NCBI GenBank assembly: GCA_015520045.1
Contig: WAQW01000041.1
Location: 1 to 41,452, forward strand
Length of the DNA: 41,452 bases
Direction: 5' to 3'
Origin: Thermoplasmata archaeon
GTDB taxonomy: Archaea; Thermoplasmatota; Thermoplasmata; Thermoplasmatales; Thermoplasmataceae
In this document: positions 1-41,452 of the stretch, piece by piece
How the letters are laid out: the number at the start of each line of letters is the position of its first letter
How positions within the stretch are numbered: position 1 is the stretch's first letter
The notes under the pieces: generated by a model
What the model was told of the DNA's origin: nothing
The model's input: only the letters and a program-made list of their open reading frames with translations
The model's database searches: none
Program-made: the position numbers and the translations under genes

Positions 1-121
1 ATTCTCCAGCCTGAGAACTTCCCCCGGACAGGAAGTAAAACATGAAATGGTGTAAATTGGCTTTCCACGAGATCGAGAAATAGAACTATCACGATATGAA
101 GCTTACAGATGATCAAGATAG

Positions 122-295
122 GACAGAGGGTATACTGGATACAATAGCCACAAACCAGTGATCCCCGGAAAAGTTGATGCCTATGAAGATATTTTCCATA
201 AACGTTCATATACTCAGCAAAAAAGAAGAATGGAGGGATCGGGGATAATGTCTAACACCCGCAGTAAGAAATTGGTAGATAGTATATTATGTTGA
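122..295 (+). pseudogene. Possible remnant of an IS4/IS5-type transposase
   Basis: An open stretch of 57 codons follows an in-frame stop, with no start at its 5' end. It begins DRGYTGYNSHKPVIPGK, which recalls the 'ADRGYDS...PVIPGR' segment before the last catalytic Glu in IS4/IS5-family DDE transposases. The continuation is basic (KRRMEGSG, TRSKK). No DDE triad, inverted repeats or target duplication are visible, so this is at best a fossil. The resemblance is from memory of the family and could be chance. Confidence 0.25.
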
Positions 296-583
296 ACACT
301 GTAACACTCCCCGGGTTACCCTTTATTTTAAGAACTGAGTGATGTGATCAGCACTCATACTCACGATCGTTGACGTTGCGGACGAAGTTCGAGTTATACA
401 ACAACTCGGCATTTTTAACGCTGATGTTTTCTCCTGTTTCAGTTGATTCTCAAGTACCAGAAGATTAAGGGATTGCATGCAGTCAGGAGTTGCAGTTTTC
501 AGATACGATCACTGCGAGCAATGGTTGCCGATCAATCTCATGGCTGTTTGAACATCAACGTTATGAATTCAATTACTACTCAT

Positions 584-592
584 TTTAATATA
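584..592 (+). promoter_or_regulatory. TATA box of the MFS gene (leaderless)
   Basis: TTTAATATA is centred about 25 nt before the ATG at 613. This predicts transcription starting at or next to the start codon and supports that codon over in-frame alternatives. Confidence 0.6.
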
Positions 593-612
593 ATGTCGAG
601 CAATGGCTGTGC

Positions 613-1815
613 ATGCTCAGAGGCCTCAACAGGCAACATATACGCGTCATCGAGACGGTTGCATCTATCGAATCTCTTCGTCTCTTGGGGATATTCTTTA
701 TTTTGCCCGTGTTTACTATCTATGGTGAGAATTTTTCAAATTCTGGATTGCTCATAGGAGTAGCATTCGGTGCATACGGTGCCGCAATGGCACTCTTTCA
801 GATCCCATTTGGCATCGTATCCGACCATATTGGTCGCAAAAAAACGTTGATCATAGGCATGATACCGTTCGTGATTGGGAATCTGATGTGCTGGCATCCG
901 ATCAATATCTACATTCTGATTGCTGGTCGATTCATAGCCGGAGCAGGAGCTATCACATCGGTCAGTGTCGCCCTTTTACAGGAATCCATTCCCGAGCACC
1001 GTAGAAACATAGCAATGGCCATAGTTGGTATCCCTGTGGGGCTCGTATTCATGGTCGGGGTTCTGGTTGGTCCCTTGATATCTCTCTATCTCGGAACCAG
1101 TTATATATTCCTGATAACAGCTGCTCTTGGAGTGATAGCCTTCATTCCAATAGCATCACTCAATGAGACCAGAAATCCAATGAAAAGCTATACACTTAAG
1201 GGAAAGAGAAGAAGGATTGCAGCGATCACATCGAGCAGCTTGAAGTTTGGAACAATAAGCTTCATAGTTTCAGCACTGATGTTTTCCTATTTTTATTATC
1301 TCTCTCAGTTCCACCAGCAGTACATTCCGAAAGTAAGCCTTACAACCCTTCTGCTTGTTCCCGTTTTGGTCGGTGGATTCGTAGCTGTTGTACTTTCGAG
1401 GTATGCGGATAGAGGGAAGACTACTCAGGTTACCGTCGCCTGTTTATCTCTCCTCCTGGTAAGCGTTCCGGCTGTGTTCATTCTGGCGTATCTATATCAT
1501 AACAGTGTGATGATTGTCGTCGGCAGTGTGGTCTTTTTTGCGGGTTATTCAGTATATGAGATAGCATTTCCAACTCTTGTTGCAAAACACTCACCTAGAG
1601 GGAGTTACGGTTCCAATCTTGGGGTTTACAACGTCCTTCAATTTTCCGGTCAACTCGGAGGTTCACTTGTGGCAGGAATATTTATCGGCAAATACATTTA
1701 CGGGATTGGACCTTATATCACAGCTCTGATATTCGTTATTGCTCTTTTTCTCTCTATGGGAATATTGAGAGATATTCTCAGAAGAGCGCGATCTGGAGAG
1801 GAGGATAACCTGTAA
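613..1815 (+). CDS. Major facilitator superfamily transporter
   Basis: A 400-residue polytopic membrane protein with about 12 hydrophobic segments, the usual length of an MFS permease. The loop between segments 2 and 3 carries the family's motif A (GIVSDHIGRKK, near residues 67-77), and a motif-C-like glycine/proline-rich stretch lies in segment 5 (VGIPVGLVFMVGVLVGP). The protein should move a small solute, possibly a drug or metabolite, across the cytoplasmic membrane by proton coupling. Nothing in the sequence or neighbours names the substrate. The start is set by a TATA box 25 nt upstream. It lies just before the 23S rRNA promoter on the same strand and appears to be a single-gene transcript. 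The family call is firm, the substrate unknown. Confidence 0.85.
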   Translation: MLRGLNRQHIRVIETVASIESLRLLGIFFILPVFTIYGENFSNSGLLIGVAFGAYGAAMALFQIPFGIVSDHIGRKKTLIIGMIPFVIGNLMCWHPINIYILIAGRFIAGAGAITSVSVALLQESIPEHRRNIAMAIVGIPVGLVFMVGVLVGPLISLYLGTSYIFLITAALGVIAFIPIASLNETRNPMKSYTLKGKRRRIAAITSSSLKFGTISFIVSALMFSYFYYLSQFHQQYIPKVSLTTLLLVPVLVGGFVAVVLSRYADRGKTTQVTVACLSLLLVSVPAVFILAYLYHNSVMIVVGSVVFFAGYSVYEIAFPTLVAKHSPRGSYGSNLGVYNVLQFSGQLGGSLVAGIFIGKYIYGIGPYITALIFVIALFLSMGILRDILRRARSGEEDNL

Positions 1816-1943
1816 ATGCGAGATAACTTCAGCCACATGTATGGGATCAGCTCTCAGTTATTCAACGGGGGGTTAGGATGGAATTTTTCTTACCATGCAT
1901 ACGACGACGAATTCCACGCTTTTCATCGGGGAGAGAGGGCATT

Positions 1944-1958
1944 ACAAAATATTTATAT
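1944..1958 (+). promoter_or_regulatory. Likely 23S rRNA promoter (BRE plus TATA)
   Basis: ACAAAAT followed by ATTTATAT forms a BRE/TATA pair in the gap between the MFS stop and the rRNA processing stem. Transcription is predicted to begin near 1982, about 65 nt before the left arm of the stem at 2048. It is the only good TATA box in that gap. Confidence 0.5.
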
Positions 1959-2047
1959 GACCCAAAGCAATCGGGTGGATACGCGCATTGTATGCACCCT
2001 TTAAGATTGCTTTAAGGGGGAAGGGAAGAGGTTGGTAAAACCTGTGA

Positions 2048-2074
2048 AGCCGGTATTGAAGATCGACAAAATGG

Positions 2075-2079
<5 letters not shown>
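2048..2079 (+). other. Left arm of 23S rRNA processing stem
   Basis: AGCCGGTA (2048-2055), GAAGATC (2058-2064) and ATGGATTGT (2071-2079) are complementary to TACCGGCT (5012-5019), GATCTTC (5005-5011) and ACAATCCAT (4990-4998). The paired segments are separated by a 2-nt bulge and a short internal loop. Together they close the whole 23S sequence, as expected of the precursor stem cut during archaeal rRNA maturation. I do not see a canonical symmetric bulge-helix-bulge. Confidence 0.7.
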
Positions 2080-4989
<2,910 letters not shown>

Positions 4990-4995
<6 letters not shown>

Positions 4996-5019
4996 CATGT
5001 TTCAGATCTTCTACCGGCT
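4990..5019 (+). other. Right arm of 23S rRNA processing stem
   Basis: ACAATCCAT (4990-4998), GATCTTC (5005-5011) and TACCGGCT (5012-5019) pair with the left arm at 2048-2079. A T5 run at 5033-5037 just beyond it may mark transcription termination. Confidence 0.7.
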
Positions 5020-5131
5020 CCCTCTTTGCGTGTTTTTCTGCATAAGCTTTATAATAGGATGAATCATGTTTTTATGTTCCATTGGCGAAGCACGCTAATA
5101 CACTATGGATGGATCGAGGTTAACTCCTCGG

Positions 5132-5137
5132 AAAAAA
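5132..5137 (-). terminator. Oligo-T terminator after metG
   Basis: On the minus strand a run of six T lies 12 nt past the metG stop codon. Archaeal RNA polymerase terminates at such oligo-T runs. A small hairpin (CGAGG/CCTCG) lies just beyond. Confidence 0.35.
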
Positions 5138-5148
5138 CGAAATGAGGA

Positions 5149-7263
5149 CTATCGTATTCTTGAATTCTCCTCAATATTTCTTTCCGGAAAAACAGATTCG
5201 CCTCTGCAGTTTAACACGAGAGTTTCATCATCAACAGAGGCGGTGGCAACAGGTTTTCCGTCTATCGTGCTGATGTGGAGCCTGTAAGCTTCAAGATCTC
5301 TGATCTCGATCCTACCGTGGTTGTTATAATCATAATCACCGATTCTTACCCGGTCTCCTTCCTTGGCGTGATCCCCCACAGTAAGGAGCCTGACATCTTT
5401 TCCGTTATCTGCGGCCAGGAGCATGCCGTTTGAAACCATTCCTCTGATCTTTGCTGGCTTGAGGTTGTACACTATGATGATCTTCCTGCCGATAAGCTCC
5501 TCTCTGGAATAGTGATTTCTCAGACCGGCCACAAGCTGCCTCTCCTCGGTACCAAGGCTCAACTTCAGCACATACAGGCGATCTGCATTGGGGTGTTCCT
5601 GAACATCCACGATCCTCGCAACCCTGAGGTCAAGAGAGTTGGGATTGACGGAGCTGAGTTCCACCGGGGAAAATGGAGGGTCTGTCTTTATGGGGGCATA
5701 GGAAGGCTCCTCACTCAACGTGTGGAACGAACTCTCCAGCGGTGTTTTCATACCTATCATTTTCCATATTCTTTCGGCTGAGGATGGAATGAATGGATAG
5801 GCCATTACGGTTGCATAATGGATTATCCTTAGGACTGTGTACAGTTTCGAGCTGCAGCTATCAGAGTCTGTTTTGATCAGCTTCCAGGGAGCGGATCTGT
5901 TCATGTAAACATTTCCAAACTGCACCACCTCCAGCCATTCGTGCAGTGCCTTCTTTATCTCGATCCCATCAAGGTATCCCCTGTAAAGAGCAAACTTTTC
6001 CCTCAGAAAATCGAGAACTGCAGGGTATTCGTCGTCATGGCCTGGTCTGGGAACAAGAGAATTCTTTAAAATGAAGGAGGTTGACCTGAAAGCCAGATTA
6101 CCATACTTGCCGATTAATTCAGAGTTAACCTTCTCCCTGAGATCTTCGATGGAGAAATCGGAATCCCCTGTTTCGGGCATAATGGAGGAGAGATAATACC
6201 TGATGTAGTCTCCGTTGATTTTCGTTAGTACCTCGCTAACAGTGAAACCCACCCCCTTGCTCTTGCTGAACTTCTTCCCGCTGAAGTTCAGAAACTCGTT
6301 GGCGGGAACATCGTATGGGAGGTTGAAGCGTTCCAATGCCATAAGCATGGCGGGGAAGATAACGGTGTGAAACGGAATGTTATCCTTACCTATGAAACAG
6401 TAGACCCTGGCATTACCATCCTGCCAGTATTTTTTCCACCTCTCCGGATCGTTTTGCTGGGATGAGTATATCCTGGCGGCTGAGATGTAACCGAGTAGCG
6501 CCTCAAACCAGACATATATCTTCTTGTGCTCGTAGCCCTCCACTGGAACCTCAACGCCCCACTCAATGTCCCTTGTTATGGGGCGATCCTCGAGACCAGC
6601 CTCCACGAAATTTCTAGTGAATTCCAGAACGTTTTTCCTCCAGTACTCCTTGCCTTTCAGCCAGTTGATCAGGTTATCCTGGAAGCTGCTAAGCCTGAAA
6701 AAGAAGTGTTTCGTATCCCTGAATTCAGGCGAATCCCCGCAGATAGCACATCTAGGGGATATGAGATCCTTAGGATCGAGGACCTTACCACAATTTTCAC
6801 ACTGGTCCCCCCTTGCCTCATCGTATCCACAGTGAGGGCATATTCCCTTTATGTAGCGGTCCGGCATGAATCGGTTGCACGTGGGGCAGAACGGAGAGTT
6901 CATCACCTTCTCGTACAGGTATCCCTTCTTGAGGAGTTCCAGGAAAACCTCCTTCACGTTTTCGTGATGCTCCTTTCTCATAGTCTCTGAGAAGATATCG
7001 AATTTTATGCTGAGACCCTCAAAGGCCTTTTTATGCTCGATGTGAAATCGCCTTGCAAGATCAGCGGGAGAGATCCCCTCAGCATCCGCCTGTATAGTTA
7101 TGGGCGTGCCATATTGATCACTCCCTGATACGAACATAACCTCATCCCCAATAAGTCTCCTATACCTCACGAAGATATCGGCACCAAGGTAAGCTCCCGC
7201 GATGTGGCCCAGGTGCAGGGGATTGTTGGCATAGGGAAGCGCACAGTTTACCAGAATTCTCAT
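5149..7263 (-). CDS. metG: Methionyl-tRNA synthetase
   Basis: This class I synthetase charges tRNA-Met with methionine in the cytoplasm. The protein is about 704 residues. HLGH, the HIGH signature, is at 17-20. Four zinc-knuckle CxxC pairs in the connective domain lie at about 126-129, 142-145, 155-158 and 172-175. The KMSKS loop reads KFSKS near 331-335. A C-terminal EMAP-II/Trbp111-like tRNA-binding domain (LDLRVARIVDVQEHPNADRLYVL and NLKPAKIRG) is fused, and a short extra tail follows it. An in-frame GTG at 7272 exists, but GGAG lies only 2 nt before it; the ATG at 7263 yields the family's usual N-terminus (MRILVNCALPY). It is convergent with the 23S gene. Confidence 0.95.
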   Translation of the reverse strand: MRILVNCALPYANNPLHLGHIAGAYLGADIFVRYRRLIGDEVMFVSGSDQYGTPITIQADAEGISPADLARRFHIEHKKAFEGLSIKFDIFSETMRKEHHENVKEVFLELLKKGYLYEKVMNSPFCPTCNRFMPDRYIKGICPHCGYDEARGDQCENCGKVLDPKDLISPRCAICGDSPEFRDTKHFFFRLSSFQDNLINWLKGKEYWRKNVLEFTRNFVEAGLEDRPITRDIEWGVEVPVEGYEHKKIYVWFEALLGYISAARIYSSQQNDPERWKKYWQDGNARVYCFIGKDNIPFHTVIFPAMLMALERFNLPYDVPANEFLNFSGKKFSKSKGVGFTVSEVLTKINGDYIRYYLSSIMPETGDSDFSIEDLREKVNSELIGKYGNLAFRSTSFILKNSLVPRPGHDDEYPAVLDFLREKFALYRGYLDGIEIKKALHEWLEVVQFGNVYMNRSAPWKLIKTDSDSCSSKLYTVLRIIHYATVMAYPFIPSSAERIWKMIGMKTPLESSFHTLSEEPSYAPIKTDPPFSPVELSSVNPNSLDLRVARIVDVQEHPNADRLYVLKLSLGTEERQLVAGLRNHYSREELIGRKIIIVYNLKPAKIRGMVSNGMLLAADNGKDVRLLTVGDHAKEGDRVRIGDYDYNNHGRIEIRDLEAYRLHISTIDGKPVATASVDDETLVLNCRGESVFPERNIEENSRIR

Positions 7264-7331
7264 AGCTGACACATCTCCTGATGGAAATCAAACAGACTGC
7301 TGAAATCGTGATCTGCATATTATGCTTTCTA

Positions 7332-7590
7332 TTATGCGTTTAGAATCTTTTGAATCTCCTCCTCAACATACTGTGGGTAATTCTTTAATCCATTAACATT
7401 GAGGGAATAGGTGATTAATGGCCCGTCTTTGAGATTCCACCCTGGATTTCCTCTGCAGAACGGAATAATACACTTTATAAAGTTTGTTTAACCCATATGC
7501 TGTACCATCTTTTGAGAATACTTTTACCCACACGATCCTGAGGAGAATCAATCTTTTCTATTGCTTGGCAGAGTGGTGGTGCGCTCAGGT
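7332..7590 (-). pseudogene. Decayed, frame-broken coding remnant
   Basis: Reading the minus strand in this gap, one frame gives about 35 codons including IDSPQDRVGKSILKRWY and then stops near 7480. A second frame continues for about 50 codons with protein-like composition (GNPGWNLKDGPLITYSLNVN, then YPQYVEEEIQKILNA) to a stop at 7332. Neither has a convincing start. The simplest reading is one gene broken by a frameshift. I do not recognise the family. The second half might alternatively be a real small ORF lacking a visible start. Confidence 0.3.
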
Positions 7591-7631
7591 GTGACAAAAT
7601 TATATAAATTACGAAGAAAGAAGCAGGAAAG

Positions 7632-7640
7632 AAATATATA
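7632..7640 (+). promoter_or_regulatory. TATA box of the osmC-like gene (leaderless)
   Basis: AAATATATA is centred 25 nt before the ATG at 7661. A second AT-rich box, TTATATAAATT, lies at 7600-7610. Confidence 0.6.
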
Positions 7641-7660
7641 TGTGATATATTTCGCCACCT

Positions 7661-8092
7661 ATGGAAGTATCGTTCGAAAAGGTGGATGGCAGGGGATACG
7701 TGACCGATGTACCGGGCTACGATGCCCTTGAGATTAACGACAATTCGGGGAATTTGAGATCATTCTACCCCACTCAGCTGCTGGCCCTGGCCATGGGATC
7801 CTGCTCCAGCAGCGATGTTCTTTCCATAATGAAAAAAAAGAGGCAGGTGGTGGAACGTTACAGATGCAGTGTGATCTACGATCGGGAACCTGAACATCCG
7901 AAACTCCTGAAGGATCCCCTGATTCATTACCAGTTCTGGGGCAACATTGATCCGGAGGCTGCCAAGAGATCCGTGTTTTTATCGCTGTCGAAGTACTGCA
8001 ACGTTTCAATAACGATAAAAAGGGCAGGTATAAAGCTCCATTACAGGATCTCCATCAACGATAGAGTTGTGGAAGAGGCTCCTGCTCCCTAA
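7661..8092 (+). CDS. OsmC/Ohr-family protein
   Basis: A 143-residue protein of the OsmC fold, the usual family length. The two conserved peroxidatic cysteines are present: Cys48 in the GSCSSSDVLSIM helix and Cys113 in SKYCNVS. Family members reduce organic hydroperoxides or act in osmotic and oxidative stress, in the cytoplasm. Whether this one is an Ohr, an OsmC or the less defined YhfA type cannot be told from sequence. A TATA box 25 nt upstream indicates a leaderless transcript. Its stop codon overlaps the convergent lysS stop by four bases. Confidence 0.85.
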   Translation: MEVSFEKVDGRGYVTDVPGYDALEINDNSGNLRSFYPTQLLALAMGSCSSSDVLSIMKKKRQVVERYRCSVIYDREPEHPKLLKDPLIHYQFWGNIDPEAAKRSVFLSLSKYCNVSITIKRAGIKLHYRISINDRVVEEAPAP

Positions 8093-9606
8093 CATTTTTT
8101 GAGGCAGAACGCGAACCTCTCCTTTATCCATTCGCGATCCAGGTTTGACATGAAATATCCAAGTCGCGGTCCTCCGTCTCCACCAGTCAGTAACCTGTAA
8201 AAGAAGCTGAATCCTGTCCTTGCGTTCATACCGCTCTCCTTTATTATCCGGTATACTGTGTTATGTATGGACTCAGCACTCCACTCAATGTCTTCGATGC
8301 TCTTCAGGAATTTTTCTATGATCGGCCTTGATCCCTCTGGTAGCGATACAACCTCTTCGGTATCAAGTATCCTGAATTTAATGCTGTCCGGTGCGTATTT
8401 TTCCAGCCATTTTCTCGCCGACTCGATGCGTACCCTGAGAGCTGCATCGGAACCCTCAGTGCGGTGACCGGAACGGTTTATTGCCCTGATAAGTTCGTCC
8501 TCGTTCGGATACATCTGTATCAGGGTCACAAGATGCCTGAATCCAACGTCGATGGAGGATTCATACCTTCTTATCCGGGAAAATTCATACACCCTTTTGA
8601 AATCCTCGTCCTTCACACTTCCATTCCCGAAGTATGACAGTCGGTAACGATCGAATTCGTCAATTAGGTTCAGAAGACCTGAACCAGGATCGAACACTAT
8701 GTGCCTCGAGGGATTGTTCTTCGCTATTATGAATCGCAGGATCTCTGGAGGGGAGAAGGAGATCATCTCTGCAGCGCTGATGAGGTTTCCCGTGGAGGAA
8801 TGCATGGCTCCCTTTCCCTTGAGGTAAATGTGCTCGTATACAATACCGTCAGGTGCACGTCCATTGAAAATCTCACGGATTATGCGCTTTCCAGTGTCAT
8901 AGGAACTGCCTGCCGCAGCATGATCTTTTCCATATGATTCCACGGTCACTCCGAGGGCGAACCACTTGGCTGGCCATTCAACTCTCCAGGGCATCTTTCC
9001 GTGGTCTTTCCGGATATCCGCCTTTCCCCTGTATCCACACCTGCATTCGTACTCGACAAAGGGATAGTCGAAAGCAGTGGCCCTGGTGGTATTCACCCTA
9101 CCGCAACCAGCGCATATGGGATTATAGGGATACCAGTTATCGGGTAGCTCTCGTCCTGTTACCCCCTCAAGAATTTTTCTGATGAGATGTCTCTTCTCAA
9201 TGGCAATTCTGGTCGCCTCGGCAAGTTTACCCTTGGCGTAAAGAGAGTGAGTCTTAATGACCTCCACGTTCACCTCCAGCTTTTCAAGAACATCAAGGAA
9301 GGGAGCGAGGAAGTAATCGGAATAGTTACCTTCCCCCTCCGGGGATGGAATGGTGTATAGAGGCATTCCAACATGGTTCTCGTACGCAGGGTCGAGAAAC
9401 GAATACCTGCGTCTCAGAGGGTCCATATCATCGCAGAGGTATATGAATCTCGATGGCAAGCCTCTGTCCCGTATTGCCCTGTGTATTATATCTCCGGTAA
9501 GGATCTCCCTCATACTACCTATATGAATGGGCCCTGAGGGAGATATCCCGGTTGAAACAACCTGTTCTCCTGATAGCTTAGAGGCGAACGCGTCTGCCCA
9601 GTGCAT
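8089..9606 (-). CDS. lysS: Lysyl-tRNA synthetase, class I
   Basis: This is the archaeal class I enzyme for charging tRNA-Lys, unrelated to the class II LysRS of most bacteria and eukaryotes. At 505 residues it is close to family length. HIGS (28-31) is the HIGH motif. MHSSTGN (268-274) occupies the KMSKS position. A zinc knuckle is formed by Cys165, Cys168, Cys188 and Cys190. The C-terminal third is the helical anticodon-binding cage. It begins 12 bp after the gfcR stop, with AGGG as a weak ribosome site, so the two are probably one transcript. The stop overlaps osmC by four bases. Confidence 0.95.
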   Translation of the reverse strand: MHWADAFASKLSGEQVVSTGISPSGPIHIGSMREILTGDIIHRAIRDRGLPSRFIYLCDDMDPLRRRYSFLDPAYENHVGMPLYTIPSPEGEGNYSDYFLAPFLDVLEKLEVNVEVIKTHSLYAKGKLAEATRIAIEKRHLIRKILEGVTGRELPDNWYPYNPICAGCGRVNTTRATAFDYPFVEYECRCGYRGKADIRKDHGKMPWRVEWPAKWFALGVTVESYGKDHAAAGSSYDTGKRIIREIFNGRAPDGIVYEHIYLKGKGAMHSSTGNLISAAEMISFSPPEILRFIIAKNNPSRHIVFDPGSGLLNLIDEFDRYRLSYFGNGSVKDEDFKRVYEFSRIRRYESSIDVGFRHLVTLIQMYPNEDELIRAINRSGHRTEGSDAALRVRIESARKWLEKYAPDSIKFRILDTEEVVSLPEGSRPIIEKFLKSIEDIEWSAESIHNTVYRIIKESGMNARTGFSFFYRLLTGGDGGPRLGYFMSNLDREWIKERFAFCLKKC

Positions 9607-9618
9607 CTTATTACCCTA

Positions 9619-10212
9619 TCACTTACCAACGAGCCTTGTTCTGACCAGAGATCTCATCCGGACACCATCTATTGAGTCGTCCGGCATCTTTGATGCTATC
9701 ACGAGTAGTAGGACGGGTGTTCCTCCCTGTTTCTTAACATCTGAAACTGTTCGTTTCAGCGTTTCGCCCGTACTGGCAACGTCGTCAATTATGACTATAT
9801 TCTTTCCGTTAACGGAGGCAAAGTTACTGCTGAAGATACCCTCCTTCCTGTTTGGATGGGGCCTGTAGATGATGAGCTCCTTACCAAGGAGATAGGAAAC
9901 CATTGTTGCGAACGGTATGCCGTTGATGGTAACACCGAGGATCGCATCAACGGTGAAGTTGTTGTTATTTGCCTCCTCCTCTATTATGTCTGAGAATATC
10001 TCTGAGATGAGGTTAACTCTCTCCCCAAAAACTCCTATGGTTCTCCATCCGATCTTTACATCCCTGACAGCTTTTTCCTTGAGAAACTCTTTACTGAGCA
10101 ACCACGTAACGGTATTAACTGAAAGATGAAGTTCTGTGGAGATTTCTTTATCGGACATTCCCCTGTTCTTTAAATCAAGTGCTCTCTTATACAGCTCTTC
10201 AATGCTCTTCAT
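9619..10212 (-). CDS. gfcR: GfcR-like transcriptional regulator with phosphoribosyltransferase domain
   Basis: An N-terminal helix-turn-helix (about residues 5-45, including [20 protein letters not shown]) is fused to a type I phosphoribosyltransferase domain with the PRPP loop [10 protein letters not shown] at about 142-151. This arrangement defines the archaeal PyrE-like regulator family; its haloarchaeal member GfcR controls sugar-catabolic genes. Binding of a phosphoribosylated ligand as effector is inferred. A GTG nine bases upstream (10221) is also in frame, but the ATG at 10212 gives the N-terminus I would expect for the family. It precedes lysS in the same orientation with a 12-bp gap. 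Its target cannot be read from context; a gluconate dehydratase gene lies 5 kb away. Confidence 0.85.
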
Positions 10213-10305
10213 TTTGACCACTTTTTAACAATTTAGAAAGAAATGCCGATTCAGTATTATAATTTTTATTGGCACAGATTTAACCGGAGCTCCAACATCT
10301 TCGTT

Positions 10306-10773
10306 CTATTGTCTCTCAATCTCCTGCCTGATGCGTATCGCGACCGCCTCAAGCTCGTCCCGGTCTGCGATCTGCCTGTTCCAGTTCAGCGGCTTCTTAG
10401 CGAACATACCCTTTTCCGATACCTGTCCTGCCCCACTGTTAGAGATGCAGAATCTTGGTATCAGGTGAAGGTGGTAGTGCATCACTACCTGATTGGCGCA
10501 GGTTCCGTTGTTCTGACCTATGTTCATCGCATCGGCGTTCACCGCCCTGCATATCGCGGGTGCGATTTTTCTAGCAATCTTATGAACCTTTACGTAGCTT
10601 TCCTCGGATATATCGAAGATGTTCTTGTAGTGTTTTTTTGGCACTACCAGAACGTGGCCAGTTTCAACTGGAGCGTAGTCCAGGAATGCGATAGTATCGC
10701 TGTCCTCGTAGACTATGGCCGCATTTTTCCGTTCAACAATTTCACGGCAAAATGTACATTCATTATCAGCCAT
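10306..10773 (-). CDS. HIT-family nucleotide hydrolase/transferase
   Basis: A 155-residue histidine-triad protein. The catalytic HIT motif is H99-Y-H101-L-H103 in VMHYHLHLIPRF. An N-terminal Cys6-x2-Cys9 pair with His48 suggests the structural zinc site seen in many members. Such enzymes hydrolyse AMP- or ADP-linked substrates, for example adenylated by-products of aminoacyl-tRNA synthetases, in the cytoplasm. The specific substrate is not readable. The gene is preceded by a TATA box inside a perfect 7-bp inverted repeat (10788-10811) and is probably leaderless and monocistronic. Confidence 0.9.
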   Translation of the reverse strand: MADNECTFCREIVERKNAAIVYEDSDTIAFLDYAPVETGHVLVVPKKHYKNIFDISEESYVKVHKIARKIAPAICRAVNADAMNIGQNNGTCANQVVMHYHLHLIPRFCISNSGAGQVSEKGMFAKKPLNWNRQIADRDELEAVAIRIRQEIERQ

Positions 10774-10787
10774 TGTATTGTGGATGT

Positions 10788-10811
10788 GAGAATGTTATTA
10801 ATATCATTCTC
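10788..10811 (-). promoter_or_regulatory. TATA box enclosed by an inverted repeat, HIT gene promoter
   Basis: GAGAATG (10788-10794) and CATTCTC (10805-10811) are perfect inverted arms. The 10-nt spacer TTATTAATAT contains the TATA box, centred 26 nt before the HIT start at 10773. A dimeric regulator bound here would block TBP/TFB, so this is a candidate operator. Confidence 0.45.
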
Positions 10812-10962
10812 TTTTTCCTGGGCATTTATTTGCCTGAGAAAGAGATTCATGGGGAAGGACTTTAAAGCTTGTAATATCAAACCAGAAGAGCATCAGGAGT
10901 GAAGTGCCGAAGAGAATAATTTTGAGGATCCATGTCATGGTGAGTGAGCCCTTTTCTACGAT

Positions 10963-11085
10963 ATGTGTGGTGAAAGAAAACGGAATGGGGAGAATCTTGT
11001 TACAGAATCCTTCAGAACCCTGATGGAACTTATGAGGCGCGGCTCACCGCTTGTTGTGTATATGGGCGAAGGAGTGGAATTCTGA
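10963..11085 (+). CDS. Possible 40-residue protein of unknown function
   Basis: ATG to TGA encodes 40 residues, starting MCGERKRNGENLV and ending VVYMGEGVEF, with an amphipathic middle (ESFRTLMELMRRG). It ends 41 nt before the Mrp start on the same strand. There is no ribosome site and no well-placed TATA box, and I recognise no family, so it may be chance. It is recorded because the composition is protein-like and the 350-bp gap is otherwise empty. Confidence 0.2.
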   Translation: MCGERKRNGENLVTESFRTLMELMRRGSPLVVYMGEGVEF

Positions 11086-11125
11086 TCCAGGCAACAGTAA
11101 AATATCATTCGGGAATAAGGTGCTT

Positions 11126-11965
11126 ATGGGAAAGGGAGAAATAAAGATGAACAACCCACCTCCGAGGCCGATAGTACAGCCGCCGGGTAAATCATTGAAA
11201 TACACTGGTGTAAAGCACACCATATTCGTAATGAGCGGAAAAGGAGGAGTCGGCAAATCCACATTTTCTGTGAACCTGGCTGTTTCACTTGCCAGTCTGG
11301 GGAAGAAAGTTGGGTTGATAGATGCTGATATCAACGATCCTGACGATCCAAAGCTTCTCGGTATAAACAAGATGGAAGTTTTCGCTGATGATGAGGGCAT
11401 AATTCCTGTCAGCACCAAGTATGGTGTAAGTGTTATTTCCATGGCTTTTCTTCTGCCTTCGGAGGATACTCCTGTTATCTGGAGAGGTTCTCTGAGGCAT
11501 AAGGCTATTCAGCAGTTTCTGGAAGATGTCAAGTGGAAGGGAACAGACTACATAGTTGTAGATTTTCCACCAGGGACGGGAGACGAACCTCTGACACTTG
11601 GCCAGCTGATACCGGATGCTGATGGTATCATTATTGTGATCACTCCCCAGGAGGTGGCACTTCTGGATGCTGTTAAGGCGATCAATTTCGCAAAGCAGAT
11701 TAAGATTCCTGTTCTCGGTCTCGTTGAGAACATGAGTGGATTTGTTTGTCCGCACTGTGGCAACACGATAGATATATTCGGCCGCGGTGGAGGAGAAAAA
11801 ACCGCATTAAAGTATAAAGTACCGTTTTTGGGCAGAATTCCAATCATACCAGAGGTTGCAGAGAAATCCGATGAAGGAATTCCCGTGGTTACGGTGAATG
11901 ATACACTCAGGAAGATATTCTCCGATATGGCTGCAAGAATAGTTGAGCAGGTCGAGAAGAAGTAA
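11126..11965 (+). CDS. Mrp/NBP35-family iron-sulfur carrier ATPase
   Basis: A P-loop ATPase of the MinD/Mrp branch, 279 residues from this start. The deviant Walker A (GKGGVGKST) is at 38-46. A CxxC pair (Cys208, Cys211 in FVCPHCG) binds the bridging Fe-S cluster at the dimer interface in this family. Members assemble and hand over Fe-S clusters in the cytoplasm; aconitase, encoded nearby, is a plausible client by inference. An AAAATAT box at 11098-11104 sits about 25 nt before this ATG. The ATG at 11147 preceded by GGGAG is the alternative start. The N-terminus is proline-rich and no DUF59/MIP18 domain is fused. Confidence 0.9.
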   Translation: MGKGEIKMNNPPPRPIVQPPGKSLKYTGVKHTIFVMSGKGGVGKSTFSVNLAVSLASLGKKVGLIDADINDPDDPKLLGINKMEVFADDEGIIPVSTKYGVSVISMAFLLPSEDTPVIWRGSLRHKAIQQFLEDVKWKGTDYIVVDFPPGTGDEPLTLGQLIPDADGIIIVITPQEVALLDAVKAINFAKQIKIPVLGLVENMSGFVCPHCGNTIDIFGRGGGEKTALKYKVPFLGRIPIIPEVAEKSDEGIPVVTVNDTLRKIFSDMAARIVEQVEKK

Positions 11966-12041
11966 TTTATTCATTTATTTTTGGCACTGAATGGAAACAT
12001 CCCCATCTTCCTATGAATCGTGCAGCATGGGGATACGTCAT

Positions 12042-12659
12042 TCACAGCTGCCGTCCCGAGGAAAGAACGTCCCTTAACTCTCCGCGCACAATCAGCAGCA
12101 AAACACCGGTGATGATGCCGCCGAAAACAATGGCCAGGATTCCAAGTTCGATACTATCTTCCCTGTAGGATGCATCAGCATCTCCTCTCTCAATCAGTCT
12201 CCGGAGTCTCAGAATTCGTGCTATAACGTACCCGTCAACAAAAAGAAAAGCAAGAAGGATGGCTCCGGGAATGAAGAAAATTCCAGAAACCGGCATCCCG
12301 TAGCCGGTCTGTACGGCCACAAGGACAATGGTGCTTATGGACGTTACCGCAAAGACAATAAAGGCAATTATTGCAATCACAAGGCTAATAAGGGTCAGGG
12401 TTGATGCAGACCTTAATGATGCGCTGGAAGCATATCCATCAGATCCTCTGTGAAAATCTATAATGGTGCCGTAGTCGCTGATCACAACCGAATAGAACAA
12501 TTCGTGATGATCTTTGGGGAATGACAGTCTCACAGACCATGTACCATCTCTCATCTTTCTCGAGGAGATAATATTCACACCTTCTCTCTCAACATCATAC
12601 TGTTCTGTTGCCCAGTCCTTCGCAATATTCGCTGCATCAAGAGAAGACAAAACTTCCAT
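12042..12659 (-). CDS. Membrane protein with N-terminal PepSY-like region
   Basis: About 205 residues. The first 80 look soluble and resemble a PepSY-type fold (AKDWATEQYD...SVVISDYGTIIDFH). Three strongly hydrophobic segments follow, the first long enough to be a hairpin. I do not recognise a named family. An open frame extends 40 codons further upstream, but the ATG at 12659 has a TATA box 29 nt before it and the upstream extension covers that promoter, so the shorter form is preferred. It is convergent with mrp, and its promoter lies between inverted arms ATAACGT/ACGTTAT (12672-12707). Confidence 0.6.
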   Translation of the reverse strand: MEVLSSLDAANIAKDWATEQYDVEREGVNIISSRKMRDGTWSVRLSFPKDHHELFYSVVISDYGTIIDFHRGSDGYASSASLRSASTLTLISLVIAIIAFIVFAVTSISTIVLVAVQTGYGMPVSGIFFIPGAILLAFLFVDGYVIARILRLRRLIERGDADASYREDSIELGILAIVFGGIITGVLLLIVRGELRDVLSSGRQL

Positions 12660-12671
12660 GGAATCACTTTT

Positions 12672-12707
12672 ATAACGTAGTTCATTATATAAATCTATGC
12701 ACGTTAT
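12672..12707 (-). promoter_or_regulatory. TATA box flanked by ATAACGT / ACGTTAT arms
   Basis: ATAACGT (12672-12678) and ACGTTAT (12701-12707) are inverted arms with a 22-nt spacer that contains ATTATATAAAT, the TATA box of the membrane-protein gene starting at 12659. It resembles in layout the control region at 36948-36983. Confidence 0.4.
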
Positions 12708-12922
12708 GCAGGGGAATTTCAGGCAAGCGGGCTCCGGAATGTGATCTTGAAATGATATGGCCGATGAATGTTTCCCCAAGTATGAAAATTAGTTAAGCAG
12801 ATAACTTGCTACTATCAGCCTGGAATGCATGGATTGAAGATCGCAGGAAAGGGGAATCGATTGATCAAAGGCAAAAACAGATAACCGGTTAAATCATTAA
12901 TGCATGGTCGAAGGGCATTTCA

Positions 12923-13729
12923 ATGGAAACAAACGTAATCTATATGATGGATTCCATAGAGGGGATGAAATCAAAGATCGACCCAGAGAGTGTTGATATA
13001 ATAATTACATCACCTCCATACAACATAGGAATCAGGTACAATTCGCACAAAGACAGCATGCCATTTGAAAGATATCTCGATTGGATGGAAGAGTTTGGAA
13101 GAGAATGTGCGAGGATATTGAAAAAAAACGGTTCTTTATTTTTCAACATAGGGGATCGAGCGAGCGATGAATTCAGATCTTTCAAGGTTGCAGAGAGGTT
13201 AGCCAGATCCTTGAAACTGCAAAACACCATTCACTGGATCAAGTCAATAGCAATTCCGGAACACGGTATCAATATTGGGCATTTCAAGCCGGTGAACAGT
13301 GAACGTTTTCTCAACAATTTTCACGAATATATATTTCACTTCACGAAAACAAAGAACGTCAAGCTTGACAGGCTGGCCATAGGTGTACCTTATGCTGATA
13401 AATCAAACATCATCAGATGGGATCACGGAAAAAGAAACGGTGATCGGAGGGACCGGGGAAATGTATGGTACATTCCTTATAATACTGTCTGGTCAGAAAA
13501 GGAACATCCTGCGCCCTTTCCGAAAAAGCTTCCAGAGATGTGTATAAAGTTGCATGGCTTTAACAGCGATACGGTAGTTTTAGATCCATTCATAGGTTCC
13601 GGGACAACTGCTGTCGTAGCCAGGGAAATGGGGTGTAAGTGGATTGGTTTTGAGATAGATGCCAAATACGTTAAAATGGCGAGAGAAAGACTCTCTCAGG
13701 ATAATGTGAAAAATGCAAGACCACTCTGA
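12923..13729 (+). CDS. Orphan DNA methyltransferase, beta class (probably N4-cytosine)
   Basis: A 268-residue S-adenosylmethionine-dependent DNA methyltransferase. The catalytic motif TSPPY (29-33) precedes the AdoMet-binding motif DPFIGSGTT (221-229), the order of the beta class. The Ser-Pro-Pro-Tyr form is usual for N4-cytosine enzymes, although some N6-adenine enzymes are similar. The region between them (about 110-200, rich in basic residues such as KRNGDRRDRG) should hold the target-recognition part. No restriction endonuclease gene adjoins it, so it may be a solitary methylase with a regulatory or housekeeping role. AAGGG six bases upstream of the start is a possible ribosome site. Confidence 0.88.
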   Translation: METNVIYMMDSIEGMKSKIDPESVDIIITSPPYNIGIRYNSHKDSMPFERYLDWMEEFGRECARILKKNGSLFFNIGDRASDEFRSFKVAERLARSLKLQNTIHWIKSIAIPEHGINIGHFKPVNSERFLNNFHEYIFHFTKTKNVKLDRLAIGVPYADKSNIIRWDHGKRNGDRRDRGNVWYIPYNTVWSEKEHPAPFPKKLPEMCIKLHGFNSDTVVLDPFIGSGTTAVVAREMGCKWIGFEIDAKYVKMARERLSQDNVKNARPL

Positions 13730-13875
13730 GACGTGATTCGTCTCATGCGACATGAAAAAATTTCAGTGAGAAACTTGCGTTAGGGTGTTTGCTGTTCAGG
13801 GATTGCGTTAAATTTCAAAACTCCAACAAAAGATGCAGCCGGATGAAGATCAGTCTAACCTATAAATTCAAGTTA

Positions 13876-13948
13876 TGGGGCTGCCCGGATTTGAACCGGA
13901 GTCACAGGCTCCCAAAGCCCGAAGGATACCAAGCTACCCCACAGCCCC
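13876..13948 (-). tRNA. tRNA-Pro (UGG)
   Basis: The 73-nt minus-strand sequence folds into a full cloverleaf. The acceptor is GGGGCTG/CAGCCCC with discriminator A. The anticodon loop TTTGGGA on a CGGGC/GCCTG stem gives anticodon UGG. The T arm has loop TTCAAAT. CCA is not encoded, so it must be added after transcription by the cca product. There is no intron. Confidence 0.95.
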
Positions 13949-14147
13949 TTTACATACCGGTAAGGATTTTTCATCTAATAAAGCTTAACAAAATGGGCTC
14001 GTTTTCAGACTCTGTGGAGCAGGGCATCATCTCCGCAAACAAAAAATAGTCAGAATGATTACACTTGAATAGGTCACGGTGATGAATTCAGCCGTTACTG
14101 ATGGGGTGATGACAGACGGGCAGGCTGAGTGACCATTTACAGTAAAT

Positions 14148-15164
14148 CTACCTGATTTTCTCAAGGGTGAAGGCGCCAAGATCAAAGGATGTTCCCAGCG
14201 GGTAGATCTCAATCCACTCCCTGGATCTAACGCTTCCAAGACCCTCCACCCTCAGGAATCCCTTTGCTCCCTCATTCTTAAATTCAATGGAACCATCCAT
14301 CAGGTACGAAATGGCCTCTACTAACCTGTTGTCAAAAAGAGCAGATTCAAGAACGTTCATTGTTACACCATTCTCATTCTTTCTCTTCTGAGCATATTGC
14401 TGGACAAATTTTATCAGGATCTTCTCGTCAAGTTCGGTGGCATAGGTCGTCAGAGATGAGAATATCAATCTGTAGTAGGGATATTTCGATCTGATGGAGC
14501 GGACGATCTGGTCCAAACTCTTCAGCAGGGCGCTCACGTTGGTGAGGCTCTCCAAAACAATCGCGTATTCTGAGGGGCACTCAGCACCAATACTCGTGGA
14601 ATATGCATCTATGAAGTTAAGCAGACCCTTTTCTTCAGCCTCCTCAACATTCTGGTAAATCTGTTTTACCTCGTACTTAATCTCGTTTATGTCCTTGTCT
14701 GTTGTTATGACCACAACAGGGATACTTTCCTTCAGGGATGAGGCTATAAAATTCCACACAAGCATATATTTCTCAGAATAGGGTGGCCCAAGGAGGAGCA
14801 CGTTAGACGCTGTTCTTATCCCGCCCGTGAGGAGTTCATCGAGCTTGGGTATTCCACTCGTTACCTTCCTTATTTCCGCATTGACAAAGTCACCATCAGG
14901 GGATGGTTCTTTTACCATCTTCCTGGTTGGAGGTATCTGCTCAGACTTCCTGACTGCATTCTTCAGGAAGGAGGGTACTGTTTTGTTACCAATCTGTTGC
15001 ACAGGGTTCGTATTCGTGCTCTTAGAAGCGCCGCCAGGGTTACCCTTTTTCAGGACCCTGTTTATCTCATCAAGTTTCTTGGATGCTACATCGATGAGGC
15101 TCTTCAACTTTTGGGCGATTTCACGCAATTCCTCCTCGTTCTTTTCCGGGTTGTCACCCTCCAT
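14148..15164 (-). CDS. RecA/KaiC-superfamily protein with degenerate P-loop
   Basis: About 338 residues. The first 95 are charged and low-complexity with a predicted coiled coil (EELREIAQKLKSLIDVASKKL). A KaiC/RadA-like core follows, opening with SGIPKLDELLTGG (103-115). The Walker A position reads GPPYSEKYML (126-135) instead of GPPGTGKT, keeping the lysine but losing the glycine and Thr/Ser pattern, so ATP hydrolysis is doubtful. Such KaiC-like proteins in archaea often act as regulators. AGGTGA overlaps the preceding gene's stop and lies 8 nt before this ATG, indicating translational coupling with the dehydratase gene. An upstream extension of 15 codons is therefore rejected. Confidence 0.7.
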   Translation of the reverse strand: MEGDNPEKNEEELREIAQKLKSLIDVASKKLDEINRVLKKGNPGGASKSTNTNPVQQIGNKTVPSFLKNAVRKSEQIPPTRKMVKEPSPDGDFVNAEIRKVTSGIPKLDELLTGGIRTASNVLLLGPPYSEKYMLVWNFIASSLKESIPVVVITTDKDINEIKYEVKQIYQNVEEAEEKGLLNFIDAYSTSIGAECPSEYAIVLESLTNVSALLKSLDQIVRSIRSKYPYYRLIFSSLTTYATELDEKILIKFVQQYAQKRKNENGVTMNVLESALFDNRLVEAISYLMDGSIEFKNEGAKGFLRVEGLGSVRSREWIEIYPLGTSFDLGAFTLEKIR

Positions 15165-15175
15165 ATTCCAATCAC

Positions 15176-16366
15176 CTAAAGATCCTTGTAGGTTCCAGAC
15201 ACAACCCACGGGGGTTCCTTCCCGTCGAATGGTTCCATACCTTCGATGGTATTGTCTTCTAGTATTTTTTCATTGATATCAATCCCCAGCCCGGGCCTTC
15301 CTGAGAGCTTGAAGTGTCCATCTTCGAGAGAATAGCCACTCTTCACCAGATCTTTCTTCCATCCAGGCCAGAATTCCTCAAAGCTCTCCTGTATAAGGAA
15401 GTTGGTCAGGGTGCAGTCAACGTTGAGAGTTGCTGCTGTTTGAATAGGCCCAAAAGCATTGTGAAACGCTACCGAGATGCCGTTCGCATCCGCTATGGAC
15501 GATATTTTCTTGGCCTCCAGAATCCCAAGTGAATTGGTGAGGTCGGGCTGGATAATATCCACTACCCCCTGCGAAATAACTCTGTAAAAATCTCTTTTGT
15601 TTAGCAATCTCTCCCCTAGAGCGATAGGAGTGGAAATGAAACGTTTAATCTCGGGCAGTGTGTGCTCAAGTTCTGGATGCACAGGCTCTTCGAAGAACAG
15701 AGGATCAAATGGTTCAAGTTCCGTTGCTGCAGTTATTGCATCTCTCGTGGAGAATCTTCCGTGGAACTCTATAAGGAGATCAACATCATCTCCCAGCTCA
15801 AGTCTCAGGGCTTCCACAATTCTGGATGCCTTAATGGCATCCTGTCTGGAAATGTGATCGTAATTGTTTCCGAACGGATCAAATTTCAGAGCCGTGAATC
15901 CTTTTTTTATGACGGCTTTGGCTTTCTCAACAAATTCATCGGGTGTGGAACAGTTGGAGTACCAGCCATTTGCATAGGCCCTTATTTTGCTGTTAAATTC
16001 ACCACCGATGAGTTTGTATATCGGGGTGCCGAGATCCTTACCGATGAGATCCCAGGAGGCTATTTCGAAAGCACTCAGTGCAGATGTGGCCTCCATGGAT
16101 CGCGCCAGATAGAATGAATTCCTGTAGAAATCAAAAATATTCTTCTCAATGTTGAAATAATCCCTTCCTGTGAATATTCGCGCCACCTCTTGCATACTTT
16201 CCTTCACAGGGAGAGTCATAAGCGTTGTGGGAGCCTCTCCGAAGCCAACCTGGCCATCCGAGGAGACCAGTTTAACAAGTAGAACCGTGGAACTCCAGGG
16301 GGAAGACTCTTCCTTCCTCTTCTCCCCAAGTTCGATAATCTCTACCTGCTTTATTCTAGAACTCAT
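15176..16366 (-). CDS. Enolase-superfamily D-gluconate/D-galactonate dehydratase
   Basis: A 396-residue member of the mandelate racemase/muconate-lactonising group. The N-terminal capping domain is followed by the barrel: Lys161-x-Asp163 (KFDPFG), metal ligands Glu200 (EFHGR), Glu226/227 (EEP) and Glu252 (GER), and His302 in FHNAFGP as likely catalytic base. Thermoplasma and Picrophilus use an enzyme of this kind to dehydrate gluconate to 2-keto-3-deoxygluconate in the non-phosphorylative Entner-Doudoroff pathway, so that is the likeliest role. Galactonate or another sugar acid remains possible. It is followed by the KaiC-like gene with a 12-nt gap. A TATA box is at 16391-16400. Confidence 0.85.
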   Translation of the reverse strand: MSSRIKQVEIIELGEKRKEESSPWSSTVLLVKLVSSDGQVGFGEAPTTLMTLPVKESMQEVARIFTGRDYFNIEKNIFDFYRNSFYLARSMEATSALSAFEIASWDLIGKDLGTPIYKLIGGEFNSKIRAYANGWYSNCSTPDEFVEKAKAVIKKGFTALKFDPFGNNYDHISRQDAIKASRIVEALRLELGDDVDLLIEFHGRFSTRDAITAATELEPFDPLFFEEPVHPELEHTLPEIKRFISTPIALGERLLNKRDFYRVISQGVVDIIQPDLTNSLGILEAKKISSIADANGISVAFHNAFGPIQTAATLNVDCTLTNFLIQESFEEFWPGWKKDLVKSGYSLEDGHFKLSGRPGLGIDINEKILEDNTIEGMEPFDGKEPPWVVSGTYKDL

Positions 16367-16390
16367 GCTTTAATTATTCAACAGGAGTAC

Positions 16391-16400
16391 ATAAATATAT
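16391..16400 (-). promoter_or_regulatory. TATA box of the dehydratase operon
   Basis: On the minus strand ATATATTTAT is centred about 29 nt before the start at 16366. It would drive the dehydratase and KaiC-like genes with almost no leader. Confidence 0.5.
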
Positions 16401-16614
16401 GTCTAAAACAAATCCCTGATCATCAATCCCCCGTTTTCGAGGACACGGTAAACTCGTTTCCAATACCTTGATTTAATAAAGATAAGTCAGCTCAACCCGG
16501 TCAGATCTGGCAGGATATTCAGCTTTTCAAGGATCGTGCTGGTGATTGCATATCCTACGGATCAAATGATCGATGGTAACGGTTAACTATGCAGTAGAAT
16601 TAACGTATAACGTT

Positions 16615-19311
16615 ATGTCATCTGATCTTGTTATTAAAAAACATCTGGAACTGAATGGTGAAAAGATTGCCTATGTATCACTCCCTGCACTAGAGGAGAA
16701 AGGATACCACATCTCCAAGCTTCCACTATCCATCAGAATTATTCTCGAATCTCTCCTGAGAAACAGAGACGGAACAAGGGTAAAAGACGAACACATTGTT
16801 AGTCTACTTAACTGGAAACCGGAGTCTGGAAAAAGAGGAGATGTTCCATTTATCGTGTCAAGGGTGGTAATGCAGGATTTTACAGGTGTACCGGGGGTTG
16901 TCGATCTGGCCGCTATGCGGGACGCCATGGCATCTCTATCGAAGGATCCCTCTCTGATCAACCCATCAGTCCCGGTTGATCTTGTAATTGATCATTCTGT
17001 GCAGGTTGATAAGTATGGTACTCCTTTGGCATTTGAGATCAACAGGGATATTGAATTTGAGAGAAATGGCGAAAGGTACAGATTTCTCAAATGGGCTCAA
17101 GAATCACTCAAGAATTTAAGGGTGATACCTCCTTCTACGGGAATAATACACCAGGTTAATCTAGAGTTTCTGGGGAAGGTTGTTCATAAAAGAGAGCTGA
17201 ACGGTGAAACATATGCAATTCCGGATACTCTCGTGGGAACCGATTCCCACACCACTATGATAAATGGTCTCGGAATAGTTGGATGGGGTGTGGGAGGAAT
17301 AGAAGCCGAGGCCGCCATACTGGGTGAGCCCATCACCTTCGTTGCTCCAGATGTGATCGGAGTACACCTCCACGGTTCTCTGAAAGAGGGAACTAATGCC
17401 ACTGACCTTGTTCTTACCATCACGGAAATCCTGAGGAGGGAGAATGTTGTTGGTAAATTCGTGGAATTCTTTGGTGATGGAGTAGCTTCCCTCTCGGTGA
17501 CGGACCGGGCAACTCTTTCAAACATGTGTCCCGAGTACGGAGCAACACTGGCGCTTTTCCCCGTAGATTCCAAAACCCTTGAGTATCTCCACCTGACCGG
17601 GCGCAGCGAGGAACAGATCAAACTCGTTGAAGAATACATGAAGGCCCAGGGTCTTTTCGGAATACCGGAGAATATCGATTACACAAGGGTGGTGGATATC
17701 GATCTTGGATCGGTGGAAACAACAATCTCAGGGCCAAAACTTCCGCAGCAGAAGCTAACGTTGGGAAACATAGGCAACAGTTTCATAAAACTTGTAGAGA
17801 GTGGTAGGAACGTCGGCCAGACGGTATCGAGCGGCCCAAAGAAAGTGGTTCTCAAGTCATCATCCATCGAATTAAAAGGAAATAATGAACGTCTCTCTGA
17901 GGGGGATGTTGTAATCGCAGCCATAACCAGCTGTACCAACACAAGCAATCCCAGGGTGATGATAGGGGCGGGTCTTCTTGCCAAGAAGGCGTATGAGAGG
18001 GGCTTGCGTGTCAACCCAAAGGTTAAAACGTCTCTGGCTCCTGGTTCCCGGGTAGTCACCGAATACCTCGAGAGATCTGGACTGCAAGATTATCTGAACA
18101 AGCTTGGATTCTATCTCGTCGGTTATGGCTGCACGACCTGTATAGGGAACAGCGGTCCGCTTGATCCTGCCATAGAGAAGGCGATAGAGGATAACGACCT
18201 TTACGTTGCCGCTGTTCTGTCCGGCAACAGGAACTTCGAAGCCAGAATACACAAGGATGTCAGGGGGAATTACCTCATGTCTCCTCCCCTGGTCGTTGCG
18301 TTTGCCCTGGCAGGTACGGTCCTTAAGGATCTGTCGAAAGATCCCGTTGGGGTAGATAGTAATGGGAAAAATGTGTATCTGAAGGACATCTGGCCGGATG
18401 ACGAGGAGATCAATTCGGTTCTCAACTCATTCATAACCCGGGAGCTGTTTGTTGAAAAATACAAGAACGTCGAATCAGGTAATGATAAATGGAACTCCAT
18501 TGATGTGTCAAAGTCGGATCTCTACCGCTGGGATCCTGAGAGCACATACATAAGAAAGATTCCTTTCTTCGATGGTTTCGATCCACAGTCTACGCGGGAT
18601 ATTGCCGATATAGAAAATGCGCGCCCTCTATTGATTCTTGGAGATTCTGTTACGACTGATCACATATCACCGGCAGGTTCAATTCCGGGCTCATCTCCGG
18701 CTGGTAGATATCTCCTTGAACATGGGGTTAGGAGGGAGGATTTTAATTCCTATGGCTCGAGGCGTGGAAATCACGAGGTCATGATGAGAGGCACCTTTGG
18801 AAACACGAGAATAAGGAACAAGCTTGTGGATAGAGAGGGAGGATACACCAAAATCCTTCCAGAGGGCACCGAAACGACAGTGTTCGAAGCTTCTGAGGAA
18901 TACAGGAGGAGGAAAACTCCCCTAATCGTATTCGCAGGCAAGCAGTACGGCACAGGCAGTTCAAGAGATTGGGCGGCTAAGGGTCCAATGCTCCTTGGCG
19001 TCAGAGCGGTCATAGCCGAAAGTTATGAGAGGATACACAGGAGCAACCTTGTTGGAATGGGAATAATTCCACTTGAATTTCAAAACGGAATGAATTTCGA
19101 AAGATTGGAAGCCGACATCGAGCAGCCGTTTAACATCAGGTTTTATAGAGACGGGTCGTCACTATCCGCCAAACTGCTTTTCACGGGGAAAGATGGAAAG
19201 GAGAAGAGCGTGCCCCTGACGGTCAGGTTGGACTCTGAGGTTGAGCTGGAATACTATAGGTATGGAGGTATCCTGCAGTATGCTATGGCAAACATTGTCA
19301 GGAGCAGTTGA
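16615..19311 (+). CDS. acnA: Aconitate hydratase (AcnA/IRP1 type)
   Basis: Converts citrate to isocitrate in the citric acid cycle, cytoplasmic, carrying a [4Fe-4S] cluster. From this start the protein is 898 residues, matching AcnA/IRP1 length. The three cluster cysteines fall at 440 (SCTNTSNP), 506 and 509 (GCTTCIGNSGP). The substrate-binding SYGSRRGNHEVMMRGTF and YGTGSSRDWAAKG segments are in the C-terminal swivelling domain. An in-frame ATG 42 bases upstream (16573) adds residues outside the family's N-terminus and is less likely. No good TATA box is spaced for leaderless initiation. A perfect ATAACGTTAT palindrome (16607-16616) overlaps the start codon. Confidence 0.95.
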   Translation: MSSDLVIKKHLELNGEKIAYVSLPALEEKGYHISKLPLSIRIILESLLRNRDGTRVKDEHIVSLLNWKPESGKRGDVPFIVSRVVMQDFTGVPGVVDLAAMRDAMASLSKDPSLINPSVPVDLVIDHSVQVDKYGTPLAFEINRDIEFERNGERYRFLKWAQESLKNLRVIPPSTGIIHQVNLEFLGKVVHKRELNGETYAIPDTLVGTDSHTTMINGLGIVGWGVGGIEAEAAILGEPITFVAPDVIGVHLHGSLKEGTNATDLVLTITEILRRENVVGKFVEFFGDGVASLSVTDRATLSNMCPEYGATLALFPVDSKTLEYLHLTGRSEEQIKLVEEYMKAQGLFGIPENIDYTRVVDIDLGSVETTISGPKLPQQKLTLGNIGNSFIKLVESGRNVGQTVSSGPKKVVLKSSSIELKGNNERLSEGDVVIAAITSCTNTSNPRVMIGAGLLAKKAYERGLRVNPKVKTSLAPGSRVVTEYLERSGLQDYLNKLGFYLVGYGCTTCIGNSGPLDPAIEKAIEDNDLYVAAVLSGNRNFEARIHKDVRGNYLMSPPLVVAFALAGTVLKDLSKDPVGVDSNGKNVYLKDIWPDDEEINSVLNSFITRELFVEKYKNVESGNDKWNSIDVSKSDLYRWDPESTYIRKIPFFDGFDPQSTRDIADIENARPLLILGDSVTTDHISPAGSIPGSSPAGRYLLEHGVRREDFNSYGSRRGNHEVMMRGTFGNTRIRNKLVDREGGYTKILPEGTETTVFEASEEYRRRKTPLIVFAGKQYGTGSSRDWAAKGPMLLGVRAVIAESYERIHRSNLVGMGIIPLEFQNGMNFERLEADIEQPFNIRFYRDGSSLSAKLLFTGKDGKEKSVPLTVRLDSEVELEYYRYGGILQYAMANIVRSS

Positions 19312-19537
19312 GAACCCCCACTATTTTCCTCTGGTCATTCTCTGAGGATAGGGCAAGGGATGATACATACCGTGGCACACCAGTTTGGCATAGGAGTGAT
19401 TCATATCCCAACCGATGGCAATGTACCAGAATTACTGTTTGATACCAAGAGTGCATGTGCGAAAGATCATTGAATATTCAGAGCGGAATTCTCACGGCAC
19501 TCAGCGGGCACTGTTTTATCATTACTAATTGAAAAGC

Positions 19538-19546
19538 CATATAAAT
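19538..19546 (+). promoter_or_regulatory. TATA box of the trmB-like/nfo operon
   Basis: CATATAAAT is centred 24 nt before the ATG at 19566 and 18 nt before the in-frame ATG at 19560. The spacing favours the second ATG as a leaderless start. Confidence 0.5.
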
Positions 19547-19565
19547 GAAATAGTCATTAATGTTT

Positions 19566-20294
19566 ATGGAATCTGTCTCAGAAAAGATTGGCCAGATCGC
19601 TGACCTGCTCAAACTTCTTGGTCTATCATCTTACGAATCACAGGGTTTTGCAGCTCTCGTTTATCATGGTGTGGCTAATGCTGATACCATAGCAGATTCT
19701 GCGAAGATCCCGCGCACTTCGGCCTATAAGGTGATGGAATCCCTTGTTGAAAAAGGGTTTGCCAGATTTTCTGAAGGAAGGCCAAGAATGTTCAAACCTG
19801 AAGAACTGAGCACAATCAGGGCACGATACGAGGAGAAGCTTGATCAGCTGTTCATGGAGCTCAGACGTCTTGAAGAGATGCTCCCATCGCGTGGGGAACC
19901 ACAACTTGTCTACACAATCACTCAGAAGGAGAAGGTTCTTGAGAAGATCGAAGAACTCATAAATCTTTCTGAGAGAGAACTTTACATAAGTACACCCCAG
20001 GTGAGAGAGATACGTCTCGAACTGAAGAAAGCCATTGAAAATGCCGTTAAGAGAGGGGTAAACGTTGTTTTTGTTGTGCCATACACAAAGAAGGTACCCC
20101 CTAACGTGATGGTCTACAGAAAAGATGGGTTGATAGCCACCGACGCTGTAAGTGATAGATGCAGGGCCATCCTCGCCTCCCCAGATCTTGAGGCATGCGG
20201 ATATACCGATAACCCATCTCTTGCACTTCACGTGTATCAATTTATCTCAATGCTTATAGAGACCTCGAGTGGCGGAGGTAATGAGGTCAGATGA
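19566..20294 (+). CDS. TrmB-family transcriptional regulator
   Basis: About 242 residues. The N-terminal winged helix (about 10-75: LLGLSSYESQGFAALVYHGV, then IPRTSAYKVMESLVEKGF) is typical of TrmB proteins. A coiled-coil linker (about 85-110) leads to a C-terminal domain of the PLD-like TrmB type (ISTPQVREIRLELKKAIENAVKRGV). It is shorter than sugar-sensing TrmB proteins such as that of Thermococcus and lacks the extended maltose-binding domain. Archaeal members repress or activate sugar-metabolism and other genes. The ligand is not readable. Its last four bases overlap the nfo start (ATGA), so the two are translated from one message. An alternative start lies six bases upstream. Confidence 0.8.
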   Translation: MESVSEKIGQIADLLKLLGLSSYESQGFAALVYHGVANADTIADSAKIPRTSAYKVMESLVEKGFARFSEGRPRMFKPEELSTIRARYEEKLDQLFMELRRLEEMLPSRGEPQLVYTITQKEKVLEKIEELINLSERELYISTPQVREIRLELKKAIENAVKRGVNVVFVVPYTKKVPPNVMVYRKDGLIATDAVSDRCRAILASPDLEACGYTDNPSLALHVYQFISMLIETSSGGGNEVR

Positions 20295-21166
20295 TCGCTG
20301 AGATAAGAGATGAAATTTTGCTCGGGGGGCATATTTCAACCGCAGGAGGGATATCAAAATCGCCTGAAAGAGCTGCGGTCTTCGACTTTGGCTCAATGCA
20401 GGTATTTACGAAGAATCAGATGCAGTGGCGAGCAAAACCACTTCCGGATGAGGAGATAGACCGGTTCAAGGAAAATCGAACGAAGTTTAATATAAGAAGG
20501 GTCATGGCTCATGCCTCATACCTTCTGAATCTTGCTACCCAAAAACCCTCCCTGCAGGAAAAGGTCAGGGCATCCTTTGCGGAGGAAATGAGGAGAGCTA
20601 TTCAGCTTGATATAGATTATCTAACCATACATCCTGGATCTACAGGCGATAGCAACATAAACATGGCAGTCTCAAACGTTGCAAATATGGTAAACGAGGT
20701 TACAGAAATTCCGGGCAGGACGATGGTTCTTCTTGAAACCAGTGCAGGCCAGGGCCATACGGTAGGTCACAGATTCGAAGAGTTGGCTTTAATGCTCGAT
20801 CAGGTGGAGGATAAAACACGAGTGGCGGTATGTTTCGATACGTGTCATGTTTTTGCTGCCGGATATGATATAAAAAGCAGAGAGGGGTACGGGGAAACAA
20901 TGGATAACTTCGATTCTGTCATAGGCCTTAACAAGCTGGAGGCTTTTCATTTGAATGATTCTAAGAAAGAGATGGGAAGCAGGATCGATCGTCACGAGCA
21001 GCTCGGCGAAGGCTTGCTTGGTGCGGAAGGTATTGCGAATTTCATCCTGGATAAAAGGTTCAGGGGTAAGCCGTTCATAATGGAAACACCAAAGGGTGAG
21101 TTGGGGTATTCTGAGGATATCAGCGTTCTTGATAATATTCTGAAGGGTATGTCCGATGAATCATAA
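20291..21166 (+). CDS. nfo: Endonuclease IV (AP endonuclease)
   Basis: Cuts the phosphodiester backbone 5' to abasic sites in base-excision repair. It has 291 residues and the full trinuclear zinc site: His74, His114, Glu149, Asp183, His186, His220, Asp233, His235 and Glu265, in the motifs HASYL, HPGS, LETSAGQG, FDTCHVFAAGYD, HLNDSK, DRHEQLGEG and METP. The start overlaps the trmB-like stop by four bases, a coupling of a repair enzyme with a TrmB regulator that I do not recall as common. It ends 100 bp before tRNA-Thr. Confidence 0.95.
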   Translation: MIAEIRDEILLGGHISTAGGISKSPERAAVFDFGSMQVFTKNQMQWRAKPLPDEEIDRFKENRTKFNIRRVMAHASYLLNLATQKPSLQEKVRASFAEEMRRAIQLDIDYLTIHPGSTGDSNINMAVSNVANMVNEVTEIPGRTMVLLETSAGQGHTVGHRFEELALMLDQVEDKTRVAVCFDTCHVFAAGYDIKSREGYGETMDNFDSVIGLNKLEAFHLNDSKKEMGSRIDRHEQLGEGLLGAEGIANFILDKRFRGKPFIMETPKGELGYSEDISVLDNILKGMSDES

Positions 21167-21240
21167 CGCACCACGCTTTAGAGTTTCTCCGTTATGAAAG
21201 TCTAAAGACCACACCCAAATGAAGAAACTTTTTTTATTCT

Positions 21241-21250
21241 ACTTTAAAAT
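21241..21250 (+). promoter_or_regulatory. TATA box of tRNA-Thr
   Basis: ACTTTAAAAT is centred about 25 nt before the tRNA 5' end at 21270. Confidence 0.55.
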
Positions 21251-21269
21251 CTCCTCCAAGGCTTTGGTT

Positions 21270-21342
21270 GCCACTGTGGCTTAGTTGGTAGAGCGGCTGA
21301 TTCGTAATCAGCAGGTCGGGGGTTCGAAACCCTCCAGTGGCT
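21270..21342 (+). tRNA. tRNA-Thr (CGU)
   Basis: A 73-nt cloverleaf with acceptor GCCACTG/CAGTGGC, discriminator T, anticodon loop TTCGTAA giving CGU (reads ACG), and T loop TTCGAAA. CCA is not encoded and there is no intron. It is followed at once by a run of eight T. Confidence 0.95.
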
Positions 21343-21343
21343 C

Positions 21344-21351
21344 TTTTTTTT
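21344..21351 (+). terminator. T8 terminator of tRNA-Thr
   Basis: Eight T residues begin two bases past the tRNA 3' end, a standard archaeal termination signal. Confidence 0.6.
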
Positions 21352-21664
21352 GAGGTTATGCTCGAACTTATATGATTTTGCTTCATCATTGAACGCATAT
21401 ACTAATTTTCCGACTGGTTATGGGCCCTTCTTTTATCCGCCTAAACACAACCAATTTTTAACTGGTTGTTAGCACGTTCGTGGTCAGTAGATCTTAGCAC
21501 TCAACGGTCTTTGTTTCACCGCTAAACGACTGGATGCATCGGTACTGGGCTATATGCCCATATTGAAAGAAGAATAGGGGTGTCTCCTGATCGGTGTTGG
21601 ATGCAACAGAACGCCATGAATGGGGCTGCCCTTTTATATGTGGTGATGGGAAATGTGTGCTATA

Positions 21665-21934
21665 TCAGAGATCATAACAGAGGGTAACAGCAGTATACCT
21701 TTTATTCCGGAGATGGTGAGACCACACCTTCCCAGTGTTTGGCATAAGAGGATTGATCTCACAGGACCAGTGGGATGCAAACATCAGGTATTCAGGCCAG
21801 TCAGGAGAGAATTTCATAAGGTTCGTGTTTCCATTATCCAACAGAATACGATGCATAAGAGAAGGGCGGCAAATATCGTGACAAGGTACAATAAAAGAAA
21901 TCACGAGCAGAAAGCATGGTAAAGTAAGAGTCAA
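21665..21934 (-). pseudogene. Fossil of an IS630-type DDE transposase
   Basis: The minus strand encodes an 89-codon stretch containing HRILLDNGNTN, then PDWPEYLMFASHWSCEINP and KVWSHHLRNKRY. This matches the order of the IS630/Tc1 core: the second catalytic Asp in 'LxLDNGxxH', a stretch with Trp-Pro, then 'YSPELNPIExVWSxLKNK' where the third acidic residue lies. Here the Glu after 'NP' is lost (NPLMPN) and the His after 'DNGNT' is Asn. The upstream half with the first Asp is absent, so the copy is dead. It sits 320 bp past tRNA-Thr, in a 700-bp gap with no other gene. Family assignment is by motif memory. Confidence 0.45.
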
Positions 21935-22036
21935 AATAGTCTGCTCCCTGTGAGGATGATTTTACTCCCTGAAAGAATTCACACTTAAAGAGAAACTTCT
22001 CCTTGCTATGTTATTCAGAAAGTTCCATTTGTCATG

Positions 22037-22045
22037 TTTAAATAT
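22037..22045 (+). promoter_or_regulatory. TATA box of the aminopeptidase gene
   Basis: TTTAAATAT predicts a transcription start near 22067. That is past the ATG at 22057 and just before the ATG at 22072, so it selects the latter. Confidence 0.5.
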
Positions 22046-22071
22046 CCTCTTAAAATATGGATGGGATTTTC

Positions 22072-24459
22072 ATGCAGATAAAGTCATATGATATCGCTCT
22101 GGATATTGATTTTAAGAATGATTCTTACACAGGAAAAGAGACAATTGAACTTGTGAATGATGGGGAGCCCGTTATATTAAATTCAAATGGAATAAATATA
22201 CAAGAAATCAGGGTAAATGGAAAAAAGAACTCGTTCGGAGTCGGTGAGGCGGAGGACGATATTGCTCTACAAGGGGTTTACAGCGGAGATCTAAGAATAG
22301 ATATATCCTTTTCAAACAAAGTTTCTGAGTCGCTTATGGGGTTCTATGTGGCAAAGACTCAAGATGGAAAAAAAATGCTCACCACACAGTTTGAGTCAAC
22401 AGGAGCACGTATGGCATTCCCGTGCTTCGATCACCCTGCAATGAAGGCTGAGTTTCGGGTTTCAATGACTGTTGATAACAATCTAGAATGCATCTCAAAC
22501 ATGCCCGTGGAGAGCAAGAAGAGATCGGGAAGAAAGATTACCTATGTTTTTATGAAAACACCAAAGATGTCAACATATCTTCTCTACTTCGGAGTGGGAG
22601 AGTTTGAAAGCATAGAGGACAATTACAAAGGCACCAAGATCATTTTGACCGCTCTTAAGGGAAAACTAAACACAACCACATTCCCCATCGAGGTGGCGAA
22701 AAAGAGCCTGGATCTATTCAGCAACTATTTCGGGATAAATTACGCTCTTCCAAAGATGCATCTGATTGCCGTTCCTGAGTTTGCGGCAGGAGCCATGGAA
22801 AACTGGGGTGCGATCACCTTCAGGGAGATTAGAATTCTTTGCCCTGAATCTGTTGGTGAAGCAACAAAACGTAGTATAGCTGAGGTTATTGCTCATGAAA
22901 TAACCCATCAGTGGTTTGGCAACCTCGTTACGATGAAGTGGTGGAACGATCTCTGGCTCAACGAGAGTTTCGCAACGTTTATGTCAATAAAGGTAATCGA
23001 TCATTTCTACCCCTCGTGGGACAGATTCGGTGTTATGTTACTATCCAGAACAAAAGCAGCGCTGAAAGGAGATTCTCTTGAGAGCTCTCATCCAATAGAT
23101 GTCGATGTCCGTGATCCTGAATCGGTCGCTCAGATATTTGATGAGATAAGTTATGGAAAAGGTGGCTCTGTGCTCAGGATGATAGAGGCATATGTTGGTG
23201 AGGATAATTTCAGGAAAGGTATCTCTAAATTCCTTAAGGATCATTCTTATGGTAATGCGGAGGGACAGGAGCTCTGGAGGTCGCTTGAAGAGGTCTCATC
23301 CCTTCCCGTTTCGAAGATAATGTCGTCCTGGATCAGGAAAAAGGGATATCCTGTCGTCTATGCCAGAAGATCAGGTGACAGGATCATTCTGAAACAGGAA
23401 CAGTTTTTGCTAACCGGGAAAACAACCAACGAGATCTGGCCCATTCCCTTAACCGTTTTAAGGGAAGATCTCCAGGAATCTTTAATGATGGATTCTCCTG
23501 AAATAGAAATAGACGCCGACAAATTCATAAAACTCAATTATCGGGAAACGGGCTTCTACAGGGTGTTTTACGAGGGTGATCTTTTACGTAATATTCTCTC
23601 GCGTTCTGCGGAGCTTGATTCGTACGATATTTTTGGTCTCCTGGATGATCTTTATGCTTTTCTTATCTCGGGAAAACTGAAGCTCAGTGATTTCCTGGAA
23701 TCTATAAGAAACTTCCACGAGAGAAGGGAGATGGTTGTGATACTTTCGCTGGTTGCGGTATACAGATCTCTTTATCGGCTTATTCCCTCAAGAGATGACA
23801 TCATTACCCAGGCGAGAGGGTATCTCAACTCAGTTATTCAGTGGATAGACTCCACTAACATCTCCAGTGATCACAACTACAAGGTTATAAGGGGGGAGGT
23901 CTACACTCTCCTTGCTGAACTTGATGACTCTTTCGCGGGAAAGTTGTCATCGAGATTTCCAACGATTTTTGAAGAGGATCCCAATATTCGGGATGCTATT
24001 GCGGTGGCATTCGCCAGAACGGGAAATAGCCTCGATATGCTCTTGTCTTCAATGGAAAAGGCAACGTCTGATGAAGACAGGCTTGCATTCGTAAAGGCTA
24101 TGGGATACCTCAGGGGTGAGAAGAACGCAGAAAACGTGTTTAAACTCATTGATGAGGGTAGAATCAAGAAACAGGATTTCATATTCTATTTCCTCTCACT
24201 ATCGATGAATCCATCGACGCGCGATATAGCTGTTTCCAGCTTTCCAGGTATCCTTGAGAGGATCAACAGAGTATTTGCAAAAAGTGGTAGAGCCTCGTCA
24301 ATAATCTATCGAACAGCCCCCATACTTGCTCTTACCAATGAGGTGAGGATCACAGATCTGTTGAGGAAAATAAAGACCCCATCCAACGAGATCGGAGTTA
24401 ACAAAGCACTTGAAACCTTTATGGTCTACAAAACATTCGTATCGTCCGTAAATGCGTAG
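22072..24459 (+). CDS. M1-family aminopeptidase, tricorn-interacting factor F2/F3 type
   Basis: A zinc aminopeptidase of about 795 residues that trims peptides in the cytoplasm. In Thermoplasma, factors F2 and F3 finish the degradation of peptides released by the proteasome and the tricorn protease. The exopeptidase motif GAMEN is at 240-244, zinc-binding HEITH at 275-279 with the third ligand Glu298 in WLNES, and the long helical C-terminal domain is intact. There is no signal peptide. The ATG at 22072 is preferred because it gives MQIKSYDIALDIDF, the family's first strand, and fits the promoter. No tricorn gene adjoins it. Whether it is F2 or F3 is undecided. Confidence 0.92.
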   Translation: MQIKSYDIALDIDFKNDSYTGKETIELVNDGEPVILNSNGINIQEIRVNGKKNSFGVGEAEDDIALQGVYSGDLRIDISFSNKVSESLMGFYVAKTQDGKKMLTTQFESTGARMAFPCFDHPAMKAEFRVSMTVDNNLECISNMPVESKKRSGRKITYVFMKTPKMSTYLLYFGVGEFESIEDNYKGTKIILTALKGKLNTTTFPIEVAKKSLDLFSNYFGINYALPKMHLIAVPEFAAGAMENWGAITFREIRILCPESVGEATKRSIAEVIAHEITHQWFGNLVTMKWWNDLWLNESFATFMSIKVIDHFYPSWDRFGVMLLSRTKAALKGDSLESSHPIDVDVRDPESVAQIFDEISYGKGGSVLRMIEAYVGEDNFRKGISKFLKDHSYGNAEGQELWRSLEEVSSLPVSKIMSSWIRKKGYPVVYARRSGDRIILKQEQFLLTGKTTNEIWPIPLTVLREDLQESLMMDSPEIEIDADKFIKLNYRETGFYRVFYEGDLLRNILSRSAELDSYDIFGLLDDLYAFLISGKLKLSDFLESIRNFHERREMVVILSLVAVYRSLYRLIPSRDDIITQARGYLNSVIQWIDSTNISSDHNYKVIRGEVYTLLAELDDSFAGKLSSRFPTIFEEDPNIRDAIAVAFARTGNSLDMLLSSMEKATSDEDRLAFVKAMGYLRGEKNAENVFKLIDEGRIKKQDFIFYFLSLSMNPSTRDIAVSSFPGILERINRVFAKSGRASSIIYRTAPILALTNEVRITDLLRKIKTPSNEIGVNKALETFMVYKTFVSSVNA

Positions 24460-24606
24460 TGTCATCTCGGATCGCTGGTGCTGACTATCTATCATTGCCT
24501 CAGGTCGGGTCGCATAGTGCGAAACAAACTCTATGTTCACGGTGGAAGGACATTTCAAAAGAAAAAGTTCTTCGCTGTGTTCAGTATTGCACACAACAGC
24601 CATCTA

Positions 24607-24628
24607 CCGGAGAGATGTTTTTCTCCGG
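24607..24628 (+). terminator. Hairpin downstream of the aminopeptidase gene
   Basis: CCGGAG (24607-24612) and CTCCGG (24623-24628) form a 6-bp stem with a T-rich 10-nt loop, followed by a T5 run at 24636-24640. It lies 150 nt past the stop codon and before the exosome operon promoter. It could end the upstream transcript. Confidence 0.3.
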
Positions 24629-24689
24629 GCAGATCTTTTTGTATCAATACAATTATTAATGGGATATTATTTACGTAAAGATAAACGCA

Positions 24690-24698
24690 AAATTTAAA
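24690..24698 (+). promoter_or_regulatory. TATA box of the exosome operon
   Basis: AAATTTAAA is centred about 33 nt before the rrp4 ATG at 24727, leaving a leader of a few bases that includes the GGTGA ribosome site at 24718-24722. Confidence 0.45.
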
Positions 24699-24726
24699 GC
24701 ATCTAAATATGAATGCGGTGAAATGA

Positions 24727-25413
24727 ATGAAAAGAATGAAAGAGATCGTACTTCCGGGAGATGAAGTGCGCGTAGATAAGCTGAAGCCAAGGCAGGGCGT
24801 AAGGAAAGTTGGGGGTACTTATATCTCAACATATCTTGGTGTTCTTCAGAAGTCGGATGAATATATTGATGTGATACCCTTCACATCTCCGTATATTCCA
24901 AGAAAAGGAGACAGGGTCATAGGAAAGGTTATAGATGTTGGGCCTTCGATGTGGATACTGGATATCAATTCCCCTTACACAACTCTCCTTCACATGAATG
25001 ATTCTCCGTGGAGAGTTAACAGCGGGGATCTCAAGAAATTTCTGTATCCTGGTGAGTGGGTTTATGCCAAAATTATGTCTGTCAACGGGATAAAAGAGAG
25101 CTGGATAACTCTGAAGGATGTTGGCCTGAGGAAGCTGGATGGCGGGGCTATTATTACAATGCCCTACACCAAGGTCCCCAGAATAATTGGCAAAAAGGGA
25201 AATATGATCAATATGATAAAGGATACCCTCCATACGAGAATAATTGTTGGTCAGAATGGTCTGATATGGCTCGATGGCTCACCAGAGAACGTTGAGATAG
25301 CTATCGATACTCTCGAGTTGATTCAGAAACTGGCCCACGGGGAGGGTTTGACAGATTACATTAAAGAATATTTGGAGAAAAGAAGAGGTGACATTGTTGG
25401 GAACAGCAAGTGA
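24727..25413 (+). CDS. rrp4: Exosome RNA-binding cap protein Rrp4
   Basis: A 228-residue cap subunit that guides RNA into the exosome ring for 3'-5' degradation or tailing. It has an N-terminal Rrp4 domain, an S1 domain ([32 protein letters not shown], about 60-95) and a KH domain ([18 protein letters not shown], about 155-175). It is first in a tightly packed operon. GGTGA lies just upstream of the start. Its last 17 to 26 bases overlap rrp41, depending on the rrp41 start. Confidence 0.95.
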
Positions 25414-26137
25414 TATAAAACTGATAAATGACGATGGACTCCGCCTTGATGGGAGGGGTTTTGATGAACTCAGGCCTATTAAGATAGAAGTTAACGTGCT
25501 GAATAGGGCGGATGGCTCAGCATATATCGAATGGGGTGGAAACAAGATTCTCGTTGGTGTTTATGGTCCCAGAGAAGCCTATCCAAAGCATTCACAGAAC
25601 ATCAATAAAGCCTTTGTAAGGGCCCGTTACAGCATGGCGGCCTTCTCGGTCGATGAACGCAAGAGACCCGGGCCAGATCGAAGATCCATAGAGATTTCTA
25701 AGGTCGTCTCGGAGGCTCTTGAATCGGCCATAATAGTGGAACAGTTTCCCAGAGCTGAGATAGATGTTTTTATAGAGGTTCTCCAGGCGGATGCCGGCAC
25801 ACGAATAGCAGGGCTTACAGCGTCCTCCGTTGCCGTTGCAGCAGCGGGCATTCCAATGCGCGATCTCGTGGTCGGTTGCACCGCAGGGAAGGCTGATGGT
25901 CAGGTTTTGCTCGATCTATCTAAGGAAGAGGATAACTTTGGCCAGGCCGATATACCTTTCGCAATACTGCCAAAAACAGGTGAGGTCGTTCTGATGCAGA
26001 TGGACGGAGATTTAACAGTGGAAGAGATGTCCAAAGCCCACTCAATGCTTGATAAGGCTCTGAAACACATCTACAATCTGCAGAGAGAGGCTCTTTCAAA
26101 AAGTTTCACGGACGTCGTGGCACAGTGGGGTGAATAA
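25397..26137 (+). CDS. rrp41: Exosome catalytic subunit Rrp41
   Basis: The phosphorolytic RNase PH-like subunit of the archaeal exosome ring, about 246 residues. It shows [16 protein letters not shown] near the N-terminus, the RNA-binding arginines around [20 protein letters not shown], and the active-site segment [20 protein letters not shown] whose aspartates support catalysis. Start choice: AGGTGA at 25386-25391 is a ribosome site five bases before the TTG at 25397. A GTG at 25388 lies inside that site and is less likely. It overlaps rrp4 and is followed by rrp42 after two bases. Confidence 0.93.
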
Positions 26138-26139
26138 GC

Positions 26140-26928
26140 ATGCCCAGAGATGAACTTGGCATTCTTTCGGAAATAAAGAAAAACTTCATACTCAGAAAGT
26201 TAAGTGATGGAGTTAGAGGAGATGGTCGTAAATTCGATGAGTTCAGGGAAATAAGCATTCAGACTAATTACGTGCCCAGAGCAGCTGGATCTGCGATGGT
26301 CACCATTGGAAAAACGAGAATACTCGCTGGTGTTAAGATTGAGATAGGTGAGCCCTTTCCGGACACACCCAACCAGGGAGTTCTCACAACAAACGTTGAG
26401 CTTTTACCAATATCTTTCCCAACCTTTGAATCTGGACCACCCAATGAGGTATCCATTGAGATATCGCGAGTGGTCGATCGTGGTATCAGGGAAGGCAAGA
26501 CCATAGAACTCAAGGATCTTGTGATCGAGGAGGGAAAGAAGGTATGGATAGTGTTTATCGATATCGATGTTCTCGATGTGGATGGAAACATCTTTGATGC
26601 CTGCAATCTCGGTGCTGTGGCTGCGCTGAGGACTGCCGTAATACCGGGTGAAGCACATGGTTTTAAGGATGCTAAACTTCCTGTTAACAACACTCCCGTA
26701 TCTGTTACATTTGCAAAACTGGGTGACTGGATAGTGGCTGATCCCACAATAGAGGAGGAACAGATGTCCTCTGCAAGGGTTACCGTAACCACGACCGAGG
26801 ATGGCCATATAAGGGCAATGCAGAAGGGACTATCTGGAACCTTTACCTGGAAGGAGATCGAGGATGCCATAAACACCTCGATCAGATTGGGAAAAGAGAT
26901 AAGGGAGAAATACCTTCAGGGTGTGTAA
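26140..26928 (+). CDS. rrp42: Exosome subunit Rrp42
   Basis: The inactive RNase PH-like partner of Rrp41; three Rrp41-Rrp42 dimers make the hexameric ring. It is 262 residues, the usual length, with RGDGRKFDEFREISIQTN at the N-terminus and SARVTVTTTEDGHIRAMQK near the C-terminus. The Rrp41-type catalytic Asp-rich segment is replaced (ADPTIEEEQMSSA), as expected. It starts two bases after rrp41 and is followed by rpl37ae after three. Confidence 0.95.
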   Translation: MPRDELGILSEIKKNFILRKLSDGVRGDGRKFDEFREISIQTNYVPRAAGSAMVTIGKTRILAGVKIEIGEPFPDTPNQGVLTTNVELLPISFPTFESGPPNEVSIEISRVVDRGIREGKTIELKDLVIEEGKKVWIVFIDIDVLDVDGNIFDACNLGAVAALRTAVIPGEAHGFKDAKLPVNNTPVSVTFAKLGDWIVADPTIEEEQMSSARVTVTTTEDGHIRAMQKGLSGTFTWKEIEDAINTSIRLGKEIREKYLQGV

Positions 26929-26931
26929 GAG

Positions 26932-27180
26932 ATGGCAAAGAGGACGGTTAAGGTTGGAGCTGCTGGTAGATTTGGTCCCCGCTACAGCGTTAAGCTGAGA
27001 AAGTCCTGGAATGAGATATACAAACAGAAAAGCTCTCTGTACGTATGCCCATCCTGCAAGAAAAGAAAAGTGAGAAGGGTGGCATCAGGCATATGGGAGT
27101 GCAAACACTGCCACTACAAGTTTGCGGGAGGAAGTTACAATCCTGAGTACACCACCATTATTATGGAGGAAACGAGATAA
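26932..27180 (+). CDS. rpl37ae: Ribosomal protein L37Ae (eL43)
   Basis: An 82-residue protein of the large subunit with a C4 zinc ribbon at Cys39, Cys42, Cys57 and Cys60 (YVCPSCKK and WECKHCHY) after a basic N-terminus ([23 protein letters not shown]). The link with exosome genes is a conserved archaeal arrangement. The last base of its TAA stop is the first base of the rpoP ATG. Confidence 0.96.
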
Positions 27181-27311
27181 TGTACAGATGCATAAGATGT
27201 GGCCGCCCCTTGGAGAAGTCCCTGGGAACATCTGACATTGAGTGTGAATGTGGGTCCAGGATCTTCGTGAAAGAGAGGCCTAACATAGAGAAGGTTATTT
27301 TATCCAGGTAG
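27180..27311 (+). CDS. rpoP: RNA polymerase subunit P (Rpb12-like)
   Basis: A 43-residue zinc-binding subunit of archaeal RNA polymerase. It begins MYRCIRCGR with Cys4 and Cys7, and the second half of the knuckle reads ECECGSRIF with Cys22 and Cys24. Most relatives have CPYC, that is CxxC, here, so the CxC spacing is odd but the rest fits. The start codon shares its A with the stop of rpl37ae, so translation is coupled. Position in the exosome operon is the family's usual one. Confidence 0.9.
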   Translation: MYRCIRCGRPLEKSLGTSDIECECGSRIFVKERPNIEKVILSR

Positions 27312-27325
27312 TGGGATAGCAATCC

Positions 27326-28477
27326 ATGGAACGTTTCCGGCTGACATCTGTCTCAGGTTATTGCGATAGCTGTTTGGGGCGGATATTTTCTGGCGTTTCC
27401 ACAGGGTTAACCAACAGACAGCGTGGGCAGATTCTTCGAAAAGGTTTGGAAATTCTGCTTCGTGAGGATCTATCCTTTAGGGGGACCTGCACCATATGTG
27501 GAGGTCTCATGGATGACATCGATCGATACAGCGAGATGATCCTTGAGAAACTTGAGGGCTACCAGTTCAGTACCTTCAAGATAGGATCGACATTCTGGGA
27601 GGAGCTTCTGAAGCATGAAAAGAACATTCACACCACGCTCGGCGTCGAATCCGAAACCCTCAAGAAGGAGTTTAACCGTGAGGTGGGTAAGGTAGTATCT
27701 CTCAGCCGGAATGCAACATTTGAACCGAGCTCCCCTGAGATGGATGTTCTCGTTGACACCAGGTATGATTCAGTAAGCATAAGGCCAAAAAGTGTGTATG
27801 TTTATGGAGTTTACAGAAAAAGGGTGAGAGGGATTCCCCAGACACGCTGGATACACGACCCTGGAAACGGTGAAACGGTTGAGTCCATAATAGGCGAACC
27901 CCTCAGGAATATGCTGGATGGCCGGAAATACTATCTCCACGGAGCCGGCAGAGAAGACGTGGACGTTAGGATGCTCGGAAATGGGAGGGAGTTCGTCATA
28001 GAGATTTCGGAACCCAAAAGGAGAGATGTGGATCTAAAACTTCTTCGAACCGAGGTAAATAGAAGTGGAAAGGTGTGGATCGCTAAGCTGCGCTCGTGCG
28101 ATAGAGATACCGTGGTACGTGTGAAAAACTCGCGGCACGATAAGAGATATCGTGTGGTGGTCGCATCAGAATCGAATATTGACAGAAAACGTTTTCAGGA
28201 AGCTATGGATTCCATAATCGCAAAAGATATATATCAAAGAACTCCATTAAGGGTATCTCACCGAAGAGCGGATCTCATAAGGGTTAGACACATCAGGGAC
28301 CCAAAAATACTCTCTCTGAAAGGGAAAAGAGCCAGAATTGAGCTTACGGCCGAGGCTGGCACGTACATCAAGGAACTCATCAGTGGCGATTCCGGGAGGA
28401 CGAAGCCGAGTTTAACATCGGAATACGGGGATAACCTCAGGGTGTCTAGCCTCGATGTGATATGGATATACAGGTGA
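27326..28477 (+). CDS. pus10: tRNA pseudouridine synthase Pus10
   Basis: Makes pseudouridine at position 54 and/or 55 of archaeal tRNAs. It has 383 residues. The N-terminal accessory domain has a zinc site of two CxxC pairs (Cys13/Cys16 and Cys55/Cys58) and a THUMP-like part. The catalytic domain carries GREDVDVRMLG (208-218) with the nucleophilic aspartate, and a C-terminal motif (AGTYIKELISGDSGRTKPSLTSEYG) typical of the family. It follows rpoP by 14 bases and precedes rpl21e by six. Confidence 0.94.
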   Translation: MERFRLTSVSGYCDSCLGRIFSGVSTGLTNRQRGQILRKGLEILLREDLSFRGTCTICGGLMDDIDRYSEMILEKLEGYQFSTFKIGSTFWEELLKHEKNIHTTLGVESETLKKEFNREVGKVVSLSRNATFEPSSPEMDVLVDTRYDSVSIRPKSVYVYGVYRKRVRGIPQTRWIHDPGNGETVESIIGEPLRNMLDGRKYYLHGAGREDVDVRMLGNGREFVIEISEPKRRDVDLKLLRTEVNRSGKVWIAKLRSCDRDTVVRVKNSRHDKRYRVVVASESNIDRKRFQEAMDSIIAKDIYQRTPLRVSHRRADLIRVRHIRDPKILSLKGKRARIELTAEAGTYIKELISGDSGRTKPSLTSEYGDNLRVSSLDVIWIYR

Positions 28478-28483
28478 TGCTGA

Positions 28484-28801
28484 ATGGCAAAGATGTCACA
28501 CGGACCAAGAGCTGGTTCAAGGAAAAAGATGCGTAAGAATGTTAGAGATAGGGGTTTTCCTAAAGTTAACGATCTTTTGAAAACGTTTGAGATTGGTGAT
28601 CTTGCTGCCGTAAAAATTAACCCGTCGATCCATGCTGGGATGCCTTATCACAGGTTTCAGGGATATACCGGCAGAATAACGGGGAAACAGGGCTCGTCCT
28701 ATATTCTTTCAATAAAGGTCGGTTCACTTGAAAAAAAGATAGTTTCATCTCCTGCCCATCTGATCAGGATTCAGCCCTTTTCGGATGATAAGGGCCAGTG
28801 A
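28484..28801 (+). CDS. rpl21e: Ribosomal protein L21e (eL21)
   Basis: A 105-residue basic large-subunit protein. SHGPRAGSRKKMRK at the N-terminus and INPSIHAGMPYHRFQGYTGRI in the SH3-like body are diagnostic. Pairing with rpoF and a DUF655 gene is a conserved archaeal string. Confidence 0.95.
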   Translation: MAKMSHGPRAGSRKKMRKNVRDRGFPKVNDLLKTFEIGDLAAVKINPSIHAGMPYHRFQGYTGRITGKQGSSYILSIKVGSLEKKIVSSPAHLIRIQPFSDDKGQ

Positions 28802-28807
28802 TCGATC

Positions 28808-29116
28808 ATGAAAAAAATCCCTGTCAGCATCTCTGAGGTAATGGATATCCTGTCCAAATCTGATCATCTTTCTGATGAGCAGAAGGCCATGCTCCTGTAT
28901 GCAGAGAGATTTCATCGTCTTTCCGTAAAGGATGCAAAAAAGGCCATTGCCTATTTTGAGAAAAACACAGATCTGCCGGATGAGGTCATAGTAAAGTTGG
29001 TGGACCTTGTTCCCCTCAGTGTTGGAGAGCTTACCGCCATACTATCATCATATAATCTCACTCCAGATGAAGAAAAGATTAATACTATCCTTGATTATTT
29101 TAAAGGGATAGTTTAA
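28808..29116 (+). CDS. rpoF: RNA polymerase subunit F (Rpb4-like)
   Basis: A 102-residue helical protein of the Rpb4/RpoF family, which forms the stalk of RNA polymerase with subunit E and helps in open-complex formation and termination. The C-terminal HRDC-like part is visible (DLPDEVIVKLVDLVPLSVGEL). No signal peptide. It sits between rpl21e and the DUF655 gene, as in many archaea, which strengthens the assignment of this low-identity family. Confidence 0.88.
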   Translation: MKKIPVSISEVMDILSKSDHLSDEQKAMLLYAERFHRLSVKDAKKAIAYFEKNTDLPDEVIVKLVDLVPLSVGELTAILSSYNLTPDEEKINTILDYFKGIV

Positions 29117-29132
29117 AAGGTTTGGTGATGGT

Positions 29133-29681
29133 GTGGAAGAATACGCTTATGTTTTAGATTACCTTCCGCAGGGGAGGGCGCAGGACAAAAGTTATCACAA
29201 GGTCCCTCTGCTGCTCGCTGTGGGAGAGTCAGAGTTCAAACTCCTGGAACTCATACCCAAGGAGAATGCGGTTGTATCCATCGGAGACAGGATATATATC
29301 GGCAAAAATCTTGAGATGAGGGATAAGATCATATCCGTTAAGAGGAGGATATCCTACAGGGATCTGACGAGCGCCGCCACCACAGAGCTGCCCTATGTGG
29401 TTGAGACCATAGTTAACAAAAACGAAAGGCGTTTTGTTGAGTTCTTTAATGTGGCGGAGTCGATAAATGCAAGACTTCACTCTCTGGAGTTGTTGCCCGG
29501 TTTGGGAAACAAGATCATGTGGGCGATTCTTGAGGAGAGGAAGAAGAAAAAATTCGAATCGTTCAGTGATCTAAGTGAGAGGATAAAGACCCTTCACAAT
29601 CCCCAGAAGATGGTGGTTCAGAGGATAATCCAGGAGCTTCAGGAAAGGCACGAAAAATACAAACTTTTCGTTGCAAGATGA
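29133..29681 (+). CDS. DUF655 protein, probable RNA-binding
   Basis: A 182-residue archaeal protein beginning MEEYAYVLDYLPQGRAQD. It has an N-terminal OB-like beta domain (DRIYIGKNLEMRDKIISVKRRI) and a C-terminal helix-hairpin-helix (LELLPGLGNKIMWAILEERKKKKFESFSDL, about 117-145), suggesting nucleic-acid binding. The function has not been fixed to my knowledge. GGTGA at 29124-29128 places the GTG start. The final four bases overlap the ksgA start, so translation is coupled to a 16S rRNA modifier, hinting at a ribosome-assembly role. Confidence 0.88.
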   Translation: MEEYAYVLDYLPQGRAQDKSYHKVPLLLAVGESEFKLLELIPKENAVVSIGDRIYIGKNLEMRDKIISVKRRISYRDLTSAATTELPYVVETIVNKNERRFVEFFNVAESINARLHSLELLPGLGNKIMWAILEERKKKKFESFSDLSERIKTLHNPQKMVVQRIIQELQERHEKYKLFVAR

Positions 29682-30415
29682 GAGGGCCCAGGCGTTTGAT
29701 GAAAAGGTATGGCCAGGTATACCTGGTCAACGATCTCACCTTGTCGAGGGAATTGGAGATCCTTTCACCTCTTCCGGGTGAACACATTCTGGAGATTGGT
29801 GCCGGTCACGGTGAGATAACCGGACGAATTCTTGAACGCGGCTCAGAGGTTACGGCTCTGGAACTTGATCCCGGTCTGGTGGGCTATCTCTCAGCAAAAT
29901 TGAGGGATTATGAGAAGAGTGGCCGACTCAGGCTCATAAATATATCATTTCTCGATTTTGATCCAGGGAGATTTGATGCGATCATAGGCAACATCCCATA
30001 CTATATCACATCTCCTATATTTTTCAGGCTGTACGATTTTGATTTCTCCAGGGCAGTTTTAATGGTTCAGAGAGAGGTTGCCGAGAGAGCCATAGCGAAA
30101 CCTGGATCCAGGAACTACTCTCGTTTCAGCGTTAACTGCTTTGTGCGATATGAGGTGGAAAAAATGCTGGATGTTCCCTCATCTCACTTCAGGCCAGAGC
30201 CCTCTGTGGATTCTTCCATCCTTCTGTTGAAAAAGAAGAACATCCTCAGCGCTGAGGAACTCGAACAACTTGATGAACTTCTCAAAAGGGCCTTTTCCCA
30301 GAGAAGAAAAATTTTAAAGAACACGGTTCCAGAAGCACCTCCAGAGATGTTGAACAGGAGGCCTCAGGAGCTGAGTCCCGAGGATTACCTTCGCATCCAG
30401 TTTGGTTTCTCCTAA
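29678..30415 (+). CDS. ksgA: 16S rRNA dimethyladenosine transferase
   Basis: Dimethylates the two adjacent adenines in the 3' hairpin of 16S rRNA during small-subunit assembly (KsgA/Dim1). It has 245 residues. The AdoMet loop EIGAGHGEIT is at 39-48, the acidic ELD at 62-64 and the catalytic NIPYY at 105-109. The family's GQxFL near the start appears as GQVYLVND. The start overlaps DUF655 by four bases. It is the last gene of the run that begins at rrp4 and is convergent with the slipin gene seven bases on. Confidence 0.95.
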   Translation: MRGPRRLMKRYGQVYLVNDLTLSRELEILSPLPGEHILEIGAGHGEITGRILERGSEVTALELDPGLVGYLSAKLRDYEKSGRLRLINISFLDFDPGRFDAIIGNIPYYITSPIFFRLYDFDFSRAVLMVQREVAERAIAKPGSRNYSRFSVNCFVRYEVEKMLDVPSSHFRPEPSVDSSILLLKKKNILSAEELEQLDELLKRAFSQRRKILKNTVPEAPPEMLNRRPQELSPEDYLRIQFGFS

Positions 30416-30422
30416 ATGCTGC

Positions 30423-31247
30423 CTATTTATCCTGCCCCTTCTTTTGGGAATCACGCGATGATTTTTTGACAACAGACTCCATACCCATTACCTTGAATGG
30501 GTCCATAACACCCGCCGGCATGGTGCTCATGGGTATCATCATCATGGTACCCTTTCCCTCGAGGCCGATCTCGTAGAGTATGTTCATCCATCGCAGCTGG
30601 AAGGCAACAGGATTGGTAACGTACTGATTTGAAGCTTCTACCATCTTCTGGGCAGCTTCAACCTCTGCGATGGCCAGCGTCACACGTGATCTTCTTTCCC
30701 TCTCCGCCGATGCCTGTCTGGACATGGCCTCCTGCAGAGATTGTGGTACAAGCACGTCTCTTATCTCAACGGAGGATACCTTGATTCCCCAATGCTCGGT
30801 TTTCTCATCGATTATCTCCCTGGATGATTCTCCTATTTTCTCCCTTTCCGTGAGAACCTCATCAAAGGAGTATTTCCCTATTACCTCTCTGATGGTTGTC
30901 TGTGCGGATAGGTTGGTTCCCCTCGAATAGCTCTCTATGTTGAGAACAGCCTTCTTGGGGTCGATAACCTGGAAGTACATGACCGCATCGATATTGACTG
31001 GAACGTTATCCTTTGTGAAGGATGCCTCAGTCTTGAAGGCGACGGCCTGAATACGTGTGGAGATCTTTTGAATCCTGCTTATGAGCGGGATCACGAATAT
31101 CACACCAGGTCCTTTAACGACCGTGAATCTTCCCAAAACCAGAATGACAGCTCGTTCCCACTCCTTCAGAATGTGCAGGCCAGACAGGAAGATCAACACA
31201 ACAACTATGAAGATAAAAATCAGAAATGCCTCTAATGCCGGATCCAT
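30423..31247 (-). CDS. Slipin (stomatin-like SPFH protein)
   Basis: A 274-residue membrane-anchored SPFH protein. The N-terminal hydrophobic segment is at about 8-30. The band-7 domain begins LKEWERAVILVLGRF and includes VPQSLQEAMSRQASAERERRSRV, the start of the coiled-coil oligomerisation helix. Such proteins form membrane microdomain scaffolds and often pair with an NfeD-type (STOPP) protease gene; none adjoins it here. A TATATAA box centred 25 nt upstream of the start supports a leaderless single-gene transcript. Confidence 0.92.
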   Translation of the reverse strand: MDPALEAFLIFIFIVVVLIFLSGLHILKEWERAVILVLGRFTVVKGPGVIFVIPLISRIQKISTRIQAVAFKTEASFTKDNVPVNIDAVMYFQVIDPKKAVLNIESYSRGTNLSAQTTIREVIGKYSFDEVLTEREKIGESSREIIDEKTEHWGIKVSSVEIRDVLVPQSLQEAMSRQASAERERRSRVTLAIAEVEAAQKMVEASNQYVTNPVAFQLRWMNILYEIGLEGKGTMMMIPMSTMPAGVMDPFKVMGMESVVKKSSRDSQKKGQDK

Positions 31248-31268
31248 ATGAGGCTATGGCATGTTCCG

Positions 31269-31275
31269 TATATAA
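31269..31275 (-). promoter_or_regulatory. TATA box of the slipin gene (leaderless)
   Basis: TTATATA on the minus strand is centred 25 nt before the ATG at 31247. Confidence 0.6.
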
Positions 31276-31370
31276 GTTTTCCTGTAAATTTACATTCATT
31301 AAAAGATGAATTTTTATGGAGAATGGATTTCAGGGAAGATTCTGGTCCAATAGTCAATAGAATTCCGGAA

Positions 31371-31380
31371 AAATTCATAA
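31371..31380 (+). promoter_or_regulatory. TATA box of the phosphoribosyltransferase gene
   Basis: AAATTCATAA is centred 26 nt before the ATG at 31402, predicting a leaderless message. Confidence 0.45.
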
Positions 31381-31401
31381 GGCAACTCAGATTGCCGCAG
31401 C

Positions 31402-32064
31402 ATGGAATTCAAGGTTGAGGCGGTTACATGGAATGACATCAACAGGTGGTGCCAGATTCTCAGTGACACCATAATGGAAAGATACCAGCCCGAGGCAATT
31501 GTCGGTCTCTCTCGAGGTGGGTTGGTTCCTGCAAGAATTCTTTCCGATTCCCTTCTTATCAAGGATCTTTACGCAGTTAAGACAGAGCACTGGGGAATAA
31601 CAGCCTCAATGGATGGTACGACACGTCTGAAAGCCACAGGAAAGCTTGACATTCAGAATAAGAAAGTGCTTGTGGTAGATGATATAACCGACACAGGAGA
31701 GAGCATGGAGGTTGCCGTACGCTTCCTCGAAACAATGTCTCCGGAATCCATCATGACTGCCACGATGCTACACATAACCCATTCAAAGTTCAGGCCCGAT
31801 TTCTTTGCAGTCGAGGTTCCGGCGGAAAAATGGACCTGGTTCACATTTCCCTGGAACGTGACCGAGGACCTTTACAATCTCACCCACAGGGTACTCTCCG
31901 ATCCTCTCACAACCGTTGATCTTAAAAAGAAGTTGCGGGAGAATTTTGGTTTGGTGATTCCCGAAACGGAGCTGGAAGAGAATCTACACCATCTGGAGAA
32001 ACTGGGAAAGCTCAAGACTCAGGATGGTAAATGGCTTGTTTCCGATATCAATCGGAGTAAATAA
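31402..32064 (+). CDS. Purine-type phosphoribosyltransferase (COG2236-like)
   Basis: A 220-residue type I phosphoribosyltransferase. The PRPP-binding loop VVDDITDTGES is at 91-101, preceded by GLSRGGLVPARIL (35-47) for pyrophosphate binding. The C-terminal 50 residues look like an added small helical or winged domain (LRENFGLVIPETELEENLHHLEKLGKLKTQDGKW), possibly regulatory. Members salvage hypoxanthine, xanthine or guanine; the base is not readable here. The 3' end overlaps the convergent carbamate-kinase gene by 17 bp. Confidence 0.85.
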   Translation: MEFKVEAVTWNDINRWCQILSDTIMERYQPEAIVGLSRGGLVPARILSDSLLIKDLYAVKTEHWGITASMDGTTRLKATGKLDIQNKKVLVVDDITDTGESMEVAVRFLETMSPESIMTATMLHITHSKFRPDFFAVEVPAEKWTWFTFPWNVTEDLYNLTHRVLSDPLTTVDLKKKLRENFGLVIPETELEENLHHLEKLGKLKTQDGKWLVSDINRSK

Positions 32065-32983
32065 CAGTGCCATAATCCTCTTCCATTGCTCTCTTACCGT
32101 ACTCCAGAGAGGTTATGTAGGCCCGTTTTCCTCCATTCTCCACAAAGTTGAGCGCCGCCCTGATCTTTGGGAGAATACTTCCATTCTCGAACCTGTTATT
32201 TTCAAGAATGCTCTTCATCTCACCCAGGGAGATTTTTCCTATGGCCTCTTCATCATCAGTTCCGAAGGATTTGTAGACATGATCCACATCCGTGAGTATC
32301 ATGAGGCTGTCAGCGCCCACATTAGTGGCGAGAACCGCAGAAGCGAGATCCTTATCTATTACGGCCTCCACACCTCTGTATCCACTCTCAGTTTTGATGA
32401 CAGGGACTCCACCACCACCCACTCCTATGGGAAGGTAATTATCCGCAAGAAGACTCTTTATAACTCCTGCTTCCAGAATCTCGATTGGAGTGGGGGAAGG
32501 AACCACTCTTCTCCATCCCTTACCGGTGATTTTAACCAGCGGCCACCCGAACTGCTCTTTGAGCTTCCTGGCCTTCTCATCTGTGTAGAATGGTCCAATG
32601 GGTTTGGAGGGATTATCGAAAGCTTCATCGTCGGCTGAAACAAGGGTGCGCGTGAAGATCGATACAGCATCCTTGTCTATGCCCGTCGATACCCTGATAG
32701 ATTCATAAGCCTGAAATATTGCCTGGGAGATCAACCCCTGAGACATGGCTCCGCACACGTCCAGGGGCATGGGAACCACCTGTTCCCTGGCTATCTCATT
32801 CTGAAGAAGTATGTTTCCTACCTGTGGTCCATTTCCGTGTGTTATGACAACCTGATGATCGTTGATCACATCTGCTATGCTGGAAAGAGCTTCTTTTGCC
32901 CTTCTCACCTGCGTGATGAAATCCTGTCTGTCATTTTTTCTAAGCAATGCGTTCCCACCTAATGCTATCACCACTCTATTCAT
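32048..32983 (-). CDS. arcC: Carbamate kinase
   Basis: Catalyses reversible phosphoryl transfer between carbamoyl phosphate and ATP/carbamate in the cytoplasm. It has 311 residues, full family length. Motifs: ALGGNALL (7-14), THGNGPQVGN (49-58), the substrate-region PSPTPIEI, and GVEAVIDKDLASAVLA near the ATP site. In some archaea such enzymes work in the direction of carbamoyl-phosphate synthesis. No arginine deiminase or ornithine carbamoyltransferase gene is nearby. GGTGG precedes the start, and a TATTAATT box lies about 40 nt upstream. Confidence 0.93.
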   Translation of the reverse strand: MNRVVIALGGNALLRKNDRQDFITQVRRAKEALSSIADVINDHQVVITHGNGPQVGNILLQNEIAREQVVPMPLDVCGAMSQGLISQAIFQAYESIRVSTGIDKDAVSIFTRTLVSADDEAFDNPSKPIGPFYTDEKARKLKEQFGWPLVKITGKGWRRVVPSPTPIEILEAGVIKSLLADNYLPIGVGGGGVPVIKTESGYRGVEAVIDKDLASAVLATNVGADSLMILTDVDHVYKSFGTDDEEAIGKISLGEMKSILENNRFENGSILPKIRAALNFVENGGKRAYITSLEYGKRAMEEDYGTVIYSD

Positions 32984-33114
32984 TGAACCACCATAGAAAA
33001 TGGGATATTGCAGGTTTGTATTAATTGGTTCCGACCATTTCCTGTTATCTGGATTCCTCCTCCGGTTTTTGAAAGCAGGGAAAAAGGTTATTGTGTCGGG
33101 GTGTATAAGGGTCT

Positions 33115-33945
33115 ATGAAGCTCACAGTTGCACACACTCCAGATCCTGACGACTCCTTCATGTTCTACGCTATGTTCGAAGGCAAGATTGATACGCATTT
33201 TGATTACTCCCAGGTTATAAAAGACATTGAGACTCTCAACAAGGAGGCCATAGATTCGCGGTACGATGTTACCGCAGTATCCGCGAATGCTTATGCCATG
33301 ATCAGTGATGCTTATTCCATAACCAGTGCTGGCTCGAGTTTTGGAATAAGCTATGGTCCCATCGTTCTTGCCAGGAGGAAAGTAGATCTTTCAAGTGCTA
33401 CTGTTGGAGTTCCTGGATTTGGAACTTCCGCTTTTCTGCTTTACAGAATGTTTGCAGTTAAGCCCAGCTCTTTTATTGAAATGCGCTTTGACCGTATAGT
33501 TGATGCCATTGAGGATGGAACCGTTGATGCTGGAATCATAATCCACGATGAACAGCTGGCCTACAAGAGAAGAAATCTGCTCAAGGTCCTTGATCTCTAT
33601 GAAGAATGGAAAGCGTACGCTGGTGACCTCCCGATACCTCTCGGCTTCAACGCCATAAGGAAGGATCTCGGAGAGGAAAAGATAAATCTGTTTCTCGATG
33701 ACTTCATTCGATCCATAAAGTACGGGCAGAATCATGAAAAGGAAGCGGTCAAGTACGCTCTGAGATACGCGCGATACAGTGATATGGATATGGAAAGGAA
33801 ATTTATCAGGATGTATGTCAACGATCTCACAGTAGACATGGGAAAAGCTGGCAGGAGGGCCCTGGATATTTACTACGAAAAAGCGTTCGAGATGGGATTG
33901 TTGAAACCGTTCAAGTATGAGGTGGTTTCTCCTAAGAGCATCTGA
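33115..33945 (+). CDS. mqnD: MqnA/MqnD-family enzyme, probably 1,4-dihydroxy-6-naphthoate synthase
   Basis: A 276-residue periplasmic-binding-fold enzyme without signal peptide. The N-terminal HTPDPDDSFMFYAM (7-20) matches MqnD, which cleaves the cyclic futalosine derivative to 1,4-dihydroxy-6-naphthoate in the futalosine route to menaquinone. MqnA is the related alternative. No other menaquinone gene is next to it. The PDPDD signature is why MqnD is preferred. Thermoplasmatales contain menaquinones, which makes the pathway plausible. Convergent with the oxidoreductase gene downstream. Confidence 0.82.
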   Translation: MKLTVAHTPDPDDSFMFYAMFEGKIDTHFDYSQVIKDIETLNKEAIDSRYDVTAVSANAYAMISDAYSITSAGSSFGISYGPIVLARRKVDLSSATVGVPGFGTSAFLLYRMFAVKPSSFIEMRFDRIVDAIEDGTVDAGIIIHDEQLAYKRRNLLKVLDLYEEWKAYAGDLPIPLGFNAIRKDLGEEKINLFLDDFIRSIKYGQNHEKEAVKYALRYARYSDMDMERKFIRMYVNDLTVDMGKAGRRALDIYYEKAFEMGLLKPFKYEVVSPKSI

Positions 33946-34024
33946 TCCGGGAACAAAGGGCAAGTACTTGCCTGTCTGAGATGATATGCGTAGGGTGATC
34001 AGTTTCAGAGAGAAAATACTTCTG

Positions 34025-35011
34025 TTAATCGAGCTTCGCGGGATCTATTGCCATACCCTTTTCCAGGGATAGGTTCGCTGCGTTAACTATTCTAACAACG
34101 TTGGCACCGTCTCCACCGGTGGCTATTTTCGATCTTTTTCCTCTGATAGATTCTGCAAATGCCCTGAATTCTTCCGTATAAAGGTTCACGCCTTCAAGGT
34201 GTTTTACAGATTCACCATTCAGATAAAGGGTCGAATCAACCGTTGTCGAGAAGAAGTTCGATACCCTTATCTGCCCTTCGGTCCCGAAAACAGCGAGATC
34301 ATTGCCTGGAACTTTCAGGTCCCGGGAAGAGAATGCTTCTGTTATAAAGCTTCCGTACTCCATCAGTACATGAAAGGAACGATCTATCATGTCCGTGTGC
34401 GGATATCTCCATGCGTACACTCTATGAGGCATAGATTTCGCCAGAGTTAAAAGTGTATCAATCACGTGAACACCTGTTCCCATGATGGAGCCTCCCCCCG
34501 AAAGCTCAGCCTTCTCCCACCAGCTTCGCAGGGGTTCTGAATGATATTCAGGAGGCGAATAACCAGCCCACGTACCCACAATCTGGATCGGTTGCCCTAT
34601 CTTTCCCTTCTGTATCATATTCATGGACTTCGAGAGAGCGGGATGAAATCTCAGGTGAAAACCAATATTCAGTGTTAACCCTTCAGCCTTAGCGAAGGTG
34701 ACAAGCTCCTCAGCCTCTTTAAAGTAGAGTGTCATCTGTTTTTCCAGGAGAACGTGTTTGCCTTTTTCAAGGGCTTTTCTCGCGTGGTTGTAATGAAGGT
34801 AATTCGGGGAGGAGATGTAGACGGCTTCAATGTCAGATGATAAAAAAGCATCCAGATCACTGTACGCCTCAGCTCCGATTTCCTGGCAGAACGGTTCAAT
34901 TCTTTCCTTACTCCTTCCATATATCGATGATACTTCAAATCCGGTTCCTTTGAGAGAGGGCAAAACTCTCCTTCTTGCGTGGTTTCCCAGGGGTATAATT
35001 CCCAGTTTCAT
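34025..35011 (-). CDS. Gfo/Idh/MocA-family NAD(P)-dependent oxidoreductase
   Basis: A 328-residue dehydrogenase. The N-terminal Rossmann domain has an atypical dinucleotide loop (GIIPLGNHARRRVLPSL, 4-20) without the usual GxGxxG spacing. The catalytic EKP motif appears as Glu90-Lys91-Gln92, keeping the lysine. The second domain has GTGVHVIDTLL with His182 and Asp185 as candidate catalytic residues. Substrates in the family are mostly sugars, inositols or sugar acids, and this one is undetermined. The promoter holds a TATA box at 35029-35038 and two palindromes (35009-35022 and 35055-35066), so regulation is likely. Confidence 0.85.
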   Translation of the reverse strand: MKLGIIPLGNHARRRVLPSLKGTGFEVSSIYGRSKERIEPFCQEIGAEAYSDLDAFLSSDIEAVYISSPNYLHYNHARKALEKGKHVLLEKQMTLYFKEAEELVTFAKAEGLTLNIGFHLRFHPALSKSMNMIQKGKIGQPIQIVGTWAGYSPPEYHSEPLRSWWEKAELSGGGSIMGTGVHVIDTLLTLAKSMPHRVYAWRYPHTDMIDRSFHVLMEYGSFITEAFSSRDLKVPGNDLAVFGTEGQIRVSNFFSTTVDSTLYLNGESVKHLEGVNLYTEEFRAFAESIRGKRSKIATGGDGANVVRIVNAANLSLEKGMAIDPAKLD

Positions 35012-35022
35012 ACTGTAGTATG
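35009..35022 (-). promoter_or_regulatory. Palindrome at the transcription start of the oxidoreductase gene
   Basis: CATACT-GT-AGTATG has 6-bp inverted arms. It covers the start codon and lies just downstream of the TATA box, a position where a repressor would block initiation. Confidence 0.35.
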
Positions 35023-35028
35023 GAGTTC

Positions 35029-35038
35029 TTATTTAATG
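35029..35038 (-). promoter_or_regulatory. TATA box of the oxidoreductase gene (leaderless)
   Basis: CATTAAATAA on the minus strand is centred 23 nt before the ATG at 35011. Confidence 0.5.
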
Positions 35039-35054
35039 ACTTTTTGCGTTCTTG

Positions 35055-35066
35055 TTGCCTAGGCAA
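35055..35066. promoter_or_regulatory. 12-bp perfect palindrome upstream of the oxidoreductase promoter
   Basis: TTGCCTAGGCAA is self-complementary over all 12 bases. It lies about 20 bp upstream of the TATA box of the minus-strand gene and 135 bp before the CoxG-like TATA box. It is a candidate operator or activator site for either. Confidence 0.4.
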
Positions 35067-35199
35067 TTCATTTCTGTAAAAGTTAAAAGCCTCGTGTTCA
35101 GGATTCAAACTTTTATCTATGGCCTTTAAGGATCTTCCCGTGGCTATGTGAATTGATCAGCTTTAGAGGATGAACTCTGACCAAAGAGAAGTGAAAGAC

Positions 35200-35208
35200 T
35201 TTTAATAT
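35200..35208 (+). promoter_or_regulatory. TATA box and ribosome site of the coxG-like gene
   Basis: TTTTAATAT predicts a start near 35229. Unlike most genes here the message has a short leader, and GGAGG at 35226-35230 precedes the ATG at 35238 by seven bases. Confidence 0.4.
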
Positions 35209-35237
35209 GGGACGAATGTGGTGATGGAGGCGGTAAA

Positions 35238-35684
35238 ATGGATCTGAGCGGCGAAACCACTATAGAGAGACCTGTTAGTGTGGTTTATTCTTTCCTGATG
35301 GATCCTGTTAGGCTATCACAATGTATACCGGGCTTTCAGAAACTTGAGAATGTTGGGGATGACACATTCACTATGAGGATAAAGGCCGGTGTATCCATGA
35401 TCAGGGGAACATTCACGGTCAATCTCAAGATTTTTGAAAAGGATGAGGGAAGACATGCGAAGCTGAGGGGTGATGGTAGGGGTACCGCCGGGACTATTGA
35501 TTTTATGGCTTCTATTGATGTCAGTGAACTTAACAGCTCAACAACTCTCCGGTGGAGTGCCACAGTAAACATCGGAGGAAAAATAGCATCCCTGGCTCAG
35601 GGGCTGCTTAAACGTCAGGCTGAAAAGATTGTAAATGAGTTTTTTGAAAACGTCCGGAACAGCATTTATCAGGAGATATCTTGA
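35238..35684 (+). CDS. CoxG-like SRPBCC-fold protein
   Basis: A 148-residue START/SRPBCC protein of the CO-dehydrogenase subunit G family: MDLSGETTIERPVSVVYSFLMDPVRLSQCIPG at the N-terminus and GKIASLAQGLLKRQAEKIVNEFFENV at the C-terminus are typical. CoxG recruits or matures molybdenum-dependent CO dehydrogenase at the membrane in bacteria, but many archaeal homologues lie away from any cox genes, as here. A general lipid- or ligand-binding role is equally possible. No molybdenum hydroxylase gene is in the window. Confidence 0.85.
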   Translation: MDLSGETTIERPVSVVYSFLMDPVRLSQCIPGFQKLENVGDDTFTMRIKAGVSMIRGTFTVNLKIFEKDEGRHAKLRGDGRGTAGTIDFMASIDVSELNSSTTLRWSATVNIGGKIASLAQGLLKRQAEKIVNEFFENVRNSIYQEIS

Positions 35685-35820
35685 TTCACGGTTAAATGCA
35701 TGTTACCCATGAAGCCTCAATCTGTTTTGAGGTTACCAGGCCATCGGCTGATCCATCACGCCGCCTGATCCAGCATTGAATGTACTCATCCTCATTCTTC
35801 TCTCATGAAGGGTTCGTGTA

Positions 35821-35831
35821 AATATTAATAT
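35821..35831 (+). promoter_or_regulatory. TATA box of the dtxR-like gene (leaderless)
   Basis: AATATTAATAT is centred 27 nt before the ATG at 35853. AGGTG at 35834-35838 lies between but is too far from the start to act as a normal ribosome site. Confidence 0.5.
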
Positions 35832-35852
35832 AGAGGTGTAATCTTAAACTGG

Positions 35853-36473
35853 ATGGCCAACAATCGCGAGGACTATCTCTTAGTCATATGGGAATTTTCG
35901 GAATCATTTGGCTTCGCCCGAGAGAGGGATATAGTAAAAAGGCTCAAGATCAGCGCAGCAACAGCCTCTGAGTATTTGAAGAAAATGGAGGACGAAGGGA
36001 TCATAACTAGAGACGGGAGGAGAATAAGGCTCACGGAAAAGGGGGAAAAGCTGGCTATACCTGTTGTTCGAACGCACAGGATTGTTGAGGTATTCTCTCA
36101 CCAATTGCTCGAAACACCGTGGGAAGACGCACACTCCTCCGTTATGGAGCTCGAGCATCTCTTTAGCGACAAGAAGGGTGAGGTTCTCTACAGACATCTC
36201 GGGGAGCCCGATGTATGTCCTCATGGCAATCCAATTAACCCGATCGAAAAAAGGGATGAGATAAGAGCGTCCGAAGCGAAGCCGGGCGTTTATATATTTC
36301 TGAGAACCACCTACGAGGATGAGAACTTTCTGAGATCACTCAGCGAGGCTGGAATAATACCGGGGGAAGAGGTGGAGGTGAGACCGGATCAAACGATAAA
36401 AGGCCCCCGGGGAATTTTAACATCAGACGCGAGAGAATTGGACGCGTTAAGGCTTATAAAGAAAAAATCCTGA
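35853..36473 (+). CDS. DtxR/MntR-family metal-dependent regulator
   Basis: A 206-residue repressor. The winged helix is at about 5-65 (ERDIVKRLKISAATASEYLKKMEDEGII). The dimerisation and metal-binding region contains His75, Glu79, Glu101 and His102 (HRIVEVF and MELEH), and Asp7 sits where MntR uses an aspartate. The DtxR cysteine ligand position appears to be Met98. CPHGNPI (122-128) is a family landmark. The C-terminal SH3-like FeoA domain is present (about 140-206). It should sense Fe2+ or Mn2+ and repress uptake or storage genes. The nearest candidate targets are the TAACGAA sites 0.5-1.1 kb downstream; that link is inference. Confidence 0.9.
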   Translation: MANNREDYLLVIWEFSESFGFARERDIVKRLKISAATASEYLKKMEDEGIITRDGRRIRLTEKGEKLAIPVVRTHRIVEVFSHQLLETPWEDAHSSVMELEHLFSDKKGEVLYRHLGEPDVCPHGNPINPIEKRDEIRASEAKPGVYIFLRTTYEDENFLRSLSEAGIIPGEEVEVRPDQTIKGPRGILTSDARELDALRLIKKKS

Positions 36474-36846
36474 GACCACGATCAGCCCGTGTTTATTTAC
36501 CTGCACGTGTCAGGCTTCATCAGTCTGTTTGGATGCTATCCGATCACCCTTTTAAAACATGAAGAATTCATCGGGAGAAGATTTCTGGCGTTATAACGAA
36601 TTCCATGCACAATGGTCCTGAATTTATGCCTCTTTATCAGTCAAAATGGATCACCTTCGGACCCTGGAATGATAGATATTTGCATCAGTTATCAAAGTCT
36701 GGCATCCACAAAACATGAAAAAGATGTGCACGTTCAGATGGAAAGATTAGTTCTCTTCTCATCACCCTCCTTGAAGGTCATTCAACCATGTTATCAGCTC
36801 GCACAGCATGAAAGTAATGAGGCACACCAATCAGAATACGCTGATG
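36474..36846. other. Gap without a supported gene
   Basis: No coding stretch here looks real on either strand; short frames have unlikely composition. One TAACGAA heptamer occurs at 36594-36600 within GTTATAACGAA, the same core as the three half-sites at 36948-36996. Confidence 0.5.
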
Positions 36847-36945
36847 TTAGTCCCATCCATGATTGCACTGGTTCGCTTCAAACTCGGTTTCGTATTCCGC
36901 CCCGCAGAGCGTACAAACATATATCTCCACCTTTTTAGCTTGCAT
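36847..36945 (-). CDS. 32-residue zinc-knuckle protein
   Basis: ATG to TAA encodes 32 residues. A basic start (MQAKKVEIYV) leads into Cys11-x2-Cys14-Gly, then an acidic linker (AEYETEFEAN) and Cys27-x-His29, giving a CCCH-type zinc site in a one-knuckle fold. The pattern 'YVCxLCGxEYETEFEAxxC' resembles many small archaeal C2H2-like zinc fingers, so I regard it as a real gene although very short. A TATA box (ATTATATAAAG, 36963-36973) is centred 23 nt before the start on this strand, so a leaderless message is expected. TAACGAA half-sites flank that box, implying tight control. Function unknown; metal buffering, RNA binding or a regulatory role are possible. Confidence 0.6.
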   Translation of the reverse strand: MQAKKVEIYVCTLCGAEYETEFEANQCNHGWD

Positions 36946-36947
36946 AG

Positions 36948-36997
36948 TTCGTTATATTCAGCATTATATAAAGATTTAACGAATTTCACTTCGTTAA
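36948..36997 (-). promoter_or_regulatory. Control region with three TAACGAA half-sites around a TATA box
   Basis: TTCGTTA (36948-36954) lies at the transcription start of the zinc-knuckle gene. ATTATATAAAG (36963-36973) is its TATA box. TTAACGAA (36976-36983) and TTCGTTAA (36990-36997) form a perfect 8-bp dyad with a 6-nt spacer on the far side. The first and second half-sites are also inverted, 22 nt apart, astride the box. The region is shared with the divergent membrane-protein gene starting at 37068. The regulator is not shown; the nearby DtxR-type protein is the obvious candidate. Confidence 0.5.
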
Positions 36998-37067
36998 TTG
37001 CCGAACAGCATATCAATCAGGAAACATTGACCAGATAATCTCTCAGCCAGGAAAGGTCTTAAAGTTT

Positions 37068-38285
37068 ATGAGGTTTGTATCACTGTATATAGCAATGTCC
37101 CCGGAGGTTGCGGCTGATCCCGGTGAACAATCTGGATCTCTGAAGGAAATTGCAGATTACATTGGTATCGATGATCCCGGATCCCTTCTCGGAGGTGATG
37201 TGCCTCAGGATGAGGGTGATCGGAGAAAATTCAAGATCTCTGGAAATGCGAAATCGGGAGCTGAGATATACGTTCTCAGCGCATATGATGCTGAAGAACT
37301 CAAAAAATCGGTTATCGGGGAGTGCAAGAACCTCATTGATTCCGGTGTTAATGTTCGTCCTGTCAGATCCCTGTCAAGTTCCGCCCTGAGGGAGGGGGAT
37401 AGTGGAGATGCTCATCTGATATGGGAAGGCGCATTCGACACTTTATTTACCGGGTCGAAATTCATAAAAAAGCTCATTAGAGGTGGCTATGCCCGTCTCA
37501 CCAGGCAGAGTATCGTTATTCTGGCCGTGAGATGGCCCACCTTTCACCAGATACTCTCAGGTCAGACCGGTGCCTCTCTGGAGGAGAAACATAGGAAAAG
37601 GGTAAATTCGGACTATATAACACTGGGTTTCCTTTTCCTCGCAGTGGCAATTGCTCTCTCCGCGGCATCGACCATTGCGAGAGTGTTGAGTGTAGACATG
37701 GGAATATTGATGTCAGATACAGTCACACGCGCATCCATCCTGTTTACTGGTGCGGGTATATCGATCATTATTGCATTCTCACTGTTTCTTGAGTCACCTC
37801 TGAGATGGAAACTTTTCGTGCCTGCGGTTATATTTGTGGTTTTCACAATTGTCTCACTGCTGTTTCTTTCAGGGAGATCATATGTGGATTACGCTATCTC
37901 CGTGCTGATCTTCATATCGATCTACGCATCCCTGAAGGTAGCAATAATCTTCCTGATACCCATTTTTCTCGCCAGAAGATTGCGCAGGATCATTCTCTAC
38001 ATTGCGGTCGCAATTGCCTTTGCTTATGTGATCGGGAATGTGTGGGTGTTGCTATCCGTTGGAGGGAAGCTGACATACGCCAGTTATGGGAACCTTGTTC
38101 CCGCATCGTCGATACTGGCCTTCAGGATCCCGTACATTGGGTTTTCCGGATCCATGCCGCTCAGTTATACTCTCCTCCCCATATTTGTTTCCTCATTCCT
38201 GTTTGCTCTCGTATATGTCTGGATGGCAGTGCGTTTTCCGCTGAGTTCCCGGAGTGCTCTTCAGGCTGATCTTCCCTCTCCATGA
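37068..38285 (+). CDS. Polytopic membrane protein of unknown function
   Basis: 405 residues. The first 175 are soluble and contain a cysteine-poor alpha/beta-like stretch (NAKSGAEIYVLSAYDAEELKKSVIGECKNLIDSG). About seven hydrophobic segments follow from residue 182 to 395, with short loops and no charged residues that would mark a known transporter. I recognise no family. AAAGG lies about 10 nt before the start; an in-frame ATG at 37095 is an alternative. It is divergent from the zinc-knuckle gene, across the TAACGAA control region, and may be co-regulated with it. Confidence 0.7.
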   Translation: MRFVSLYIAMSPEVAADPGEQSGSLKEIADYIGIDDPGSLLGGDVPQDEGDRRKFKISGNAKSGAEIYVLSAYDAEELKKSVIGECKNLIDSGVNVRPVRSLSSSALREGDSGDAHLIWEGAFDTLFTGSKFIKKLIRGGYARLTRQSIVILAVRWPTFHQILSGQTGASLEEKHRKRVNSDYITLGFLFLAVAIALSAASTIARVLSVDMGILMSDTVTRASILFTGAGISIIIAFSLFLESPLRWKLFVPAVIFVVFTIVSLLFLSGRSYVDYAISVLIFISIYASLKVAIIFLIPIFLARRLRRIILYIAVAIAFAYVIGNVWVLLSVGGKLTYASYGNLVPASSILAFRIPYIGFSGSMPLSYTLLPIFVSSFLFALVYVWMAVRFPLSSRSALQADLPSP

Positions 38286-38341
38286 CGTGCACCGTGAGGC
38301 ATCTGCCTGAACAACGTTATTAATGTAGATGAAATGGCTGT

Positions 38342-39112
38342 ATGATGGAAGGGATCAGGTTCGCTATACTGTCAAGTGGGAGCAAAGGAAATTCTGCGCT
38401 TGTATGGGATTCCTTCTCCACCATCATGATAGATGCTGGCATCTCTTACAAGAGATACCGTGAATCTCTTTCGCATCTTGGAATAAGACCACAGCATCTA
38501 TCGCTGTTTTTAACACACGAGCACACGGATCACTCATCTGGTCTTAGAACGCTGATAAAGAGGGAGGATCTCGATATATATTCCAGAAAGGGGACGCTTG
38601 AGTATCTTTCACTTGACGGAGATTTTTACATCGTTGATCGTGAGTATGTGGGTGATTTTGAGATCAGTGCCATCGGGATAAGCCATGATGCGGTTGATCC
38701 GGTAGCCTACATCATCCGCCACTCGGAATTCAAGATAACCATTGCTTCTGATATGGGTGTGGTTGGTGGCGCCCTTCTCAGAGAGGCAAAGGGCTCGGAC
38801 ATCCTCGCGTTTGAATCAAATCACGATGTGGAAATGCTCAGAAATGGTAGATATCCATACTTCCTTAAGAACAGGATAATTAGCGATTCAGGGCATCTCT
38901 CCAATAGTCAGAGCTCGGAGGCCATAAGCAAGATGGTGGAACCCAAAACTAGGATTATCTTGACACATCTTAGCGAGGAGAACAACAGGCCTGATATTGC
39001 TCTGAATACTGTTCGAGGATATCTGGAAAATCGACATATTGGGTATAGATCATTGGAGACCGCCTCACAGTGGAAGATAAGTGCCTTTTATCATCTGGGC
39101 AGATCAGATTAA
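38342..39112 (+). CDS. Metallo-beta-lactamase fold hydrolase (YycJ/WalJ-like)
   Basis: A 256-residue enzyme with the binuclear-metal motif THEHTDH (58-64), the opening LSSGSKGNSALV of the YycJ/PhnP-like branch, and the conserved FESNHD and SDSGHLSN segments. Members hydrolyse phosphodiesters; some are DNA or cyclic-phosphate nucleases. No signal peptide. TTATTAAT at 38317-38324 is about 25 nt before the second of two adjacent ATG codons (38345), which may be the true start. The tRNA-Gln promoter overlaps its stop codon. Confidence 0.88.
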   Translation: MMEGIRFAILSSGSKGNSALVWDSFSTIMIDAGISYKRYRESLSHLGIRPQHLSLFLTHEHTDHSSGLRTLIKREDLDIYSRKGTLEYLSLDGDFYIVDREYVGDFEISAIGISHDAVDPVAYIIRHSEFKITIASDMGVVGGALLREAKGSDILAFESNHDVEMLRNGRYPYFLKNRIISDSGHLSNSQSSEAISKMVEPKTRIILTHLSEENNRPDIALNTVRGYLENRHIGYRSLETASQWKISAFYHLGRSD

Positions 39113-39116
39113 ATAT
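39109..39116 (+). promoter_or_regulatory. TATA box of the tRNA-Gln transcript
   Basis: TTAAATAT overlaps the preceding gene's stop codon and is centred 25-26 nt before the tRNA 5' end at 39138. No further TATA box lies between the tRNA and the following coding region. Confidence 0.6.
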
Positions 39117-39137
39117 CCGTCTTCAATCGGATACAGG

Positions 39138-39210
39138 AGCCCCGTGGTGTAGTGGCCAAGCATGCCGGACTTTGAATCCGACGACGGCAGTTCGAATCTG
39201 CCCGGGGCTG
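39138..39210 (+). tRNA. tRNA-Gln (UUG)
   Basis: A 73-nt cloverleaf: acceptor AGCCCCG/CGGGGCT with G discriminator, anticodon loop CTTTGAA giving UUG, T stem GGCAG/CTGCC with loop TTCGAAT. CCA is not encoded and there is no intron. It ends nine bases before the ATG of a SAMP/Urm1-like gene with no oligo-T terminator between, so the two are probably on one primary transcript. Confidence 0.95.
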
Positions 39211-39219
39211 TGGTGCAAT

Positions 39220-39414
39220 ATGATTAGAATAATTGGAAAAGAGAAGAGGGAAATACCACTGGAGAAGGCAGCATCTGTTGGTGAGATAGCTGAGAAGCTG
39301 GGCATAAGCAGCGTTAAATTTGTTTCTCTCCTCAACGGAAATCCTGTAACATCGGACAAAATTGTCAATCCCGAGGATGAACTTGTCTTTATGGAGGCTT
39401 TCTCGGGTGGATAG
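39220..39414 (+). CDS. Ubiquitin-like sulfur carrier (SAMP/Urm1/MoaD/ThiS type)
   Basis: A 64-residue beta-grasp protein ending Ser-Gly-Gly, the C-terminal di-glycine activated by an E1-like enzyme. It has the order typical of ThiS/MoaD: a first strand (MIRIIGKEKREIP), a helix (SVGEIAEKLGI), and the second half LLNGNPVTSDKIVNPEDELVFMEAFSGG. It could supply sulfur for tRNA 2-thiolation, thiamine or molybdopterin, or act as a protein modifier. A GGTG site at 39212-39215 precedes the ATG by four bases. A frame extending upstream through the tRNA is rejected. The last 26 bases, encoding the essential tail, overlap the 3' end of cca on the other strand. Confidence 0.85.
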   Translation: MIRIIGKEKREIPLEKAASVGEIAEKLGISSVKFVSLLNGNPVTSDKIVNPEDELVFMEAFSGG

Positions 39415-40696
39415 GAACCACCCTGGAGAAGTATTTCGTGAGAACCTCAAACTCCTCTGAGGGAGAAGGCTTCAGGATAGAAAGCTTCGACTTCACGGGG
39501 TTAAGGTTCTTCCCAATGTTGCGTTTTCCTATTCTGTTAAGGATATATTCCTCAACACTCTCGGGTTGCGTTGGAACCTCTACGAACAATCTATCCCCCA
39601 GAAGATAGGGACCGAGTGCTCTCTCGTTTCCGATCCACTTTTCTATGAAGTCGTGGGTTCTCTCTGAATCCGCAGGCGGACCCCGGTGGATTCTGAATCT
39701 GGGAGATTTGAGAAACCTGAGCTCCACGAGTATATCGATCGATTCGCCCATGTGAATCTCACTGCCCAGGGGAATGAAGCCACCGTCATCGAGAAGCTTC
39801 ACAAGGATCCTCCTGAATTTATCGACCTGTGGATATAATGTGTCAGGAACGGCATCAACCAGTGGGAGCCTGAATATTCTGAAATGGGTACCTCTCTCCA
39901 TCGGGACCTTTTTCCGTGTTCTGGTGCCAAAGAAGAACTCGTCCGAAGGGTTAAGAAGAAACTCTCTTGATGCAATCTTCATCAGTGAGAGGTTCTCCAC
40001 GCTCACGGCAGCGGCGGCGTTCCTTTTTCCATCCACAGGATCAACTATCACAACGGGATCTTTGAATTTTCTGATCGCTCCATCAGATATGATATAACGG
40101 CCTTTCGTCTGTGAAAACGATCTGATGGTCTCAATGAAGTCTCCATTCCTGATTATCAGGAGTTCACACACGTATCCAGAAAATCCTTTCGTTGAAACCT
40201 CTGATCCGTAAATACCGAGATGTTTCATAAAGGCTTTCAATAGCCTTACCTGCGACTTTTTTTCTTCGGGAAGGGCCTCAAGGATGTAGCGGGTGTGAAG
40301 AGGACTTCTATCAACAGCTGTGATGATTGTCTCCCCCTTTTTTATGCGGTAACACGGAACAATGTCAACCTTTATCCCTGACACGCTCCCCGTCACATAT
40401 GGATGTTCCGCGTACCTTTCTGTTCCGTTGCTGAGGACCCTGTGGCCTATCCTGAGGGATGTTGAAACAATAAAGCTTTTCTCATACTTCCTATCGAATG
40501 AAATAAAAATGTCAATATCTGGGTCGAGGAACGTTCCCTTGGAGACTGACCCAACCAGCAGAGGTTCTGCCTGAATCCCATCTCTCTCAAGTTCGATCCT
40601 TATCTTTGATATGAGATCCTGTGAGACCCGGCTGAGTTTTCTGCTCAGCTCTTCGTCGGGGAGAAGGCGCCTTTCAATCTCGGATAGATCAATCAT
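39389..40696 (-). CDS. cca: CCA-adding tRNA nucleotidyltransferase (archaeal class I)
   Basis: Adds or repairs the CCA 3' end of tRNAs without a template. It has 435 residues. The nucleotidyltransferase signature Gly49-Ser50 plus Asp60-x-Asp62 (LDPDIDIF) and the third carboxylate Asp112 (KVDIVPCY) are intact, followed by the archaeal-type all-helical and tail domains. None of the three tRNA genes in the window encodes CCA, so the enzyme is needed. The start overlaps the NAC stop by four bases. The C-terminal residues (HPRKPP) are encoded antisense to the SAMP-like tail. Confidence 0.95.
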   Translation of the reverse strand: MIDLSEIERRLLPDEELSRKLSRVSQDLISKIRIELERDGIQAEPLLVGSVSKGTFLDPDIDIFISFDRKYEKSFIVSTSLRIGHRVLSNGTERYAEHPYVTGSVSGIKVDIVPCYRIKKGETIITAVDRSPLHTRYILEALPEEKKSQVRLLKAFMKHLGIYGSEVSTKGFSGYVCELLIIRNGDFIETIRSFSQTKGRYIISDGAIRKFKDPVVIVDPVDGKRNAAAAVSVENLSLMKIASREFLLNPSDEFFFGTRTRKKVPMERGTHFRIFRLPLVDAVPDTLYPQVDKFRRILVKLLDDGGFIPLGSEIHMGESIDILVELRFLKSPRFRIHRGPPADSERTHDFIEKWIGNERALGPYLLGDRLFVEVPTQPESVEEYILNRIGKRNIGKNLNPVKSKLSILKPSPSEEFEVLTKYFSRVVPIHPRKPP

Positions 40697-41055
40697 TTTT
40701 CGGTCGTCAGATCGACGATTGCCTGGGCAACCTCGCCTTCGGCCTTCTTGAGGGCCTCCACTGCCTTCTCTCTGGACACCCCGGCCTGCTCCATCACAAG
40801 TTTTACATCCTCATCGGGAAAAACCGGTTCATCGGTTCGTGCGGATGATTTGGGAATCTCCTTGAGATCTCCTGTGATCTGAAAGGACTTCTCTCCACGC
40901 GCCTCAATAAGCACAACGTGGGCATTTGATATGATGTAGTCTTTACTGTCCCCATGAAGGGTTACTCTCTTTACATCATTCATCTCAACCGTCTTTATGC
41001 CCATCTGGGCCATCATCCTTCTCATTTCTCTTGAGTTCAACTTTCCCGGGATCAT
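40693..41055 (-). CDS. nac: Nascent polypeptide-associated complex protein (NAC alpha)
   Basis: A 120-residue archaeal NAC homodimer subunit that binds nascent chains at the ribosomal exit. The NAC domain includes MGIKTVEMNDVKRVTLHG and SFQITGDLKE (about 20-75), and a UBA domain ends the protein (EDVKLVMEQAGVSREKAVEAL). The start at 41055 is chosen because an upstream extension of 53 codons would read through the promoter and a tandem repeat. The TATA box AAATATATT on the minus strand (about 41081-41090) gives a leader of only a few bases. It overlaps cca by four bases and forms an operon with it. Confidence 0.93.
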   Translation of the reverse strand: MIPGKLNSREMRRMMAQMGIKTVEMNDVKRVTLHGDSKDYIISNAHVVLIEARGEKSFQITGDLKEIPKSSARTDEPVFPDEDVKLVMEQAGVSREKAVEALKKAEGEVAQAIVDLTTEK

Positions 41056-41080
41056 ATGGTGGTTAATGATCACTTTCGAT

Positions 41081-41090
41081 AATATATTTA
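41081..41090 (-). promoter_or_regulatory. TATA box of the nac-cca operon
   Basis: TAAATATATT on the minus strand is centred about 30 nt before the nac ATG at 41055. The 25-bp tandem repeat begins six bases upstream of it. Confidence 0.5.
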
Positions 41091-41095
41091 TGTAA

Positions 41096-41145
41096 TGTGG
41101 ATGTGTTGGTTTAGCGGTTGTGTGGATGTGTTGGTTTAGCGGTTG
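41096..41145. repeat. Exact tandem duplication of a 25-bp unit
   Basis: Bases 41096-41120 are repeated without change at 41121-41145; the unit begins TGTGGATGTG and ends TAGCGGTTG. It lies directly upstream of the nac TATA box. Identity of the two copies points to a recent duplication. Confidence 0.9.
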
Positions 41146-41229
41146 TCTTGCAAAGGCATCTGTAATCTGGATTGATGGTATTTGTGAATCCGGAACTCTC
41201 CCCTGAAAATTCATATGTTATGGATAAGC

Positions 41230-41237
41230 TAAAAATA
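41230..41237 (+). promoter_or_regulatory. TATA box of the right-edge gene
   Basis: TAAAAATA is centred 26-27 nt before a GTG at 41260 that opens the only long frame at the right edge, which suggests a leaderless start there. Confidence 0.35.
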
Positions 41238-41259
41238 GTCTCATCTCTTCTTGGTAGAG

Positions 41260-41452
41260 GTGAAGGGTCCGAAGCTGTTAGAGGTGGAGATATGGACAAG
41301 GAGAGAGAACTGTGAAATATCTTCTGCGATGGAAAAGTATGGCCTTAAAGGGCAGTTGATCAATCTCAATGTGGGTCCCGAGAGGACGACTCACATGCTC
41401 GAAGTTCCACATGGTGTGAAAGAACTTGTTTCATGCTTTAGAAGAGAATCAA
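41260..41452 (+). CDS. Partial gene of unknown function, runs off the right edge
   Basis: From GTG at 41260 the frame stays open for 64 codons to the window end: MKGPKLLEVEIWTRRENCE, then MEKYGLKGQLINLN and VPHGVKELVSC. The first part has the look of the N-terminal domain of bacterio-opsin-activator-like helix-turn-helix regulators, which often open with a beta strand and 'W', but this is weak and I do not assign it. A TATA box is correctly spaced for leaderless translation. An ATG at 41329 in the same frame is an alternative start. Confidence 0.5.
   Translation, partial: MKGPKLLEVEIWTRRENCEISSAMEKYGLKGQLINLNVGPERTTHMLEVPHGVKELVSCFRRES

Follow-up and report, generated by a model that had tools for sequence, protein, structure and literature searches.

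A tRNA-Gln(UUG) gene lies directly upstream of, and on the same strand as, a gene for a SAMP2/ThiS/TtuB-type beta-grasp sulfur carrier in 43 of the 46 genomes that we surveyed in one family of Thermoplasmatales. We consider it probable that the two genes form a dicistronic unit on the tRNA promoter, that tRNase Z would make from it a carrier mRNA with a short leader, and that the carrier serves U34 thiolation by NcsA. If so, the pair would be a naturally occurring example of a tRNA and its predicted modifier coming from one RNA, in an arrangement that is kept family-wide and in which the open reading frame (ORF) almost touches the tRNA. An earlier sequence-only reading of this DNA had made the same observation, which is confirmed; its interpretation, that a tRNA and its modification factor share one transcript and have their doses linked, is partly supported.

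Anatomy of the junction

The junction lies in a stretch of 41,452 nucleotides (the window), contig C41 of a source genome that is incomplete (76 per cent). The features at and around the junction are as follows.

38345..39112, + strand: metallo-beta-lactamase-fold hydrolase (Lactamase_B_2), the upstream neighbour (Pfam)
39109..39116, + strand: TATA-like element TTAAATAT, sole candidate promoter ahead of the tRNA and SAMP genes (sequence)
39138..39210, + strand: tRNA-Gln(UUG), CCA not encoded (ARAGORN, tRNA-Gln(ttg); Rfam tRNA model, 59.6 bits)
39211..39219, + strand: 9-nt spacer TGGTGCAAT with a GGTG Shine-Dalgarno-like core, the predicted mRNA leader after tRNA 3' cleavage (sequence)
39220..39414, + strand: 64-aa SAMP2/ThiS/TtuB-type beta-grasp sulfur carrier with C-terminal Phe-Ser-Gly-Gly (Pfam SAMP2 and ThiS; AlphaFold)
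39389..40696, - strand: archaeal CCA-adding enzyme, convergent to the SAMP gene (NCBIfam cca_archaeal, 393.5 bits, over the cut-off)
40693..41061, - strand: nascent polypeptide-associated complex (NAC) protein, upstream of the CCA-enzyme gene and on the same strand as it (NCBIfam TIGR00264)

The sequence-only reading had described one TATA box at 39109-39116, then the tRNA, a nine-base gap with a GGTG ribosome site, and the ATG of a 64-residue protein ending in Gly-Gly, with neither a promoter nor an oligo-T run between tRNA and ATG. This description holds: ARAGORN finds the tRNA, the ORF at 39220-39414 ends in FSGG, the GGTG core is present in the spacer, TATA-like sequence occurs only before the tRNA, and there is no run of four or more T between the tRNA and the carrier ATG in the window. 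The TATA-like element is situated approximately 22-29 nt before the 5' end of the tRNA and overlaps the stop codon of the metallo-hydrolase ORF, which ends at 39112, an overlap absent from that description. The acceptor stem of the tRNA is AGCCCCG/CGGGGCT, its discriminator base is G39210, and the carrier ATG at 39220 is 9 nt past this base. On the other side, the CCA-enzyme and SAMP genes share 26 nt at their 3' ends. Two tandem copies of a 25-base direct repeat (TGTGGATGTGTTGGTTTAGCGGTTG) lie upstream of NAC, at 41096-41145 of the window.

Conservation of the linkage within the family

The family comprises 19 genera, and the survey covered 46 of its genomes with a SAMP match. The synteny search for tRNA-Gln beside ThiS/MoaD-like genes that the sequence-only reading had suggested was strongly positive: the 43 linked genomes represent 18 of the 19 genera. 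That reading had named a lack of the linkage in relatives as grounds for refutation, and on this point the claim stands. Within the family, the linkage is missing only in Thermoplasma (genus g5), which retains SAMP, NcsA and E1 without it and has PAC2 upstream of the SAMP gene in place of tRNA-Gln; it was not found in other families of the order. Two candidates for the position before the Thermoplasma carrier gene were rejected, namely an intron-containing tRNA-Gln, because an intron-permissive tRNA search found none, and prefoldin, because Makarova and Koonin (PMC2948915) identify the gene as PAC2.

The spacer between the tRNA 3' end and the carrier start codon is only 1-3 nt long in genera g9, g18 and g19 and about 6-18 nt in most other linked genomes. 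One genome has 18-24 nt, according to which start codon is used, and three others have 118, 167 and 206 nt. In genome G006, a listed spacer of 29 nt is an artefact of a tRNA-Gln masked by N, and inspection by eye gives 11 nt. The SAMP ORF of genome G048 appears broken at its start, probably through an assembly error.

On an RpoB tree rooted on another family (f3), the linkage needs two changes. We interpret them as a single origin at the family's base and a single loss, in Thermoplasma; the three genera with the shortest spacers form one monophyletic clade. RpoB branch lengths indicate deep divergence within the family. A scan of 400 genomes of the class for the exact pattern of a tRNA 3' end followed by ATG returned only three matches outside the family (G058, G063 and G113), where the longest downstream ORF is 26 aa, and among the 80 loci listed in the tRNA-Gln pattern scan a SAMP match stands behind the tRNA in at least eight. 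The junction is more than chance, because it recurs in so many genomes of the family and the pattern outside the family is followed by no ORF of more than 26 aa.

The neighbours of the pair put this conservation in perspective. The upstream metallo-hydrolase is kept in 14 of the 46 genomes, so the tRNA-SAMP linkage does not need it, and the convergent CCA enzyme adjoins SAMP in 38 of the 46; the linkage survives both replacement of the upstream neighbour and absence of the CCA-enzyme neighbour. A convergent SAMP-CCA pair needs no co-expression, yet it is kept in most genomes, and synteny is therefore generally conserved here. With a background this high, conservation alone is no proof of selection.

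Evidence for a single transcript

A promoter motif learned from the upstream regions of 67 other tRNAs was scored before tRNA-Gln and in the matching interval before the carrier ATG. The TATA-like motif scores higher before the tRNA in all 38 loci (medians of 5.0 versus -2.6 bits), a count to be read with the caveats that tRNA bodies are GC-rich, so that a missing TATA inside them is partly trivial, and that the linked loci are related by descent and hence not independent. The score at the window locus is modest (3.4 bits before the tRNA versus -3.9 before the ATG). Runs of five or more T within 60 nt downstream of the tRNA occur in none of 39 linked loci, an absence partly due to the coding sequence that follows; such runs follow 9 of 34 other tRNAs in the source genome and 15 of 33 in a second genome of the survey (G009).

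Where the spacer is 1-3 nt long, a separate promoter of the ORF could only lie within the tRNA. The three long-spacer genomes have AT-rich, TATA-like stretches inside the spacer, as would be expected if a new promoter had arisen there. Because TATA-like elements are otherwise found only before the tRNA and oligo-T terminators are absent, a dicistronic transcript is by far the most economical explanation, and it is very likely that tRNA-Gln(UUG) and the carrier are expressed in this way. The proposal that the two are co-transcribed and that processing releases an mRNA with a very short leader is strongly supported by the comparison, through the shortest spacers in three genera, the motif scores and the lack of oligo-T. 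We infer both the co-transcription and the tRNA 3' cut in these organisms from sequence.

The tRNA-Gln(UUG) gene does not encode CCA, so its 3' maturation needs tRNase Z and the CCA enzyme. The latter is encoded in the window, and all six of the genomes searched encode tRNase Z (RNase_Z model, above its cut-off). This enzyme cleaves behind the discriminator and leaves an RNA with a 5'-phosphate. In the mechanism that we propose, the tRNA promoter would drive a dicistronic tRNA-mRNA unit of tRNA-Gln(UUG) and the SAMP2/TtuB-like carrier, from which RNase P and tRNase Z would excise the tRNA. Cleavage by the latter behind the discriminator would leave a carrier mRNA starting UGGUGCAAU-AUG, with a 9-nt leader that contains the GGUG Shine-Dalgarno core, and the same cut in g9, g18 and g19 would produce an mRNA starting 1-3 nt before the AUG, that is, a leaderless one. 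Co-transcription of tRNA and mRNA has an archaeal precedent in Thermococcus kodakarensis, in which a tRNA-Lys is located within the 159-nt 5' UTR of TK0306 (PMC4247193).

The carrier, its partners and its predicted target

The sequence-only reading had described the protein as a Urm1/SAMP-like carrier, and the profile matches, the fold and the terminal Gly-Gly support its assignment to the SAMP2/ThiS/TtuB type. Specifically, it scores 29.6 bits with Pfam SAMP2 (cut-off 27) and 27.9 bits with Pfam ThiS (cut-off 22.5), above both thresholds. It falls short of the NCBIfam SAMP2 equivalog (19.9 bits; cut-off 70) and so is not a strict Haloferax-type SAMP2. The predicted structure is a beta-grasp fold (AlphaFold pLDDT 87.9), whose best Foldseek match in the PDB is TtuB of the TtuA-TtuB complex (TM 0.84, E 2.7e-4), with MoaD, SAMP2 and ThiS among the next matches. 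The C-terminal FSGG is invariant in 22 aligned family members; a few carriers of the family have one extra residue beyond Gly-Gly.

Partners for thiolation are encoded as well, in keeping with the pathway that had been proposed for the carrier. The genome has a single E1-like ThiF-fold protein (C21:3964-4656), located in a moaA-moaD-E1 cluster, and one NcsA/Ncs6-type thiolase (C48:3720-4025), whose nearest solved structure, 6scy, is a U34 thiolase. The thiolase matches the U34 thiolase of Methanococcus maripaludis with 224.7 bits versus 153.9 bits for the U54 enzyme TtuA PH0300, and it does not reach the NCBIfam NcsA equivalog cut-off (227.8 bits; cut-off 500). The link between carrier and NcsA is not universal in archaea: methanococcal NcsA probably functions without a carrier of this kind.

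In Haloferax, thiolated tRNA-Lys(UUU) depends on SAMP2, UbaA and NcsA, and the same requirement has been proposed for tRNA-Glu(UUC) and tRNA-Gln(UUG) (PMC4048286). Given these data and the E1 and NcsA-type thiolase encoded here, tRNA-Gln(UUG) is by analogy a reasonable predicted substrate of the carrier in these organisms. The carrier would be thiocarboxylated by the single E1-like enzyme and would most likely give its sulfur to NcsA for U34 2-thiolation in tRNA-Gln(UUG), tRNA-Lys(UUU) and tRNA-Glu(UUC). As a separate observation, a tRNA-Ile(GAU) gene directly follows ncsA in two genera (on C48 of the source genome and in G009), both genes having the same orientation; the tRNA begins approximately 65-75 nt after the profile match ends.

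Other tRNA-first units

In a scan of approximately 36 tRNAs of the source genome and 35 of G009 for further tRNA-first units, two were found. A tRNA-Lys(UUU) gene precedes rpoH by 11-19 nt, followed by rpoB, in 31 of 31 loci of a first set and in 12 of 12 further loci of the family, Thermoplasma included (C45:40000-42100 in the source genome). The same tRNA lies 19-70 nt before rpoH in families f4, f5 and f6 and is not found there in f3. The RNA polymerase operon thus appears to be headed by a tRNA. In 25 of 30 genomes of the family, a tRNA-Gln(CUG) gene precedes a gene for a DUF1940 protein (PF09155), with a spacing of 6 to more than 100 nt (on C36 in the source genome); among these 30 genomes, the pair is missing in Thermoplasma and in one genome of g19. 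In the survey of the order, DUF1940 was found only in this family, bar one sub-threshold match. Neither the rpoH-rpoB nor the DUF1940 product has a known thiolation role, and two of the three tRNAs that head such units are of the s2U34 type. Sharing of tRNA promoters, combined with tRNA punctuation, may be a general rule in these organisms.

Alternative explanations

Because their partners lack a known thiolation role, the additional units favour a general tendency to exploit tRNA promoters and excision. The carrier may accordingly be one of several genes that stay behind a strong tRNA promoter for the promoter itself and for a defined 5' end, the identity of tRNA and protein being coincidental. 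This explanation, which we regard as a serious contender that falls slightly short of an even chance, keeps co-transcription and differs from the thiolation unit proposed above only in its reason. It draws on the tRNA-Lys(UUU)-rpoH-rpoB loci, in the family and beyond it, and on the tRNA-Gln(CUG)-DUF1940 pair, but leaves unexplained why the predicted modifier of tRNA-Gln(UUG) follows exactly that tRNA. With approximately 3 of some 45 tRNAs being s2U34 substrates, coincidence would amount to about 1 in 15, a figure judged post hoc; the match of SAMP and substrate is either selected on top of the general habit or a coincidence. Under the thiolation unit, linked expression or coupling of the doses of substrate and modifier may bring a benefit; Thermoplasma, whose carrier, NcsA and E1 are kept in the absence of the linkage, counts against this. 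A stronger version, which we think unlikely, would make the unit self-adjusting: maturation of tRNA-Gln(UUG), through the tRNase Z cut that would create the leaderless start, would yield one carrier mRNA per tRNA and match the dose of the modifier to that of its substrate, and the tRNA-Lys(UUU)-RNA polymerase layout would extend the coupling to s2U34 tRNAs and the machinery of gene expression more widely.

The wide retention of the convergent CCA-enzyme and NAC neighbours would also fit a block that has merely stayed unrearranged, in which SAMP is transcribed from a weak promoter of its own, located in the tRNA or immediately ahead of it. We consider this quite improbable, since spacers of 1-3 nt leave room for a promoter only in conserved tRNA arms, without TATA-like sequence, and since the junction has been kept through changes of its outer neighbours and through deep RpoB divergence. 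It is also conceivable, if rather doubtful, that the carrier is mainly a protein modifier (sampylation, with a proteasome route) or serves U54 sulfuration as TtuB does, its link to the tRNA being incidental. TtuB, the carrier of a U54 system, is its best structural match; the Thermoplasma gene stands behind the proteasome assembly chaperone PAC2 (PMC2948915); and Urm1 of Sulfolobus acidocaldarius conjugates to a protein and does not support thiolation in yeast (PMC12645042). However, the NcsA encoded here resembles the U34 thiolase more than the U54 enzyme TtuA, Haloferax SAMP2 is needed for thiolated tRNA-Lys(UUU) (PMC4048286), and one carrier may have dual roles.

Relation to known systems

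The closest functional likeness is to the SAMP2-UbaA-NcsA system of Haloferax volcanii, with which the genome shares a SAMP2-family Gly-Gly beta-grasp carrier, one E1-like enzyme and an NcsA-type PP-loop thiolase; in the excerpts of that report, no tRNA gene is described as linked to samp2, whereas here the carrier follows its predicted substrate tRNA (PMC4048286). Thermus TtuB-TtuA offers the best fold match and is likewise a sulfur-carrier system for tRNA, but Thermus TtuA acts on U54 of many tRNAs, whereas the enzyme here is nearer to a U34 thiolase.

Co-transcription of tRNA and mRNA is also known from the E. coli tRNA-tufB operon, and in mitochondrial tRNA punctuation the excision of tRNAs defines mRNA 5' ends. 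These cases and the tRNA-Lys-TK0306 transcript of T. kodakarensis (PMC4247193) share with the present one a tRNA heading an mRNA or an mRNA 5' end set by tRNA excision; the present one differs in its family-wide conservation, in an ATG as close as 1-3 nt to the tRNA, and in a protein predicted to modify that very tRNA. We found no report of a tRNA-Gln/SAMP or tRNA-rpoH linkage in Thermoplasmatales in the open literature. A 1992 paper on Thermoplasma RNA polymerase genes may have noted a tRNA there.

The arrangement makes testable whether tRNA processing generates archaeal leaderless mRNAs, as in mitochondrial tRNA punctuation, and whether the doses of modifier and substrate are tied. Makarova and Koonin (2010, PMC2948915) connected archaeal ThiS-type genes with tRNA modification enzymes and, for Thermoplasma, with PAC2; the term 'tRNA gene' is absent from their main text, and the Thermoplasma carrier, orthologous to the present one, belongs to the sole genus of the family without the tRNA-Gln linkage. 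For the ThiS-type carriers of Thermoplasmatales, which the literature that we found had linked in Thermoplasma only to PAC2, the junction provides family-specific gene-context support for a role in tRNA modification.
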